Positions 1-54,897 of a DNA stretch of 54,897 bases are shown here, piece after piece. The first letter of the stretch is position 1. Each line of letters begins with the position of its first letter. This DNA comes from Empedobacter stercoris (GTDB taxonomy: Bacteria > Bacteroidota > Bacteroidia > Flavobacteriales > Weeksellaceae). Below the pieces are notes generated by a model. That model was not told the DNA's origin. It ran no database searches and saw nothing but the letters and a program-made list of their open reading frames with translations. The position numbers and the translations under genes are program-made. Location: the NCBI RefSeq assembly GCF_020281205.1, contig NZ_JACXZC010000022.1, forward strand, positions 1 through 54,897, given 5' to 3'.

Positions 1-16
1 AATTTAGCACTTGGCT

Positions 17-44
17 AATCATTGGGGGCTAGCCCCCAATGATT
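17..44. terminator. 28-bp perfect palindrome, probable terminator
   Basis: Positions 17-44 form a perfect palindrome with no loop bases; the core is ATTGGGGGCTAGCCCCCAAT at 21-40. A T-rich stretch follows. It lies beyond the 3' end of the minus-strand transporter and probably ends a gene left of the window. A dyad protein site is possible. Confidence 0.4.
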
Positions 45-137
45 TAATTTGAGTTGCACTTATTTGTTGAACTTAGATTCTAATTTTATTGAAAATATAG
101 TTGCCACACAATCAAATTTCTTTAAACTTACAAATTT

Positions 138-1784
138 CTACTGATTTTTTAGCTTAACAATTGTTGTATTCGCTTTATAAAGATGATCGCCAAGAATTTC
201 GTAATACTGAATCAAATCTTTGTAGAAAAGCGCACTTGTAGTCATTAACTTTTCTTTTTCGATCGTTTTCATCAGATTTGTTTCTGCTTCTTTGTAAATA
301 GCATTAATTGTTTTTTCAATAAATTCGGCTTGTTTAATCGAAACTTCTTCTTGTGTTTCGTTCAGGTTTTGATTTAAAATTCGAGTCGTTTGATCCAAAT
401 TATCTTGAAAATCGACCAAATAAGATCTCATTTTTGGGGTGAAATAACTATTGGTCATACGACGACGACGGTGAATAGATGATATTTTAATCGCAATATC
501 ACCCACACTTTCCAAATGATGACAAAGCGTTATCAACTGATGAATAGCAATGGTATTTTCGTTTGGTAAATCTAAATCAGCAATTTCATTTAAAAATTCA
601 TTTACCTCACGTTCCAACTGATCGCCTTCTTTTTCAAGTTCTAAAATACGTTCGCGAAAAACCAAAATCTTTTCTTCATCACTTTCCGTAATCATTCGTC
701 CAAGCGTATAAATCGTTTGTTTAGTTGTGGAAGCAAGTTTTAACAATTTCTTGTTTGCTTCGTTTTTATAGAGATCAGAATTTGTACCAAATGGAATGGC
801 ATAAAATTCTAATTTATTATCAGTTTGCTTGATCGAAAAATATTTTTTCTGACAATAAAAAGCCAATTTATTAATGAAAGGAGTAAGAAAAACAACCCCT
901 ACCAAATTACTAATTGTATCAAAAGTAATAAGTTGTACGGCAATATTTGTCGAAAACGTAGAACCTATAAATTTTAATAAGAAACTTGCAAGTAACATAA
1001 AAATAATTGCAACCAGGATATTAAATAATGTATGGAATGCAGCTACTATTTTTGTGTATTTATCACCGATTGCAGCTACTAAGTGAGCCGTAAAAGTCGT
1101 CCCTATATTTGCTCCTAAAACTATCATTGCTGCTAATTCGATAGGTAAACCTTTACTTGCTAATAGAATCGCAATTGTAATAGAAGCCGAAGAGAAATGA
1201 ACCAAAACGGTCAGTAAAACACCAAAAAAGATGAATAATAAATTTGTTAAAATTCCATAGTTCGCTAAATCTTGTAAAAATTCTTGTAATTTTTGATGAC
1301 TTTCTATAGAAGGCAAGAATGTTTTTAAGAAATACAACGATAGAAATAATAGAGAAAGTGAAAACAGAATTCCTCCAATTTTTCGTTGATTTCGTTTTTT
1401 CGATAGATAAAAAGGAAAGGCAATTAATACCAGAGGCAAGGCAATTTGTATTAAATCGAATTTCAATCCAAAATAAACCAACCACAAAGTAAGCGTTGTT
1501 CCGATGTTTGCACCTAATATCAATCCAAATGCTTTTCGCAAATTAATCAAACCTGCGTTTACAAAACCTAATATAAATACACTTGCAGCTGACGAAGATT
1601 GTATGGCAGTTGTAAAAAGAGTTCCTGTAACAATTGTAGAAAAATTGTTTTTGGTTAGTTTGTTTAATGTACGTTTAAAATTCGATCCAGATAAGGCCTG
1701 TAAATTTTCGCTCAATAATTTTATCGCAAAAATGAACAACGCAATTGCTCCGAAAAGTTGCAAAATTTGTATGATAAGATGCAT
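138..1784 (-). CDS. Na/Pi cotransporter family protein with C-terminal PhoU-like domain
   Basis: Inner-membrane sodium-dependent phosphate symporter of the NptA/PNaS family, 548 aa. Two inverted repeats carry the family signatures: QSSSA at residues 62-66 followed by GANIGTT at 91-97, then HFSSAS near 197 followed by a second GANIGTT near 225. Eight or more hydrophobic segments fill residues 1-310. Residues about 340-545 are helical and charged, like PhoU. The full family architecture is present. A TATTTTTG -7 element on the minus strand (1809-1802) lies just upstream of the ATG, giving a very short leader; no convincing -33 TTG is seen. Transport direction is inferred from the family. A second, PhoU-less member is at 46679-47647. 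Confidence 0.9.
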   Translation of the reverse strand: MHLIIQILQLFGAIALFIFAIKLLSENLQALSGSNFKRTLNKLTKNNFSTIVTGTLFTTAIQSSSAASVFILGFVNAGLINLRKAFGLILGANIGTTLTLWLVYFGLKFDLIQIALPLVLIAFPFYLSKKRNQRKIGGILFSLSLLFLSLYFLKTFLPSIESHQKLQEFLQDLANYGILTNLLFIFFGVLLTVLVHFSSASITIAILLASKGLPIELAAMIVLGANIGTTFTAHLVAAIGDKYTKIVAAFHTLFNILVAIIFMLLASFLLKFIGSTFSTNIAVQLITFDTISNLVGVVFLTPFINKLAFYCQKKYFSIKQTDNKLEFYAIPFGTNSDLYKNEANKKLLKLASTTKQTIYTLGRMITESDEEKILVFRERILELEKEGDQLEREVNEFLNEIADLDLPNENTIAIHQLITLCHHLESVGDIAIKISSIHRRRRMTNSYFTPKMRSYLVDFQDNLDQTTRILNQNLNETQEEVSIKQAEFIEKTINAIYKEAETNLMKTIEKEKLMTTSALFYKDLIQYYEILGDHLYKANTTIVKLKNQ

Positions 1785-1948
1785 TAATGATGAATTGACT
1801 ACAAAAATAAGTACTCTAATGTAAATAGAATATTATCTTTTTTACTTTTATTAAAAAAAAGTTTATTTTTTTTTAAATTCTAAAATTCTGATTTTCAAAA
1901 TTGAAGTTAAGATTTATCAAAAACTTCTTCTTTTTTTTGAAAAAACAT

Positions 1949-1979
1949 TTGCGAGTTTCGAAAAACTGCCCTAATATTG
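1949..1979 (+). promoter_or_regulatory. tRNA cluster promoter
   Basis: TTG at 1949-1951, 20-bp spacer, TAATATTG at 1972-1979 (one mismatch to TAnnTTTG). This predicts a start near 1986, about 75 nt before the first tRNA. Confidence 0.6.
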
Positions 1980-2061
1980 CACCACGAAAAAGGAACAACA
2001 CTTCTCTTGAGAAATTAAATTCTTGTTTTCGATTTGAAATATTCAAATAACAAATATTTTT

Positions 2062-2135
2062 GCCGATGTAGCTCAGCTGGCTAGAGCAGCTGATTTGTAA
2101 TCAGCAGGTCGTGGGTTCGAGTCCCTCTATCGGCT
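2062..2135 (+). tRNA. tRNA-Thr (TGT)
   Basis: 74-nt cloverleaf. Acceptor GCCGATG pairs with TATCGGC, anticodon loop TTTGTAA has anticodon TGT, and the T-arm carries TTCGAGT. CCA is not encoded. The sequence is identical to the two other Thr copies in the cluster. Confidence 0.97.
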
Positions 2136-2152
2136 CAGCAAAAATATAGGTT

Positions 2153-2234
2153 GGGGAGATACTCAAGCGGCCAACGAGGACGGACTGTAAATCCGTTGGT
2201 TTCACCTTCGCAGGTTCGAATCCTGCTCTCCCCA
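2153..2234 (+). tRNA. tRNA-Tyr (GTA)
   Basis: 82-nt class II tRNA with acceptor GGGGAGA/TCTCCCC, anticodon GTA in the loop CTGTAAA, a long variable arm and A73. It is 17 nt downstream of the first tRNA-Thr, so surely co-transcribed. Confidence 0.97.
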
Positions 2235-2241
2235 CAAAATT

Positions 2242-2315
2242 GCCGATGTAGCTCAGCTGGCTAGAGCAGCTGATTTGTAATCAGCAGGTCGTGGGTTCGA
2301 GTCCCTCTATCGGCT
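2242..2315 (+). tRNA. tRNA-Thr (TGT), second copy
   Basis: Identical to the copy at 2062-2135 and only 7 nt after tRNA-Tyr. With its neighbours it indicates local duplication of a Thr-Tyr unit. Confidence 0.97.
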
Positions 2316-2358
2316 CCAAAAAAGTTTATATTTTACTTTTAAAACAAAAATAACAATC

Positions 2359-2432
2359 GCCGATGTAGCTCAGCTGGCTAGAGCAGCTGATTTGTAATCA
2401 GCAGGTCGTGGGTTCGAGTCCCTCTATCGGCT
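2359..2432 (+). tRNA. tRNA-Thr (TGT), third copy
   Basis: Third identical tRNA-Thr. The spacers on either side differ in sequence from the other spacers, so the duplication is not very recent even though the tRNAs are identical. Confidence 0.97.
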
Positions 2433-2464
2433 CTTCTTTTTTGAAGAATACTTTATTATTAGGC

Positions 2465-2546
2465 GGGGAGATACTCAAGCGGCCAACGAGGACGGACTGT
2501 AAATCCGTTGGTTTCACCTTCGCAGGTTCGAATCCTGCTCTCCCCA
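2465..2546 (+). tRNA. tRNA-Tyr (GTA), second copy
   Basis: Identical to the Tyr tRNA at 2153-2234. Last gene of the cluster, followed within 25 nt by a hairpin terminator. Confidence 0.97.
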
Positions 2547-2570
2547 CACTCCATTTAATTATTGGAATAA

Positions 2571-2598
2571 AATCATCACTTGCTTGATGATTTTTTTA
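2571..2598 (+). terminator. terminator of tRNA cluster
   Basis: Stem AATCATCA (2571-2578) with TGATGATT (2585-2592), then a T run. Confidence 0.75.
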
Positions 2599-2611
2599 TT
2601 AATGTGTGCAT

Positions 2612-2644
2612 CAAAAAAAGCCCTTTAAAAAAAGGACTTTTTAC
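2612..2644 (-). terminator. terminator of the nucleosidase gene
   Basis: A-rich arm and CCCTTT pair with AAAGGAC followed by a T run, reaching the stop codon of the minus-strand gene. The symmetric A/T flanks allow use in both directions. Confidence 0.6.
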
Positions 2645-3399
2645 TTGATGATATTCTTTATAATTTCGATCGAATAAACATTCGAAACTTTCTCTATAAA
2701 ACTATTAAAATCCATTGTCGAATGATCATCTGCATCGTCTGATATTGTTCTAATAATGATAAAAGGAATTCCAAATTCATAACAAACTTGCGCTACCGCT
2801 GCTCCTTCCATTTCGACACAAAGAATTTCGGGTAAATTTTGTTGAAGTTTTTCTTTTTTTGCAGTTGTCGAGAAAAATAAATCTCCTGATCCTATTAAAC
2901 CAACGTGTAACTGAGGCTCGTGAATATTAAATTTATTCAAATCTTTTTCGGAAATAACATTGTGAAGATGCTGTTCTTCTAATAAATCTAATATAGCGGT
3001 TGTTGCTATTTCTAATTGAAAAGGATTGGCTTCGAAATAAGCTTTTCCTAACATTGGAATTTCAAAAGTAGGAAACAAAGGAGAGGCATTCATGTCATGT
3101 TGAATTAAACTTTGCCCCAATACGATATCGCCTATTTTTACGTTAGAATGGATTCCTCCTGCAACACCTGTAAAAATTAATTCTGTAATTTTAAACTCTA
3201 ATATTAAGGTAGAAACTGTTGTAGCTGCTGCAACTTTACCAACTCGTGAATAAACTACAACAACTTTTTGATTATTTAATTCACCTGTATAATAATGTCT
3301 TTGACCAATTTCGTGTTCCTCTTTATTTGATAATAAGTTAACTACACCATTTATTTCTTGAGGTATAGCACCCATTATTCCAATTATTCTTTCGCTCAT
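2641..3399 (-). CDS. mtnN: 5'-methylthioadenosine/S-adenosylhomocysteine nucleosidase
   Basis: Cytosolic nucleoside hydrolase that splits methylthioadenosine and S-adenosylhomocysteine into adenine plus a thioribose product, clearing SAM by-products. At 252 aa it is slightly longer than the usual ~230. The N-terminal GAIPQE (10-15) supplies the family acid/base Glu15; VEMEGAAVAQ (195-204) binds the ribose, and SDDAD (220-224) carries the adenine-contacting Asp. The insertion around residues 105-160 accounts for the extra length and is common in Bacteroidetes members. It is monocistronic, between the tRNA cluster and yceI. Confidence 0.9.
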   Translation of the reverse strand: MSERIIGIMGAIPQEINGVVNLLSNKEEHEIGQRHYYTGELNNQKVVVVYSRVGKVAAATTVSTLILEFKITELIFTGVAGGIHSNVKIGDIVLGQSLIQHDMNASPLFPTFEIPMLGKAYFEANPFQLEIATTAILDLLEEQHLHNVISEKDLNKFNIHEPQLHVGLIGSGDLFFSTTAKKEKLQQNLPEILCVEMEGAAVAQVCYEFGIPFIIIRTISDDADDHSTMDFNSFIEKVSNVYSIEIIKNIIK

Positions 3400-3568
3400 T
3401 TTTAAAATTTGTAAGCGAAGGTACCAATTTATTTTCTGTATTTATAAACTGAACAATATATCTCGTAGATTAAAATAAAAGGTAAGCAAATGATAATCAA
3501 ACAAGTGTTTAAAATATTTTTTATCATGATACAAAAGTAGACTATTTTTAGAATATGTTAAAAATCAA

Positions 3569-3600
3569 TTGTGAATTCGTGTAGGCTTATTGTACTTTTG
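3569..3600 (+). promoter_or_regulatory. yceI-family gene promoter
   Basis: TTG at 3569-3571, 21-bp spacer, perfect TAnnTTTG match TACTTTTG at 3593-3600. The predicted start near 3606 leaves almost no leader before ATG 3609, favouring the ATG at 3618. Confidence 0.7.
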
Positions 3601-3617
3601 TGCAATAAATGTTTGAA

Positions 3618-4271
3618 ATGAAAAAAATATCTATAGCACTTGTATGTTGTATGTCTGTTATGCTGATGAATTGTACAAATAAGTCAGAAGAAAATGTGGT
3701 TGAAAAAGAAGTTAAAACTGAAGTAACAGTTGAAGAACCAACCGAAATCGTAGAAGGTGTAATTCGTAAGTCTGCAGTAGAATGGACAGCTTATAAAACA
3801 ACTGATAAAGTTGCAGTTTCAGGACGATTTGATGTCGTTTTAGTGAAAGATGCAAATGAAGAAGGTAAAACACCTCAAGAAGTTTTAGAAGGCGCAAATA
3901 TTTTAGCTTCTATTGCGACTTTAAATTCTGATCAAATTGATCGTGATCAAAAATTGAAAGATATTTTGTTTGGAAATATGATCAATACAAGTGAAATCAA
4001 AGGTCAATTACACTTTAGAGAAGGAAAAACATTTTTGAATTTAACCTTAAATAATACATCGAAAGAATATGAAGTGAAATCATCTTTTGATGATAATACA
4101 TTTGCAATCGAAGCCGATGTCGATTTAATGGACTTTAATACAACTAAAGCAATGGATGCTTTAAATCAAGCGTGTTTAGAGTTGCACAAAGGTGCTGACG
4201 GAATTTCTAAAACGTGGAGCGAAGTTCACATCAAAGGACAAGTAGAATTTAGTGATAGTTTCGGTAAATAA
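3618..4271 (+). CDS. YceI family lipoprotein
   Basis: Envelope lipoprotein with a YceI-like lipocalin fold, a family that binds polyisoprenoid lipids. The precursor is 217 aa from ATG 3618. A signal peptide ends in the lipobox LMNC. A charged Lys/Glu-rich linker precedes the YceI core, recognisable from VEWTAYKTTDKVAVSGRF and the closing WSEVHIKGQVEF. ATG 3618 is preferred because the promoter would start transcription only 3 nt before ATG 3609 and the signal peptide begins MKK. Ligand and physiological role are unknown. Confidence 0.8.
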   Translation: MKKISIALVCCMSVMLMNCTNKSEENVVEKEVKTEVTVEEPTEIVEGVIRKSAVEWTAYKTTDKVAVSGRFDVVLVKDANEEGKTPQEVLEGANILASIATLNSDQIDRDQKLKDILFGNMINTSEIKGQLHFREGKTFLNLTLNNTSKEYEVKSSFDDNTFAIEADVDLMDFNTTKAMDALNQACLELHKGADGISKTWSEVHIKGQVEFSDSFGK

Positions 4272-4292
4272 TAGTATAAATAATTAATTTTG

Positions 4293-4318
4293 AGGCTACA
4301 TTTTTGTAGTCTTAATTT
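4293..4318 (+). terminator. terminator after yceI-family gene
   Basis: AGGCTAC pairs with GTAGTCT (one G-T pair) around a T-rich loop, then TTAATTTTT. It lies between the lipoprotein and SMR genes. Confidence 0.55.
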
Positions 4319-4326
4319 TTATCAGA

Positions 4327-4653
4327 ATGAATTGGATTATTTTATTGATAGCAGGTTTGTGCGAAGTAGGCTTTGCATCATGCTTAGGAAAAGCTAAGGA
4401 AGCAACTGGTAATGAGACTTATTTATGGTATAGTGGATTTTTATTCTTCTTAACCATAAGTATGGTTTTACTGGTAAAAGCTACCCAAACCTTACCAATA
4501 GGAACAGCTTATGCTGTATGGACAGGAATTGGTGCTGTGGGAACTGTTTTAGTCGGGATTTTTATTTTTAAAGAACCTGCAAGTTTCTGGCGAGTTTTCT
4601 TTTTAACAAGTTTAATCTGTTCGATAATAGGATTAAAATTTGTGTCAAATTAA
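4327..4653 (+). CDS. sugE: SMR-family exporter, SugE/Gdx type
   Basis: Small multidrug-resistance family inner-membrane transporter, 108 aa, four transmembrane helices. Glu13 in the first helix is the shared proton/substrate residue. The PIGTAYAVWTGIGAVGTVLVGI segment is the SugE/Gdx hallmark, a subfamily known for guanidinium export, rather than EmrE. Such proteins work as antiparallel dimers, so a single gene suffices. The gap to yceI is short but has a hairpin. No guanidine riboswitch is recognisable upstream, so regulation by guanidine is unsupported. Guanidinium as substrate is inferred from the subfamily motif. Confidence 0.8.
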   Translation: MNWIILLIAGLCEVGFASCLGKAKEATGNETYLWYSGFLFFLTISMVLLVKATQTLPIGTAYAVWTGIGAVGTVLVGIFIFKEPASFWRVFFLTSLICSIIGLKFVSN

Positions 4654-4680
4654 TGGAATGAACCAAATTAAATTATTCAT

Positions 4681-4719
4681 AAAAAAGGAGAACATGAAAT
4701 TTCAGGTTCTCCTTTTTTT
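4681..4719. terminator. bidirectional terminator between sugE and mpl
   Basis: AAAAAAGGAGAAC pairs with GTTCTCCTTTTTT. The A tract and T tract on the two sides suit both converging genes. Confidence 0.8.
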
Positions 4720-4721
4720 AT

Positions 4722-6074
4722 TTATGCTTTGAATAGTTCATTCAGATCAACTCCACCAAAGTTTCCAGAGCTCATCATCAAAAAGACCTTCTCTTTTTTA
4801 TCCAAACTTTCGATGTATTGTTTTAATTGCTCCCCATTTGTAAAGACTAAAATAGAATCGTCACCAAAAGCTTTTTTGATATCTTCTGGAGAAATCATTG
4901 GCATACGTTTTATTTCTAAAGCCTCAGGGCTATACATTACAATTTTGATATCAGCTTTATCTAAAGCGCCTTTGTATTGTACTAAAAATTCAGGATTCAA
5001 AGAAGAATACGTATGAATTTCCAAACAACCTACAACAGTTTTATCCGTATATTGTTCTTTTACCGCATTGGTAACCGAAGTTACTTTACTTGGTGCATGT
5101 GCAAAATCTTTGTACGCAACAAAATCAGAGGTACGGTTAATTAATTCCAAACGTTTAGATGCACCTTTGAAAGATTGAATTGCTTCATTGAAATCATCAT
5201 CCATTACACCTAATTGTTTACAAATCGCACGCGCACCTTCTAAATTCATTAAATTATGGTTACCAAAAACTTCCAATGGAATTGGACCATCTTCTGTTTC
5301 GATAAATGTAACTCCGTTCTCTATAAAGTGTTCTGGTAAATGATATGAAAACTTCTTAATTGCTTTTTCGGTTTCTTCTACCACTTTTACAACTTCTTCG
5401 TCTGTTTCGTTATAGATTAAAGCACCTCCATTAACGATAGAATCGACAAATTTTGAGAATTGAGAAGTATAATCTTCAAACGTAGGGAAAACGTTGATGT
5501 GATCCCAAGCAATCCCAGATATTAAAGCAATATTAGGTTGATACAACAAAAATTTAGAGCGACGATCTAAGGCTGATGATAAATATTCGTCACCTTCCAT
5601 AATCATAAATTCGTTGTCATCTGTTAGTTTTACCATCACATCAAAACCATCCAATTGTGCACCGACCATATAATCAACATCGATGTTGTGGTAATGCAAA
5701 ACATGTAAAATCATCGATGTAATGGTTGTTTTTCCATGAGAACCACCAATTACAACACGTGTTTTGTCTTTTGATTGTTCGTATAAATATTCTGGATATG
5801 AATAGATTTTTAAACCTAATTCTTGTGCACGTAACATTTCAGGATTATCAGCATGAGCATGCATTCCTAAAATAACAGCATCGATATCAGCTGTGATTTT
5901 TTCTGGATACCATCCCATTTCTTCTGGCAGAATTCCACGCTGAGCTAAACGAGTTTTCGAAGGTTCGAAAATAGCGTCATCAGAACCTGTAACTTGATAT
6001 CCTTTTTCGTGCAAAGCAATTGCCAGATTATGCATAGCACTTCCGCCAATTGCAATAAAATGAACTTTTTTCAT
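4722..6074 (-). CDS. mpl: UDP-N-acetylmuramate:L-Ala-gamma-D-Glu-meso-DAP ligase (murein peptide ligase)
   Basis: Mur-ligase family enzyme, 450 aa, that attaches a recycled tripeptide to UDP-MurNAc in the cytoplasm with ATP. The N-terminal Rossmann part starts HFIAIGGSAMHNLA; the ATP loop is GSHGKTT at 111-117, followed by the central domain (EGDEYLSSA) and a C-terminal domain with DFAHAPSKV. The HAPSK segment and the length fit Mpl rather than MurC. It is the last gene of a three-gene operon: the acyltransferase upstream ends 18 bp before this ATG. Substrate is family inference. Confidence 0.85.
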   Translation of the reverse strand: MKKVHFIAIGGSAMHNLAIALHEKGYQVTGSDDAIFEPSKTRLAQRGILPEEMGWYPEKITADIDAVILGMHAHADNPEMLRAQELGLKIYSYPEYLYEQSKDKTRVVIGGSHGKTTITSMILHVLHYHNIDVDYMVGAQLDGFDVMVKLTDDNEFMIMEGDEYLSSALDRRSKFLLYQPNIALISGIAWDHINVFPTFEDYTSQFSKFVDSIVNGGALIYNETDEEVVKVVEETEKAIKKFSYHLPEHFIENGVTFIETEDGPIPLEVFGNHNLMNLEGARAICKQLGVMDDDFNEAIQSFKGASKRLELINRTSDFVAYKDFAHAPSKVTSVTNAVKEQYTDKTVVGCLEIHTYSSLNPEFLVQYKGALDKADIKIVMYSPEALEIKRMPMISPEDIKKAFGDDSILVFTNGEQLKQYIESLDKKEKVFLMMSSGNFGGVDLNELFKA

Positions 6075-6092
6075 TTTGTATGTTGTATTCTT

Positions 6093-6977
6093 TTAGTCTT
6101 TTTTATTTTCTTCGTCGTATCCCATTTCTTCGAAATCATCAAACTCTTCGTCATCTTCGTTTAGATAATCATCCAATGATTTTTCGCTGTTTTCTGCAAG
6201 AATTTCGTCCATTGGTCGAACTTTATTAAATTCTGGAGCTTGTTCAATTGCATTCATTATTTTTTGCATAATAGCATCACTCGAATCATTTTCGTAATCA
6301 ATATCCAATGGTTCTTTAAAAGTCATTGTTGCATTAATTCCTCTTTTTTTGATGCGCAAACCTTTTTTATCAAAAGCTCTACGAAAACCATCAATTACAA
6401 CTGGAATAACAATAGGTTTATTTTTTTTGATTAAATGCGCAGTTCCACGGCGACCAGGGGCAAATGCAGTTGTGGTTCCTTGCGGAAAAGTTACAACCCA
6501 ACCACTTTGCAAGGCGATATCGATATTGTTAATTTCTGATAAATCAACTTTTCGATTTACATTCTCTCCTTTTGCACGCCATGTTCTTTTCACTGTTACC
6601 GCTCCTGTATACGCGAATAACTTTGTCAAAAGATTATCTTTCATCGTTTCTTCTGCAGCAACGTAATAAAAATCAATCTTAGGGTTTAGTAGATAAATCG
6701 GATTTTTGATGGTATCAATAAATCCATTTTTCACACTACAAAATACATGATACATCGCAAATACATCTGCAAAATAAGTTTGATGATTTGAAACGAATAA
6801 TACATTTTGAGCAGGTAAATCGACTAAGTTTTTTGTTCCAGTAACTTTTAATTTATTAAAACCATTGTAACGGTTATACGTAAAAGATCCCAATAAGAAA
6901 ATCAATGATCTTTTTAGGAAATATAAATGTCCAAATGAATCGCGAAATGCGTTCTTTTTCTTTGCTTTTTGAGACAC
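6093..6977 (-). CDS. 1-acyl-glycerol-phosphate acyltransferase-like (PlsC family)
   Basis: Membrane-associated lysophospholipid acyltransferase family member, 294 aa. Motif I is NHQTYFAD with His65 and Asp71, i.e. H-x5-D instead of the usual H-x4-D; motif III is FPQGTT (164-169) where FPEGT is standard; the block PIVIPVVIDGFRRAF follows. The tail after residue 250 is very acidic and probably disordered. It sits in the middle of the Nudix-acyltransferase-mpl operon (gaps of 19 and 18 bp), consistent with an envelope-related unit. The acyl acceptor cannot be read from sequence, and the unusual motifs could mean another acceptor. Confidence 0.8.
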   Translation of the reverse strand: MSQKAKKKNAFRDSFGHLYFLKRSLIFLLGSFTYNRYNGFNKLKVTGTKNLVDLPAQNVLFVSNHQTYFADVFAMYHVFCSVKNGFIDTIKNPIYLLNPKIDFYYVAAEETMKDNLLTKLFAYTGAVTVKRTWRAKGENVNRKVDLSEINNIDIALQSGWVVTFPQGTTTAFAPGRRGTAHLIKKNKPIVIPVVIDGFRRAFDKKGLRIKKRGINATMTFKEPLDIDYENDSSDAIMQKIMNAIEQAPEFNKVRPMDEILAENSEKSLDDYLNEDDEEFDDFEEMGYDEENKKD

Positions 6978-6996
6978 GAGTTCTTAATTGTTTAAT

Positions 6997-7752
6997 TTAC
7001 AAATTTAATAGGATTTTTAGATAATCTTTAAATTCTTCTAAAATCATTGCTGTTGCACCCCAAAGATATTCATCATTACCGATGTTGTAACCTGGAATTT
7101 CAACCACTTGACCAGAAAATTCTCTTTCAAAAACCTCGTAATCAGCATTCAAAAAAGCTTCCAAATTTAATGGAACAACATATTGTACTTCTCGTTCATC
7201 AGGGTTAAACAAAGGTTCTCCGTGATATATACCAATATAAGGATAAACCAAAAAGTTACTTGGCGGAATGTACATTTCACTCAGTTGTCGAATAATTTCG
7301 ATATTTTCATAATCTACACCCAATTCTTCTACCGTTTCGCGAATAGCCGTTTCATCAAAACTGATATCATGTTCTTCAAACTGTCCGCCTGGTAAAGAAA
7401 ATTGATGAGAATGTGCACCATCATACGATACACGCATCGTTACAGGAAATTCTATTTCTCCAAATTCATTTTGATACAATAAGATCATGACAGAAGCACT
7501 TCTTGGATTGGTACGTTTTACATATTCTAAATCAAATTTTTGACGATATGGAGGCGAAAGTTTTTCATGTGATTCCCAATTTGGTAATTCCTCTACACTT
7601 TCGGCTAATAAATATTTTAATTCTTCTAAATCTAAATACAAAATTTGTTGATTTTTAAGGTCATAAAAAAGAGTGAAATCTCTTCCACACTCTTCTTCAA
7701 AGGTAATTATTTTAGGTGAAAATAAATCAACCTTTTCAAGAAGCTTTATCAA
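6997..7752 (-). CDS. NUDIX hydrolase, CoA pyrophosphatase-like
   Basis: Nudix pyrophosphohydrolase, 251 aa. The Nudix box begins PGGQFEEHD at 121 and ends RETVEELGV (138-146). It has one extra residue relative to MutT, as in the CoA-pyrophosphatase (NudL/YcbB-like) branch, and the preceding region SVMILLY resembles that branch too. It would cut coenzyme A or a related nucleotide diphosphate in the cytosol. First gene of the operon with the acyltransferase and mpl; divergent from the M3 peptidase across a 114-bp gap. No clear promoter on its side. Confidence 0.75.
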   Translation of the reverse strand: MIKLLEKVDLFSPKIITFEEECGRDFTLFYDLKNQQILYLDLEELKYLLAESVEELPNWESHEKLSPPYRQKFDLEYVKRTNPRSASVMILLYQNEFGEIEFPVTMRVSYDGAHSHQFSLPGGQFEEHDISFDETAIRETVEELGVDYENIEIIRQLSEMYIPPSNFLVYPYIGIYHGEPLFNPDEREVQYVVPLNLEAFLNADYEVFEREFSGQVVEIPGYNIGNDEYLWGATAMILEEFKDYLKILLNL

Positions 7753-7814
7753 TTATTTAAGGCATAGAGAATGAGGTTGAAAGTCATATTCTAATCTTCA
7801 ACACATTAATATTT

Positions 7815-7845
7815 TTGAAACTTTGAGTTATAAGTTTTAACTTCG
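7815..7845 (+). promoter_or_regulatory. candidate promoter of the M3 peptidase
   Basis: TTG at 7815-7817, 20-bp spacer, TAACTTCG at 7838-7845 (one mismatch). The ATG follows 21 bp later. Confidence 0.5.
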
Positions 7846-7866
7846 TTAAGTTTAAAATAATATAAA

Positions 7867-9975
7867 ATGTTCAATAAAAAACTTTTTTACGGAATGATGG
7901 TTGGTTCTTCAATCTTAGCCACTTCTTGTAGTCAAAAGTCAACAAATACGATGTGGAACGATACAAATCCTTTTTTCGAGGTAAGCAAATTGCCTTACCA
8001 AACAGCTGATTTTACGAAAATTAAGAACGAAGATTTCAAACCTGCTTTATTGCAAGGAATGGCTGAACAATTAGCTGAAATTAATAAAATTGCAACGAAT
8101 CCTGCAGCACCAACTTTTGAAAATACGTTGGTTGAAATGGAAAAATCTGGACAACTTTTAACTCGTGTAAGTCATGTTTTTGGATTATTGACAGGAGCAA
8201 ATACAAACGAAACATTGCAAGCAATAGAGGAGGAGATGTCTCCTAAATTTGCAGCACACAGCGATGCAATTTATTTGAATGATCAATTATTTCAACGTAT
8301 AAAAAGTTTATACGAAAATAAAAAATCGTTGAACTTAGATAAAGAATCTGCTCGATTGTTAGATGTGTATTACCAACGATTTGAATTGGCTGGTGCTAAT
8401 TTAACTTTATCGCAGAAAGACGAATTGAAAAAATTGAATGGAGAAATCGCTTCACTTGAAACAAAATTCTCGAATCAATTATTGAAAGGAACAAAAGCTG
8501 GGGGTGTAATCTTTACAAAAGAAGAATTAGCAGGATTAAGCGAAGCTGATTTGGAATCGTTCAAACAAGCAGATGGAACATATTTGATTAGTTTATTAAA
8601 TACAACACAACAGCCAGAATTACAAAATATGTCGAATCCAGTATCACGAAAAAAATTATTTGATGCAGCTTGGATTCGAACAGAAAAAAATGATGAAAAT
8701 GATACGCGTGCTACAATTTTAGCTTTGGTAAAAAGTCGTGCGGAGAAAGCTAAATTGTTAGGTTTTAATAACTATGCAGAGTGGAATTTACAAGATCAAA
8801 TGGCACAAAATCCTACTGCTGCAAAAGGTCTTTTGAATAAAATGATTCCTGCTGCAACAGCAATGGCGCAAAAAGATGCATTAGAATTTGAAACTTTAGC
8901 AAAAAAAGAAAATTCGTCAAATACTTTATCAGCTGCAGATTGGAATTATTATGCTGAAAAAGTGCGTAAAGAAAAATATGACTTAGATGAAAATGAAATG
9001 AAATCTTATTTTGTTTTAGAGTCTGTTGTAGAAAATGGTCTTTTCTTTATGGCGAAAGAATTGTACGGAATTACATTCAAAAAACGAACGGATATTCCAA
9101 CTTGGCACGAAGATGTAAAAGTGTACGAATTGTTTAATGAAGATGGTTCACAATTAGGATTATTCTATACAGATTATTTCAAAAGAGATTCTAAACAAGG
9201 AGGTGCTTGGATGAGTAATATCGTTGAGCAATCGCACTTATTCGGGACAAAACCTGTAATCTATAATGTAGGTAATTATACAAAACCTGCAAAAGGTCAA
9301 CCTGCGTTGATTTCGTATGATGATGTGGTTACAACTTTCCACGAATTTGGACATGCTTTACACGGTTTTTTTGCGAATCAAACTTACCCAACCTTATCAG
9401 GAACGAATGTTTCGAGAGATTTTGTTGAGTTCCCATCTCAATTTCACGAACATTATGTAACAGAGCCTTCTGTACTAAGAAACTACGCAAAACATTATCA
9501 AACAGGTGCTACAATTCCTGATGCGTTAGTAGAAAAAATGAAAAAAGCAGCTAACTTTAACAAAGGTTATACATTAACAGAATTACTTTCTGCAGCATCG
9601 TTAGATTTGTCTTGGCATACAGTTTCTTCAGATCAAACAATAACGAATGTAGATGAATTTGAGAAACAAGCATTGATAGCGAATAAAACAAATTTACCAC
9701 AGGTTCCGCCACGTTATCGTTCTACGTATTTTAGCCATATTTTTGGGGGAGGTTATGCAGCAGGTTACTTCGCTTATATTTGGGCAGAAATGTTAGATCA
9801 TGATGCATACGAATGGACATTAGAAAATGGAGGAATGACTAGAGAAAATGGTCAAATTTTACGTGATAAAGTTTTCTCTCAAGGTAATTCGGATAACTTG
9901 AATGAAGTGTACAAAAATTTTAGAGGTAAAAATCCATCAATTGAACCGATGTTAAAATACCACGGATTGAAGTAA
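7867..9975 (+). CDS. dcp: M3 family metallopeptidase (peptidyl-dipeptidase Dcp-like), lipoprotein
   Basis: Zinc oligopeptidase of family M3, 702 aa, that trims dipeptides from short peptides. Zinc site: H492-E-F-G-H496 in TTFHEFGHALHGFF, with the third ligand Glu521 in DFVEFPSQF. A signal peptide with lipobox-like ATSC near residue 20 puts it in the periplasm or on a membrane, which is usual for Bacteroidetes copies whereas E. coli Dcp is largely soluble. Full length. Monocistronic; ends at a hairpin that overlaps the next promoter. Whether it is a true dipeptidyl carboxypeptidase or another M3A peptidase is inferred. Confidence 0.87.
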   Translation: MFNKKLFYGMMVGSSILATSCSQKSTNTMWNDTNPFFEVSKLPYQTADFTKIKNEDFKPALLQGMAEQLAEINKIATNPAAPTFENTLVEMEKSGQLLTRVSHVFGLLTGANTNETLQAIEEEMSPKFAAHSDAIYLNDQLFQRIKSLYENKKSLNLDKESARLLDVYYQRFELAGANLTLSQKDELKKLNGEIASLETKFSNQLLKGTKAGGVIFTKEELAGLSEADLESFKQADGTYLISLLNTTQQPELQNMSNPVSRKKLFDAAWIRTEKNDENDTRATILALVKSRAEKAKLLGFNNYAEWNLQDQMAQNPTAAKGLLNKMIPAATAMAQKDALEFETLAKKENSSNTLSAADWNYYAEKVRKEKYDLDENEMKSYFVLESVVENGLFFMAKELYGITFKKRTDIPTWHEDVKVYELFNEDGSQLGLFYTDYFKRDSKQGGAWMSNIVEQSHLFGTKPVIYNVGNYTKPAKGQPALISYDDVVTTFHEFGHALHGFFANQTYPTLSGTNVSRDFVEFPSQFHEHYVTEPSVLRNYAKHYQTGATIPDALVEKMKKAANFNKGYTLTELLSAASLDLSWHTVSSDQTITNVDEFEKQALIANKTNLPQVPPRYRSTYFSHIFGGGYAAGYFAYIWAEMLDHDAYEWTLENGGMTRENGQILRDKVFSQGNSDNLNEVYKNFRGKNPSIEPMLKYHGLK

Positions 9976-9997
9976 TCAGTCTAAAATAATAACAACT

Positions 9998-10029
9998 TAA
10001 AAATCCAGGACATAGTTCTTGGATTTTTT
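9998..10029 (+). terminator. terminator of the M3 peptidase gene
   Basis: AATCCAGGA pairs with TCTTGGATT (one G-T pair) around a 6-nt loop, then a T run. The descending arm contains the TTG of the next promoter. Confidence 0.75.
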
Positions 10030-10049
10030 TCGTATTATGAATAAATTTG
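10019..10049 (+). promoter_or_regulatory. yebC-family gene promoter
   Basis: TTG at 10019-10021, 20-bp spacer, perfect TAAATTTG at 10042-10049; ATG 22 bp downstream. Confidence 0.7.
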
Positions 10050-10070
10050 CAACTATTAAAACAAGTATAA

Positions 10071-10802
10071 ATGGGAAGAGCATTTGAATTTAGAAAAGGA
10101 CGTAAATTGAAACGTTGGGCGGCAATGTCTAAAGCGTTTACTAAAATTGGGAAGGATATCGTAATGGCAGTAAAAGCAGGAGGGCCTGATCCGCATTCAA
10201 ATTCTCATCTTCGTGCGGTAATTCAGAATGCCAAAGCGGTTAATATGCCGAAAGATAATATCGAACGCGCAATCAAAAAAGCATCTGATAAAAATACAGA
10301 AAACTATAAAGAAGTAATTTTTGAAGGTTATGGACCGCATGGAATTGCAATGTTAGTTGAAACTTCTACAAACAATAACAACCGTACAGTTGCCAGCGTT
10401 CGTTCTTACTTTAGTAAATGTAATGGACAATTAGGAACACAAGGTTCTGTTGAATTTATGTTTGATCATATTTGTAATTTTAAAATTCAAAAACCTGAAG
10501 GGGTTGATATGGAAGAATTAGAATTTGAAATGATCGATTTTGGTGTAGAAGAAGTTTTTGAAGATGAAGATGGAATTGTGTTAATTGCACCTTTTGAGAA
10601 TTATGGAACAATCTTTAAATCTTTAGAAGAGGGCGGATACGAAATTATATCATCAGAATTTGAAAGAATTCCTCAAACAACAAAGGAATTAACAGAAGAA
10701 GAAAGAGCTGACATCGAGAAATTGTTAGAGAAATTTGATGAAGATGAAGACGTGAATAACGTGTATCATACAATGAAAGAGGATGACGAAGAAGATGAAT
10801 AA
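10071..10802 (+). CDS. YebC/PmpR family protein
   Basis: YebC/TACO1-family protein, 243 aa, the usual length. It starts MGRAFEFRKGRKLKRWAAMS, followed by the family blocks GPDPHSNSHLRAVIQNAKAVNMPKDNIERAIKK and YEVIFEGYGPHG. The C-terminus is strongly acidic. Members have been described both as DNA-binding regulators and as ribosome-associated factors that help translate difficult stretches; the sequence does not decide between these. The residues after MGRAF differ from the classic MAGHSKW start but match Bacteroidetes members. Monocistronic between hairpins. Confidence 0.85.
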   Translation: MGRAFEFRKGRKLKRWAAMSKAFTKIGKDIVMAVKAGGPDPHSNSHLRAVIQNAKAVNMPKDNIERAIKKASDKNTENYKEVIFEGYGPHGIAMLVETSTNNNNRTVASVRSYFSKCNGQLGTQGSVEFMFDHICNFKIQKPEGVDMEELEFEMIDFGVEEVFEDEDGIVLIAPFENYGTIFKSLEEGGYEIISSEFERIPQTTKELTEEERADIEKLLEKFDEDEDVNNVYHTMKEDDEEDE

Positions 10803-10830
10803 TATCTTTTCTGAAAACTATAATTTATTA

Positions 10831-10862
10831 AACCATTCAATTTAATTGAGTGGTTTTTTTTA
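10831..10862 (+). terminator. terminator after the yebC-family gene
   Basis: AACCATTCAATT pairs with AATTGAGTGGTT (one T-G pair), then eight Ts. Confidence 0.8.
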
Positions 10863-10884
10863 TCTTTAAAGCTAAATTGTATTC

Positions 10885-11292
10885 ATGATCAAAACACTTA
10901 CAATTTTAGGTTTAGTTTTGCAGTTTTTAGCTTTTTGGATGGCAGCTCCAGAAATTTTAGGAGCAGATTGGTTGAGAAAAACAGAAGACCTAATACGTAA
11001 AATGATTCGTCAAATCCCTCAGCTAATATTAGCTGTTTTTGGAATGTTTATGGGAATGATGTTTTATCATTCAATTAGTTCTTTAATTGTATTTATTTCA
11101 GTGCTTATCATCGTAGGGGTTATGTTGCTTTTTTATAAAAAATTAGAACAAATTCTTGATGACAAAATTTCACGACCATTAATTGAAAAATTAATTTTAA
11201 ATGATGCTTTCCGATTTACTTTATTAAAGTTTGCAGCATTATTTTTTACACTTGGTTTCATAATTCAGGTCGGTTTAGTCCTTTTTACCTAA
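10885..11292 (+). CDS. hypothetical multi-pass membrane protein
   Basis: 135 aa, not recognised. Four hydrophobic stretches (about 3-20, 48-68, 70-88, 112-132) make it an inner-membrane protein; a basic amphipathic stretch (LRKTEDLIRKMIRQ) follows the first. A possible -7 element TATCTTTA at 10861-10868 overlaps the end of the previous terminator. It precedes tRNA-Ser without a visible hairpin. No function can be assigned. Confidence 0.65.
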   Translation: MIKTLTILGLVLQFLAFWMAAPEILGADWLRKTEDLIRKMIRQIPQLILAVFGMFMGMMFYHSISSLIVFISVLIIVGVMLLFYKKLEQILDDKISRPLIEKLILNDAFRFTLLKFAALFFTLGFIIQVGLVLFT

Positions 11293-11363
11293 TTATTTTA
11301 AAAAATAGTTATTTGATAATGAATTAACTAACAAGTTGTATAAAAAAAACTTTAAATCAAGGT

Positions 11364-11393
11364 TTGGTAATTCGAAAAAGCGTTCTATATTTG
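11364..11393 (+). promoter_or_regulatory. tRNA-Ser promoter
   Basis: TTG 11364-11366, 19-bp spacer, perfect TATATTTG at 11386-11393; start predicted about 24 nt before the tRNA. Confidence 0.7.
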
Positions 11394-11423
11394 CACTCGC
11401 AATACGGCAATAAACGCTGTGTA

Positions 11424-11508
11424 GGAGAGTTGGCAGAGTGGTCGAATGCGGCAGTCTTGAAAACTGTTGAGGGTCACACCTCCGGGGGTTCGAATCCCTC
11501 ACTCTCCG
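11424..11508 (+). tRNA. tRNA-Ser (TGA)
   Basis: 85-nt class II tRNA with acceptor GGAGAGT/ACTCTCC, anticodon TGA in CTTGAAA, a long variable arm and discriminator G73. The integrase fossil starts 330 bp downstream, so its 3' end is a plausible attB, but no second copy of the tRNA tail was found. Confidence 0.97.
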
Positions 11509-11534
11509 CAACTTTAAACAAAGTTGATTCAAAT

Positions 11535-11567
11535 AACCTCTATTTTTAACGAAATAGAGGTTTTTTA
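11535..11567 (+). terminator. tRNA-Ser terminator
   Basis: AACCTCTATTT (11535-11545) pairs with AAATAGAGGTT (11552-11562), then Ts. Confidence 0.85.
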
Positions 11568-11838
11568 TGCAATAAACTTTCAGATTAAAACATTTGTTTC
11601 AGAAAAACAGCGACTATTTAGCGACCTATTTTAATTTCAAAAAAAGGTCGCAGAAATATTAAAGAAATAAGTCCTATCCCTTTACCCAAAAGAGATAGTA
11701 AAAAAGGACAATGAAAATACCCTAACCTTTTTCATAGCCCTTGTCATAGCCTAACCAAGAACGTGTCCAATAGATGAACATCTTGATTCTACACTAATAA
11801 CACTTTAAATTTTATCTAACCAATAAAAATTGAATCAG
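11568..11838. other. intergenic stretch upstream of integrase fossil
   Basis: No gene. It contains GCGACC (11621-11626) and GGTCGC (11646-11651) as an inverted repeat and a short tandem echo of GCGAC-TATTT. These could be integrase arm-type sites, but nothing proves it. Confidence 0.3.
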
Positions 11839-13059
11839 ATGAGACAGAATCTTAAAATTAATGTTGGTCCACATAACTCAAAGACCAATAAACAAGGACT
11901 ACAACCAATATACTTTACAATCCGTATAGCCAATAAACGCTACGAATTCTCCACAAAAAAATACATCGATCCTAAAACGTGGGACCACAAAAATTCCAAA
12001 ATCAAAGGAAAGACAGAAGAAGCCTATTCAATTAATGGTTACCTAGAAGTCATCAAATCTAAAATAATTAACCTCGAAATTCAATACAGCTTACGTAATG
12101 AAGTTTTAACAATAGAAGAAATAAAACAATTCCTTAATTCACAAGGCAACGCAAACAAACGTATGCTAGTACCTATCTTCCATCAACACAACGATCAATT
12201 AAAAAAAATAATCAACAAAGAAGTCGCACTTGGAACAATAGAACGCTATGAAACCACACTAAAGCACATCAAAGAATTTCTAAAACATCAATACATAGCT
12301 ATTGATGATATCGACCACGCTTTTATTATGGATTTAGATTTCTATTTTCGAGCCGAACGCAAATGCAACAATAACACAACAGTCAAATATATTAAGAATT
12401 TCAAAAAGATAATTAGAGAATGTATGGCAAAAGATTGGATTCAAAAAGATCCATTTGTCAATTATAAACCGAAAGTCGAAAAAGTAGAACGAATCTTTCT
12501 TTCGCAAGAGGAAATCTATGCGATTTACGAAAAAGAACATTGCACTGAAAGATTAAACCTTGTAAGAGATATTTTTATTTTTTCCTGCTATACAGGTTTA
12601 GCCTATATTGATATTTTTAATTTAACGAAAAACCATATCGTAAAGGGTATTGATGGTCAATTGTGGATTCATACTTATAGACAGAAAACTTCTACTCCTA
12701 CAAAAATTCCATTATTAAATATTCCGTTAGACATAATCGAAAAATACAAGGAACATTTTTTATGTCAAAACTGAAAATTATTACCTGTATTCAGTAACCA
12801 AAAGATGAATGCATACCTTAAAGAAATTGCAACTTTATCTGGGATCAATAAAGAACTGACTTTTCATTGTGCTAGACATACGTTTGCAACAACGGTAACA
12901 CTTTCCAATGGTGTACCAATCGAATCAGTTTCCAAAATGTTAGGTCATACAAATATCACGACAACGCAACATTATGCAAGGATTACGGAACAAAAAATTA
13001 TTCATGATATGGAACATTTAAAAAATGTAATTCAAAACAGAAAGATATTTCAACTATAA
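11839..13059 (+). pseudogene. tyrosine-type integrase, broken by one in-frame stop
   Basis: Conjugative-transposon type integrase of Bacteroidetes, 406 codons counted from ATG 11839. The N-terminal arm-binding domain and a SAM-like core-binding domain (about 110-210) precede the catalytic domain. The catalytic HCARHTFA, LGHTNITTTQHYARI and nucleophile Tyr are intact; the first catalytic Arg is replaced in TGLAYID, which is typical of this subfamily. A TGA at 12772-12774 lies inside an otherwise uninterrupted frame: the family sequence resumes directly after it with KLLPVFSNQKMN. A single substitution (e.g. GGA to TGA) explains it. Readthrough aside, the protein is inactive. Located just after tRNA-Ser, a usual target. 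Confidence 0.88.
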
Positions 13060-13135
13060 ATTTAATTTTTAGAATTGTTGAATTTGTATTAAATTTCTGA
13101 ATAATAACAATTTAACTAACCGTAATCAAAATTAG

Positions 13136-13576
13136 ATGAGTCAAGAATTAATTTCGAAATTCAGCAATTTTGAATTACAATTAGCTGAATTAAAGTTTGC
13201 ATGTGATGATCCAATCGAAGAGTCTAAAAAAGCAATCGCTTTAATTACAGACTTCTTAGATCAGATCCAAATGATTTTAACTACTCACCAATTTAATTCA
13301 TTGCAAGACGAATTAGATTATTTCAAAAAAGACTAACCAAAAATTTACGAGAAGTTACATTATTACAAATCATTAAAAGTAATAGAAGCCAAGAAAGACT
13401 CATTTTGTTTGGATGTAAAACAAGAGATTGAAATCTTAGAGGCCTCAAGAGATAGCCTTAAAATTTTTCAAGACCAAGAGATTTTAATGCTATCTTATTG
13501 TAACACCAGTTCATTGGAGGAAGAAGAAAAGCGCGGGTTCAGAAAACTAATGCGACACTATAAATTATTAATTTAG
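13136..13576 (+). pseudogene. RteC-like protein, broken by one in-frame stop
   Basis: RteC is the regulator of excision genes in CTnDOT-type conjugative transposons. The frame runs 147 codons, with TAA at 13334-13336 inside it. Residues before the stop (ELISKFSNFELQLAEL and DELDYFKKD) and after it (PKIYEKLHYYKSLKVIEAKK) continue the RteC pattern of a DYFK...KP...LIYY...IE core. AAA to TAA would explain the stop. The C-terminal DNA-binding part seems shorter than in full RteC (~250-300 aa). It belongs with the integrase fossil. Confidence 0.65.
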
Positions 13577-13583
13577 TGTTGTT

Positions 13584-13718
13584 ATGAGCTAAAATTATAC
13601 AAGATTAACCCTTCAAGAACTATTTAAAATTGAGAAATATTTAGATCAAAAACTTTCCATTTCATCCATTGCTATTTTATTAAATACATTTTGTCGTACT
13701 TCATCACTTCGTAGATAA
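13584..13718 (+). pseudogene. IS30-type transposase N-terminal scrap
   Basis: Starting at ATG 13584 (third codon is a stop), the frame reads NYTRLTLQELFKIEKYLDQK then LSISSIAILLN, which matches the helix-turn-helix start of IS30-family transposases (LT..E...IE.......SI..IA..L.). The expected STISREL block has decayed. Only about 45 codons remain. Confidence 0.5.
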
Positions 13719-13727
13719 TAAATTTAA

Positions 13728-13845
13728 TTATTTTAGTTTAGATTTTAGTATTTCATAAGGTGTTTTTCCTTTAAATGATCCATGTGGTCTGTTGAAATTA
13801 CAAAATTTCTGTATTGTTTGTATATCTATTGTGTGGTTTTAGTGG
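13728..13845 (-). pseudogene. DDE (rve-type) transposase C-terminal scrap
   Basis: The minus strand reads IQKFCNFNRPHGSFKGKTP, then YEILKSKLK and stop. The NRPHGS-x-KGKTPYE block is the C-terminal end of IS481/IS3-type transposases (rve_3). The rest of the element is missing; the sequence to the right is unrelated. Confidence 0.7.
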
Positions 13846-14184
13846 GATAAATTTATGAATTGAAGATGAGTTTTTTTGATTGTAGATTTGCAACTAATTC
13901 AGTTGCTTAATTTTTTGTATCTTTGTGCAATAATTGGTTTACAAAGCTTCTTTTATTTGCTTTACTGTACAAATTTATCGCTTCAGTTTATGTTTAGCAC
14001 TTAAACTTTATTATCAAATTGGTACTACATTTTTTATCCAAGCATTTTATTAGTAATAAAAGCGTAAGCTATTTTACAGATTTAGTTTTCAAATTTTTTA
14101 TTTTTAAAATTTGAAAGAAAATATAAAAATTAAAAGTTTTTCAAGTAAATCGGGTTAAATTCAAATTATAAAAAATATATAAAT
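13846..14184 (+). promoter_or_regulatory. long leader of the cold-shock gene
   Basis: No coding region. A perfect -7 match TATCTTTG lies at 13918-13925, although its -33 spacing is poor. If used, the leader is about 250 nt. An 11-bp perfect hairpin, TTTCAAATTTT (14087-14097) with AAAATTTGAAA (14106-14116), lies 70 nt before the start codon. Long structured leaders are usual for cold-shock mRNAs; the link here is inference. Confidence 0.4.
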
Positions 14185-14613
14185 ATGGCAGATTCATATT
14201 CTAAGAAAGAGAATATCAAGAAAAAAGAGAAAAAAAGACAAGAAAAACTTCTTCAAAGAGAAGAAAGAAAAACAAATAACAACAAAGGAAAATCATTAGA
14301 AGAAATGATTGCTTATGTTGATATCAATGGAAATTTAACAGATGTTCCTCCACATTTACAAAATAGAGAAGAGGATTTGTTAAGTCGCCAAGAAAATCCA
14401 AATACAGCGTTTGATCCTACACAAGTTTTTACGGGTGTAATCAATTCTTTTAATGAGAAAGGATTTGGTTTTATTACAGAAGAAAAATCAAACGATAGCA
14501 TATTTTTTCACCAAAGTCAATTGAAACAAGAAGTGAAAAAATATGATAAAGTAACTTATAAGAAAGAAATTTCTGAAAAAGGTTTCAGAGCTATCGAAAT
14601 CAATAAAAAATAA
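14185..14613 (+). CDS. cold-shock domain protein with basic N-terminal extension
   Basis: RNA/single-strand-DNA binding protein, 142 aa. The C-terminal cold-shock domain (about 80-142) contains RNP1-like KGFGFI (92-97) and RNP2-like IFFHQS (106-111). The first 40 residues are Lys/Glu-rich with KTNNNKGKSLEEM, a conserved feature of the flavobacterial two-part cold-shock proteins, which differ from the ~70-aa CspA type. It probably acts as an RNA chaperone during growth or temperature shifts. No operon partner; the gene ends facing the iron-sulfur protein. Confidence 0.85.
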   Translation: MADSYSKKENIKKKEKKRQEKLLQREERKTNNNKGKSLEEMIAYVDINGNLTDVPPHLQNREEDLLSRQENPNTAFDPTQVFTGVINSFNEKGFGFITEEKSNDSIFFHQSQLKQEVKKYDKVTYKKEISEKGFRAIEINKK

Positions 14614-14623
14614 TAGTTTAGTA

Positions 14624-14827
14624 TTATTTAAAACTTAAAGCACCAGAAGGACATTGAGAAACTTGTTTCTTAATTTCTTCGCTGCTTGCGTTTTCAGGTT
14701 TTATCCAAGGTTTTTCTTTAGGATGATATACTTTTGGGAGTAATTTAGTGCAAATTCCTGCATGCTCGCACAATTCAGGTTTCCAAATTATGGTAACTTC
14801 TCCGTTCGTGTACTCGTGTTGGCTCAT
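14624..14827 (-). CDS. YjdI-like 4Fe-4S mono-cluster domain protein
   Basis: Small divergent ferredoxin-like protein, 67 aa from ATG 14827 (an upstream ATG at 14860 would add 11 residues). The conserved pattern YTNGEVTIIWKPELCEHAGIC then QCPSGALSF carries the cysteines of the Fer4_19/YjdI family, which are thought to hold one 4Fe-4S cluster; the role is unknown. The shorter start is preferred because relatives begin a few residues before EY.NGE. Convergent with the cold-shock gene, 10 bp apart. Confidence 0.8.
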   Translation of the reverse strand: MSQHEYTNGEVTIIWKPELCEHAGICTKLLPKVYHPKEKPWIKPENASSEEIKKQVSQCPSGALSFK

Positions 14828-14884
14828 TTTTTTGAATTTTAATTGATTGAAATTACTCAAAAATGTTCAATATTAAAAATTAAA

Positions 14885-15082
14885 TTAATCTTTATTAATC
14901 TTTGTGCTTTTCAGTTGTATACTTTCAATTTTTATCGTAATCCCTGACATTTCAGCTAATTTAGTGGCAATATTTAGACCTAATCCCGAACCAGAAATAT
15001 GTACAGTTGCATCATTTTCTGCGCGAAAAAATCGTTCCTGTACGAGTTTCAAATCATCTGCATTTATTTCAAATCGTAAAAT
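14885..15082 (-). pseudogene. sensor histidine kinase C-terminal fossil
   Basis: The minus strand reads KLVQERFFRAENDATVHISG then SGLGLNIATKLAEMSGI, the F-box and G2 box of a HATPase_c domain, ending at TAA 14885-14887. Upstream of 15082 the frame is broken by stops and the N and G1 boxes and the whole input part are missing. About 66 codons of a former two-component kinase remain; no partner regulator is nearby. Confidence 0.65.
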
Positions 15083-15263
15083 ATTATAACATCACTTCCG
15101 ATGATTGTCAACATTTTGTTTTGAATTAATATTCAAATGTCTTAATGTTTAGTTACTCTTAAAAGTAAATAAGGGAATCTTAAGAATGGCAATATACTGG
15201 AAAATTAGTCATGAATAAAAGTTAATAAATCGTAAAAAAGAGGTTTTTAAATAGAAATAATTG

Positions 15264-15271
15264 TAAATTTG
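15264..15271 (+). promoter_or_regulatory. -7 element of the 81-aa gene
   Basis: Perfect TAAATTTG, placing the start about 18 nt before ATG 15296. No good -33 TTG is present. Confidence 0.4.
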
Positions 15272-15295
15272 TTATTGGTTTATAAAGCAGGTAAA

Positions 15296-15541
15296 ATGGA
15301 AGAGATTTTAAGCAATGAAAAAGAAGAAAAGTTTTTAAATTATTGGGAAAACAGGTTTACAACAATTTTTAAAAACAATACAAGTTGGACAACTTTGTTT
15401 TTGACTGTGAACAAATCTACTTTTCCAGATTCATTAAATATTGAAACATTTTGTAAGAAATTTATGCAGGATTTCAATATGAAATTAACATATAAGCTTG
15501 ATGAATCTGATAATGAATACGATTTAACAATAACGAGATAA
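15296..15541 (+). CDS. hypothetical protein, 81 aa
   Basis: Unrecognised small cytosolic protein, start at ATG 15296 (a TTG nine codons upstream overlaps the -7 element and is unlikely). Composition is mixed alpha/beta with no motif: an acidic N-terminus, then WENRFTTIFKNNTSWTTLF and a C-terminal beta-like YKLDESDNEYDLTI. It ends at a strong terminator shared with the convergent gene. Confidence 0.6.
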   Translation: MEEILSNEKEEKFLNYWENRFTTIFKNNTSWTTLFLTVNKSTFPDSLNIETFCKKFMQDFNMKLTYKLDESDNEYDLTITR

Positions 15542-15544
15542 GAT

Positions 15545-15586
15545 AAAAAATCTCCTTTCAAATTTTTGTAAGGAGATTTTTTTTAT
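15545..15586. terminator. bidirectional terminator
   Basis: AAAAAATCTCCTT pairs with AAGGAGATTTTTTTT. Confidence 0.85.
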
Positions 15587-15599
15587 TTCTTTCTTACAG

Positions 15600-16112
15600 C
15601 TATTTCAATTTGAAACTATTTACAATAGAAACAAAATCACTTTTCATGATATCTCGGTCTTCGAAACTACAATATTGTAGAATTTGATAAACAAACTCTT
15701 TTGTTTCGATAACAGTTTGCAAAAAATAAATGTGACCAGATTCGGGTTCATTTGTCTCAAATTCAGCATAAGCGAAATTGAATCCTTGTTGATACGAAAC
15801 ATAAGGTTTTTTTAGATATTTAAATCCGTTTTGTGTCGTATACGGCTCTATAGAATTCAATGTATAGTCGATCATATCTAATTTAGGATCGGCTAATTTT
15901 AATTCATCTTTATGCTCGAAAATTAAAAATCCGTACGAATTTGGTTTTGGTGCAATACTTTCAAATTGAATAGTTGCATAGTCATTTAATCCAATTGTGC
16001 GCTGATAATCTTTCGGAATTGTTAATACAAACGATTCAGCTCCACGTATTTTTTGTTGAGCAAAAAGTGTTGAGCAAAAGAGTAGGGTACAAATGAATAC
16101 TATATTTTTCAT
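15600..16112 (-). CDS. hypothetical secreted protein
   Basis: 170 aa with a clean signal peptide (MKNIVFICTLLFCSTLFAQQ, cut after FAQ or FA), so exported to the periplasm. The mature part is beta-rich with no motif I recognise (FVLTIPKDYQRTIGLNDYAT, FLIFEHKDELKLADPKLDM). Transcribed away from the rhodanese gene's 3' end, 79 bp downstream of it, and could be read from the same transcript. Confidence 0.6.
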   Translation of the reverse strand: MKNIVFICTLLFCSTLFAQQKIRGAESFVLTIPKDYQRTIGLNDYATIQFESIAPKPNSYGFLIFEHKDELKLADPKLDMIDYTLNSIEPYTTQNGFKYLKKPYVSYQQGFNFAYAEFETNEPESGHIYFLQTVIETKEFVYQILQYCSFEDRDIMKSDFVSIVNSFKLK

Positions 16113-16190
16113 GTATAATGTTTGAGTTGAAGAATACGAAAATAGCCTTGGTGTTCCAAGGCTATAACGTTATTTATTGCAAAAAATTGT

Positions 16191-17630
16191 TTATTTCGTT
16201 GAGCAAGAATTATTTCCCAATTGACATGGAGAGGTTCCTTCTACTATTTTAACGCCTTCTACTTCTTTTATTTTACCAAAACCTCCTGCTACATCAATTA
16301 AATTTTCGTAACCACGAGCACGTAAAATAGACGTGAAAATCATCGAACGGTATCCACCAGCACAATGTACTAAATAAGTTTCTTCTGGATCGATTATTTT
16401 CATTGATTCGTTGATAAAATCTAATGGAGCAGTAATTGCATCTTCTACATGAGCAGTTTCGAATTCTCCTGGTTTACGAACGTCTAAGACTTTTAATTCT
16501 GTTTCATCAACTAATTCGACAAATTCTTCAGGTGAAATAGAAACAATTTCATCAAAATCCTTTTCTGCATCAAGCCAAGCTTGGAAACCATTGTTCAAAA
16601 ATCCAATCACATTATCATATCCAACACGTGCTAAACGTGTTACCGCTTCTTCTTCTGCACCAACTTCTGCAATTAGTAAAATTGGTTGTTTGATATCTGT
16701 AATTAACGTTCCAACCCATGGAGCAAAATTTCCTTTGATTCCGATGTTAATTGAATTTGGAACAAATCCTTCTGCGAATGTTTGCGGATCACGTACGTCT
16801 AAAATTAAGGCGTTTGCGTCTTCAGCAACTTGAATAAATTCATCAGGCGATAAAGCTTTATTGGCACGTTCTTTTACGACGTCTAAAGATTCTACACCCA
16901 ATTTATTCATCATCACATTTTCTGGAAAATAGAAAGGAGGAGGCATTAATCCTGAAGTTAATTCTGTAATAAACTCCTCTTTTGTCATGTTAGGATTCAA
17001 TGCATAATTTACATTTTTTTGATTTCCTAATGTATCAAAAGTTTCTTTACTCATATTTTTACCACAAGCAGAACCAGCTCCATGCGCAGGATAAACAATA
17101 ATATCATTCGCTAAAGGCATAATTTTGTTTCGTAACGAATCAAATAAATAACCAGCTAATTTCTCTTGTGTTAAATCTGAATTTAATTTTTGAGCCAAAT
17201 CAGGACGACCAACATCACCAATAAATAATGTATCTCCCGTAAAAATTGCATAATCTTTACCGTTTTCATCCTTCAATAAATAGGTTGTACTCTCCATCGT
17301 ATGACCTGGGGTATGCAACGCTGTAATCGTAATATTACCTAAAGTAAATACTTCTCCATCTGTCGCAATATGCGCGTCAAAACTTGGTTCAGCTGTTGGA
17401 CCATAAACAATTGTTGCACCAGTTTTTTGGGCTAAATCGACATGTCCAGAAACGAAATCAGCATGGAAATGTGTTTCAAAAATATACTTGATTTTTGCGT
17501 TATCTTTTGTTGCTTGATCAACATAAGATTGTGTTTCTCTCAACGGATCAATAATTGCAACTTCACCATTGCTTTCTATATAATAAGCACCTTGTGCAAG
17601 ACATCCGGTGTAAATTTGTTCAATTTTCAT
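16191..17630 (-). CDS. MBL-fold persulfide dioxygenase-like protein with two rhodanese domains
   Basis: Sulfur-detoxification enzyme of CstB-like architecture, 479 aa. Residues 1-240 form an ETHE1-type metallo-beta-lactamase fold: THFHADFVSGH supplies H54, H56, D58 and H63, with HTPGHT, FTGDTLF and YPAHGAGSACG following. Two rhodanese domains follow (about 260-355 and 370-465). The first has LLIAEVGAEEE where the catalytic Cys should be, so it is probably inactive; the second has HCAGGYRS with the Cys. The last residues hold two more cysteines. It would oxidise persulfides to sulfite. The TauE/SafE gene upstream fits sulfite export. Confidence 0.85.
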   Translation of the reverse strand: MKIEQIYTGCLAQGAYYIESNGEVAIIDPLRETQSYVDQATKDNAKIKYIFETHFHADFVSGHVDLAQKTGATIVYGPTAEPSFDAHIATDGEVFTLGNITITALHTPGHTMESTTYLLKDENGKDYAIFTGDTLFIGDVGRPDLAQKLNSDLTQEKLAGYLFDSLRNKIMPLANDIIVYPAHGAGSACGKNMSKETFDTLGNQKNVNYALNPNMTKEEFITELTSGLMPPPFYFPENVMMNKLGVESLDVVKERANKALSPDEFIQVAEDANALILDVRDPQTFAEGFVPNSINIGIKGNFAPWVGTLITDIKQPILLIAEVGAEEEAVTRLARVGYDNVIGFLNNGFQAWLDAEKDFDEIVSISPEEFVELVDETELKVLDVRKPGEFETAHVEDAITAPLDFINESMKIIDPEETYLVHCAGGYRSMIFTSILRARGYENLIDVAGGFGKIKEVEGVKIVEGTSPCQLGNNSCSTK

Positions 17631-17768
17631 AAGTATGAATTTAGTGTGTAAAAATACAAATAATTAAATTTAGAACTTTCCGTTAATGGACAAATTCTGA
17701 TACTTTTTGTTTATTTAAAATCAAATAAGATTGATAGTTAACGCTAAAACTATGAATGAAATCATAGG

Positions 17769-18356
17769 TTATTTTGTGATCTTTTTTAAATTGATAAACA
17801 ATTCATTTCCAGCTCGTGGAGGAATTGAGTTGTAACATTCTTCCATGACTTTGAAATCAAAATAATCGTTGAAATAGGTATGGTATTCGGCTTTGTTTCC
17901 GCCAAAAGGAGGAGTGTCATTTCCAAAATCTCTGTTGAATAAAACACCAACCAATTTACCATTTTCCGCTAATAATTGATTCATTTTGATGCTATACTTT
18001 TGGCGTAATTCAGGGTTTAAAGCACAAAAAAATGTTTGCTCTAATATCAAATCAAATTGATCATCTAATTCGAAAAAGTCTTTGTGAAGAACTTTTATAT
18101 GAGGGTTGTCTTTAAATTTTTCTTTTATTTTTTCGACTACAATTTCAGCTATATCAATTAATGTGATGTTTGTAAAACCTTTTTCCAAAAGATATTCAGC
18201 TTCGTAAGCATTCCCGCACCCCGGAATTAAAATACGGATATTTTTATCTTCTAATTGATCAATATAAGCTTTTAATGGAGTAGAAGGGGACTTTAGATCC
18301 CAGCCAGTTTGGTTATTGATATATTTATCATTCCAAAAATTTTCGTTGAATTCCAT
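17769..18356 (-). CDS. TPMT-family SAM-dependent methyltransferase
   Basis: 195 aa, class I methyltransferase of the thiopurine/thiol methyltransferase family. The N-terminal FWNDKYINNQTGWDLKSPSTPL is the TPMT signature; the SAM loop is IPGCGNAYE (44-52), with an acidic residue at LIDIAE ending strand 2. Family members methylate small thiols, including hydrogen sulfide or halides in some bacteria. Eight bp after the sulfite-exporter gene, thus co-transcribed, and followed after 138 bp by the persulfide dioxygenase. A role in thiol or sulfide detoxification is inferred from this setting. Confidence 0.8.
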   Translation of the reverse strand: MEFNENFWNDKYINNQTGWDLKSPSTPLKAYIDQLEDKNIRILIPGCGNAYEAEYLLEKGFTNITLIDIAEIVVEKIKEKFKDNPHIKVLHKDFFELDDQFDLILEQTFFCALNPELRQKYSIKMNQLLAENGKLVGVLFNRDFGNDTPPFGGNKAEYHTYFNDYFDFKVMEECYNSIPPRAGNELFINLKKITK

Positions 18357-18364
18357 ATGATAAA

Positions 18365-19168
18365 TTATTGAATTATAAATTCTTCGATGAACATGAAAAC
18401 AGCCATTAAGATAATGAAAATTGCAAATGTTCGTTTTAAAAATTGTACAGGTAAAAATTTGTTAATGTAGGTTCCAACAAAAATACCAGCCATAGAAATT
18501 CCAATAAAAACACTTAAGAATTCCCAATCTATTTTGATGTGAAATGCATCACCAATAAAAAAACCTATTAACGAATTAATCGCAATGATGACTAATGATG
18601 TAGCCGAAGCCTTTTTCATATCCAATTTTGCGACCATCATCAAAGCAGGGACAATTAAAAATCCACCACCTGCACCAACCATTCCTGTTAATCCTCCAAT
18701 CAAAAATCCTTGAATTAATAAAACAGGATTTAATTTTTCATCTCGCTGAACGATTTCCGTTTCTTTTTTACCTTTTAGCATAGAAACTGCTGCAAATATC
18801 ATTAGAAACGCAAAAAGACCAAACATAGCCATTCGACGTGTGACGATAAAATCACCTATAGAAAATAAATTACTCGGAAGTGCTGGAATTAAAAAAGCAC
18901 GAACCAACGTAATTCCAATAACTGCAGGTACACCAAATTGATAAACAACTTTCCAATCGACCATTTTTTTAGAAGCTTGCTTTATTCCACCAACTAATCC
19001 TGTAGAACCAACTATACATAAAGAATATGCAGTTGCAATTCTCTCGTCGAAATGAAAAATATAAGCTAAGATAGGTACAGCTAAGATAGAACCGCCACCA
19101 CCAAGAACTCCCATGATAAGTCCAATGAAAAAAGCACCTACGAAACCAAAAAACTCTATAAAATCCAT
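18365..19168 (-). CDS. sulfite exporter TauE/SafE family protein
   Basis: Inner-membrane permease, 267 aa, with seven or eight hydrophobic segments in two similar halves; the repeated glycine-rich motifs are MGVLGGGGSILAVPIL (near 20-35) and GMVGAGGGFLIVPAL (near 160-175). The family exports sulfite, sulfoacetate or other small organic anions. First gene of the run TauE, methyltransferase, persulfide dioxygenase. A minus-strand TAGATTTG (19196-19189) is its likely -7 element. Export of the dioxygenase product sulfite is a sensible but untested reading. Confidence 0.85.
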   Translation of the reverse strand: MDFIEFFGFVGAFFIGLIMGVLGGGGSILAVPILAYIFHFDERIATAYSLCIVGSTGLVGGIKQASKKMVDWKVVYQFGVPAVIGITLVRAFLIPALPSNLFSIGDFIVTRRMAMFGLFAFLMIFAAVSMLKGKKETEIVQRDEKLNPVLLIQGFLIGGLTGMVGAGGGFLIVPALMMVAKLDMKKASATSLVIIAINSLIGFFIGDAFHIKIDWEFLSVFIGISMAGIFVGTYINKFLPVQFLKRTFAIFIILMAVFMFIEEFIIQ

Positions 19169-19389
19169 TTTCTTTCTCTCGATTTTTACAAATCTATAGT
19201 AAATACTAAAACATTTACTATAGGTTTATTCATAAATAATGTTGTAAATTAATAGAAATGCCTACTAAATCAATAGACATGTGCTATTTTACATTTTTTT
19301 AATATTAATGCAAATTTGGTGTAACATTTTTGAAAATACTGCTACTAATGTTACATAAGTAAATTGATAAAAACTTTAAAAACTACTAA

Positions 19390-20712
19390 ATGAAGAAACT
19401 TTTTATGTCTATCTTATTTGTAGGTTCAGCACTTTTTGGACAGCAAATAGAATTTGATGAGTATACTTTACCAAATGGATTACATGTTATCCTTCATCAG
19501 GATAATTCAGCTCCAGTAGTGACAACTGGTGTGATGTATCACGTAGGATCGAAAGATGAACAAGTTGGTAAAACTGGATTTGCTCACTTTTTTGAGCATT
19601 TATTATTCGAAGGGACAGAAAATATCAAAAGAGGAGAATGGTTCAAGATTGTTTCTTCTCATGGAGGATCAAATAACGCGAATACAACGACTGATAGAAC
19701 ATATTATTACGAAACATTTCCGTCAAATAATTTAGAGTTAGGATTATGGATGGAATCAGATCGTTTGCGTCAGCCAATCATTAATCAAATTGGAGTTGAT
19801 ACTCAAAAAGAGGTTGTAAAAGAAGAAAAACGTTCTCGTTTAGACAATCAACCTTATGGAAGATTTTCTTACGGAGAAGCCGTTAACCCGCATGTTTTCA
19901 AGAAAAGTGGATACCGTTGGAGTGTAATTGGTTCGTTTGAAGATTTGAGTAATGCCAAATTAGAGGATTTTAAACACTTTAGTCAACAATACTATGTGCC
20001 AAATAATGCAGTGTTAGTGGTTGCAGGAGATTTCAAGAAAGAGGATGCTAAGAAATTAATTGAAAAATATTTTGGTGTAATTCCTCGTGGAAAAGAGGTT
20101 GTAAAAACAGTAATTCAAGAAGATCCAATTACGACTGAAGTGCGTGCAACGGAGTATGATTCTAATATTCAGATTCCTTTGTTAGCTATTAATTATCGTA
20201 CTCCAGATAACAAATCGAAAGATGCCTATGCATTAGAAATGTTATCAAGTTATTTAACAGGAGGAAAATCCTCAGTTTTATATAAAAAATATGTTGATGA
20301 GAAGAAAGAAGCTTTACAGATTTTTGCTTTCAATCGTCAAATGGAAGACTACGGAATCTATTCAATCGGAATTTTACCTCAAGGAGAAGTTTCGTTTGAT
20401 AAATTAGAAAAAGATTTACAACAAGATATAGAGAAAGTACAAACGAATTTAATTTCTGAAGAAGATTACCAAAAAATCTTAAATGGAATCGAAAATAGTT
20501 TTGTTGCTTCAAAATCAGGCGTTCAAAATATTGCACATGCTTTGGCCGATGCATATATGTTGGGTGGAGATACAAATAAAATCAACGAAGAATTGAAAAT
20601 CTATCAATCAGTTTCGAGAGAAGATATCAAAAATGTTGCGAAAAAGTATCTTAACAAAAACCAACGTGTAATTATCCACTATTTACCAGAATCTAAAAAA
20701 GCTGCCAAATAA
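19390..20712 (+). CDS. M16 family zinc peptidase, catalytic subunit
   Basis: Pitrilysin/insulinase-family peptidase, 440 aa, with a short signal peptide (ends SALFGQQ), hence periplasmic. The inverted zinc motif H66-F-F-E-H70 sits in FAHFFEHLLFEGTEN and the distal Glu lies in KEVVKEEKRSR. Length equals one active-type unit (M16_N plus M16_C). The next gene, 14 bp downstream, encodes a non-catalytic partner, so a heterodimer of active and inactive halves is expected, as in two-subunit M16B peptidases. Substrate unknown. Confidence 0.88.
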   Translation: MKKLFMSILFVGSALFGQQIEFDEYTLPNGLHVILHQDNSAPVVTTGVMYHVGSKDEQVGKTGFAHFFEHLLFEGTENIKRGEWFKIVSSHGGSNNANTTTDRTYYYETFPSNNLELGLWMESDRLRQPIINQIGVDTQKEVVKEEKRSRLDNQPYGRFSYGEAVNPHVFKKSGYRWSVIGSFEDLSNAKLEDFKHFSQQYYVPNNAVLVVAGDFKKEDAKKLIEKYFGVIPRGKEVVKTVIQEDPITTEVRATEYDSNIQIPLLAINYRTPDNKSKDAYALEMLSSYLTGGKSSVLYKKYVDEKKEALQIFAFNRQMEDYGIYSIGILPQGEVSFDKLEKDLQQDIEKVQTNLISEEDYQKILNGIENSFVASKSGVQNIAHALADAYMLGGDTNKINEELKIYQSVSREDIKNVAKKYLNKNQRVIIHYLPESKKAAK

Positions 20713-20726
20713 AAAACGACTGAATT

Positions 20727-22769
20727 ATGAAAACAAAGATATTATCTCTTGCGATTGCTTTTATGGCAGTTAGCGTAAATGCTCAAGTTCAAATCCCTAT
20801 GCCTAAACCAGGTCCAGCGCCTACGGTTAACTTAGGGAAATCAAACGAATTTAAACTAAAAAATGGTTTAACGGTTATCGTTGTAGAGAATCACAAATTA
20901 CCTCGCGTTTCTGCGACATTAACAATTGATAATCCACCTTTTGCATTAGGTGCTAAGAAAGGTGCAGAATCTTTATTGAGTGAGATGTTAGGAACAGGAA
21001 CAGTTTCGAAATCGAAAGATGAATTCAATAAAAGAATTGAGTTTTTAGGTGCTCGTGTTAACTTTTGGGAAGAAGGTGCTTCGGCAAGTTCTTTGACAAA
21101 ATATTTTAACGAGATTTTTGGTTATATGGCAGATGGTGCTTTAAATCCAAATTTTACTGAAAGCGAATTTGCAGATGTTAAAAAACGTTACATCGAAGGT
21201 TTAAAAGCGAATGAGAAATCTGTAGAAAGTGCAGCTTCTCGCGTTTCTAATATTTTAGTTTACGGAAAAAACAATCCTTTCTCTGAGTTTGATACACCAG
21301 AACAAATCGAAAAAATAACGTTGCAAGACGTAAAGGATTACTACAATACCTACTACAAACCAAATAATGCTTATTTAATCGTTGTTGGAGATATTTCAAC
21401 AAAAGATGTAAAAGCATTAGCCGATAAAAACTTCAAATCGTGGAAAGCTGGACAATTAAATATTCCTGCTTTTCCTAAAGTTGAAGAAGTAACAAAAACA
21501 GAGTTAAATGCGATTAATATGCCAAATGCAGTTCAGTCTGTTGTATCGGTATCTTATCCAGTTCAATTGACGAAGAAAGACCCTGATTATTACGCTTCAT
21601 TAATTGCTTCTTCTATTTTAGGAGGAGATTTCAACTCAAAATTAAACATGAATCTTCGTGAAGCACACGGTTGGACATACGGTGCACGTGGAGGAGTTTC
21701 TGATTCTCGCTATATCGGTCGTTTCAATACAAATGCAACTGTTCGTAACGAAGTAACAGATTCTGCTATTGTCGAAACGATGAAAGAGATTAAAGGAATG
21801 ACGGTAAATAAAATCGATCAACAAATGTTGGAAGATGTAAAAGCGAAATTCTTAGGAAACTTTATTTTGACATTAGAAAGTCCTTCAACTGTTGCAGGTC
21901 AAGCTTTAACGAAAAAGACGAATCAATTATCGGATAACTTTTATGCCGATTATATCAAAAATATAAACGCAGTTACAGTAGATGATGTGTTACGTGTTTC
22001 GAAAAAATATTTCCGTCCTGATCAAGCGAAAATTAATGTAACTGGAAAGTTAGAACAAATCGCACCCGCTTTAGAAAAATTGGGTTATCCTGTAACATAT
22101 TACGATTCTTATGGTAATAAAATAGATAAACCAACCTCTGGAGCAAAATCGACAACAACTACAATAACTCAAATTACAGATAATTATTTGAAAGCGATTG
22201 GTGGAGCGGATAAAGTAAAAGCTGTAAAATCATTGGTTCAAAAAGGGAAAATTGAAACAATGGGAATGAGCGGTGATTATACTAAAAAAGATTTAGCACC
22301 AAATAAAACGTTGACTGTAATGAGTCTTGGCGGAATGAATGTTACTCAAGCTTTTGATGGAGAAAAAGGTTTTTATAATGTTGGTCAGAAAATTGATTTA
22401 CCAGCTGAAATGACAGCTCCTTTAAAGAAAACAAACTCTTTATTTGCTCCTTTATCGGAAGGATATAAAACTGCTAAAGTAGAAGGAATCGTTTCTGAAA
22501 ACGGAGTTGAATATTACAAAGTTGTTGCTGCAGAAATTTCTCGTACAGATTATTATGATATAAAAACTGGTTTATTGATGAAGTCTGAACAAGTAATGAA
22601 ATCTCCTCAAGGTGAGATGGTCGCAACGACAATAAATAAAGGTTATAAATCTTTTGATGGTGTCTTGTTGCCTTCTGAAATGACAACAGAAGCTGGACCT
22701 CAAACAACTAAAATTACAATTGATACAGTAGAAGTAAATAAGAACGTTACAGAAGCTGATTTTAAATAG
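20727..22769 (+). CDS. M16 family protein, non-catalytic subunit with C-terminal extension
   Basis: 680 aa, signal peptide (ends SVNAQVQ). Residues about 30-460 align with the M16 fold, but at the motif position it reads GAESLLSEMLGTG with no HxxEH, so it cannot bind the zinc. The R/Y pair typical of inactive partners is plausible in NLREAHGWTYGARGG. Residues about 475-680 form an extra domain resembling outer-membrane lipoprotein carrier-like beta sheets (VEGIVSENGVEYYKVVAAE, YYDIKTGLLMKSEQV). It pairs with the preceding peptidase. The function of the extension is unknown. Confidence 0.85.
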   Translation: MKTKILSLAIAFMAVSVNAQVQIPMPKPGPAPTVNLGKSNEFKLKNGLTVIVVENHKLPRVSATLTIDNPPFALGAKKGAESLLSEMLGTGTVSKSKDEFNKRIEFLGARVNFWEEGASASSLTKYFNEIFGYMADGALNPNFTESEFADVKKRYIEGLKANEKSVESAASRVSNILVYGKNNPFSEFDTPEQIEKITLQDVKDYYNTYYKPNNAYLIVVGDISTKDVKALADKNFKSWKAGQLNIPAFPKVEEVTKTELNAINMPNAVQSVVSVSYPVQLTKKDPDYYASLIASSILGGDFNSKLNMNLREAHGWTYGARGGVSDSRYIGRFNTNATVRNEVTDSAIVETMKEIKGMTVNKIDQQMLEDVKAKFLGNFILTLESPSTVAGQALTKKTNQLSDNFYADYIKNINAVTVDDVLRVSKKYFRPDQAKINVTGKLEQIAPALEKLGYPVTYYDSYGNKIDKPTSGAKSTTTTITQITDNYLKAIGGADKVKAVKSLVQKGKIETMGMSGDYTKKDLAPNKTLTVMSLGGMNVTQAFDGEKGFYNVGQKIDLPAEMTAPLKKTNSLFAPLSEGYKTAKVEGIVSENGVEYYKVVAAEISRTDYYDIKTGLLMKSEQVMKSPQGEMVATTINKGYKSFDGVLLPSEMTTEAGPQTTKITIDTVEVNKNVTEADFK

Positions 22770-22798
22770 AAACAATTCTTTTAAATATTTTTCAAGTT

Positions 22799-22833
22799 AA
22801 AAGGCAATCCGAATTTTTTGGGTTGTCTTTTTC
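22799..22833 (+). terminator. terminator of the M16 operon
   Basis: AAAGGCAATCC pairs with GGGTTGTCTTT, then Ts. Confidence 0.7.
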
Positions 22834-23138
22834 TTTTGTATCAAGATGTGGAATGCGCTGCAACAACCATTTTTTTCTGAACTTAACAAAGAACCAATTT
22901 AAGAAGGTTTGTCTTCTGAAATGCAGCATGAAAAGAGGGGTAAAGTAGAGTAGTGTAACAATGCGCTTTCTTTTTATTAAACGAGAAGCTTCCTTTCTTG
23001 TAATAAGAAGCTTCTTGTTTAATAAAAAGTTAGATCGAATTTATTGATAAGGGGAAAATATAAATCTGAATAATTCTCAGAATTGTGTTTTCATTTTATA
23101 TGCGAGTCGTAGGCAGCGAGAAAAAACATTTAGAAAAC
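22834..23138. other. intergenic region with a 23-bp near-perfect hairpin
   Basis: No gene found. Its striking part is a stem of 23 pairs (one G-T): 22970-22992 with 23007-23029, 14-nt loop, arms CTTTTTATTAAAC followed by GAGAAGCTTC. It lies beyond the M16 terminator and before the ccs terminator, so it is not needed by either. Confidence 0.6.
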
Positions 23139-23169
23139 AAAAAAGCTCATCTAAAGATGAGCTTTTTTG
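23139..23169. terminator. terminator of ccs
   Basis: AAAAAAGCTCATC pairs with GATGAGCTTTTTT around TAAA; strong on the minus strand and usable on both. Confidence 0.85.
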
Positions 23170-23188
23170 AAATTATAATTGAATAAAT

Positions 23189-26100
23189 TTATTCTTTTGT
23201 TTTGATATGATACACTTTGTTTTGTAGGTACCACGCTGCAAGTGTTAACACTAACATTCCAACTGCTGTTGCAGGAACCCAAAATGGAATTGGAATTGGA
23301 TCTCCAGCTGCATAAGAGTGTAAACCTGACAGGTAATAGTTAACACCGAAATACGTCATAACAACTGTCCAAATCGCCCACATCGCAGCAACGTTAAACG
23401 CGTATTTTCCTCTTAAACCTGGTACTAAACGCATATGTAGAACGACTGCATAAATAATTACCGAAACGAAAGCCCAAGTTTCTTTTGGATCCCAAGACCA
23501 ATAGCGTCCCCAAGATTCATTAGCCCACATACCACCTAAAAATGTTCCGACAGTAAGTAAATAAATACCGATTGTTAAAGACATTTCAGAAACGTAAGTC
23601 ATTTCTTTTAACGAAATTTCAATCTTCTTGTTTGGTTTAATCATCATAATAATTAACGAGAAAACGCCTAAAATTGCACTCAATCCAAAGAAACCATAAG
23701 ACGAAACAATAATTGCAACGTGTACAATTAACCAATACGATTTAAGTACAGGTACCAATGGTGTAATTTGTGGATCTAACATAGAACCTCCGTGCGCAAA
23801 CCCCATCATAATTACAGCAACCATAGCTCCTGTAGTTGGAATAAATGCATTTCGGTTTTTGTATAATAATAGTCCAGCCAATACACTCACCCAAGAGATA
23901 AATACAATGGCTTCGTATCCGTTCGACCAAGGTGCGTGTCCTGTTAAGTACCAACGAACACCCAGTCCTATTGCTTGTCCTATAAAGATGACTAACAATA
24001 ATCCTAAACAAACATTGATGATTCGGTGTAATGCTTTGCTTTCTGAGAATAATTGAATGAATGATAAAATCATTAAAATTCCACCAACAGTTGCATAAGC
24101 AACCATCACCCAAAAGAACACATTGTATTTGTTGTATAATACTTCGATTTCAACTTTTGTTGCAGAAGGAACAACATTTTTCCCCCATTTGTGTTGGTAT
24201 TTATCAATGTAATCAACTGCATTATCAGCAGGTGTCCAATCACCATTTTCGATACCTTTTGATACCATGTTAAAATATACACTCACCATTCCAAGTGCCA
24301 TTGTATCAATTTCGACAGGATTTTCTTGTGTCTGATAAATCCAAGAAGTCCAACGTTCTGATGGATCATTTTGTACAGGAATGATTTTTAACTGATACCC
24401 TTTCGCTGTTTGATCTAAAATATTGAAACGTTCTGTTACCGAAATAACTTCTTCATCAAATTTTGAACGCTCAGAAGGTTTTCTTGAGAACGCTTCGTTA
24501 TAGGCTTTGTCTAATTTGAAACGAGTTGTTTTAGGATCAATCAAATTCATTAACGATGTATAACCATCAGCATTCGCATTTGTTATTTTCGCTAATTGAT
24601 CTCCTCCTTTAGAACCAACTTTAATCATAGGTGCATTCACCCAATAAGCAGGGTCTAATTGTAAAGAGATAAACCATTTATCAGCAGATAAACCGTGAAA
24701 TTTATCTTTTTTATAGACTTTACGAAGAATTTCTAACGACTGTGTATTCACAGGTTTTATACGTCCTTCGATATCTTGAATTAGTAAATGACCAAATTTG
24801 TCAGCATGTTCATCTGGAATTTTAACTCCTTTCGCCAACTCATCGCCATTAGCCATCTCCGAAGAGAAGTTTACGATATGTTCTGGAGAATGTACATTTT
24901 GATCAGGTTCAGTTGTTATTTTTTGGTGCGTTGCTTTATTTCCATCAGTCGTTGTAGGATTTTGAGCAAAAGCTAATCCAGACAATAAAAAGAAGGGAAG
25001 TAAAATAGTTGTTTTTTTCGTGTGTAAACTTTTTAATAAAGAGTTTAACTGTAAGAAACGAGTTCCTTTCCAGAATAATGAAACAAACATTCCTCCAAAT
25101 AACATAAAATAACCTAAGTAAGTAATATTAGTTCCCCACCAGTCTTGGTTAACAGATAAAATTGTTCCGTCCTCTGTAGGGAAATAGCTTGATTGGAAAA
25201 AACGATAACCTTTATAATCCATTACATTGTTCATATAAATGTGATGTTTTGTTTCTTTTCCTTCATCGATAACTGTAATATTAGATTCGAAAGAAGATGG
25301 ATTGGTAGAACCAGGATAACGATCTAAAATAAAGTCATCTAAACGAATACTAAACGGAACTTTTACCATCTTAGAACCATATCCTAACGAAATATTCATT
25401 CCGTCAATTTGGACATCTGCAGAGTAATTCGAAACACCTTTTCCTCCAACAATAGTTACTGTATCACGTTTGTCACCAACAATCACTTCTGCTCTAATAG
25501 CGCCAGGAAGATTTTTTTCGTCTGCTTTAAATTTAGAACCTTGTCTGTATAAAACTTCTCCTTTGAACGAAGGGTTTGGAATCACAAACTGAGCATCGTT
25601 AATGGTATATAACGAACGCAATTTTAATGGAGCAGCAACATTAAATTCAACTTTACCAGCGCCTTCTTGCAATTTTTGCATGTCTGTTACTTGTCCAATC
25701 TCTTGACCAGCCATTTGTATATAATCACCTTCGAAAGGAGATTTGATAGTCAAATTTTCTCCTTCACCTGTAATTTGTACAGCGCCATCTTGCGGACGGT
25801 TATACGCGACAAGTGTTCCGTTAACGCTTTTGATTTCACCATTACGAATAAAAACTGAATTACGTCCACCTTGACCAACTGTAACAATTTCCAAAACGTT
25901 AATCCCGTCTTTTCTTCTTACAATTGTATCCAAAGCATGTGGAACAAAATCAAATGTGCGTAGTTTGATTACTTTGTCTTTGAACTGGTATTCACCTTCA
26001 AATTGTCTGTATAACAAAGAGTTTGTGCTGTCTTTTCGATCAAAATACGTCATATTGTATTGATGATTGTCGTACGCCAAACGTTGTGTTCCGTCATCAA

Positions 26101-26476
26101 CCATCATCTTGAAATAAGATTTGTATGATGTAATTTCGTTGCTTGTACCTCCTTCTGGAATAGGCATTTCACCCTCGAAACTGATGTAGCGAGTAATTCC
26201 TCCTCCAATGAAAATAAACAAAAATGCTAAGTGGAAAACCAATAAAGGCAATTTTTCCTTTGACCATAATCTGTATCGTTTGATGTTCATTAAGAACAGT
26301 ACGATTAACCAAATCATTAAAACCTCAAACCACTTTGCCTCGTAAATAACAGCTTTTGCAGTAGCCGTATCGTAGTCATTTTCAATGAAAGTGGCATACC
26401 CCATAGCGATTGCGTAGATAAACAGCAAGACCGTCATGGTTCTGGTAGAAAATAGATATTTTTCTAATTTACTCAT
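23189..26476 (-). CDS. fused cytochrome c biogenesis protein CcsB-CcsA (system II)
   Basis: 1095-aa inner-membrane protein that carries heme to the outside and joins it to apocytochrome c. The N-terminal half is ResB/CcsB-like (membrane segments in the first 100 residues, a large periplasmic domain to about 470, then another segment). The C-terminal half is CcsA with six or more helices and the heme-binding WWD-type block [21 protein letters not shown] near residue 990. The gene fusion is usual in Bacteroidetes. Divergent from the lipoprotein gene; a minus-strand TATTTTTG at 26501-26494 is a likely -7 element. Apocytochrome partners are not in the window. Confidence 0.9.
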   Translation of the reverse strand: [1095 protein letters not shown]

Positions 26477-26746
26477 TATTTATAATTGATTTACAAAAAT
26501 AGGCGAGTTTATCAGATAAAGCATTATAACTTAAATGATTTTTATTAGAATCAATGAGTTAATAGAATGTTAAATAAGTGGTCGAGAAAAGAATGTTAAT
26601 GTTTTGAATTTAATGACTTTAAAAGGGAATATGAAATGAATGTCATTTATTAAAAAATAATTTGTTAAGAAAATATTTAGATTTCTTAAAATTAGTTGTA
26701 AAAGGAACAACTTTTGTTAAAGCTCTTTTTACCAATTTAATTTAAT

Positions 26747-27175
26747 ATGAAAAGAATAACTCAAATTTTATGTGCTGGAGTTTTTGTATTGACTTTGGCA
26801 AGCTGTAATAACAGCAAAGCTGTTGCATACCAAAAATATAATGGAACAGGAGGTTACACCGAAGAAAAGGTGAATAATGATACGTATATTGTAACATTTG
26901 ATGGAAATGAGTACAATAAAAAAGGAAGAACATTTGATTATGCTTTGTTAAGAGCAGCGGAAATAGGACAACGAAATAACTTTGATTATTTTGCTGTATT
27001 GAGCACCGTAAACGAAAAAGTTTTAGAAAAAAGTAACAGTTACACGAAGTTAGATACTAACGATACATGGTTGAAAGTACAATATTTCAAAAACAATAAA
27101 CCATTAAAATATCAAACCGTTTACGAACCAGATGTTGTCGTAAAAGAATTGCGCAAAAAATATAAAATGAAATAA
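26747..27175 (+). CDS. CC0125/CC1285-like lipoprotein
   Basis: 142 aa lipoprotein with signal peptide and lipobox LASC (Cys20). The mature part follows the pattern GY.EEKVNNDTYIVTFDGNEYN then DYALLRAAEIGQRNNFDYFAVL, in which the alternating beta strand and RAAE helix resemble the CC0125/CC1285 lipoprotein family of unknown function. Monocistronic, ending at a hairpin. The function is not known. Confidence 0.6.
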   Translation: MKRITQILCAGVFVLTLASCNNSKAVAYQKYNGTGGYTEEKVNNDTYIVTFDGNEYNKKGRTFDYALLRAAEIGQRNNFDYFAVLSTVNEKVLEKSNSYTKLDTNDTWLKVQYFKNNKPLKYQTVYEPDVVVKELRKKYKMK

Positions 27176-27177
27176 CT

Positions 27178-27213
27178 GAAAAGTCACTTCAATTGGAGTG
27201 GCTTTATTTTTTA
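27178..27213 (+). terminator. terminator
   Basis: AAAGTCACTTC pairs with GGAGTGGCTTT, then a T-rich stretch. Confidence 0.65.
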
Positions 27214-27269
27214 TTAAATTAACATTTTCGATGACACGATGTGGCGTTTAATCTTCTCAACTTTGCAGC

Positions 27270-28526
27270 ATGTTCGCTTTAATTGATTGTAATAATTTTT
27301 ATGCCAGTTGTCATCGTGTATTTCAACCGAAACTTCTTCATCAGCCTATAGTTGTTTTGTCTAATAATGATGGTTGTGTCATTTCGCGTTCTGCAGAAGC
27401 GAAGTTAGAGGGGATTCCAATGGGAGCACCTGCACATCAATTTAAACGAATTTTTGAACAAAAAAAGATAGAGGTTTTTTCGTCTAATTATCAATTATAT
27501 GCGGATATGAGCAATCGAGTGATGTCAATTTTATCGACGTATTCACCCGATTATGAGATTTATTCGATCGATGAATGTTTTCTAAAATTAGAAGGATTTA
27601 ATCGTTTTGATTTGAAAAATTACGGATTAGAAATCAAATCTAAAATATATCAGTTTACCAAATTACCCGTTTGTGTTGGAATTGCACCAACAAAATCATT
27701 GGCAAAATTAGCCAATCATATTGCGAAAAAGTTTCCAGAAATTCACCAAGGTGTGTATGTAATCAAAACGCAAGAACAAATTTACAAAGCACTGAAATGG
27801 TTAGATATAGAAGATGTATGGGGAATTGGTCGACGAATGTCTCGACGATTGAGGTGGATAGGTGTTAAAAAAGCACTCGATTTTGTACAATTAAAAGATG
27901 ATTTTCTTCTAAAAGAATTTTCGATTGTTGGTTTACGTCTGAAAAAAGATTTATTAGGAGAAGCTGTTTTAGATTTAGAAACCGTTTCAGCGAAAAAAAG
28001 TATTGCAACAACACGTAGCTTCGAAGAATATACCAGCGATTTTGAATATGTGAAAGAGCGTGTTTCGACTTTTGCTGTTTCGTGTGCAGAAAAACTTCGT
28101 AAACAGAAATCATCTTGCAATTTGATTACAGTATTCATTCAGACCAATAATTTTGATAAAAATAAACCACAATATTATCGTTCTATTTCGTGTCAATTGC
28201 CTTATGAATCCAATTCGAGTATTACCTTGTCTAAGTTTGCAATAAAGGTTTTTGAACAAATTTATAAAGAAGGATACGAGTACAAAAAGGCTGGAGTAGT
28301 GGTTTCGGGAATTGTTTCTTCGGATCAAAAACAATTGTCACTTTTTGAAGAAGAAAATCAACATCATCCTAATTTGATGAAAGCAATTGATACGATGAAC
28401 AAGAAGTTTGGTGCCTCAAAAATAAAGTTAGCTTCGCAGGATTTGAATAAAACATGGAAAATGCGTCAAAATAAATTGTCTCCTTGTTATACCACAAAAT
28501 GGAAGGATTTATTAGTTGTTTATTAA
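27270..28526 (+). CDS. umuC: Y-family DNA polymerase, UmuC-like
   Basis: Translesion polymerase, 418 aa, the expected length. Catalytic acidic residues: MFALIDCNNFYASCHRVF (Asp6) and YSIDECFL near residue 98. LSNNDGCVISRSAEAK, CVGIAPTKSLAKLANHIAKK and the DVWGIGRR helix-hairpin-helix region are typical of UmuC. The C-terminal domain ends with KMRQNKLSPCYTTKW. A near -7 element CAACTTTG lies just before the start. The partner gene umuD is 10 bp downstream, the reverse of the usual umuD-umuC order. No SOS box could be recognised by eye. Confidence 0.92.
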   Translation: MFALIDCNNFYASCHRVFQPKLLHQPIVVLSNNDGCVISRSAEAKLEGIPMGAPAHQFKRIFEQKKIEVFSSNYQLYADMSNRVMSILSTYSPDYEIYSIDECFLKLEGFNRFDLKNYGLEIKSKIYQFTKLPVCVGIAPTKSLAKLANHIAKKFPEIHQGVYVIKTQEQIYKALKWLDIEDVWGIGRRMSRRLRWIGVKKALDFVQLKDDFLLKEFSIVGLRLKKDLLGEAVLDLETVSAKKSIATTRSFEEYTSDFEYVKERVSTFAVSCAEKLRKQKSSCNLITVFIQTNNFDKNKPQYYRSISCQLPYESNSSITLSKFAIKVFEQIYKEGYEYKKAGVVVSGIVSSDQKQLSLFEEENQHHPNLMKAIDTMNKKFGASKIKLASQDLNKTWKMRQNKLSPCYTTKWKDLLVVY

Positions 28527-28536
28527 ACTATAAAAA

Positions 28537-28995
28537 ATGAAGCAAGACATAAAAATAATAGATAAAGAATTAAATGTTTTTGAAATCAATACGGAAGGTG
28601 AAAAATATTATATTCCAAATTTTGGTCAAGTAAATGCAGGTTTTCCTTCGCCTGCAGAAGATTTTGTAAACGATAAAATAAGTTTGGACGAACGTTATTT
28701 AACGCATCCAGAATCTACTTTTTTGATTGTGGTTGGTGGAGATTCGATGTATCCTATTTATCAAAAAAATGATATTTTGGTGATTCGAACAGATTTGATT
28801 CCCTTGCATAATGATGATATAATTGTATCAGTCAATCATGATGATTATACCTTGAAACGTTTTGATAAAGTCAATAATAAATTAGTTGCTCTTAACGCGA
28901 GCTATAAAAATTGTGTACAAATACAAGAAAGTGATGAGGTGATTATTTTAGGTGTTGTAGGCGTATTAGTTAGAGAAAAAAGTAATCGAATTTAG
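28537..28995 (+). CDS. umuD: LexA/UmuD-family S24 autopeptidase, UmuD-like
   Basis: 152 aa. The self-cleavage site is Ala34-Gly35 in VNAGFPSPAEDF; the catalytic Ser70 (GGDSM) and Lys107 (YTLKRF) form the dyad. PAEDFVNDKISLDERYLTHPEST matches UmuD. RecA-stimulated cleavage would yield UmuD' for the polymerase V complex with the UmuC encoded immediately upstream. There is no N-terminal DNA-binding domain, so it is not a LexA repressor. The operon order is umuC then umuD. Confidence 0.88.
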   Translation: MKQDIKIIDKELNVFEINTEGEKYYIPNFGQVNAGFPSPAEDFVNDKISLDERYLTHPESTFLIVVGGDSMYPIYQKNDILVIRTDLIPLHNDDIIVSVNHDDYTLKRFDKVNNKLVALNASYKNCVQIQESDEVIILGVVGVLVREKSNRI

Positions 28996-29021
28996 ATTTA
29001 TTTAAATGAATTATAGTTCAT

Positions 29022-29057
29022 AAAAAAAGCTCAATCAAATTATGATTGAGCTTTTTA
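29022..29057. terminator. bidirectional terminator
   Basis: AAAAAAAGCTCAATCA pairs with TGATTGAGCTTTTT, between converging umuD and the beta-helix gene. Confidence 0.85.
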
Positions 29058-29060
29058 ATT

Positions 29061-30434
29061 TTATTGATATGCCCCAATCGTAGGAGTCGTTCCTCGTGGT
29101 TGACCATTATAATCTAACGGAAATTGTTGTGCAAAACTAACTTTTCCTTTATTCTTTGCAGGAGATTCGGCTTTTAGCCATAGTTTATTGGCATTATAAT
29201 CAGTGTTTTCAAACATTGGGTTTAATGTAATATTGTCCAAGAAATTTGGAGCAGTTGTTACATTTAATGTTGAGGTATCCGAATTATGAATAATATTGGT
29301 ATCGAATAAATAATTAAATGGAGCACCATCTTTTTTATCTAATACGATTGCATTTGGTGTACGTTCATTATAAAAAATACAGTTTCCAAAAGTCGCTTTT
29401 GTTAAAGCCGAAACATTTTTATCATTGTTTTCGTTACTCAAGAAAAGTGAATAAGCTGGTCCGGCCGCAGTTGCAAAATTGAAATAATTAGCAAATGTTG
29501 AATGATAAAATTCGTATGATCCACCATATTCTATAGCTAAAGTTGCTAAATTACTGTTGTTCATAACCAAATTATGACCAGTAATTGTGGCATTTGTAGC
29601 TAAAATTCCGTACGATTGATTATTAACAATCTTCGCATTACTAATCTCTAATTTCGCATTGTTCACATGTAAACCAGTATCGGCACCAATAATTTTAGCA
29701 TAATTAATTTTTGACGTACTATTTGGCGCTAATTCTATTTTATTCCATTGATCAGGAATCGAATCATATTTGTTGTTATGACGAGCCGAACGGAATTTTA
29801 CTTCCTCATTCAAAGCACCATTTACCATAAGTTTCGCGCTGTTACCAATCGTTAAACTTGCACCTTTTTTGAAATATACTTTCGCACCTTTGTCAATTGT
29901 TAAATCGCTGGTAACAGTTAAATTTCCATCAATCACTTGCGCTTCATTTACATTCCAATTAGCAGAAGAAATCGTAGCATCTTTCGGATGAATTTTAGCT
30001 TTTTCTATCCACGATAATAATTTAATCTTTTTCGAAGAATTAGATGTTTCGAAATTAATTTCATCATCGTATAATGGATTTTGAGGCGCTTCTTGTGCAT
30101 TAACTTCAACGAAAATAAATAAACTATCTTTTTTACGGATAGGAACATTTTCGAAACTTGTTCCTGCTTTTCCGTCAACATTAATATTAAAAAATGATTG
30201 ATCTCCACGTGTCAAATAAATTTTCGGAATCACGCGATCATCATTTTCCGGGTTATAAATTTTTAAGAGATATGTCTCTGATTTCGAAAAATTATATACG
30301 GTGTCTACGGAAACAGTATCTTTGCTATAGCGCAATTCAGAACTAATTGGATCATAGTCAAAATCATCGCGACACGATTGAAAACCAATCAAAGAAGCGA
30401 TACCAAGTCCAGCGACAAATGTTTTTACATTCAT
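29061..30434 (-). CDS. lipoprotein with right-handed beta-helix
   Basis: 457 aa surface or periplasmic lipoprotein: signal peptide with lipobox FQSC (Cys21). After an N-terminal beta domain (SVDTVYNFSKSETYLLKIYN), residues about 150-400 consist of short repeated strands with Asn/Gly turns (DGNLTVTSDLTIDKGAKVYF, KINYAKIIGADTGLHVNNAK, LEISNAKIVNNQSYGILATN), a right-handed parallel beta-helix pattern found in polysaccharide-binding or lyase-like proteins. No catalytic triad is recognisable. The end IGAY is common in flavobacterial members. Function unknown. Confidence 0.75.
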   Translation of the reverse strand: MNVKTFVAGLGIASLIGFQSCRDDFDYDPISSELRYSKDTVSVDTVYNFSKSETYLLKIYNPENDDRVIPKIYLTRGDQSFFNINVDGKAGTSFENVPIRKKDSLFIFVEVNAQEAPQNPLYDDEINFETSNSSKKIKLLSWIEKAKIHPKDATISSANWNVNEAQVIDGNLTVTSDLTIDKGAKVYFKKGASLTIGNSAKLMVNGALNEEVKFRSARHNNKYDSIPDQWNKIELAPNSTSKINYAKIIGADTGLHVNNAKLEISNAKIVNNQSYGILATNATITGHNLVMNNSNLATLAIEYGGSYEFYHSTFANYFNFATAAGPAYSLFLSNENNDKNVSALTKATFGNCIFYNERTPNAIVLDKKDGAPFNYLFDTNIIHNSDTSTLNVTTAPNFLDNITLNPMFENTDYNANKLWLKAESPAKNKGKVSFAQQFPLDYNGQPRGTTPTIGAYQ

Positions 30435-30748
30435 AGAATTAATGATTCATTGATAATAGTTAAACTACAAATGCGGTAATTTATTGTTTATAAGACAAAG
30501 ATAAAAATTAGATTTTTATAGAGAGAATCTGAGAAAAATATTTGTACAAATAACGAAAATGTTTATATTTGCACCACGAAAAAAATGTGTACAAGAAGTG
30601 CAGGTTTAATTTTAAGAAGCCCATTACACTCGAAATTAAATTTGCTTAACGTATTGTTTTAAATGTTTTTTCAGTCAAATTGATTGCAACATTCTCAAAA
30701 TAATATTATCTTTGCACTCCAATAAAGTTAACAAAGAAGATTAAAAAA
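30435..30748 (+). promoter_or_regulatory. promoter region of rpmE2, three -7 elements
   Basis: No gene. The promoter nearest L31 is TTG 30684-30686, 20-bp spacer, TATCTTTG 30707-30714. A second perfect set is TTG 30542-30544, 19 bp, TATATTTG 30564-30571. A third TAAATTTG at 30637-30644 lacks a good -33. The distal promoter would give a leader of roughly 170 nt or a separate small RNA. Confidence 0.6.
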
Positions 30749-30997
30749 ATGAAAAAAGATATCCACCCAACAAATTACCGTTTAGTAGCATTCAAAGATA
30801 TGTCTAACGAAGAAGTATTCATCACAAAATCTTGTGCAGATACTAGAGATACATTAGTTGTTGACGGAGTAGAGTACCCATTAATCAAAATGGAGATTTC
30901 TTCTACATCTCACCCATTTTACACAGGTAAATCTAAATTGGTTGATACTGCAGGACGTATCGACAAATTCAGAAGCAAATATGCTAAAAGAGGATAA
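30749..30997 (+). CDS. rpmE2: 50S ribosomal protein L31 type B
   Basis: 82 aa. MKKDIHPTNYRLVAFKDMSN and the SSTSHPFYTGKSKLVDTAGR block identify L31; the CxxC zinc-binding cysteines of type A are absent, so this is the zinc-independent paralogue, the normal form in Bacteroidetes. It binds the large subunit near the central protuberance. A strong promoter precedes it and a terminator follows. Confidence 0.95.
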   Translation: MKKDIHPTNYRLVAFKDMSNEEVFITKSCADTRDTLVVDGVEYPLIKMEISSTSHPFYTGKSKLVDTAGRIDKFRSKYAKRG

Positions 30998-31032
30998 GAA
31001 TAGGCAACTATTTTATACCATTAAAATATATC

Positions 31033-31069
31033 AAAAACCTACAAGAATTTCTTGTAGGTTTTTTTATTT
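31033..31069 (+). terminator. rpmE2 terminator
   Basis: AAAAACCTACAAG pairs with CTTGTAGGTTTTT, then T-rich. Confidence 0.85.
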
Positions 31070-31128
31070 TAATCAGGTTTTAATTATAAATTTGTAAAGT
31101 TATATAACACAAAAAATAATTAACTCAC

Positions 31129-32301
31129 ATGTCATTATTCGACAATACACAGTTTGCTTTCGAATCGAAATCTGACAAAGATTTAAAGAAAGCCTATTAC
31201 TTATACAAATTAATCGGAAGCCCCGCATTAACAAGTTTTGGAACTAAGTTTTTTAATTTACCATTTGCCGTAGATTTACCATTCGTTAAACCTGCCATTC
31301 GCGAAACAATTTACAAACAATTTGTAGGAGGCGAAACAGCAGAGCAAGGTGTGGTTGTAGCAAATGAATTATTTAAATACCATGTAAGTTCTATTTTAGA
31401 TTACTCGGTTGAAGGATTAACAGAAGAAAAACAATTTGACGAAGTTCGTGACGTGATGTTACATTTAGTTGATTTGGCAAAATCAAATCCTTCAATTCCA
31501 TTTGTAGTTTTTAAACCTACAGCATTTGGACGAATCGAATTATTTGAAAAAGTAGGAAAAAAACAAACATTAACAGCTGAAGAAGAAAAATCTTGGGCAA
31601 ATATTCGTCAACGTTTCGAAGCAGTTTGTCAAAAAGGTTACGATTTAGACGTTAACATTATGATTGATGCAGAAGAAACTTGGATGCAAGGATCTGCAGA
31701 TGATTTGACAGACGAAATGATGATGAAGTACAATACAAAACGTGCCTTGGTTTGGAATACGTTGCAAATGTATCGTCATGACCGTTTGGCTTATTTGAAA
31801 GAGATGTATGCAAAAGCTGAACGCGAAGGTTATTTCTTAGGATTTAAAATTGTTCGTGGAGCTTATATGGAAAAAGAACGTGCACGTGCGCAAGCAGAAG
31901 GTTATCCATCTCCAATTCAACCAAACAAGGAAGCATCAGACAGAGATTATAACTTAGCTTTAGAATTTATAACAACGCATCATGAGCGTTTTGGTTTATT
32001 TGCAGGTTCGCACAACGAAGAAAGTTGCGAATTGTTGATTAAATTAATGAACGAAAATGGAATCGAGAAAAGTAATCCTAATTTCTGGTTTGGACAATTA
32101 TTCGGAATGAGTGATAATATTTCGTTTAACTTGGCTCATTTAGGTTATAATATTGCAAAATATTTACCTTACGGACCAATCAAAGAAGTGATTCCATACT
32201 TGGTTCGTCGTGCACAAGAAAATACCTCTGTTGCTGGACAAACTGGACGAGAATTGATGTTGATTGAAAAAGAATTAGAACGTCGTAAAAAATCGAAATA
32301 A
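31129..32301 (+). CDS. proline dehydrogenase
   Basis: FAD-dependent enzyme of the PRODH family, 390 aa, oxidising L-proline to pyrroline-5-carboxylate at the membrane and feeding electrons to quinone. The TIM-barrel motifs include VFKPTAFGR, NIMIDAEETWMQ, FKIVRGAYMEKERARA and the C-terminal YLVRRAQENTSV, the Arg pair of the substrate site. It is the stand-alone form, not fused to the pyrroline-5-carboxylate dehydrogenase of PutA. A perfect TAAATTTG -7 element lies at 31087-31094. Monocistronic. Confidence 0.92.
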   Translation: MSLFDNTQFAFESKSDKDLKKAYYLYKLIGSPALTSFGTKFFNLPFAVDLPFVKPAIRETIYKQFVGGETAEQGVVVANELFKYHVSSILDYSVEGLTEEKQFDEVRDVMLHLVDLAKSNPSIPFVVFKPTAFGRIELFEKVGKKQTLTAEEEKSWANIRQRFEAVCQKGYDLDVNIMIDAEETWMQGSADDLTDEMMMKYNTKRALVWNTLQMYRHDRLAYLKEMYAKAEREGYFLGFKIVRGAYMEKERARAQAEGYPSPIQPNKEASDRDYNLALEFITTHHERFGLFAGSHNEESCELLIKLMNENGIEKSNPNFWFGQLFGMSDNISFNLAHLGYNIAKYLPYGPIKEVIPYLVRRAQENTSVAGQTGRELMLIEKELERRKKSK

Positions 32302-32318
32302 TCGAAATATATTATAAA

Positions 32319-32351
32319 TAAAAATCCACTCAAACGAGTGGATTTTTTTAT
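32319..32351. terminator. bidirectional terminator
   Basis: AAAAATCCACTC pairs with GAGTGGATTTTTT. Confidence 0.8.
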
Positions 32352-32356
32352 TCAAT

Positions 32357-32659
32357 CTATTTTTTCTTAATTCTAATTTTTCCTTTGTGTTCGTGATACA
32401 TCATACATGTCGCTTTATTATCGAGCTCATCACATGTTTTTTCAAAATCATAAATAACACTTACACTTTCACCTTCTTTTTTTTCTGAAAGTATTTCAGC
32501 ATTGCAAACCAAATAATCCACTTTATTATCTATACGAATGTAAGTTCCTGTACAATCTCTAACAATTTCTCCTGTAAATAAGCGATCGTGTGTAACAGTT
32601 GTGCTACAAGAAAAAAGTATGAAGGTAGAAAGAGTTGCTAAAGTGAAAAGTGATTTCAT
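32357..32659 (-). CDS. hypothetical small lipoprotein
   Basis: 100 aa; signal peptide with lipobox LFSC (Cys18). The mature 80 residues are beta-rich (GEIVRDCTGTYIRIDNKVDY) and hold four further cysteines that may form disulfides, then a basic tail KGKIRIKKK. No family recognised. Short and monocistronic, facing proline dehydrogenase across a shared terminator. Confidence 0.6.
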   Translation of the reverse strand: MKSLFTLATLSTFILFSCSTTVTHDRLFTGEIVRDCTGTYIRIDNKVDYLVCNAEILSEKKEGESVSVIYDFEKTCDELDNKATCMMYHEHKGKIRIKKK

Positions 32660-32841
32660 ATTTTAAAAGAATTTATTATTCTTAAAGATAAAACTTTCAA
32701 TTCAAATTTATAGCTCATTTTATATAATTATTTATCCAAACAAACTGAAAATGAAATGATAATAATTTGTAAAAGTTTATGCTTTTATAATCTTAATTTC
32801 TGAGAAAAAAAATGCTTAACTTGCCCTTTTAATCGTATAAA

Positions 32842-35301
32842 ATGAACACAACTTATTTTGCTGAAATTATTTTACCACTATCGTTGAATGGGACTTTTAC
32901 TTACCATCTTTCCGAATCAGATGTACAGCAAATTAAGATTGGTCAGCGCGTTTCTGTACCTTTTGGAACCCAAAAGCTGTATACGGGTGTTGTACATTCT
33001 GTTCATCAAAATGCGCCAGAATTATACAAAACAAAATCAATTCATGCTTTTTTGGATGACGAACCTTTGGTTACGCAAACACAGATAAAGTTTTGGGAAT
33101 GGATGGCGAATTATTATATGTGCTCATTGGGAGATGTTTTTCGGAATGCCTTTCCTTCAGCGTTAAAATTAGAATCACAGACTTTTGTTCGATTGATTAA
33201 TCCCAATTACGAAACGATAGAAGAATTAAATGATTACGAATTCTTGGTTTTCGAAGCATTGAAACTTCGAGAAATTATTTCGGTTGAAGAAGCAGCTTTG
33301 ATTGTAGATGAGAAATCTGCTATTCCTACACTTAAATTATTAATTGATAAAGGAATTATTCGGTTAGATGAAAAACTGAACGAAAAGTATACACCAAAAA
33401 TTGATAATTATGTCAGATTACATCCCAATTTAAAAGGAAATGAAACGGCTTTCATCGAAATTTTAAGTCAATTAAATAAAGCACCAAAACAACGTGAAAC
33501 CTTGTTACAATTAATTACGTTAGAAACGCAATTGCAAGAAAAACCGCTCAAAGTTGCTGATTTTGTAAAACAAGGTGCTACAAATGCAGTGTTGAAATCG
33601 TTGGCAGAGAAAGGAGCTGTTGAGATTTATCAGCATCAAACATCTCGCGTAGAAGAAGAAGAAAAAGATGTTGCTGCGATTGCGGAATTAACATTGAAAC
33701 AAACTGAAGCTTTAAACCAAATTAAAGAATATTTTAGAGAAAAATCCACTGTTTTGTTGCATGGTGTAACATCAAGCGGTAAAACGGAAATTTACCTCAA
33801 ATTGATGGAGCAAGTGATTGCAAAAGGAAATAAAGTGTTGTATTTATTGCCTGAAATTTCTGTTACCACGCAAATTGTTCATCGTATCAAAAAACATTTT
33901 GGTGAAAAGGTAGGGGTTTATCATTCTAAATTTAATCAAAATGAACGTGTCGAATTGTGGCAAAAAACCTTGAATGGAGATTTTGACATTATTATCGGTC
34001 CGCGAACTGCGCTGTATCTACCTTTTGATCATTTGGGAATGATTATCGTAGACGAAGAACACGAATCTTCTTACAAACAAATGGATGTTAAACCTTTTTT
34101 TCATGCACGTGATATGGCGATGTTGTTAGGAGGAATGATGAATGCGAAAATCTTATTAGGTTCTGCTACGCCTTCTGCTGAAAGTTATTTTAATGCAAAA
34201 CAAAATAAATATGGTTATGTTGAGTTAAAAGAGCGTTTTGGAAATATACAATTGCCAGAAATTAATTTGATTGATCTAAAAAAAGCACAAAAAGAAAAGG
34301 AAATAACAGAAGATATTTCGCACACACTTCGAGACGAAATTTTTGAGCAATTAAACCTAAAGAAACAAGTCATTCTGTTTCAGAATCGTCGTGGATATGC
34401 ACCGATTATGGAATGTAATACCTGTGGTCATACACCCGAATGTTCGAATTGTGATGTGAGTTTAACTTATCATAAATTCTCAAATCAATTAAAATGTCAT
34501 TATTGTGGTTATGCCCAAGCTAAGCCATTGCGTTGTCCAAGTTGTGGTTCGCATGAATTGAATACAAAAGGTATTGGTACAGAACAAATAGAACATCAAG
34601 TACAAGCTATTTTTCCAGAAGCGAAGGTCAGAAGAATGGATGTAGATGCGATGAGAGGAAAGTTTGCCTACGAAAAATTAATTGAAGATTTTGAAAACAA
34701 AGAAATTGATATTTTGATCGGTACACAAATGATTACTAAAGGGTTTGATTTTGGAAATGTAAATTTTGTTGGTGTGATTCGAGCAGATTCTTTGTTGAAT
34801 TTCCCTGATTTTAGAGCACATGAAAAAGCATTTCAATTGTTGACGCAAGTTTCTGGACGAGCAGGGAGAAGACAAGAACAAGGGAAAGTATTGATTCAAT
34901 CTTTTCAGCCCGAACATCAGATTTTGCAAAATGTCACAACGTATAGTTATGCGCCAACGATGAAGGATATTTTGTACGAACGCAAAGAGTTTTTGTATCC
35001 TCCTTATGCACGCTTAATCAAACTTCGTTTTAAACATAAAAATAAAGAACGATTAGATAAAACAGCAGCTCAATTGGTTACTTTACTTCAACCAAGTTTC
35101 GAGACTAAATGTTTGCTTGGACCAGAAGCGCCGTCGATTGGACGAATCAATAATTTATATATTACAGATGTGATGATTAAAATTCGACCAAATCAATCGC
35201 CTCAAAAAGTAAAAGATTTAATTCAATCAAAAATAGATCAATTGCATACAATTGCAGCTTTTCGTTCGGTACGAATTGATGTAGATGTAGATCCTGTTTA
35301 A
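32842..35301 (+). CDS. priA: primosomal protein N' (replication restart helicase)
   Basis: Superfamily 2 3'-to-5' helicase, 819 aa, that recognises stalled forks and loads the replisome. In order: the N-terminal 3'-DNA-binding domain, winged helix, Walker A HGVTSSGKTE (about 308-317), DEEH (about 403-406), the zinc-binding insertion with paired cysteines (CNTCGHTPECSNC through CPSC, about 524-575), and the helicase C-terminal region with TQMITKGFDF and SGRAGRR. Complete. Ends at a strong hairpin. Confidence 0.95.
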   Translation: MNTTYFAEIILPLSLNGTFTYHLSESDVQQIKIGQRVSVPFGTQKLYTGVVHSVHQNAPELYKTKSIHAFLDDEPLVTQTQIKFWEWMANYYMCSLGDVFRNAFPSALKLESQTFVRLINPNYETIEELNDYEFLVFEALKLREIISVEEAALIVDEKSAIPTLKLLIDKGIIRLDEKLNEKYTPKIDNYVRLHPNLKGNETAFIEILSQLNKAPKQRETLLQLITLETQLQEKPLKVADFVKQGATNAVLKSLAEKGAVEIYQHQTSRVEEEEKDVAAIAELTLKQTEALNQIKEYFREKSTVLLHGVTSSGKTEIYLKLMEQVIAKGNKVLYLLPEISVTTQIVHRIKKHFGEKVGVYHSKFNQNERVELWQKTLNGDFDIIIGPRTALYLPFDHLGMIIVDEEHESSYKQMDVKPFFHARDMAMLLGGMMNAKILLGSATPSAESYFNAKQNKYGYVELKERFGNIQLPEINLIDLKKAQKEKEITEDISHTLRDEIFEQLNLKKQVILFQNRRGYAPIMECNTCGHTPECSNCDVSLTYHKFSNQLKCHYCGYAQAKPLRCPSCGSHELNTKGIGTEQIEHQVQAIFPEAKVRRMDVDAMRGKFAYEKLIEDFENKEIDILIGTQMITKGFDFGNVNFVGVIRADSLLNFPDFRAHEKAFQLLTQVSGRAGRRQEQGKVLIQSFQPEHQILQNVTTYSYAPTMKDILYERKEFLYPPYARLIKLRFKHKNKERLDKTAAQLVTLLQPSFETKCLLGPEAPSIGRINNLYITDVMIKIRPNQSPQKVKDLIQSKIDQLHTIAAFRSVRIDVDVDPV

Positions 35302-35307
35302 AAATAT

Positions 35308-35342
35308 AAACTCTCAAAACCTTAGGTTTTGAGAGTTTTTTA
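35308..35342 (+). terminator. priA terminator
   Basis: Perfect 14-bp stem AAACTCTCAAAACC (35308-35321) with 35325-35338, 3-nt loop, T run. Confidence 0.9.
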
Positions 35343-35490
35343 GTTGATGTTATACTTCAAAATTACTTAACGATTTAATTCGATACAGCTAAGATTAAAT
35401 CTATTCAACAGAATTCTTCAAAAGTGAGTGTAACATTTTTCCAATAATTTCGACTTATCTGTTATCTTTATTGAAATTTTACAACAATCT

Positions 35491-36180
35491 ATGATATCTA
35501 TTCGAGATTTAAATAAATCCTACATAATGGGGAAAAATAAACTTCACGTATTAAAAGGAATCAACCTTGAAATAGCGGAAGGCGAGTTTGTTGCGATTAT
35601 GGGATCTTCGGGTTCGGGTAAATCAACTTTATTGAATATCATTGGAATGTTGGATGAACATGATACAGGTGTTTATGAACTGGATGGTGTTAGAATTGAA
35701 AAATTAAACGAGACAAAAGCGGCTAATTATCGGAACAAATTCTTAGGTTTTATTTTTCAATCCTATAACTTAATTAGTTTCAAAAATGTATTGGAGAACG
35801 TAGCCTTACCGCTGTATTATCAAAAAGTAAAACGTTCAGACCGAAATAAAATAGCACTTAGTTACCTCGAAAGAGTAGGATTGGAACCTTGGGCTTCTCA
35901 TATGCCTAACGAACTCTCGGGAGGACAAAAGCAGCGTGTGGCAATAGCACGAGCTTTGGCAGCAAAACCTAAATTGTTATTAGCAGATGAGCCTACTGGA
36001 GCGTTGGATACCAAAACTTCACAAGAAGTCATGCATCTAATTCAAGAAATTAATGACGAAGGAAAAACAATTGTGATGGTGACGCACGAAGACGATATTG
36101 CGAATATGTGTAAACGTATTGTTCGTCTAAAAGATGGTGTAATTGTAAGTGACGAAAAAGTAGAACAAGTAAGAGTTTAA
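35491..36180 (+). CDS. ABC transporter ATP-binding protein, MacB/LolD type
   Basis: 229 aa ATPase. Walker A GSSGSGKST (38-46), Q-loop FQSYNLI, signature LSGGQKQR (about 142-149), Walker B LLLADEPTGALD, and the switch His in MVTHEDD. It drives a MacB-type mechanotransmission exporter with the two permease subunits downstream (gap 56 bp). The ATPase is not fused to a permease as in E. coli MacB. A degenerate -7 element TATCTTTA is at 35463-35470. Confidence 0.9.
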   Translation: MISIRDLNKSYIMGKNKLHVLKGINLEIAEGEFVAIMGSSGSGKSTLLNIIGMLDEHDTGVYELDGVRIEKLNETKAANYRNKFLGFIFQSYNLISFKNVLENVALPLYYQKVKRSDRNKIALSYLERVGLEPWASHMPNELSGGQKQRVAIARALAAKPKLLLADEPTGALDTKTSQEVMHLIQEINDEGKTIVMVTHEDDIANMCKRIVRLKDGVIVSDEKVEQVRV

Positions 36181-36236
36181 TGATTTTCGAATTTCAAATT
36201 TTGGAAATTTTAAATCAAAAATCGTAAATATAGAAT

Positions 36237-37466
36237 ATGTTTGATACAGACCGTTGGCGAGAAATTTGGTCGTCTATTGCAAGTAATAAATTGCGTACAG
36301 CATTGTCTGGATTGACAATTGCTTTGGCGCTTTTTGTGTTTATTACCTTGTATGGATTGGGAAATGGTTTGCAAAATGGTTTTCAACAAGAATTTTTTCA
36401 GGCAAATTCGTTAAATATAACTATTAACGGAGGAACAACAACAGAACCTTATAAGGGATTTAAGCAAGGACGAAAAATTGAGTTGGATATCAAAGACTTC
36501 AATTTTATTCAACATTCTTATCCTGAAGAAATCAAATCAGTTGTAAGTACAATTGCCAAAGTAGATACGATTCGAAACGAAGCCAATTCTGGTAGTTATT
36601 CGATTACTGGAGTTTATCCTGCTTATGAGGGAATGATCAATGAAAAAGTAACTCTTGGTCGATTTATCAATCAAAAAGATATGGACAATCAGACCAAATC
36701 TATTGTAGTAGGACGATTAGTTGCACAAGACTTTTATCCCAATCAAATTGCGATTGGTAAATACTTACAAATAGGAGCGAGCATGTACCAAATTGTAGGT
36801 GTTTTCGAAAGTAAAGATGGTGGCGATAATGCCGAACGAGCGTTGTATGCACCATTCACAACATTCAGAACAATTTATGCGACAGATAAGGTTTCGTCTA
36901 TTATTGTAATGCCAAAAGATGGCATGTCCTTGACTGATATTTCTAAATTAGCAAATGCAATCGAATATAATATGAGAGCTCGACACAATGTTGCGTCTTC
37001 AGATTATGGTGGAATGTGGGTGCGTAACGCTGCCGAAACAATGGAAGATACCAATCAGTTTTTTGTAATCTTAACAATAATTGTCTTTGTAATTGGAGGA
37101 GGAAGTTTAATTGCAGGAATTGTAAGTATTGGAAACATAATGGTGTTTAGCGTAAAAGAACGTACCAAAGAAATTGGTATTCGCAAGGCTTTAGGTGCAA
37201 CACCAGCCAATGTTTTGTCGCTTATTTTGCAAGAAGCTATTATAATTACACTTATTTTTGGAGCCATAGGAATTGCTTTTGCCGCTTTATTAGTAGAGAA
37301 TATTGGCGATAGTTTAGAAGAATATTTTATTTATAATCCAGGTGTTGAAACCAATTCGTTGGTAATGGCTTGTATTATTTTGTTTGTTGCAGGAACAGTT
37401 TCTGGATTAATTCCAGCTTTGAATGCAGCACGTATAAAACCAATTGATGCTTTAAGAGACGAATAA
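36237..37466 (+). CDS. MacB-like ABC permease, first copy
   Basis: 409 aa: one N-terminal transmembrane helix (about 20-45), a large MacB periplasmic core domain (about 50-270) and three C-terminal helices with the FtsX-like block ERTKEIGIRKALGATP. It ends IKPIDALRDE, exactly as the next gene does. The stop codon overlaps the next ATG by one base, so the two subunits are translationally coupled and probably form a heterodimer. Confidence 0.88.
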   Translation: MFDTDRWREIWSSIASNKLRTALSGLTIALALFVFITLYGLGNGLQNGFQQEFFQANSLNITINGGTTTEPYKGFKQGRKIELDIKDFNFIQHSYPEEIKSVVSTIAKVDTIRNEANSGSYSITGVYPAYEGMINEKVTLGRFINQKDMDNQTKSIVVGRLVAQDFYPNQIAIGKYLQIGASMYQIVGVFESKDGGDNAERALYAPFTTFRTIYATDKVSSIIVMPKDGMSLTDISKLANAIEYNMRARHNVASSDYGGMWVRNAAETMEDTNQFFVILTIIVFVIGGGSLIAGIVSIGNIMVFSVKERTKEIGIRKALGATPANVLSLILQEAIIITLIFGAIGIAFAALLVENIGDSLEEYFIYNPGVETNSLVMACIILFVAGTVSGLIPALNAARIKPIDALRDE

Positions 37467-38722
37467 TGAACTTTGTAAAATTTGTTTTTGATCCAGATGC
37501 TTGGAGCGAAGTCTACGTGGCGATTCGCAAAAATAAGTTGCGCACTATTTTGACGATGATAGGTGTAGCTTGGGGAATGTTCTTGTTTGTTCTTTTGTTA
37601 GGAGTGACACGTGGTTTACAAAATGGTTTTGATCGCAATTTGGCAAATGCCGCAACCAATTCTTTATTTGTTTGGGGAGGTACTACTTCAATGCCGTACC
37701 AAGGTTTTCAGAAAGGACGCACAATTGAATTGAAAATGAGTGACGTTCGACAAATTCAGGCTCGTTTTCCTCAAATTTCGTTGTTAGCTCCTCGAAACTC
37801 GAAACCAAATTCAATATTAACTTACGGAACAAAATATAATTTTTACACGGTTAATGGAGATTATCCAGATCAAAACCGAATGTTTGGAAAAGACATCATT
37901 CAAGGTCGCTTTATCAACGAAGATGATATCAAAACTGAAGCTAAAATTTGTGTTATTGGAATAGAAGTTGCCGAACAATTCTTCGGAAAAAACGCACATC
38001 CTTTGGGAAAATCAATTCGTATAAGTGATAGTTATTACACAATTGTAGGGGTTTACGACACGCCTTCTTCACCCGTAGAAAGCAAAGATCAGGTATTTAT
38101 TCCATTTACAACATTCCAAAAAATATACAATCAAGGAGAAACAATTCAATATTTGAGCTTGAGTTTACCCAATAATTATAATATTGTAGCTTTTGAAAAA
38201 GAATTGAAAACGTTTCTCAAACAAATCAAAAACATTGCACCCGAAGATGATCAAGGAATAGGTGGTTTTAATTTAGGTGAAATGCTGGGTAAAATTATGA
38301 AGTTTGTAAAAGGAATGCAATTTTTAGCAATCGTTGTAGGCGGAATGACTCTTTTTTCCGGTGTTATTGCAATTGCAAGTATTCTATTGATTACAGTTTC
38401 AGAGCGTACAAAAGAATTCGGAATTCGAAGAGCTTTAGGTGCAATTCCAGCTCAAATTCGAGGTCAAATTTTATTAGAGTCAGTTGTGTTAACTTTAATT
38501 GCTGGATTAGGCGGAATTATTTTTGCTGCATTATTATTAATGGTTCTTAACGAAGTGATCATTCCATCCAATAAAAACATACCTTTATATAATGCCTCAA
38601 TCGATTTGATTACCTTATTTACAGCTTTAGCTGTCATGGTTGTTATGGCAACTTTAGCGGGTTTAATTCCTGCACAACGCGCAATACAAATCAAGCCAAT
38701 TGATGCTTTAAGAGACGAATAA
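37466..38722 (+). CDS. MacB-like ABC permease, second copy
   Basis: 418 aa paralogue of the preceding gene with the same layout (helix near 25-45, periplasmic core, three C-terminal helices with ERTKEFGIRRALGAIP) and an identical last ten residues IKPIDALRDE, pointing to tandem duplication. Pairs with the first permease and the separate ATPase. The adaptor gene starts 24 bp downstream. Confidence 0.88.
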   Translation: MNFVKFVFDPDAWSEVYVAIRKNKLRTILTMIGVAWGMFLFVLLLGVTRGLQNGFDRNLANAATNSLFVWGGTTSMPYQGFQKGRTIELKMSDVRQIQARFPQISLLAPRNSKPNSILTYGTKYNFYTVNGDYPDQNRMFGKDIIQGRFINEDDIKTEAKICVIGIEVAEQFFGKNAHPLGKSIRISDSYYTIVGVYDTPSSPVESKDQVFIPFTTFQKIYNQGETIQYLSLSLPNNYNIVAFEKELKTFLKQIKNIAPEDDQGIGGFNLGEMLGKIMKFVKGMQFLAIVVGGMTLFSGVIAIASILLITVSERTKEFGIRRALGAIPAQIRGQILLESVVLTLIAGLGGIIFAALLLMVLNEVIIPSNKNIPLYNASIDLITLFTALAVMVVMATLAGLIPAQRAIQIKPIDALRDE

Positions 38723-38746
38723 CTAAAACTTAACAAATAGAAAAGA

Positions 38747-39880
38747 ATGAAAAAAATTCTAAAGATTTTGATGATTGTCATTTTTATCGGTGCTGTAATC
38801 GGTGTGATTGCGTATTTCGGTAAAAAGAATAGCCAAGACAATGAAGTTTACGAGACAACCACCCCTTTTATGGGAAATATCGAAGTAAAAGCTGTTGCAA
38901 CAGGCGAAGTGAAACCGTTAGAAACGATAGAAATTAAACCCAATATTTCGGGGGTTATAAAATCAATCAATGTATCCGAAGGTCAATATGTAGAAAAAGG
39001 ACAATTAATTTGCGAACTAAAAGTTGTCCCAAATGTTCAATCGCTAAATGCGGCGCGTCAAGCTATTCAAGCTGCACAGATTACAGTCGATCAGGAACGT
39101 CGTAACTTCAATCGAACATCTACTTTATATAATCAAGGCGTTTTACCTCGCGCTGATTACGACAATGCAAATGCAATTTATAAGTCAGCTCAACAACAAT
39201 TAAAAGCTGCTGAAAATGATTATAAAGTCGCACAAACAGGTATTGCTCCAGGTTTGGAAGCGTATGCGACGACACGTATTTTAGCAACAACTTCTGGAAT
39301 GATTCTCGACATTCCTGTTGAGGTAGGAAATATGGTTCAAGAAATCAATAATTTCTCTACAGGAACGACGATCGCTACAATGGCAGATGTTAAGAAAATG
39401 ATTTTTCAAGGAAAAGTTGATGAGGCTGAGGTTGGTAAATTAAAAGAAGGCATGAAAATTAACGTGTCGATTGGGGCAATTCCAAATAAAACGTTTACAG
39501 CAATCTTAGATTTTATCTCGCCTCAAGGAGTAGCGAATAATGGAGTAGTGCAGTTCGAAATCAAAGCGCCAGTACAATTGGATTCTAATAATTTTATTCG
39601 TGCAGGTTACTCTGCAAATGCTGAGGTAGTGACGCAGGAAGCAAAAAATGTTTTGTTGGTAAAATCTGCTCATGTGCGCTATGATGAAAACCAAAAGCCG
39701 TATGTCGAAATTCTAACTTCTGGCAAAGGACAAGATGCGAAGTACGAGAAAAAATACATTACATTAGGAATTACAGATGGAGTAAATGTACAAGTGAAAT
39801 CAGGCCTTAACAAATCAGATAAAATAAAAATTTGGAATACCGATTTAGAAAAAAATAAAAACGGAAATGGACCGCATTAA
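38747..39880 (+). CDS. periplasmic adaptor subunit, MacA/HlyD family
   Basis: 377 aa membrane-fusion protein: N-terminal anchor helix (about 5-22), a lipoyl-like half (IKPNISGVIKSINVSEGQYVEKGQ), a hairpin of heptad-like helices (about 95-165), the second lipoyl half, and beta-barrel domains. Completes the ATPase-permease-permease-adaptor operon, which exports a substrate (macrolide-like, peptide or lipid) across both membranes with a TolC-type channel; no TolC gene is in the window. Substrate unknown. Confidence 0.88.
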   Translation: MKKILKILMIVIFIGAVIGVIAYFGKKNSQDNEVYETTTPFMGNIEVKAVATGEVKPLETIEIKPNISGVIKSINVSEGQYVEKGQLICELKVVPNVQSLNAARQAIQAAQITVDQERRNFNRTSTLYNQGVLPRADYDNANAIYKSAQQQLKAAENDYKVAQTGIAPGLEAYATTRILATTSGMILDIPVEVGNMVQEINNFSTGTTIATMADVKKMIFQGKVDEAEVGKLKEGMKINVSIGAIPNKTFTAILDFISPQGVANNGVVQFEIKAPVQLDSNNFIRAGYSANAEVVTQEAKNVLLVKSAHVRYDENQKPYVEILTSGKGQDAKYEKKYITLGITDGVNVQVKSGLNKSDKIKIWNTDLEKNKNGNGPH

Positions 39881-39902
39881 AAATACCCATTAAACAACAG
39901 AT

Positions 39903-39941
39903 AGAAGGAAAATAGTGATGTTTTCCTTCTTTTTTTTTTTG
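39903..39941 (+). terminator. terminator of the efflux operon
   Basis: AGAAGGAAAA pairs with TTTTCCTTCT around an 8-nt loop, followed by about ten Ts. Confidence 0.85.
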
Positions 39942-39944
39942 ACT

Positions 39945-40285
39945 AATTTATTTCGCTTCGCGAAACCTTTCCCGAGTCCATAACCCAAAAGTAGCCGCTG
40001 CCCATTTGCTTGATTCAGCAAATCGTCACCGCCTAATCATTTTATGCAGTGAAAATACAAACCTCGCGCGCAATGAGTTTCCTTTTTTTTAAACTATAAA
40101 CCGTCCAAAAAAAGTATTGTATACACTCTACTGCCTCTCTACTGCCACTATGTTGCCTTCATCTTGCCTTCATCCTGCCTTTAAGTAGGGAGTAAGCTGC
40201 AAGTACGAATTGAGGATATAGCTGATTTTTCACGAAACTTAAATCAAAATTATGACTAAAAATATTAGTTCTATTTTTAAGTAGC
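39945..40285. other. non-coding transition into the accessory region, with short tandem repeats
   Basis: The core-to-accessory boundary. Base composition jumps to GC-rich around 39950-40075 (CTCGCGCGCAATGAG). At 40128-40182 there are tandem near-repeats of a TGCC-TTCATCT unit (CTACTGCC twice, then TTGCCTTCATC twice). No ORF could be recognised, and no integron integrase. Confidence 0.5.
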
Positions 40286-40438
40286 GTAGGGTATTTTACT
40301 TTCATTTCAATATTGATTGGAACTCAAGGTTGGAAAAATATGTTTGATAGTCTAAAAAATATAAAAGAAAATCCACTCGATTTTTATATGTTTTTATGGC
40401 CAATTATAATTTCAGAATACTTTTATTTGTTAACATAA
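40286..40438 (+). pseudogene. C-terminal scrap of a hypothetical membrane protein
   Basis: An open stretch of about 50 codons without a start, reading VGYFTFISILIGTQGW, then FYMFLWPIIISEYFYLLT and stop. Two hydrophobic segments. It is probably the tail of a lost cassette or element gene; no family recognised. Confidence 0.35.
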
Positions 40439-40555
40439 AACTTTATTTGAATTTAAAATCACACAAAAAAAATCCATAAACAATTCTAAATACGCAATTA
40501 ATTAGCTTATTTAATTTACTCACTTTCAGTAAATAGCGTCTATTTTACTTTTTAT

Positions 40556-40585
40556 TTGGTTTTTATAGAAAGTTGCGTATATTTG
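40556..40585 (+). promoter_or_regulatory. promoter at the left edge of the cassette array (Pc-like)
   Basis: TTG 40556-40558, 19-bp spacer, perfect TATATTTG 40578-40585. The predicted start (near 40592) falls inside the first cassette boundary at 40589-40598, so transcription would enter the array from outside, as Pc does in integrons. Confidence 0.65.
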
Positions 40586-40588
40586 AGA

Positions 40589-40598
40589 GTTAGCGGCA
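40589..40598 (+). other. left boundary of cassette 1 (attI-like junction)
   Basis: GTTAGCGGCA, the exact reverse complement of TGCCGCTAAC at 41283-41292 at the other end of the same cassette. In integrons the G^TT junction is the recombination point. Nothing to the left resembles a known attI. Confidence 0.6.
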
Positions 40599-40627
40599 AT
40601 ATTCCCAAAACTCAGTACCCAAACCAA

Positions 40628-41275
40628 ATGAAAGTAATAAATCGTAATAATATTTTTCAGAATTATCTAGAAATTAGAAAATTAATCTCAAACTTTCAAA
40701 ATGCTTTTTTTGATGAAGAATACGACTCAAAAGAAGATGAAATTTTTGACGCTCTAAGTTTTGAAAATAAAATTGAAACTGAAAATTTTTCTGTTCGAGT
40801 TCCAAATAATAACCTTGAAAATCATCCTGATAAATTAACTGAAAAAATCAAAAGTTTACTTGACTTTTTAAATGTTAAGGAATTAATTATTATTTCCCAT
40901 TTAAAACTCGATTTTTTTGGAAATTTGGAACACGACTTCCCAAAAGTTATAAATGCTTATAAAAAATTATCAGAATATTTACCAAACAAAAGTTTCAAAG
41001 AAGCTATTGAACTAGACAAATCAGAAATTGCGAATTTTGTAGAAATTTTCTTTTGGTTAGAACGTTGTGACGCAAGTATTCCAGAATATGTTTTTTGGTT
41101 TGATAAAGATGAAAAATTCTGTTTCTATTTGTGCAAATATGGAAACATCCATTTTATAGATTTAACGAAAGGAAATCTAATACCCGAAAACGAATTGAAA
41201 AATCTTGGCTTTGAATTAGATGATGAAAATCAATTTGAAAAAAACGCAATTGAAGGAAGGCAAATAAAAATCTGA
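40628..41275 (+). CDS. cassette 1: hypothetical protein
   Basis: 215 aa from ATG 40628. A TTG 24 codons upstream would also fit the frame, but it is the promoter -33 box. Soluble, acidic and Asn/Lys-rich, no signal peptide; the middle has VKELIIISHLKLDFFGNLEHDF and a C-terminal YVFWFDKDEKFCFYLCKYGN. No recognised domain. Bounded by cassette ends, with its attC-like site starting 7 bp after the stop, the compact layout of an integron cassette. Confidence 0.7.
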   Translation: MKVINRNNIFQNYLEIRKLISNFQNAFFDEEYDSKEDEIFDALSFENKIETENFSVRVPNNNLENHPDKLTEKIKSLLDFLNVKELIIISHLKLDFFGNLEHDFPKVINAYKKLSEYLPNKSFKEAIELDKSEIANFVEIFFWLERCDASIPEYVFWFDKDEKFCFYLCKYGNIHFIDLTKGNLIPENELKNLGFELDDENQFEKNAIEGRQIKI

Positions 41276-41282
41276 TAAATAC

Positions 41283-41480
41283 TGCCGCTAACAAGGTATT
41301 GCCAAAAGCGGGGCTAAAGTGCAAAACTCAGCTTTCGTTTTTCAATTTCGCCAAAAACGAATTTTATTCGTTTTTTATTTGTAAATTTAACTCATAAAAA
41401 TTCGTTTTGGCTCGCCTCGGTGCAGAATTTAAGCTTTCAGCCATAAATTCCCCGCCTTCGGCAATACCCGAAACGTTACC
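41283..41480 (+). other. attC-like site S1 (unoccupied)
   Basis: About 198 bp. R'' side TGCCGCTAAC (41283-41292); nested stem GGTATTGCC (41295-41303) with GGCAATACC (41460-41468); inner GCGGGG with CCCCGC; R' side ACGTTACC ending 41480. The centre is AT-rich and holds further inverted repeats. The architecture R''-L''-centre-L'-R' matches integron attC sites. Confidence 0.75.
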
Positions 41481-41510
41481 TTCAATGCTACCAAAAACAT
41501 CGTTATAAAA

Positions 41511-42065
41511 ATGGGAATAGGAATATTTTATTTATTAATAATTTTAGTCATTCTGACAACTTGTTGCTTAATTTGGCTTTTTATTTCAATCAAAAAGAAA
41601 AGTAAAATTGGAATCATTATACCGATACTATTTTTTCTTTTTGTTGGATTTCTATTTTCATTAAATTACATTGATGAAAACACAATTTCGAATGAAGATG
41701 TAAAAAATGATTTGCAAGTCATAAATTTAAATCTTAAAGATACTTTTAAAATACTTGAAAACGATGTTAGTGGAATGCCTGAGAGGTATCAAAAAACAAA
41801 AATTGAAATTTCCAATACTGACAAACAAAACTTAATTTCAGAAATTATAAATTCAAAAAATTTCGAAAATTTAAAATCTAAAGAAGATATTAGAATAAAT
41901 TCAGAAAAGAAAAACAGATATTTATCACATGATATTTTGAACTATAAATATCCTGATTTTTATTCTCGTGAATTCTACACCGAAATTAATAATATTCCTA
42001 CTCGATTTTTTTTGAAACTTGATATCAAAAGCAATGAACTTGAATATCAGAAAATTGGAGATTAA
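41511..42065 (+). CDS. cassette 2: hypothetical membrane protein
   Basis: 184 aa. Two adjacent N-terminal transmembrane helices (about 5-26 and 33-52) separated by a basic loop KKKSKIG, then a hydrophilic C-terminal domain of about 130 residues. No motif recognised. The cassette starts TTACCT (41476-41481) and its R'' is AGGTAA (42076-42081). The downstream attC-like site is interrupted by an IS. Confidence 0.7.
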   Translation: MGIGIFYLLIILVILTTCCLIWLFISIKKKSKIGIIIPILFFLFVGFLFSLNYIDENTISNEDVKNDLQVINLNLKDTFKILENDVSGMPERYQKTKIEISNTDKQNLISEIINSKNFENLKSKEDIRINSEKKNRYLSHDILNYKYPDFYSREFYTEINNIPTRFFLKLDIKSNELEYQKIGD

Positions 42066-42091
42066 AAAGCACTGCAGGTAACATAGGTAAC

Positions 42092-42733
42092 TGTTGCACA
42101 ACTCCAAATTTTATAAAAATTTAAAATATTTGACCTCGTTTAAGCCATTTTAAGCGAGGTTTATTTTTAGAGAAATATGCTGAATTGTAATATTAGGTTG
42201 CTCAAAAACGCACTTTTTTAAGTCGTGAAGGAGTACTTTTGTAAAAAGCTGTATTTCCCTTGTCTTAGGGAAACAACTTGGGCTAAAACACTCGGGGTTT
42301 TGAAAATTAAGCGCAGGTATTTCTTCAAGTTGTAAGATAAACTTGACATCAAAACGTGTTTATTGGCTTGAGCCATTCCTCTGCTGTTGATTCGTTTTAG
42401 GTTAAAAAAGTTAATCAACGTTCCTAAAACGGGTTCTACTGTAGCACTTCGACGCTTTACTAATCTGCGGTGATACGCTTTGTTTTGGGTGAGTTTTTCG
42501 AGCATTTTATCGTACAAAGGTTTGTGAATGCTTTCTTGACCTTGAGTGCCATAATGTTTTTGAGTGGATTTGTACAAAAAATGTAAATCTAATGCTTGAT
42601 TTACACGGCGATAAAAGTTATCGGTTGAACTAACCGCTCTAAGCTTAGTTCGTAAAATAATTGTGGGGTAAATTCTTTTCGTCCTTGCATTCAACAAGAT
42701 CCGAATTTTTTTTTATTTTTGAGTTGTGCAACA
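42092..42733. mobile_element. IS1182-family deletion derivative, copy 1 (642 bp)
   Basis: Perfect 13-bp inverted ends TGTTGCACAACTC / GAGTTGTGCAACA. The length is identical to copy 2. The only coding content is a transposase shrunk to its two termini. No exact target duplication is visible. The insertion is 9 nt after R'' of S2. Confidence 0.8.
42218..42697 (-). pseudogene. IS1182-type transposase with large internal deletion, copy 1
   Basis: 159 codons joining the N-terminal DUF772-like start (NFYRRVNQALDLHFLYKSTQ, GQESI) directly to the C-terminal end (HKPLYDKMLEKL, TVEPVLGTLINFFNLKRINS, GMAQANKHVLM). Roughly 300 residues with the DDE catalytic core are missing, so it cannot transpose by itself. 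The true start MQGRKEFTPQLFYE is in another frame, shifted by one base near VQP. Confidence 0.8.
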
Positions 42734-42942
42734 AGCACATTGTATTGGCAAAATGCGGGTTAAAGTGTAAGTTGAACTACTCTACTTTTTTATCCGCCAA
42801 TATTTTCCAATTCCACATTTTTGATTAACTTAGTTCCATTGAAAAAATATTGGCTACGATTGGTCTAAAATTGAACTAAAGTTCATTTTTTCCCGCACTT
42901 CGCCAATACTTTTTCCGTTAGCATAAATTCTATACCAAAATC

Positions 42943-43368
42943 ATGTTAAACAAAAAAAGCATTAAAAGAATAAATAAAGTTCTTTCATATTTTCTGATTT
43001 TTTCAGTCATCTCAATTTTTTCTGTTTATATAATTTTTTTCAGCAATTTTGTAATGCCTTGGGAAAGGAATGAAATTATTAAAACTTCATTAAATTGGGG
43101 TGGATTAAATGAATTTCCAAAAAATGCTGAAATTATAAACATTGAAAAAAAAGGTTCAATGTTTACAAGACAATTTATAATTGAATTTAAAAGTTCGGAT
43201 AAAGAAATTAACTCTTGGATAGAAAAAAGTAAAAGATTAAAAAATAATATTCCAAAAATCGAAAATCAAACCAAAATTTACGAAATATATCCTGGTGAAG
43301 AAAATGCTTTCGGTGGAAAAGTTGAGATAAAAAACAATATTGTAAAAATAAATATGAGTTGGAGTTAA
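42943..43368 (+). CDS. cassette 3: hypothetical membrane-anchored protein
   Basis: 141 aa. A basic start (MLNKKSIKRINKVL), one transmembrane helix (about 15-37), then a polar extracytoplasmic domain of about 100 residues (GLNEFPKNAEIINIEKKGSM). No domain recognised. The cassette is bounded by GTTAGCA (42917-42923) and its complement TGCTAAC (43391-43397). Confidence 0.7.
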   Translation: MLNKKSIKRINKVLSYFLIFSVISIFSVYIIFFSNFVMPWERNEIIKTSLNWGGLNEFPKNAEIINIEKKGSMFTRQFIIEFKSSDKEINSWIEKSKRLKNNIPKIENQTKIYEIYPGEENAFGGKVEIKNNIVKINMSWS

Positions 43369-43406
43369 ACAAAAATCACAAAAGAACTTCTGCTAACAGC
43401 AGTAAC

Positions 43407-44048
43407 TGTTGCACAACTCCAATTATTATAAAAATTTAAAATATTTGACCTCGTTTATGTCTTTTTAAGCGAGGTTTATTTTTTGGAAAATATATTATAA
43501 TATAAAATTAGGTTTGCTTAAAAACGCACTTTTTTAAGTCGTGAAGGAGTAATTTTGTAAAAAGCTGTATTTCCCTTGTTTTAGGGAAACAACTTGGGCT
43601 ATAACACTCGGGATTTTGAAAATAAAGCGCAGGTATTTCTTCAAGTTGTAAGATAAACTTGACATCAAAACGTGTTTATTGGCTTGTGCCATTCCTCTGC
43701 TGTTGATTCGTTTTAGGTTAAAAAAGTTAATCAACGTTCCTAAAACGGGTTCTACTGTAGCACTTCGACGCTTTACTAACCTGCGGTGATATACTTTGTT
43801 TTGGGTGAGTTTTTCGTGCATTTTATCGTACAAAGGTTTGTGAATGCTCTCTTGACTTTGGCTGTCGTAATATTTTTGAGTGGATTTGTACAAAAAATGT
43901 AAATCTAATGCTTGATTTACACGGCGATAAAAGTTATCGGGTGGAACTAACTGATCTAAAATTAGTTCGTAAAATAATTGTGGGTAAATTCTTTTCGTCC
44001 TTGCATACTACAAGATCCGAATTTTTTTTATTTTTGAGTTGTGCAACA
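43407..44048. mobile_element. IS1182-family deletion derivative, copy 2 (642 bp)
   Basis: The same perfect 13-bp ends and the same 642-bp length as copy 1, same orientation, same insertion offset (9 nt after R''). It differs from copy 1 by scattered substitutions and small indels. Confidence 0.8.
43534..44011 (-). pseudogene. IS1182-type transposase remnant, copy 2
   Basis: The same internally deleted transposase as copy 1 (119 codons open, MYKSTQKYYDSQSQESIHKP onward). In this copy the DQLVPPDNFYRR junction is intact, but a lost C near the start codon (THNYF instead of TPQLF) shifts the frame, so start and body are again separated. Confidence 0.75.
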
Positions 44049-44268
44049 AGCACAATGTATTGGCGCAATGGCGGATTAAGTCTAAAATTTAAAGTTTTCG
44101 GCATTCTATTCCGCAAAAAGCTGTTTTTCTTTTGTTTTTTTTATTAAATTTACCAAAAGCCACAGCTTTTGCTTCGTTCGGTTCTGAATTGAACTTTCGC
44201 TCAATTCAAGCCCGCACTTCGCCAAGCCGCGGCAAGTTGTGTGACGTTTTAAAAAACTGACTGCTGAA

Positions 44269-44704
44269 TTGAAAAACATAAAATTTTTAGTTACAAAACA
44301 TTATCTTTACGGACTCATTCTCCTTTCCATTTTTTATGCTGTTATCGGAGAAATTCCAAGGTGGTATACGATTGAAAGAGATTGGATAGAATGGACTACG
44401 TCAATAATTGCGATACCTAATAATTGGAAAATTAGTTTCAAAATATTTGACTAAAAAAATAGCGAAAGAAAGAAGAAAATATTATGGAATATCATTTTTA
44501 GCACTCTTCGCTTCGTGGATTCTAATATTGTACTCTAAAGCATTAGTTGTCGGAATAATAAGTTCATTTGAATTTGGGCAGGCGCGGGTTTTGGAATCAC
44601 TTGTAGGATATTCAATTTATCAACTTTGGATTTACGGAATATTTGGAATTATTCACGGAATATTTGGCGGATATTTTCTTTCGAGAGAATTAAAAGAATC
44701 GTAA
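44269..44704 (+). pseudogene. cassette 4: membrane protein gene with a one-base frameshift
   Basis: Two overlapping frames (44269-44454 and 44408-44704) encode consecutive parts of one protein. Removing one A from CCTAATAATTGG (44416-44427) joins them as SIIAIPIIGKLVSKYL into a protein of about 145 aa with four hydrophobic segments. The start would be TTG 44269. A homopolymer-type read error could also explain this. The cassette is bounded by GTTGTGTG (44236-44243) and CACACAAC (44715-44722). Function unknown. Confidence 0.6.
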
Positions 44705-44714
44705 AAGAAAACGG

Positions 44715-44852
44715 CACACAACAAACATATTGCCGTCAGGCGGGCAAAATACTTCCGTTTGAAATTTATTTGTAAATTTAAACATTGTCGCTTGCTTGGA
44801 GTTTTCTGGCGAAAATCCCGCCCGAACGGCAATATGCAAAACGTTATAGGAC
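44715..44852 (+). other. attC-like site S4 (unoccupied)
   Basis: About 138 bp. R'' CACACAAC (44715-44722); 11-bp stem CATATTGCCGT (44726-44736) with ACGGCAATATG (44826-44836); inner GGCGGGC with GCCCGCC-type arm; R' ACGTTATAGGAC, whose GTTATAGGAC (44843-44852) starts cassette 5. The most compact and classical of the sites. Confidence 0.8.
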
Positions 44853-44868
44853 ATTTACGCTAACTACT

Positions 44869-45594
44869 ATGGAAAAAAGTCTTCTTGAAAAATATGAAGG
44901 AAGTAACACTTTGAGAGCTTTAGTCAATTTGATACCAACCATTGGAGGTTCATTAGATATTTTACTTTCAATTAAGGGTTCGAAATGGAGAGAAGATAGA
45001 CTCAAAGAATTCTTATCTCATTTAGATTCTAGGATTTCAGAAATTGAAAGTCTTGATTTAATTAACAAAATTAGCGAATCAGAGGAATTTTATGATTTAA
45101 TAGTTCAGTCGATGAATTCTGTTATTAAAACTAGACACAGAGAAAAAATTATATGTTATACTAATATTTTGATATGTAATTTAACAAATCAAGAGTCTAA
45201 AATTAGCAGTGATTTATATGTTTCAATACTAGATTCAATAACAATTGATGAAATAAAATATTTATCAGCATTAAAAGATTCAAATTTTCAAATAACTTTT
45301 GAAAAAATTAATGGTGAAAATGTTATTTGGGAAATGTATAAACAACATTTAGAGAAAACTAATATTAATAAAATTCCAGAAAACTGTTTGTTAAAATTTG
45401 ATAACGAATTAATATGGAAAATATTAAGTGATAAAAATCTGATTTTAATTGAAAGCAAAAAGGATTTTAAATATTTACCATACACATATTCGACTTCGAT
45501 GTCAAGTCTTTCGAGTACTATTACATCTTCTTCAAGTACAACTTATAAAATTTCTGAATTTGGAAAGGACTTCATTAATTGGATATTAAACTAA
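44869..45594 (+). CDS. cassette 5: hypothetical protein with N-terminal hydrophobic helix
   Basis: 241 aa from ATG 44869. The N-terminus NTLRALVNLIPTIGGSLDIL forms a glycine-broken hydrophobic helix followed by WREDRLKEFLSHLDSRISEIE, a layout seen in many accessory-genome proteins of unknown function from genomic islands. The rest is helical and polar, with a Ser/Thr-rich stretch (STSMSSLSSTITSSSSTTYK) just before a short C-terminal end. A membrane-associated or pore-type effector role is only a guess. Cassette ends GTTATAGGAC and GTCCTATAAC match over 10 bp. Confidence 0.7.
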   Translation: MEKSLLEKYEGSNTLRALVNLIPTIGGSLDILLSIKGSKWREDRLKEFLSHLDSRISEIESLDLINKISESEEFYDLIVQSMNSVIKTRHREKIICYTNILICNLTNQESKISSDLYVSILDSITIDEIKYLSALKDSNFQITFEKINGENVIWEMYKQHLEKTNINKIPENCLLKFDNELIWKILSDKNLILIESKKDFKYLPYTYSTSMSSLSSTITSSSSTTYKISEFGKDFINWILN

Positions 45595-45618
45595 TAAACG
45601 TCCTATAACAGCGGTAAC

Positions 45619-46270
45619 CGTTGCACAACTCCCAATTTCGGAAAATAATTCTAAAAAACGAGCTTTTTTAAAGCGATTTCTGAGAAGCTTTATATTTTAA
45701 GGTAGACTAAATTTCTAAAATTTGAGTAGCTTATTTTGCATTTTTTAAGGGATTAGGGATGCTTTGAAAATTCCCAAGTTGTTCCCTTCTCTTTGGGATA
45801 GAATTTGGACTATTGAGGTTGTAATAGGAAGTGGTTTTTTCACTATAAACTTCAAGTATTTATTTAAGTTATAGGTCAAGGCCGCCATCAGTACATGTTT
45901 GTTCGCTTGGGCTAAGCCGCGGCTGTTGATGCGTTTCATGTTGTGATGATTGATCAGCGTTCTAAAACTGGTTCTACCGTAGCACTTCGACACTTTACTA
46001 ACCTGCGGTGATATGCTTTGTTTTTGGTGAGTTTTTCGTGCATTTTATCGTACAAAGGTTTGTGAATGCTTTCTTGACCTTGAGTGCCATAATGTTTTTG
46101 AGTGGATTTGTACAAAAAATGTAAATCTAATGCTTGATTTACACGGCGATAAAAGTTATCGGTTGAACTAACCGCTCTAAGCTTAGTTCGTAAAATAATT
46201 GTGGGGTAAATTCTTTTCGTCCTTGCATACTACAAGATCCGAATTTTTTTTATTTTTGAGTTGTGCAACA
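45619..46270. mobile_element. IS1182-family deletion derivative, copy 3 (652 bp, mosaic)
   Basis: Ends CGTTGCACAACTC / GAGTTGTGCAACA. The right part from about 45975 is nearly identical to copy 1, but the left ~350 bp comes from a different IS1182 relative, so this copy is a recombinant. Again 9 nt after R''. Confidence 0.7.
45745..46235 (-). pseudogene. IS1182-type transposase remnant, copy 3
   Basis: The open part reads SFRTLINHHNMKRINSRGLA then QANKHVLMAALTYNLNKYLK, a different version of the transposase C-terminus. A one-base loss near 45960 (GTTC-TAAAAC) puts it out of frame with the N-terminal part shared with copies 1 and 2. Catalytic core absent. Confidence 0.65.
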
Positions 46271-46320
46271 ATCACATGGGTTTTGCCATCGCACTGAATG
46301 GTCTTGCTATATATGTAAAT

Positions 46321-46656
46321 CCCCCAAAAACTCAGACAGTTTAAAATATTATAAAAAGTTATAAATTTAAACTGTTATTAAAGATGAAAAAGTCAAGATT
46401 TACAGAAACACAAATCAGCCAAGTACTCAAGGAGCATGAAGCTGGAAAAAAGGCATCCGATATATGCCGAGAATTATCCATCAGTCCAAATACCTTTTAT
46501 TTTTGGAAGCGCAAATATGGTGGCATGGATCAAGAAATGTTGCGTCAATACAAAGAATTGGAGCGAGAAAATGCCCGCTTGAAGAAGATGTATGCGGATT
46601 TAAGTTTGGATCACAGTATTTTAAAAGAGGTCATCGAAAAAGAAAATCATTAATCA
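46321..46656 (+). mobile_element. IS3-family (IS407-like) left-end remnant
   Basis: Begins at CCCCCAAAAACTCAGACAGT, a probable inverted repeat, and contains a complete orfA, but no orfB follows: 22 bp after the orfA stop an unrelated transporter gene starts. The element is a truncated remnant. Confidence 0.6.
46384..46653 (+). CDS. IS3-family transposase orfA
   Basis: 89 aa. Helix-turn-helix MKKSRFTETQISQVLKEHEA, KASDICRELSISPNTFYFWK, followed by the leucine-zipper-like coiled coil (ELERENARLKKMYADLSLDH). It normally acts with orfB through a programmed frameshift; orfB is absent, so it has no transposase function here, although DNA binding is possible. Confidence 0.85.
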   Translation: MKKSRFTETQISQVLKEHEAGKKASDICRELSISPNTFYFWKRKYGGMDQEMLRQYKELERENARLKKMYADLSLDHSILKEVIEKENH

Positions 46657-46678
46657 ATAGGAAGAATAAGCAGAAAGA

Positions 46679-47647
46679 ATGTTAGAGAATTTTCAAACGT
46701 TTATAATCATAATAGCATCGATAGCTCTGTTTGTATTTGGATTGCAGAGTTTCAGTAAAGAAATAGAAAATCTTGGCACCGAAAAGCTATCAAAATGGAT
46801 TGGCAAAATAACCAAATTACCATTGGGTGGATTTTTATTGGGAGGGCTGTTTACTTCCATTGTACAATCAAGTACCTTGGTATCAACACTGACGGTTTCA
46901 TTGGTTAATACAGGTATTATTACTTTCCGTGATAGTATTCTAATTATGCTTGGTACAAATATCGGTAATACATCAACAGCTTGGATTGTATCTATGAACT
47001 CGTCTTTCCTCGGGCCGTTTTTTATTGTTTTAGGAACAGTAATTAGTATGATACCCACTAAAATTGCCGTTGCAGGTAAATCTGTATTTTACTTTGGTTT
47101 TATATTTTTTTCATTATCATTTATCAGTCAAGCTATGGAGCCAATAAAGAACGACCCTTTATTGGTAGATATTTTATCTAAGGCATCGAATCCTTTATTA
47201 GGCATTATCTACGGCATCATCATTACAATAATAATTCAATCCAGTTCTGTAGTTGTCGGATTAGTCATTGTCTTACTTTCGCAAGGTACTATTGATATTG
47301 AAGTTGCTATTCCTATAGTAATCGGAGCTAATATAGGTACTACTTCCACTGCACTGCTTGTTAGTTTAAAATTTTCATCTTTATCAAAATTGGTAGCATG
47401 GTCGGCATCGGCTTTTAATATTGTTGGGGTTATTATTATGTTACCATTTTTCGGTGTTCTGAAAAATATAGCACTCTCATTCAGCGATATACCTTCATTA
47501 CAAGTAGCTATGGCATTTACGGTGAGTAATACGTTTACATCGCTATTTTTCCTTTTGTTTATAAATCCAACGATTCGCAGATTACAAAAACATAAATGGT
47601 ATAGACAATCATTTGAACAACCTTCAGAAATAGAAATTACGAGTTAA
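46679..47647 (+). CDS. Na/Pi symporter family protein, short form
   Basis: 322 aa membrane protein of the same PNaS family as the gene at 138-1784 but without the PhoU-like domain. Repeat signatures: QSSTLVSTLTVSL near 62 with GTNIGNTSTAW near 96, and IIQSSSVVVGL near 183 with GANIGTTSTALL near 220. About eight or nine helices. Directly downstream of an IS3 orfA remnant and 47 bp before a DUF308 protein, likely one transcript. Possibly acquired. Substrate (phosphate or another anion) is inferred. Confidence 0.8.
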   Translation: MLENFQTFIIIIASIALFVFGLQSFSKEIENLGTEKLSKWIGKITKLPLGGFLLGGLFTSIVQSSTLVSTLTVSLVNTGIITFRDSILIMLGTNIGNTSTAWIVSMNSSFLGPFFIVLGTVISMIPTKIAVAGKSVFYFGFIFFSLSFISQAMEPIKNDPLLVDILSKASNPLLGIIYGIIITIIIQSSSVVVGLVIVLLSQGTIDIEVAIPIVIGANIGTTSTALLVSLKFSSLSKLVAWSASAFNIVGVIIMLPFFGVLKNIALSFSDIPSLQVAMAFTVSNTFTSLFFLLFINPTIRRLQKHKWYRQSFEQPSEIEITS

Positions 47648-47694
47648 AAACAACAACAGGATATGTAATTTAATAACAGTAAAAACTAAGTGTT

Positions 47695-48339
47695 ATGGCT
47701 ACATTTTTAAAAACAATCAAAAAAACAGTAAAACATTGGTACGTACCTGCAATTATTGGGGTACTTCTAATCGTATTTGGAATTTATATTTTCACAACAC
47801 CGCTCGAAACCTATGGCACATTAACGATGCTATTCAGCCTTTCATTTTTGTTCTCAGGTATTGCTGAAACTTTATTTTCTGTACAGAACAGAAAAATAAT
47901 AGAGGGATGGGGTTGGTATTTGACGGGAGGTATTTTTAATACGGTTATTGGTCTGATGCTATTATCCAGACCTGAAATATCAGCATTTACATTACCACTT
48001 GTTGTTGGCTTTACACTTATGTTTCGTTCGATACAAGGATTGGGGTTCTCTTTTGAGCTTAAAAATTATGGCTCTTTAAAATGGGGGAATCTTGCCATAG
48101 CAAGTATTCTGGGACTTGTGTTTTCCATTATTCTATTATTCAACCCAATTTTCACAGGAATATCATTAGTGGTAATGACAGCTTTAGCCTTCATTTTTTC
48201 TGGTATTACGGGAATTGTTTTAGGTTTTCAACTAAAGAAACTAAAAGCTCTACCTTCTAAAATCAGAAAAGAGCTTAATGAAAAAATAGATGTGTTGAAA
48301 AAAGAATATTATGAAGAAATTGAGCGTGAAGAGAAGTAA
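47695..48339 (+). CDS. HdeD/DUF308 family membrane protein
   Basis: 214 aa with six hydrophobic segments (about 15-35, 40-60, 72-92, 98-116, 128-148, 155-177) in DUF308-like pairs, e.g. VPAIIGVLLIVFGIYIF and ILGLVFSIILLFNPIFTGIS, then a charged coiled C-terminal tail (IRKELNEKIDVLKKEYYEEI). The family includes E. coli HdeD of acid stress. It probably forms a unit with the preceding transporter. Confidence 0.75.
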   Translation: MATFLKTIKKTVKHWYVPAIIGVLLIVFGIYIFTTPLETYGTLTMLFSLSFLFSGIAETLFSVQNRKIIEGWGWYLTGGIFNTVIGLMLLSRPEISAFTLPLVVGFTLMFRSIQGLGFSFELKNYGSLKWGNLAIASILGLVFSIILLFNPIFTGISLVVMTALAFIFSGITGIVLGFQLKKLKALPSKIRKELNEKIDVLKKEYYEEIEREEK

Positions 48340-48601
48340 GAGTAATAGGTAAAATAAGTTACTCTCTATGTTAGAATATAATATCTGATATAGTGAAAGT
48401 AAATATTTAAGGAAGGATGTTATAAATGATAGTTCATTTGTGACAGGGCAGATTATATAGTAAATGGGGATGGAAAGCGAAGCTGGTAATCCCCCTAATA
48501 ATAATCCCCAAGTAATGTATTCAAATGAACTGAATAGCTCCTAATTGACACGTTTATGCAAACTTATATTTATTAACGTATGATCATTTTAAGTCAAATG
48601 A
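48340..48601. other. intergenic, no gene seen
   Basis: AT-rich with a small cluster of GGGGAT/ATCCCC segments around 48464-48512. No promoter match or ORF supported. Confidence 0.4.
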
Positions 48602-48860
48602 ATGGATAAATTTTACAACAAAATAATGTCTGAGTTGGAAATTGCAATCAATGAATTAGAGATTAAAGGCGATTGTTCTATACAACGGATAGAACAATCG
48701 CCTTTCAGATTTAAAAGAGTTTGTACTAAAAAACGATTTTAAAGATATGGAAGCAGAAATCTATTTTTTCAAATATCAGAAACCTGTTATTGTTTCGAAG
48801 CTCATTTACTATAATGCTGTTTATAAAATCGAATCAAAGCCAATCAACTACAAGTGGTGA
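48602..48860 (+). pseudogene. RteC-like fossil, second copy
   Basis: MDKFYNKIMSELEIAINELE opens the reading frame; the homologous continuation LKEFVLKNDFKDMEAEIYFF then KYQKPVIVSKLIYYNAVYKI is in another frame, matching the RteC core better than the copy at 13136. The frame break lies at an inverted repeat (48665-48705), and the C-terminus is gone. A conjugative-transposon remnant. Confidence 0.7.
48665..48705. repeat. 17-bp perfect inverted repeat in the RteC fossil
   Basis: AAAGGCGATTGTTCTAT (48665-48681) and its exact complement at 48689-48705, 7-nt loop. It coincides with the loss of frame. Confidence 0.8.
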
Positions 48861-48880
48861 ATAAAATATAAGAGACTACA

Positions 48881-49273
48881 GCTAATAACTAAGCTTTAGC
48901 TTCGCTCTGTTCGGGCAGAGTCCTTGGGTCATCTTGTCCGGTGGGTGGGCACAAGATGAATTGAAAATCACTGAATACTAAAACAAATAATAAACCATGA
49001 AGTAAAGCCCGTTGAACCCTTCGATAAACTCAGGGCAGGCCGACCTTAGGAAGCTTAATACGTATGATGAAGTTTTCGAAGTGCAGCTTTAAGATACATG
49101 AGCAGTAATTTTACAATTACTGCTTTTTTTTATAGTTAATTTAGCATTTTTGTCTGTCTAAACTATTGATGATAGGCTAAAACATTACGTTATTAATACC
49201 TTATGATTTTTAGAAATATTAACTATATTTGAAAGGAGTTTGTGTACTTTTTTCACAGACTGACGTTAGCAGC
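48881..49273 (+). repeat. inter-cassette repeat A (~390 bp)
   Basis: Starts GCTAATAACTAAGCTTTAGC and ends CACAGACTGACGTTAGCAGC. Within it: a terminator (stem 49101-49110 with 49115-49124, T run) and a perfect -7 TATATTTG (49224-49231). Much of it is repeated in B (49846-50284); the start recurs in C (51477). It separates gene units as attC sites do, but no attC-type L''/L' stem is evident. Confidence 0.7.
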
Positions 49274-49317
49274 AACCGCTTGGGACAACCGTAACTTGAC
49301 AATTTAACAGTATAAAA

Positions 49318-49773
49318 ATGAAAATAAAGCACTTTTACATACGGCTGAACAAAGAAAATTTACAAATAGACCAAGACACTTTAAATAGTTTTTTGGACAA
49401 TGTTGTTGTCAAGAAAACAGTAACAGAGCTCATAAATGGACAGCCTAACTTTTGGTCAATTTTAGTTTTTTATGAGGAGCAAAAAACAAACAGACAAGAC
49501 AGAAACTCTGAAAAAAATGCTGTAATTTCGGAAACAGAACTTACAGAAGAAGAGAAAAATATTTATGATGTTTTGAGAGAATGGCGACAAGACAAAGCGA
49601 GTGAATTAAATGTTCCTAGTTATGTAGTTGCTCATAACACAGAGCTTATGACCATAACTAAAATAAAACCTCAATCAGTAGATGAACTTTCAAAAGTAAA
49701 GGGCTTTGTTAGTGGTGGACAAAAAATTACAAAATACGGAGATGATATAATCGCTGTTCTTAATTCAATCTAA
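49318..49773 (+). CDS. cassette-like unit 6: HRDC domain protein
   Basis: 151 aa. Residues about 75-150 are an HRDC domain (LTEEEKNIYDVLREWRQDKA, VPSYVVAHNTELMTI, VDELSKVKGFVSGGQKITKY), normally the nucleic-acid-binding tail of RecQ helicases or RNase D. Here it follows only a ~70-residue N-terminal part (FYIRLNKENLQIDQDTLNSF) and no helicase. Unit ends TTAGCAGC (49266-49273) and GCTGCTAA (49844-49851) are exact complements. Stand-alone DNA or RNA binder of unknown purpose. Confidence 0.8.
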   Translation: MKIKHFYIRLNKENLQIDQDTLNSFLDNVVVKKTVTELINGQPNFWSILVFYEEQKTNRQDRNSEKNAVISETELTEEEKNIYDVLREWRQDKASELNVPSYVVAHNTELMTITKIKPQSVDELSKVKGFVSGGQKITKYGDDIIAVLNSI

Positions 49774-49843
49774 AAACCAATATTTTGTTAGTTATTGTGC
49801 CTCGACTACGTCTGATACAATACAGCATCACTTCTGCGGTGAT

Positions 49844-50284
49844 GCTGCTAATAACTAAGCTTTAGCTTCGCTCTGTTCGGGCAAAGCCCTTGGGTCGTCT
49901 TGTCTGGAAGACACGAAACCTTTAGGTTCACCGAATACAAAAACAAATAGAATGCATGAGGTAGATGAACTAATAATCACTGAACACCAAAACAAATCAT
50001 TAAAATGTGAAGTAAAGCCCTTTGAAACCTTCGATAAACTCAGGGCATGCCCACCGGAGTAACTTAATACGTATGATGAAGTTTTCGAAGTGCAGCTTTA
50101 AGATATACGAGCAGTAATTTTACGATTACTGCTTTTTTTTGGGCTGATATAGAATTTTTGCCTGTCTAAAACCATTGATGATAGGCATAAAACCTTGAAT
50201 TATGAAGACCTAATGAATTTATGAAATATTAACTATATTTGAAAGGAGTTTGTGTGCTTTTTTCACAGACTGCCGTTAGTGGCA
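49844..50284 (+). repeat. inter-cassette repeat B (~430 bp)
   Basis: Homologous to repeat A: the same start CTAATAACTAAGCTTTAGC, the block CCTTCGATAAACTCAGGGCA, a terminator AGCAGTAAT...ATTACTGCT (50110-50133), a -7 TATATTTG (50234-50241) and the end CAGACTGCCGTTAGTGGCA. The insulating pair terminator plus promoter is kept despite divergence elsewhere. Confidence 0.7.
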
Positions 50285-50299
50285 ATTATATCAAAACCG

Positions 50300-51472
50300 A
50301 TGAATAAGTTTATTACAATAGTTTTTTGTTTGAATTCCTTAATAAGTTTTGGACAAACAAATTCAGAAAATTACAGATTTTCTAATGACATTTTATCTCA
50401 AATTGATAATGATACTGTCGCTTGGAAATATCAGACAGGAGCATCTGAATTGTCATTTAACGGATATTATGCAGAAGTCCTTAAAATTTGGGACAAAAAT
50501 GGTGTCAGAAAACCAAAAACAACAAACAAAGACAGTTTATACTATATCAATAGCAAAAAAGTCAATGCAAAAGATTACATAATTGAACAATCTAAAAATT
50601 CACAGATTGTAATTATTAACGAAGCACACCACATCCCTAAACATCGCACTTTCACTAAATCTCTTCTAAAAGATTTATATGACAATGGCTATCGTTATCT
50701 TGGACTCGAAGCATTATTTGATTCCACAATTAATGAACGAAAATTTCCTATAATAGAAAGTGGATACTACACAAAAGAACCTGAGTTTGGAAATTTGATT
50801 TCAGAGGCTTTAAAAATTGGCTATACCCTTTTCAGTTATGAAGCTTCTGAAGGCAAGAATGGAAAAGAAAGAGAAATTGAACAAGCTGAAAACATTCAAA
50901 AGTTTATTGAAAGTGTTCCAAATGCAAAAATTCTTATTCATTGCGGCTATGCTCACGCTTTCGAAAATGAATATCCTTCTTGGGGAAAAGCAATGGCAGG
51001 TAGATTAAAAGATAATACGAACATAGACCCTTTTACCATAGACCAAACAATGTTTTTAGAAAGGTCTGACAAAGAAAATAATCATTTATTTATCAAACTT
51101 AATGACACAACAGAACCTATTGTACTTATAGATAAAGACGGACAAGTTTTTAATGGAAATAAAGAAATTAGACAAACAGATATTGTTATTATACATCCTG
51201 AAACAAAATATATAGATAATCGACCTGATTGGTTACAGAATGGAAAAGAAAGCTACACAATACCTTCAAATAAAATTAAAAACAGTTCACCCTTACTTTT
51301 GTTAGCTTATAGAGAAAATGAATTTGAAAATAATGGAGTACCAACTGATATAATCGAAATTAATGATAATAAGCCATCTAAAAAACTGTATCTCACAAAA
51401 GGAAATTACACTATTGTAATAAAGGACAAAAACTATAACATCATTGAAAAATACAAGGTTGAAATCAAATAA
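50300..51472 (+). CDS. cassette-like unit 7: secreted Tiki/TraB/ChaN-like protein
   Basis: 390 aa from ATG 50300 (an in-frame upstream start would add 16 residues that overlap the repeat end). Signal peptide MNKFITIVFCLNSLISFGQ, so exported. Residues about 105-260 resemble the EreA/ChaN/Tiki fold: IVIINEAHHIPKHRTFTKSL with an EahH metal-type motif, YRYLGLEALF, and ILIHCGYAHAFEN with a conserved His pair. The C-terminal third is beta-rich. Such proteins are hydrolases or peptidases; the reaction is unknown. Unit ends TTAGTGGCA (50276-50284) and TGCCACTAA (51474-51482) are exact complements. Confidence 0.6.
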   Translation: MNKFITIVFCLNSLISFGQTNSENYRFSNDILSQIDNDTVAWKYQTGASELSFNGYYAEVLKIWDKNGVRKPKTTNKDSLYYINSKKVNAKDYIIEQSKNSQIVIINEAHHIPKHRTFTKSLLKDLYDNGYRYLGLEALFDSTINERKFPIIESGYYTKEPEFGNLISEALKIGYTLFSYEASEGKNGKEREIEQAENIQKFIESVPNAKILIHCGYAHAFENEYPSWGKAMAGRLKDNTNIDPFTIDQTMFLERSDKENNHLFIKLNDTTEPIVLIDKDGQVFNGNKEIRQTDIVIIHPETKYIDNRPDWLQNGKESYTIPSNKIKNSSPLLLLAYRENEFENNGVPTDIIEINDNKPSKKLYLTKGNYTIVIKDKNYNIIEKYKVEIK

Positions 51473-51476
51473 CTGC

Positions 51477-51662
51477 CACTAATAACTAAGCTTTCGTCTT
51501 GCCCGGAGGGCATGAGATGGAAGCCTGTTGAACGTAACCGGAGTTAGCTTTTAATTCTTATGGAGTTATCGAAGTTTAGTTTTAAGATATACAAGCAGTA
51601 TTTTATATGATTACTGCTTTTTTTTGTGCTTCCTTAGACTGTGAAGTACTAAAAACTTTAAT
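51477..51662 (+). repeat. inter-cassette repeat C, truncated
   Basis: Begins ACTAATAACTAAGCTTTCG, keeps the terminator AGCAGTA...TACTGCT (51594-51618), then stops where the IS91-type element begins; the promoter-containing right half is missing here. Confidence 0.6.
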
Positions 51663-52596
51663 TTTCAGGCATAAAATCCCTTACCCATTAAGTTAATTAA
51701 CAGGGGAATTTACTTTTGATTTAAAAAGATAAGTTTTTGGTGGACCTCTATCTCCAAAGAGTGCTAATGTTACTAAATTGCCTTCTTTACAGTAATAACA
51801 AAGGCGATGTTTTGTTTTTATTTTTGATTCTTTTCGTTTGACTTTTAATTGTTTTTGTAAGTCTTGTAATTTTCCTCTTTTCCAACTGCTGCTTAAAATT
51901 CCACAATGTCTTATTCGAACAAAACGTTTGGGTAAAATGTGTAAACTAAAACGACGAATAAATTCGTGATTTGGTAAGACCATTTGTTTATTTTGACCAT
52001 TGTTGCGATAATCTTTGTACTGAAACGTGACTTGTGTTGCTGTTACATTTTTTAGTCGATGATTACTAATGGCTACCTTGTGTGTGTATCGTCCTAAATA
52101 TTCGATCACTTGCTTGGGGCCACCAAAAGGTCGTTTGGCATAAACCACCCAATTCTTTTCAAACAAACTTTGTAAAACTTGAGCATCAGCCAACTTTTCT
52201 TTGCGCAACAAGGTTACATATTTAGCACGAAAAACCTTACTCAACGCTTTTACTGCAAACAAATATTTATCGGTTTTTATCTTGCGTTTCCAATTTCCAT
52301 TTCTATCAATTCCACCGCCAGGAACAATGCAATGCAAGTGCGGATGCAAACTTAAATTTTGTCCCCAGGTATGCAGAATGGCAATCATTCCCAATTGCAA
52401 TCCTTCCGTTTTTCCAAATTGAGACAACGTAGCCCAAGTTGCTTCAAATAATATGCGATACATGATTTGCGGATGAGAAATCGCTAAACCATTGAGCGTA
52501 TCGGGCAACGTAAATACCAAATGATAATACGAACAAGGCAACAAATCTTGCTCGCGAGCTTGTATCCATTCTTCACGTTTGTGTCCTTGACAATTT

Positions 52597-52896
52597 CCCC
52601 GTAGGATTTTATCATTATATTTATATAAAAAAATGTATTACTATGTTTATGTATTATATAGCATAAAAGATAAAATGTTATATACTGGATATACTAAAGA
52701 TTTAAACAAACGAATTAAAACTCATAATGAAGGAAAAGTTGTTGCGACAAAGTATAGACAACCTCTTATTCTTATTTATTGGGAAGGTTGCTTAAATCAA
52801 CAAGATGCCACAAAAAGAGAAAAATACCTAAAATCAGGTAGTGGTAAAATTTATTTAAAAAATAGATTAAAAAATTATTGGAATAATCCAACGGGG
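52597..52896. mobile_element. ~300-bp GIY-YIG element with inverted ends
   Basis: The left end CCCCGTAGGATT (52597-52608) and right end AATCCAACGGGG (52885-52896) are inverted copies with one mismatch; flanks AATTT and TAAAGG extend the similarity weakly. The insert occupies a single codon boundary of the IS91 transposase. It encodes only one 88-aa protein whose stop codon abuts the right end. Confidence 0.7.
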
Positions 52897-52899
52897 TAA
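52633..52899 (+). CDS. GIY-YIG nuclease family protein (UPF0213-like)
   Basis: 88 aa single-domain nuclease: YVYVLYSIKDKMLYTGYT carries the GIY-like VYV and YIG-like YTG (17-19), Arg27 lies in NKRIKTHN, and Glu63 in TKREKYLKSGSGK. These are the family's metal- and phosphate-contacting positions, so it may be active. Small relatives of this kind are scattered in Bacteroidetes genomes; the frame here runs into the right inverted end (NNPTG then stop). Being the only gene of a small insert, it may promote its own spread, which is inference. Confidence 0.85.
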   Translation: MYYYVYVLYSIKDKMLYTGYTKDLNKRIKTHNEGKVVATKYRQPLILIYWEGCLNQQDATKREKYLKSGSGKIYLKNRLKNYWNNPTG

Positions 52900-53105
52900 A
52901 GGACAATGCCTGTTTCTGCAACTGTTGTAACTGATGCTAATGTTTCCGCACGCATCACAAGCATCTACATGTCCGCTCAAAGCTGCTGTTCTACATAAAG
53001 TCAACGCCCGTAAGGTTTTCTCTTGATGAACCGTAAAGTTTTGGTTGGACAAATCGACCTTTCTAAGCACATCGGCTACACTTCGGCCAGGCTCAGTACG
53101 GGCTT

Positions 53106-54045
53106 CTACTTGCGGCTGCATAAGGCAAAAACGGTATCGAGTGGACTATGAACTTTTTGTTGTTCCAATTGGCAGACGTGCAGGTATTCCATTGTGGTTT
53201 CTACTCGTTCGTGTCCCATCAGTTTTTGAACTTGAAGAATATTCACACCATCTTCCAACAAGTGTGTAGCGTAGCTGTGACGCAAGGTATGCGTGTGAAC
53301 GTCTTTTAAAATTCCAGCTTTTCTACAAACCGACTGAATCGCCCATTGAACTCCACGTAGACTATAACGCGAATCAAATCCTTTGGCATCTTTGGTGTTG
53401 CCAGTAAATAAAAAAGTAGTCGGATGTTCAATTGAAATGTACTTTTTTATCCCTCGAATGAGATAATCAGAAAGCGGAACATAACGATCTTTTTTACCTT
53501 TGCTTTGAACTATATGAAGCAGTTTACGATCAAAATCTAAATGTTTTAATTCAATTTTTCTTACCTCCATACAACGAAGTCCACAACTGTAAATTAAACC
53601 AATAAGTAAACGATGTTTTAATAAATCAGCACTTTATAACATTCGCCAAATCTCTTCTCGGCTTAAAATAACAGGTAATTTTTTCTGTTTTGAAATAGAG
53701 GGAAGTGCGAGATGATCATAAGGTAAACCTTCTGTTTTTAAGAGAAAACGTAAGCCATAAACCGTGTGTTTAAAATAAGATTGCGAAGGAGAATTTGAGC
53801 GTTGTTGGAGTTCAAAAAGATAATCTTTAACCTGTTCAGGATCTAATTGGGTTGGTAAAGATCCAAACGAAGCGCCATTGCAGCAACATGACGTGAATAA
53901 TTTTCAAACGTGCGTTTACTTCGACCTAAAATAGAAATATTTCGTTCAAAACGTTGCAGAAGTTCAGAAAAACCTGTAATTTCACGACAAGCACGATTTA
54001 ACAAGGTCGAGTTTAATTTCTCAGGAGATTTTTTTTAGTAACCAT
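53106..54045 (-). pseudogene. IS91-associated tyrosine recombinase, broken
   Basis: From ATG 54045 the protein would be about 310 aa. The frame is lost in an A8 run right after MVTKK (near 54032) and again near 53880 (MALR then FGSLPTQLDPEQ), and a TAA at 53634-53636 interrupts IWRML-SADLL. The catalytic part is still open (53570-53106): SCGLRCMEVRKIEL, HTHTLRHSYATHLLEDG, LMGHERVETTMEYLHV. Sequence and position match the integrase-like ORF of IS91 elements, not IntI. Confidence 0.8.
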
Positions 54046-54060
54046 AATTTTGAATTTTTC

Positions 54061-54408
54061 AATATCCTAAATATATGTTTTATAATGGAAAAGCTACCGG
54101 AGGTTTAGTTCAACAACTAATCTTCCTTCTTGCCCGAAGGGCAGAAGGTAAAAACCTGTTGAGGAACCTGTAATTAGAACTATCATATATTATATAGCTA
54201 AAATTATCTGTTTTACTTTATTATTTAGTGACAGAATTTCCCAGAGCTACTAATTATAAAGCAAAACATCTAATCATTTCTTGCTGTAAAAACGATGTTT
54301 TCGGGTCAGAAATCTACTATCTAGTTTCTCAAATCTAAAAATCTCAAAAAATATTTCCCGTCATAACAGTCAGTTAGGGATAGAAAGTAAAATAAATGTA
54401 AAATGTGT
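54061..54408. other. intergenic stretch with a degenerate cassette repeat (D)
   Basis: No gene. 54112-54180 resembles repeat C (ACTAAT, CTTGCCCGAAGGGCAGAAGG, CCTGTTGA), so the cassette repeat flanks the IS91 element on both sides. The remainder is AT-rich. Confidence 0.5.
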
Positions 54409-54440
54409 TTGGAAGTTCGGAAAAATGGGTTGTATATTTG
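54409..54440 (+). promoter_or_regulatory. rrn promoter P1
   Basis: TTG 54409-54411, 21-bp spacer, perfect TATATTTG 54433-54440, about 400 nt before 16S. Confidence 0.7.
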
Positions 54441-54518
54441 CAATCCCAATACGAAAGACGAGTAGTATTGTAGTTGACATAAAGTAAAACAAACGACAAA
54501 AATTTTTTAAAATAAATT

Positions 54519-54549
54519 TTGTTGATTTAAGAAATAAGTTTTACCTTTG
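54519..54549 (+). promoter_or_regulatory. rrn promoter P2
   Basis: TTG 54519-54521, 20-bp spacer, perfect TACCTTTG 54542-54549, followed by GCAACCGC. Followed by a small hairpin AAATCAC/GTGATTT. Confidence 0.75.
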
Positions 54550-54631
54550 CAACCGCAAATCACGAGAGTGATTTTGCTGCGAAGTAAATTGACTTATTGA
54601 AATAAAAACTTTAAATTTTTTAAAATAAAAT

Positions 54632-54661
54632 TTGGTAGTTAAGAAATAAGTTTTACCTTTG
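54632..54661 (+). promoter_or_regulatory. rrn promoter P3 (duplicate of P2)
   Basis: TTG 54632-54634, 19-bp spacer, TACCTTTG 54654-54661 then GCAACCGC. The ~55 bp around P2 and P3 are nearly identical, about 112 bp apart. Confidence 0.75.
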
Positions 54662-54840
54662 CAACCGCTTACAGAAACAGCGATGTTTTGTAAGTTATAA
54701 ACTGAGAAGTTCATTTGAAATTATAATATATACAGAAGAAAAAATAAGCCGAATAATAACGAAGTCAATCCTTGAATAATGGAGCTTAAGGAAATTCGAA
54801 GTTGTAAAAACTAAGTCTTTTAGACTAAACAAAATAATTT

Positions 54841-54897
<57 letters not shown>

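What the first reader, a model, noticed from the sequence alone, without database searches (positions are those of the whole stretch)
40589..45609. Five-cassette integron-like array without integrase (CALIN) in a flavobacterium
Read directly: in all five consecutive gene units the first bases are the reverse complement of the last: GTTAGCGGCA/TGCCGCTAAC, TTACCT/AGGTAA, GTTAGCA/TGCTAAC, GTTGTGTG/CACACAAC, GTTATAGGAC/GTCCTATAAC. The pairs differ from each other, so this is not a simple repeat; it is what is expected when each cassette carries its own R'' and R' ends. Intact sites S1 and S4 also show nested L''/L' stems. The R boxes deviate from the textbook RYYYAAC/GTTRRRY, so standard models may miss them. 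No integrase gene lies nearby.
Basis: partly seen in the sequence, partly recalled or inferred. Interest (0 to 1): 0.92.

Follow-up and report, generated by a model that had tools for sequence, protein, structure and literature searches.

The report
Integron-like cassettes without an IntI integrase
A flavobacterium carries a row of swappable gene cassettes with integron-like ends, hairpin sites and entry site, but the recombinase family encoded beside such rows, which likely moves them, lacks the extra helix that is taken to define integrons.

Summary
In detail: all five R''/R' pairs are present. The interpretation needs widening. The window array starts at an attI-like site (40575-40592) identical over 18 nt to the attI of two array-bearing recombinase loci in relatives. 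A same-species genome carries one different cassette between the same flanks, with the left break at GTT. The same genome holds, on contig C21, a full platform: tyrosine recombinase, attI and nine cassettes, including Lnu(H) and AadS genes. A covariance model from 23 sites (12 of 14 pairs with compensatory changes) finds this attC family in 162 of 246 family genomes and 251 of 395 class genomes. The neighbouring recombinases are not IntI: they lack the I2 insert (74-75 residues against 116 in 10 of 10 IntI), and the R boxes are not RYYYAAC/GTTRRRY (1 and 3 of 98). Ends of segments shared at 97% or more fall at GTT in 68 of 127 cases (random single positions 0.85%). So this works like an integron but fails the test that defines one. 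Recombination itself was not tested.

The parts
39929..40591 (+). leader module ahead of cassette 1, a repeat: four further copies in G139 (L259-L262) end within 6 nt of the GTT; a copy in G003 (L263) stays alike up to 40610
40575..40592 (+). attI-like site GCGTATATTTGAGAGTTA, predicted also to carry the array promoter (TATATTTG with TTTG 19 nt upstream; Bacteroidota promoter consensus recalled)
   Evidence: 18 of 18 nt identical to the attI of recombinase loci L206 and L209 (24 nt run shared with L209); 1-3 differences in 6 more array-bearing loci; pattern expected 0.05 times in the window
40589..41474 (+). cassette 1 (ORF 40631-41275, no Pfam hit)
   Evidence: R''/R' pair 10 nt; Pfam
41283..41484 (+). 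attC-like site S1, intact
   Evidence: 73.3 bits; bottom-strand fold z -4.08
41475..42916 (+). cassette 2 (ORF 41511-42065), attC split by an IS remnant; right half up to 42926
   Evidence: R''/R' pair 7 nt; 34.6 bits at 42730-42926
42089..42738 (.). IS1182-type remnant inside attC 2, just behind R''
42917..44235 (+). cassette 3 (ORF 42943-43368), attC split by an IS remnant
   Evidence: R''/R' pair 7 nt; right half marginal, 22.4 bits, E 0.025, at 44045-44245
43404..44053 (.). IS1182-type remnant inside attC 3
44236..44842 (+). cassette 4 (ORFs 44269-44454 and 44408-44704)
   Evidence: R''/R' pair 8 nt
44713..44852 (+). attC-like site S4, intact
   Evidence: 94.4 bits (one of the 23 training sites); bottom-strand fold z -4.12
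44843..45609 (+). cassette 5 up to its R'' (ORF 44869-45594; Abi_alpha similarity below the family cut-off)
   Evidence: R''/R' pair 10 nt; Pfam
45616..46275 (.). IS1182-type remnant that ends the array; the L'/R' half of attC 5 is not seen behind it

Best explanation
The five units are gene cassettes behind an integron-like entry site, likely inserted at it and removed as folded single strands by a family of tyrosine recombinases that lacks the I2 helix of integron integrases. Shown by sequence: cassette ends, attC-like hairpins with covariation, attI-like entry sites conserved up to GTT, cassette-precise differences between genomes, and recombinase genes beside such arrays in this genome and in relatives. 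Inferred: that these recombinases catalyse the reaction; that the substrate is a folded strand, and which one; that the window array, whose attI is of the long-recombinase type, lost its own recombinase and can now be served only in trans, if at all; that a promoter overlapping attI drives the first cassette. Published transformation work in Riemerella anatipestifer, of the same family, reports homology-independent insertion of a resistance gene at one site with 27 bp of 5' and 140 bp of 3' flank, the latter with an attC-like fold, and leaves the mechanism open (PMC13148043, section 11 read); a 358-aa recombinase of this group is recorded under that species name.
Against: No reaction was tested. 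Of 20 longer relatives, the 11 with adjacent arrays (L204-L214) were chosen because one search had shown sites near them; of the 9 others 1 had sites (L220, 8-18 kb away), so 12 of 20 is no rate. 2 of 20 short-type loci show none (L067, where the contig ends about 1 kb beyond the gene, and L082). L222 and L223, whose recombinases match the Riemerella one over the I2 region, have no array in the stretch fetched, although each genome has 13 sites listed. 59 of 127 segment ends are not at a known boundary, and the AadS cassette supplies many of the rows. Strand preference is not shown: at L084 the top strand folds as well as the bottom (-34.8 and -35.9 kcal/mol). L080's attI lacks the GTT. In G000 only the C21 recombinase matched at E 1e-40 (10 of 19 candidates scored), so nothing cognate to the window's attI was found. 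The window array is isolated, has three IS-hit sites and may no longer move. R1 was not run on whole genomes outside the class.
Confidence: 0.78

Rival explanations
1. A CALIN of an ordinary integron: attC cassettes served by a canonical IntI that was lost or sits elsewhere.
For: Cassette anatomy, attI and attC layout are those of integrons.
Against: IntI model over its cut-off in 0 of 60 genomes of the relatives search. In a phylum sample of 395 genomes, 107 match at E 1e-60; by the listed kinship 1 of these is in the same class and none in the order or family. R boxes fit the canonical form in 1 and 3 of 98 sites. R1 finds nothing at E 1 in 20 IntI loci of about 3.5 kb. The gene beside the arrays lacks I2.
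Confidence: 0.06
2. Cassettes are shuffled by homologous recombination or natural transformation acting on near-identical attC hairpins; the recombinase is a bystander.
For: Sites of one type are very alike; some shared segments end inside a site rather than at GTT; the window array has no recombinase of its own.
Against: In the window each R'' matches the R' of its own cassette and not the next one's; first cassettes change at the GTT of attI, where there is no attC on the other side; published insertion without flanking homology in the same family (PMC13148043).
Confidence: 0.09
3. Host XerC/XerD moves the cassettes, as for phages and elements that use dif.
For: The nearest folds are Xer proteins.
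Against: 0 of 20 XerD loci carry sites (those loci are centred on the gene, the array loci extend to one side); attI lies beside the array recombinase; array recombinases form groups apart from XerD.
Confidence: 0.05
4. Static intergenic hairpins (terminators or REP-like repeats) between ordinary genes.
For: A hairpin or its interrupted remains follows each of the five genes.
Against: Same-species replacement of five units by one at the GTT; identical units in other genera and on plasmids; no Rfam family other than tRNA at gathering scores in five sources.
Confidence: 0.02

Closest known systems
Integron with IntI-type integrase (sedentary chromosomal integron, superintegron)
   Same: Divergent recombinase, attI, one-way array of cassettes with R''/L''/L'/R' hairpins, GTT at the boundary; dense arrays fill most of the 20 kb fetched in L204, L206 and L210
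   Different: Recombinase has no I2 insert and no HH pair such as IntI sets on an extrahelical base; R boxes are not RYYYAAC/GTTRRRY; the spacer next to the R boxes is lopsided; in more distant Bacteroidota recombinase and array mostly run in the same direction
CALIN (cluster of attC sites lacking an integron integrase)
   Same: The window array itself: attC-like sites, no recombinase beside it
   Different: It has an attI-like head, and the recombinase type is not IntI
XerA / XerC / XerD recombinases
   Same: Nearest fold and domain make-up
   Different: Encoded beside cassette arrays; separate groups in the tree; shorter still where IntI has I2 (74-75 against 79-82 residues)
attC-like hairpin behind aph(3')-IVb in Riemerella anatipestifer (PMC13148043, section and passages read)
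   Same: Same bacterial family, homology-free insertion at one site, attC-like fold, aadS nearby
   Different: The parts read name no recombinase, attI or cassette array; its integron scan of the recipient region found none

Membership tests
Integron (IntI type) | Tyrosine recombinase with the IntI-specific additional (I2) domain | tested here: not met
   TIGR02249 190 bits, cut-off 265, profile positions 179-237 unmatched; span 74-75 against 116 residues; 18 of 19 readable loci of other Bacteroidota 74-75, one 79, 2 of 21 unreadable; definition from PMC9668308 and PMC7790495 (passages read)
Integron (IntI type) | attC sites that fold into a hairpin with paired R and L boxes | tested here: met
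   1 and 3 of 98 sites with a core; 6 of 104 rows had no AAC/GTT core and were dropped; 104 is a selection of the stronger matches
Integron (IntI type) | Two extrahelical bases on one side of the folded bottom strand | tested here: inconclusive
   Bottom-strand folds of 5 sites: an extra unpaired base in the stem in 2 (S4, L084), none in the other 3; inner loop most often symmetric 4/4 (26 of 62 scored); feature from PMC3053210 (passages read)
Integron (IntI type) | attI beside the integrase where cassettes join | tested here: met
Integron (IntI type) | Cassette-precise gain, loss and exchange | tested here: met
Integron (IntI type) | Integrase-dependent recombination of folded single-stranded attC | not testable with these tools
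   needs an assay
CALIN | At least two attC sites found by the published attC model, no IntI nearby | not tested
   IntegronFinder and its model were not available; absence of IntI over the cut-off is met
XerC/XerD recombinases | Score over the curated family cut-off | tested here: not met
   XerD 178.8 of 329.6 bits, XerC 173.3 of 335.15; separate group in the tree
XerA-type recombinase (NF040815) | Score over the curated cut-off | tested here: not met
   204.8 of 220 bits

The most novel reading that the evidence does not exclude
A second kind of integron exists and is the common one in the class Bacteroidia: cassettes, attC hairpins and attI worked by Xer-like recombinases that never had the I2 helix. 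It shows that cassette capture does not need I2, and may preserve the state from before IntI or a parallel invention.
Probability: 0.7. Interest if true: 0.95.

Novelty: new variant of a known kind. Interest (0 to 1): 0.9.

Why it matters
Integron theory holds that acquiring I2 turned a Xer-like recombinase into one that can use folded single strands (PMC7790495, passages read), and names a chicken-and-egg problem: how I2 could be selected before attC sites existed, and the reverse (PMC4792948, passages read). Natural cassette systems without I2 make that question testable. They would also explain why a large survey by IntegronFinder 2 names a single complete integron in Bacteroidetes proper, in Salinibacter ruber (PMC9024848, passages read), how genes such as aadS spread as exact units among Bacteroidota plasmids, and give a candidate for the unexplained homology-free gene capture in Riemerella (PMC13148043).

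Tried and rejected
A generic inverted-repeat scan for sites gave many chance hits in coding DNA; replaced by the covariance model. A search for remnants of the recombinase gene in the leader printed only the first few queries, best E 1.2 there: nothing seen, not a full test. No Rfam family but tRNA reached its gathering score. The window's own tyrosine recombinase (53106-53852, interrupted) was considered as the missing integrase and rejected: it sits beside an IS91-type transposase, and like pairs are annotated on a Myroides plasmid. Defence-gene models gave one weak hit (E 5e-4, cassette 5) for five window proteins. Literature: ten searches in an open-licence library without preprints; no listed title or abstract start named an integron of this kind, which is not proof that none is printed. 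The ML tree keeps IntI apart from the array groups, but with a long-branch warning, so no order of origin is claimed. Confidence in the best explanation was lowered from 0.80 to 0.78 on recheck, for the selected long-type loci and the unproven strand.
Full report
What is in the window. Five units between 40589 and 45609 each begin with GTT plus 4-7 bases and end with the reverse complement. Taken alone a 7-nt match is expected in about 1% of GTT/AAC pairs and a 10-nt match in 0.03%, so two of the five pairs are striking and the others only in context. Sites S1 (41283-41484) and S4 (44713-44852) are complete hairpins (bottom-strand z -4.08 and -4.12). Sites 2, 3 and 5 are split at one and the same place, six bases behind the AAC of R'', by remnants of an IS1182-type element.

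The head of the array. Directly before cassette 1 lies GCGTATATTTGAGAGTTA (40575-40592); the pattern is expected 0.05 times in the window with one mismatch allowed and occurs once in this genome. The same 18 bases lie between recombinase gene and first cassette at L206 and L209, and forms with 1-3 differences at L205, L207, L208, L210, L211 and L214: 8 of the 12 long-type loci with sites. L204, L212, L213 and L220 did not match the pattern, nor did four site-less loci scanned with them. A leader of about 660 bp before this site is repeated: four more copies in G139 end within 6 nt of the GTT, and one in G003 stays alike 20 nt further.

The same locus in the same species. In G139 the left flank is 97.9% identical up to 40112 and 95.6% up to 40592, the right flank 95% from 45857 on; between them stands one unrelated cassette, GTTATGTGGC...GCCACATAAC, instead of five.

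The platform elsewhere in the genome. A pattern drawn from S1 and S4 led to contigs C21 and C41. C21 carries a 279-aa tyrosine recombinase, a divergent attI and a one-way array of nine complete cassettes that runs to the contig end (the model finds eight of the nine sites; the ninth, near 13.0-13.3 kb of L033, was read by eye). Its genes include a DinB-like, an APH-like, an ABC-F, a Lnu(H), an alpha/beta hydrolase, an NmrA-like and an AadS gene. C41 carries an array with an IS1182 element in one site.

The site family. 23 sites of like length were aligned; 14 predicted pairs, 12 with changes on both sides. The model (its structure was predicted on the same alignment, and its E-values are rough) finds 19 sites at E 0.1 in the own genome: C21 8, C14 3, C41 3, C29 2, and C13, C28, C49 one each. 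The window's fourth site (44045) appears only in the smaller search (E 0.025). It finds sites in 162 of 246 family genomes at E 1e-7 (27 of 33 genera) and 251 of 395 class genomes at E 1e-8 (138 of 197 genera). No whole genome outside the class was scanned with it. Of 80 loci around more distant recombinases, 21 have sites at E 0.01, and all 21 titles are Bacteroidota; there the sites mostly lie downstream in the direction of the gene (3 matches, in L124, L155 and L156, on the other strand), unlike the divergent layout here. Of 20 loci of about 3.5 kb around canonical IntI genes none has a site at E 1. Of 98 sites with a core, 1 fits RYYYAAC and 3 fit GTTRRRY; six of 104 listed rows had no core. 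The spacer on the R' side is 3-4 bases longer than on the R'' side in most sites that had an ungapped 6-bp stem; 36 of 98 had none and are not in that count, and eight show the reverse.

Which recombinase. Sites lie in 18 of 20 loci of the short group, best E at most 1.2e-11 in each; eight of these gave training sites, and of the other twelve, ten have sites. Of 20 longer relatives, eleven were picked because one search listed sites near them and all eleven have arrays; of the nine picked without that, one has sites. 0 of 20 XerD loci have any. The IntI model is over its cut-off in 0 of 60 genomes; in a phylum sample 105 of 395 pass, but of the 107 with E 1e-60 one is in the same class and none nearer. 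In an alignment of 56 recombinases the stretch from KDR to LRHSxATH is 74-75 residues in all 38 rows of the short and long groups, 79-82 in 8 Xer, 116 in 10 of 10 IntI; 18 of 19 readable loci from other Bacteroidota have 74-75, one 79, two could not be read. The I2 helix and HH pair with which IntI holds extrahelical bases (PMC3053210, passages read) are absent from these 38 rows. The predicted model (pLDDT 86, pTM 0.60) has no helix in that place; its best fold match is XerA, with IntI in a near-tied group behind.

Movement. The ABC-F cassette of C21 is 100% identical over 1888 nt to the first cassette of G139, cut at GTT on both sides, while the recombinase flank is 91% identical; the AadS cassette is 99.8% identical to the first cassette of G028, whose recombinase is 80% identical. 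Over the 48 loci compared 68 of 127 interior ends of segments of at least 97% and 350 nt lie within 12 nt of a boundary GTT in one of the two sequences; single random positions do so in 0.85%, so about twice that is the fair yardstick. Boundaries were those known from the model, from attI motifs and one by eye; pairs are not independent, as the AadS cassette supplies many rows. The same cassette sits on six plasmids at 99.7-99.9%, five nearly whole and one 88%. attI is conserved up to the GTT and followed by different cassettes in 7 of 7 and 6 of 6 loci; in a third group one of three has lost the GTT, and L070 was not aligned.

Fit with print. Integron integrases are said to be defined by the extra domain (PMC9668308, PMC7790495, passages read), and CALINs are clusters of attC without an integrase (PMC8618304, passages read). 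IntegronFinder 2 names one complete integron in Bacteroidetes proper (PMC9024848, passages read). A 2026 paper on Riemerella anatipestifer (section 11 read) reports homology-free, same-site insertion of aph(3')-IVb with 27 bp and 140 bp of flank, an attC-like fold in the latter, cites like findings for lnu(H) and blaRATA, and leaves the mechanism open. A 358-aa recombinase of this group is recorded under that species name (P0200) with the 74-residue span. The link between that recombinase and that experiment is my inference.

Verdict. It works like an integron and is not a member by the IntI test. What remains is the reaction itself.

Noticed in passing
window 42083-42088, 43398-43403, 45610-45615; also L034, L065, L073, L212, L258, L259, L262, L263, L265, L267: An IS1182-type element sits in attC sites at one fixed point: 19 of 19 left ends read in these loci (not all independent) follow R'' (AAC, once AAT) by six bases. 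All 14 matches to its terminal repeat in the own genome lie on four contigs (C13, C14, C29, C41) that also carry attC-like sites. It looks like an attC-targeting insertion sequence.
   Followed up: partly
window 49265-49855 and 50275-51486; L034 about 2090-2760: Two more cassette-like units of another kind, read by eye: GTTAGCAGCA...TGCTGCTAATAAC and GTTAGTGGCA...TGCCACTAATAAC, followed by a shared hairpin-rich stretch. The R'' has TAATAAC in place of TAAC. Model R1 does not list them. One cassette on C41 seems to end the same way.
   Followed up: partly
window 51693-53852; L034 2-1918: IS91-type transposase with a tyrosine recombinase; both copies hold an 88-aa GIY-YIG-like frame (name recalled, not searched) inside the transposase region at the same point.
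   Followed up: no
window 54112-54897; L065 305-937; L259, L261, L262, L263: Several arrays and leader copies lie within a few kb of the same stretch, which at the window end runs into what looks like the start of 16S rRNA (motif recalled), as if rRNA-proximal DNA collects them.
   Followed up: no
G186:C1:1233420-1329475, with L206: Listed R1 sites spread over about 96 kb on one side of a recombinase gene at 1333492, the size of a superintegron; the part fetched (20 kb) is densely filled.
   Followed up: partly
L129, L133, L136, L152, L161 and others: In more distant Bacteroidota the array mostly lies downstream of the recombinase in the same direction, not divergent.
   Followed up: no
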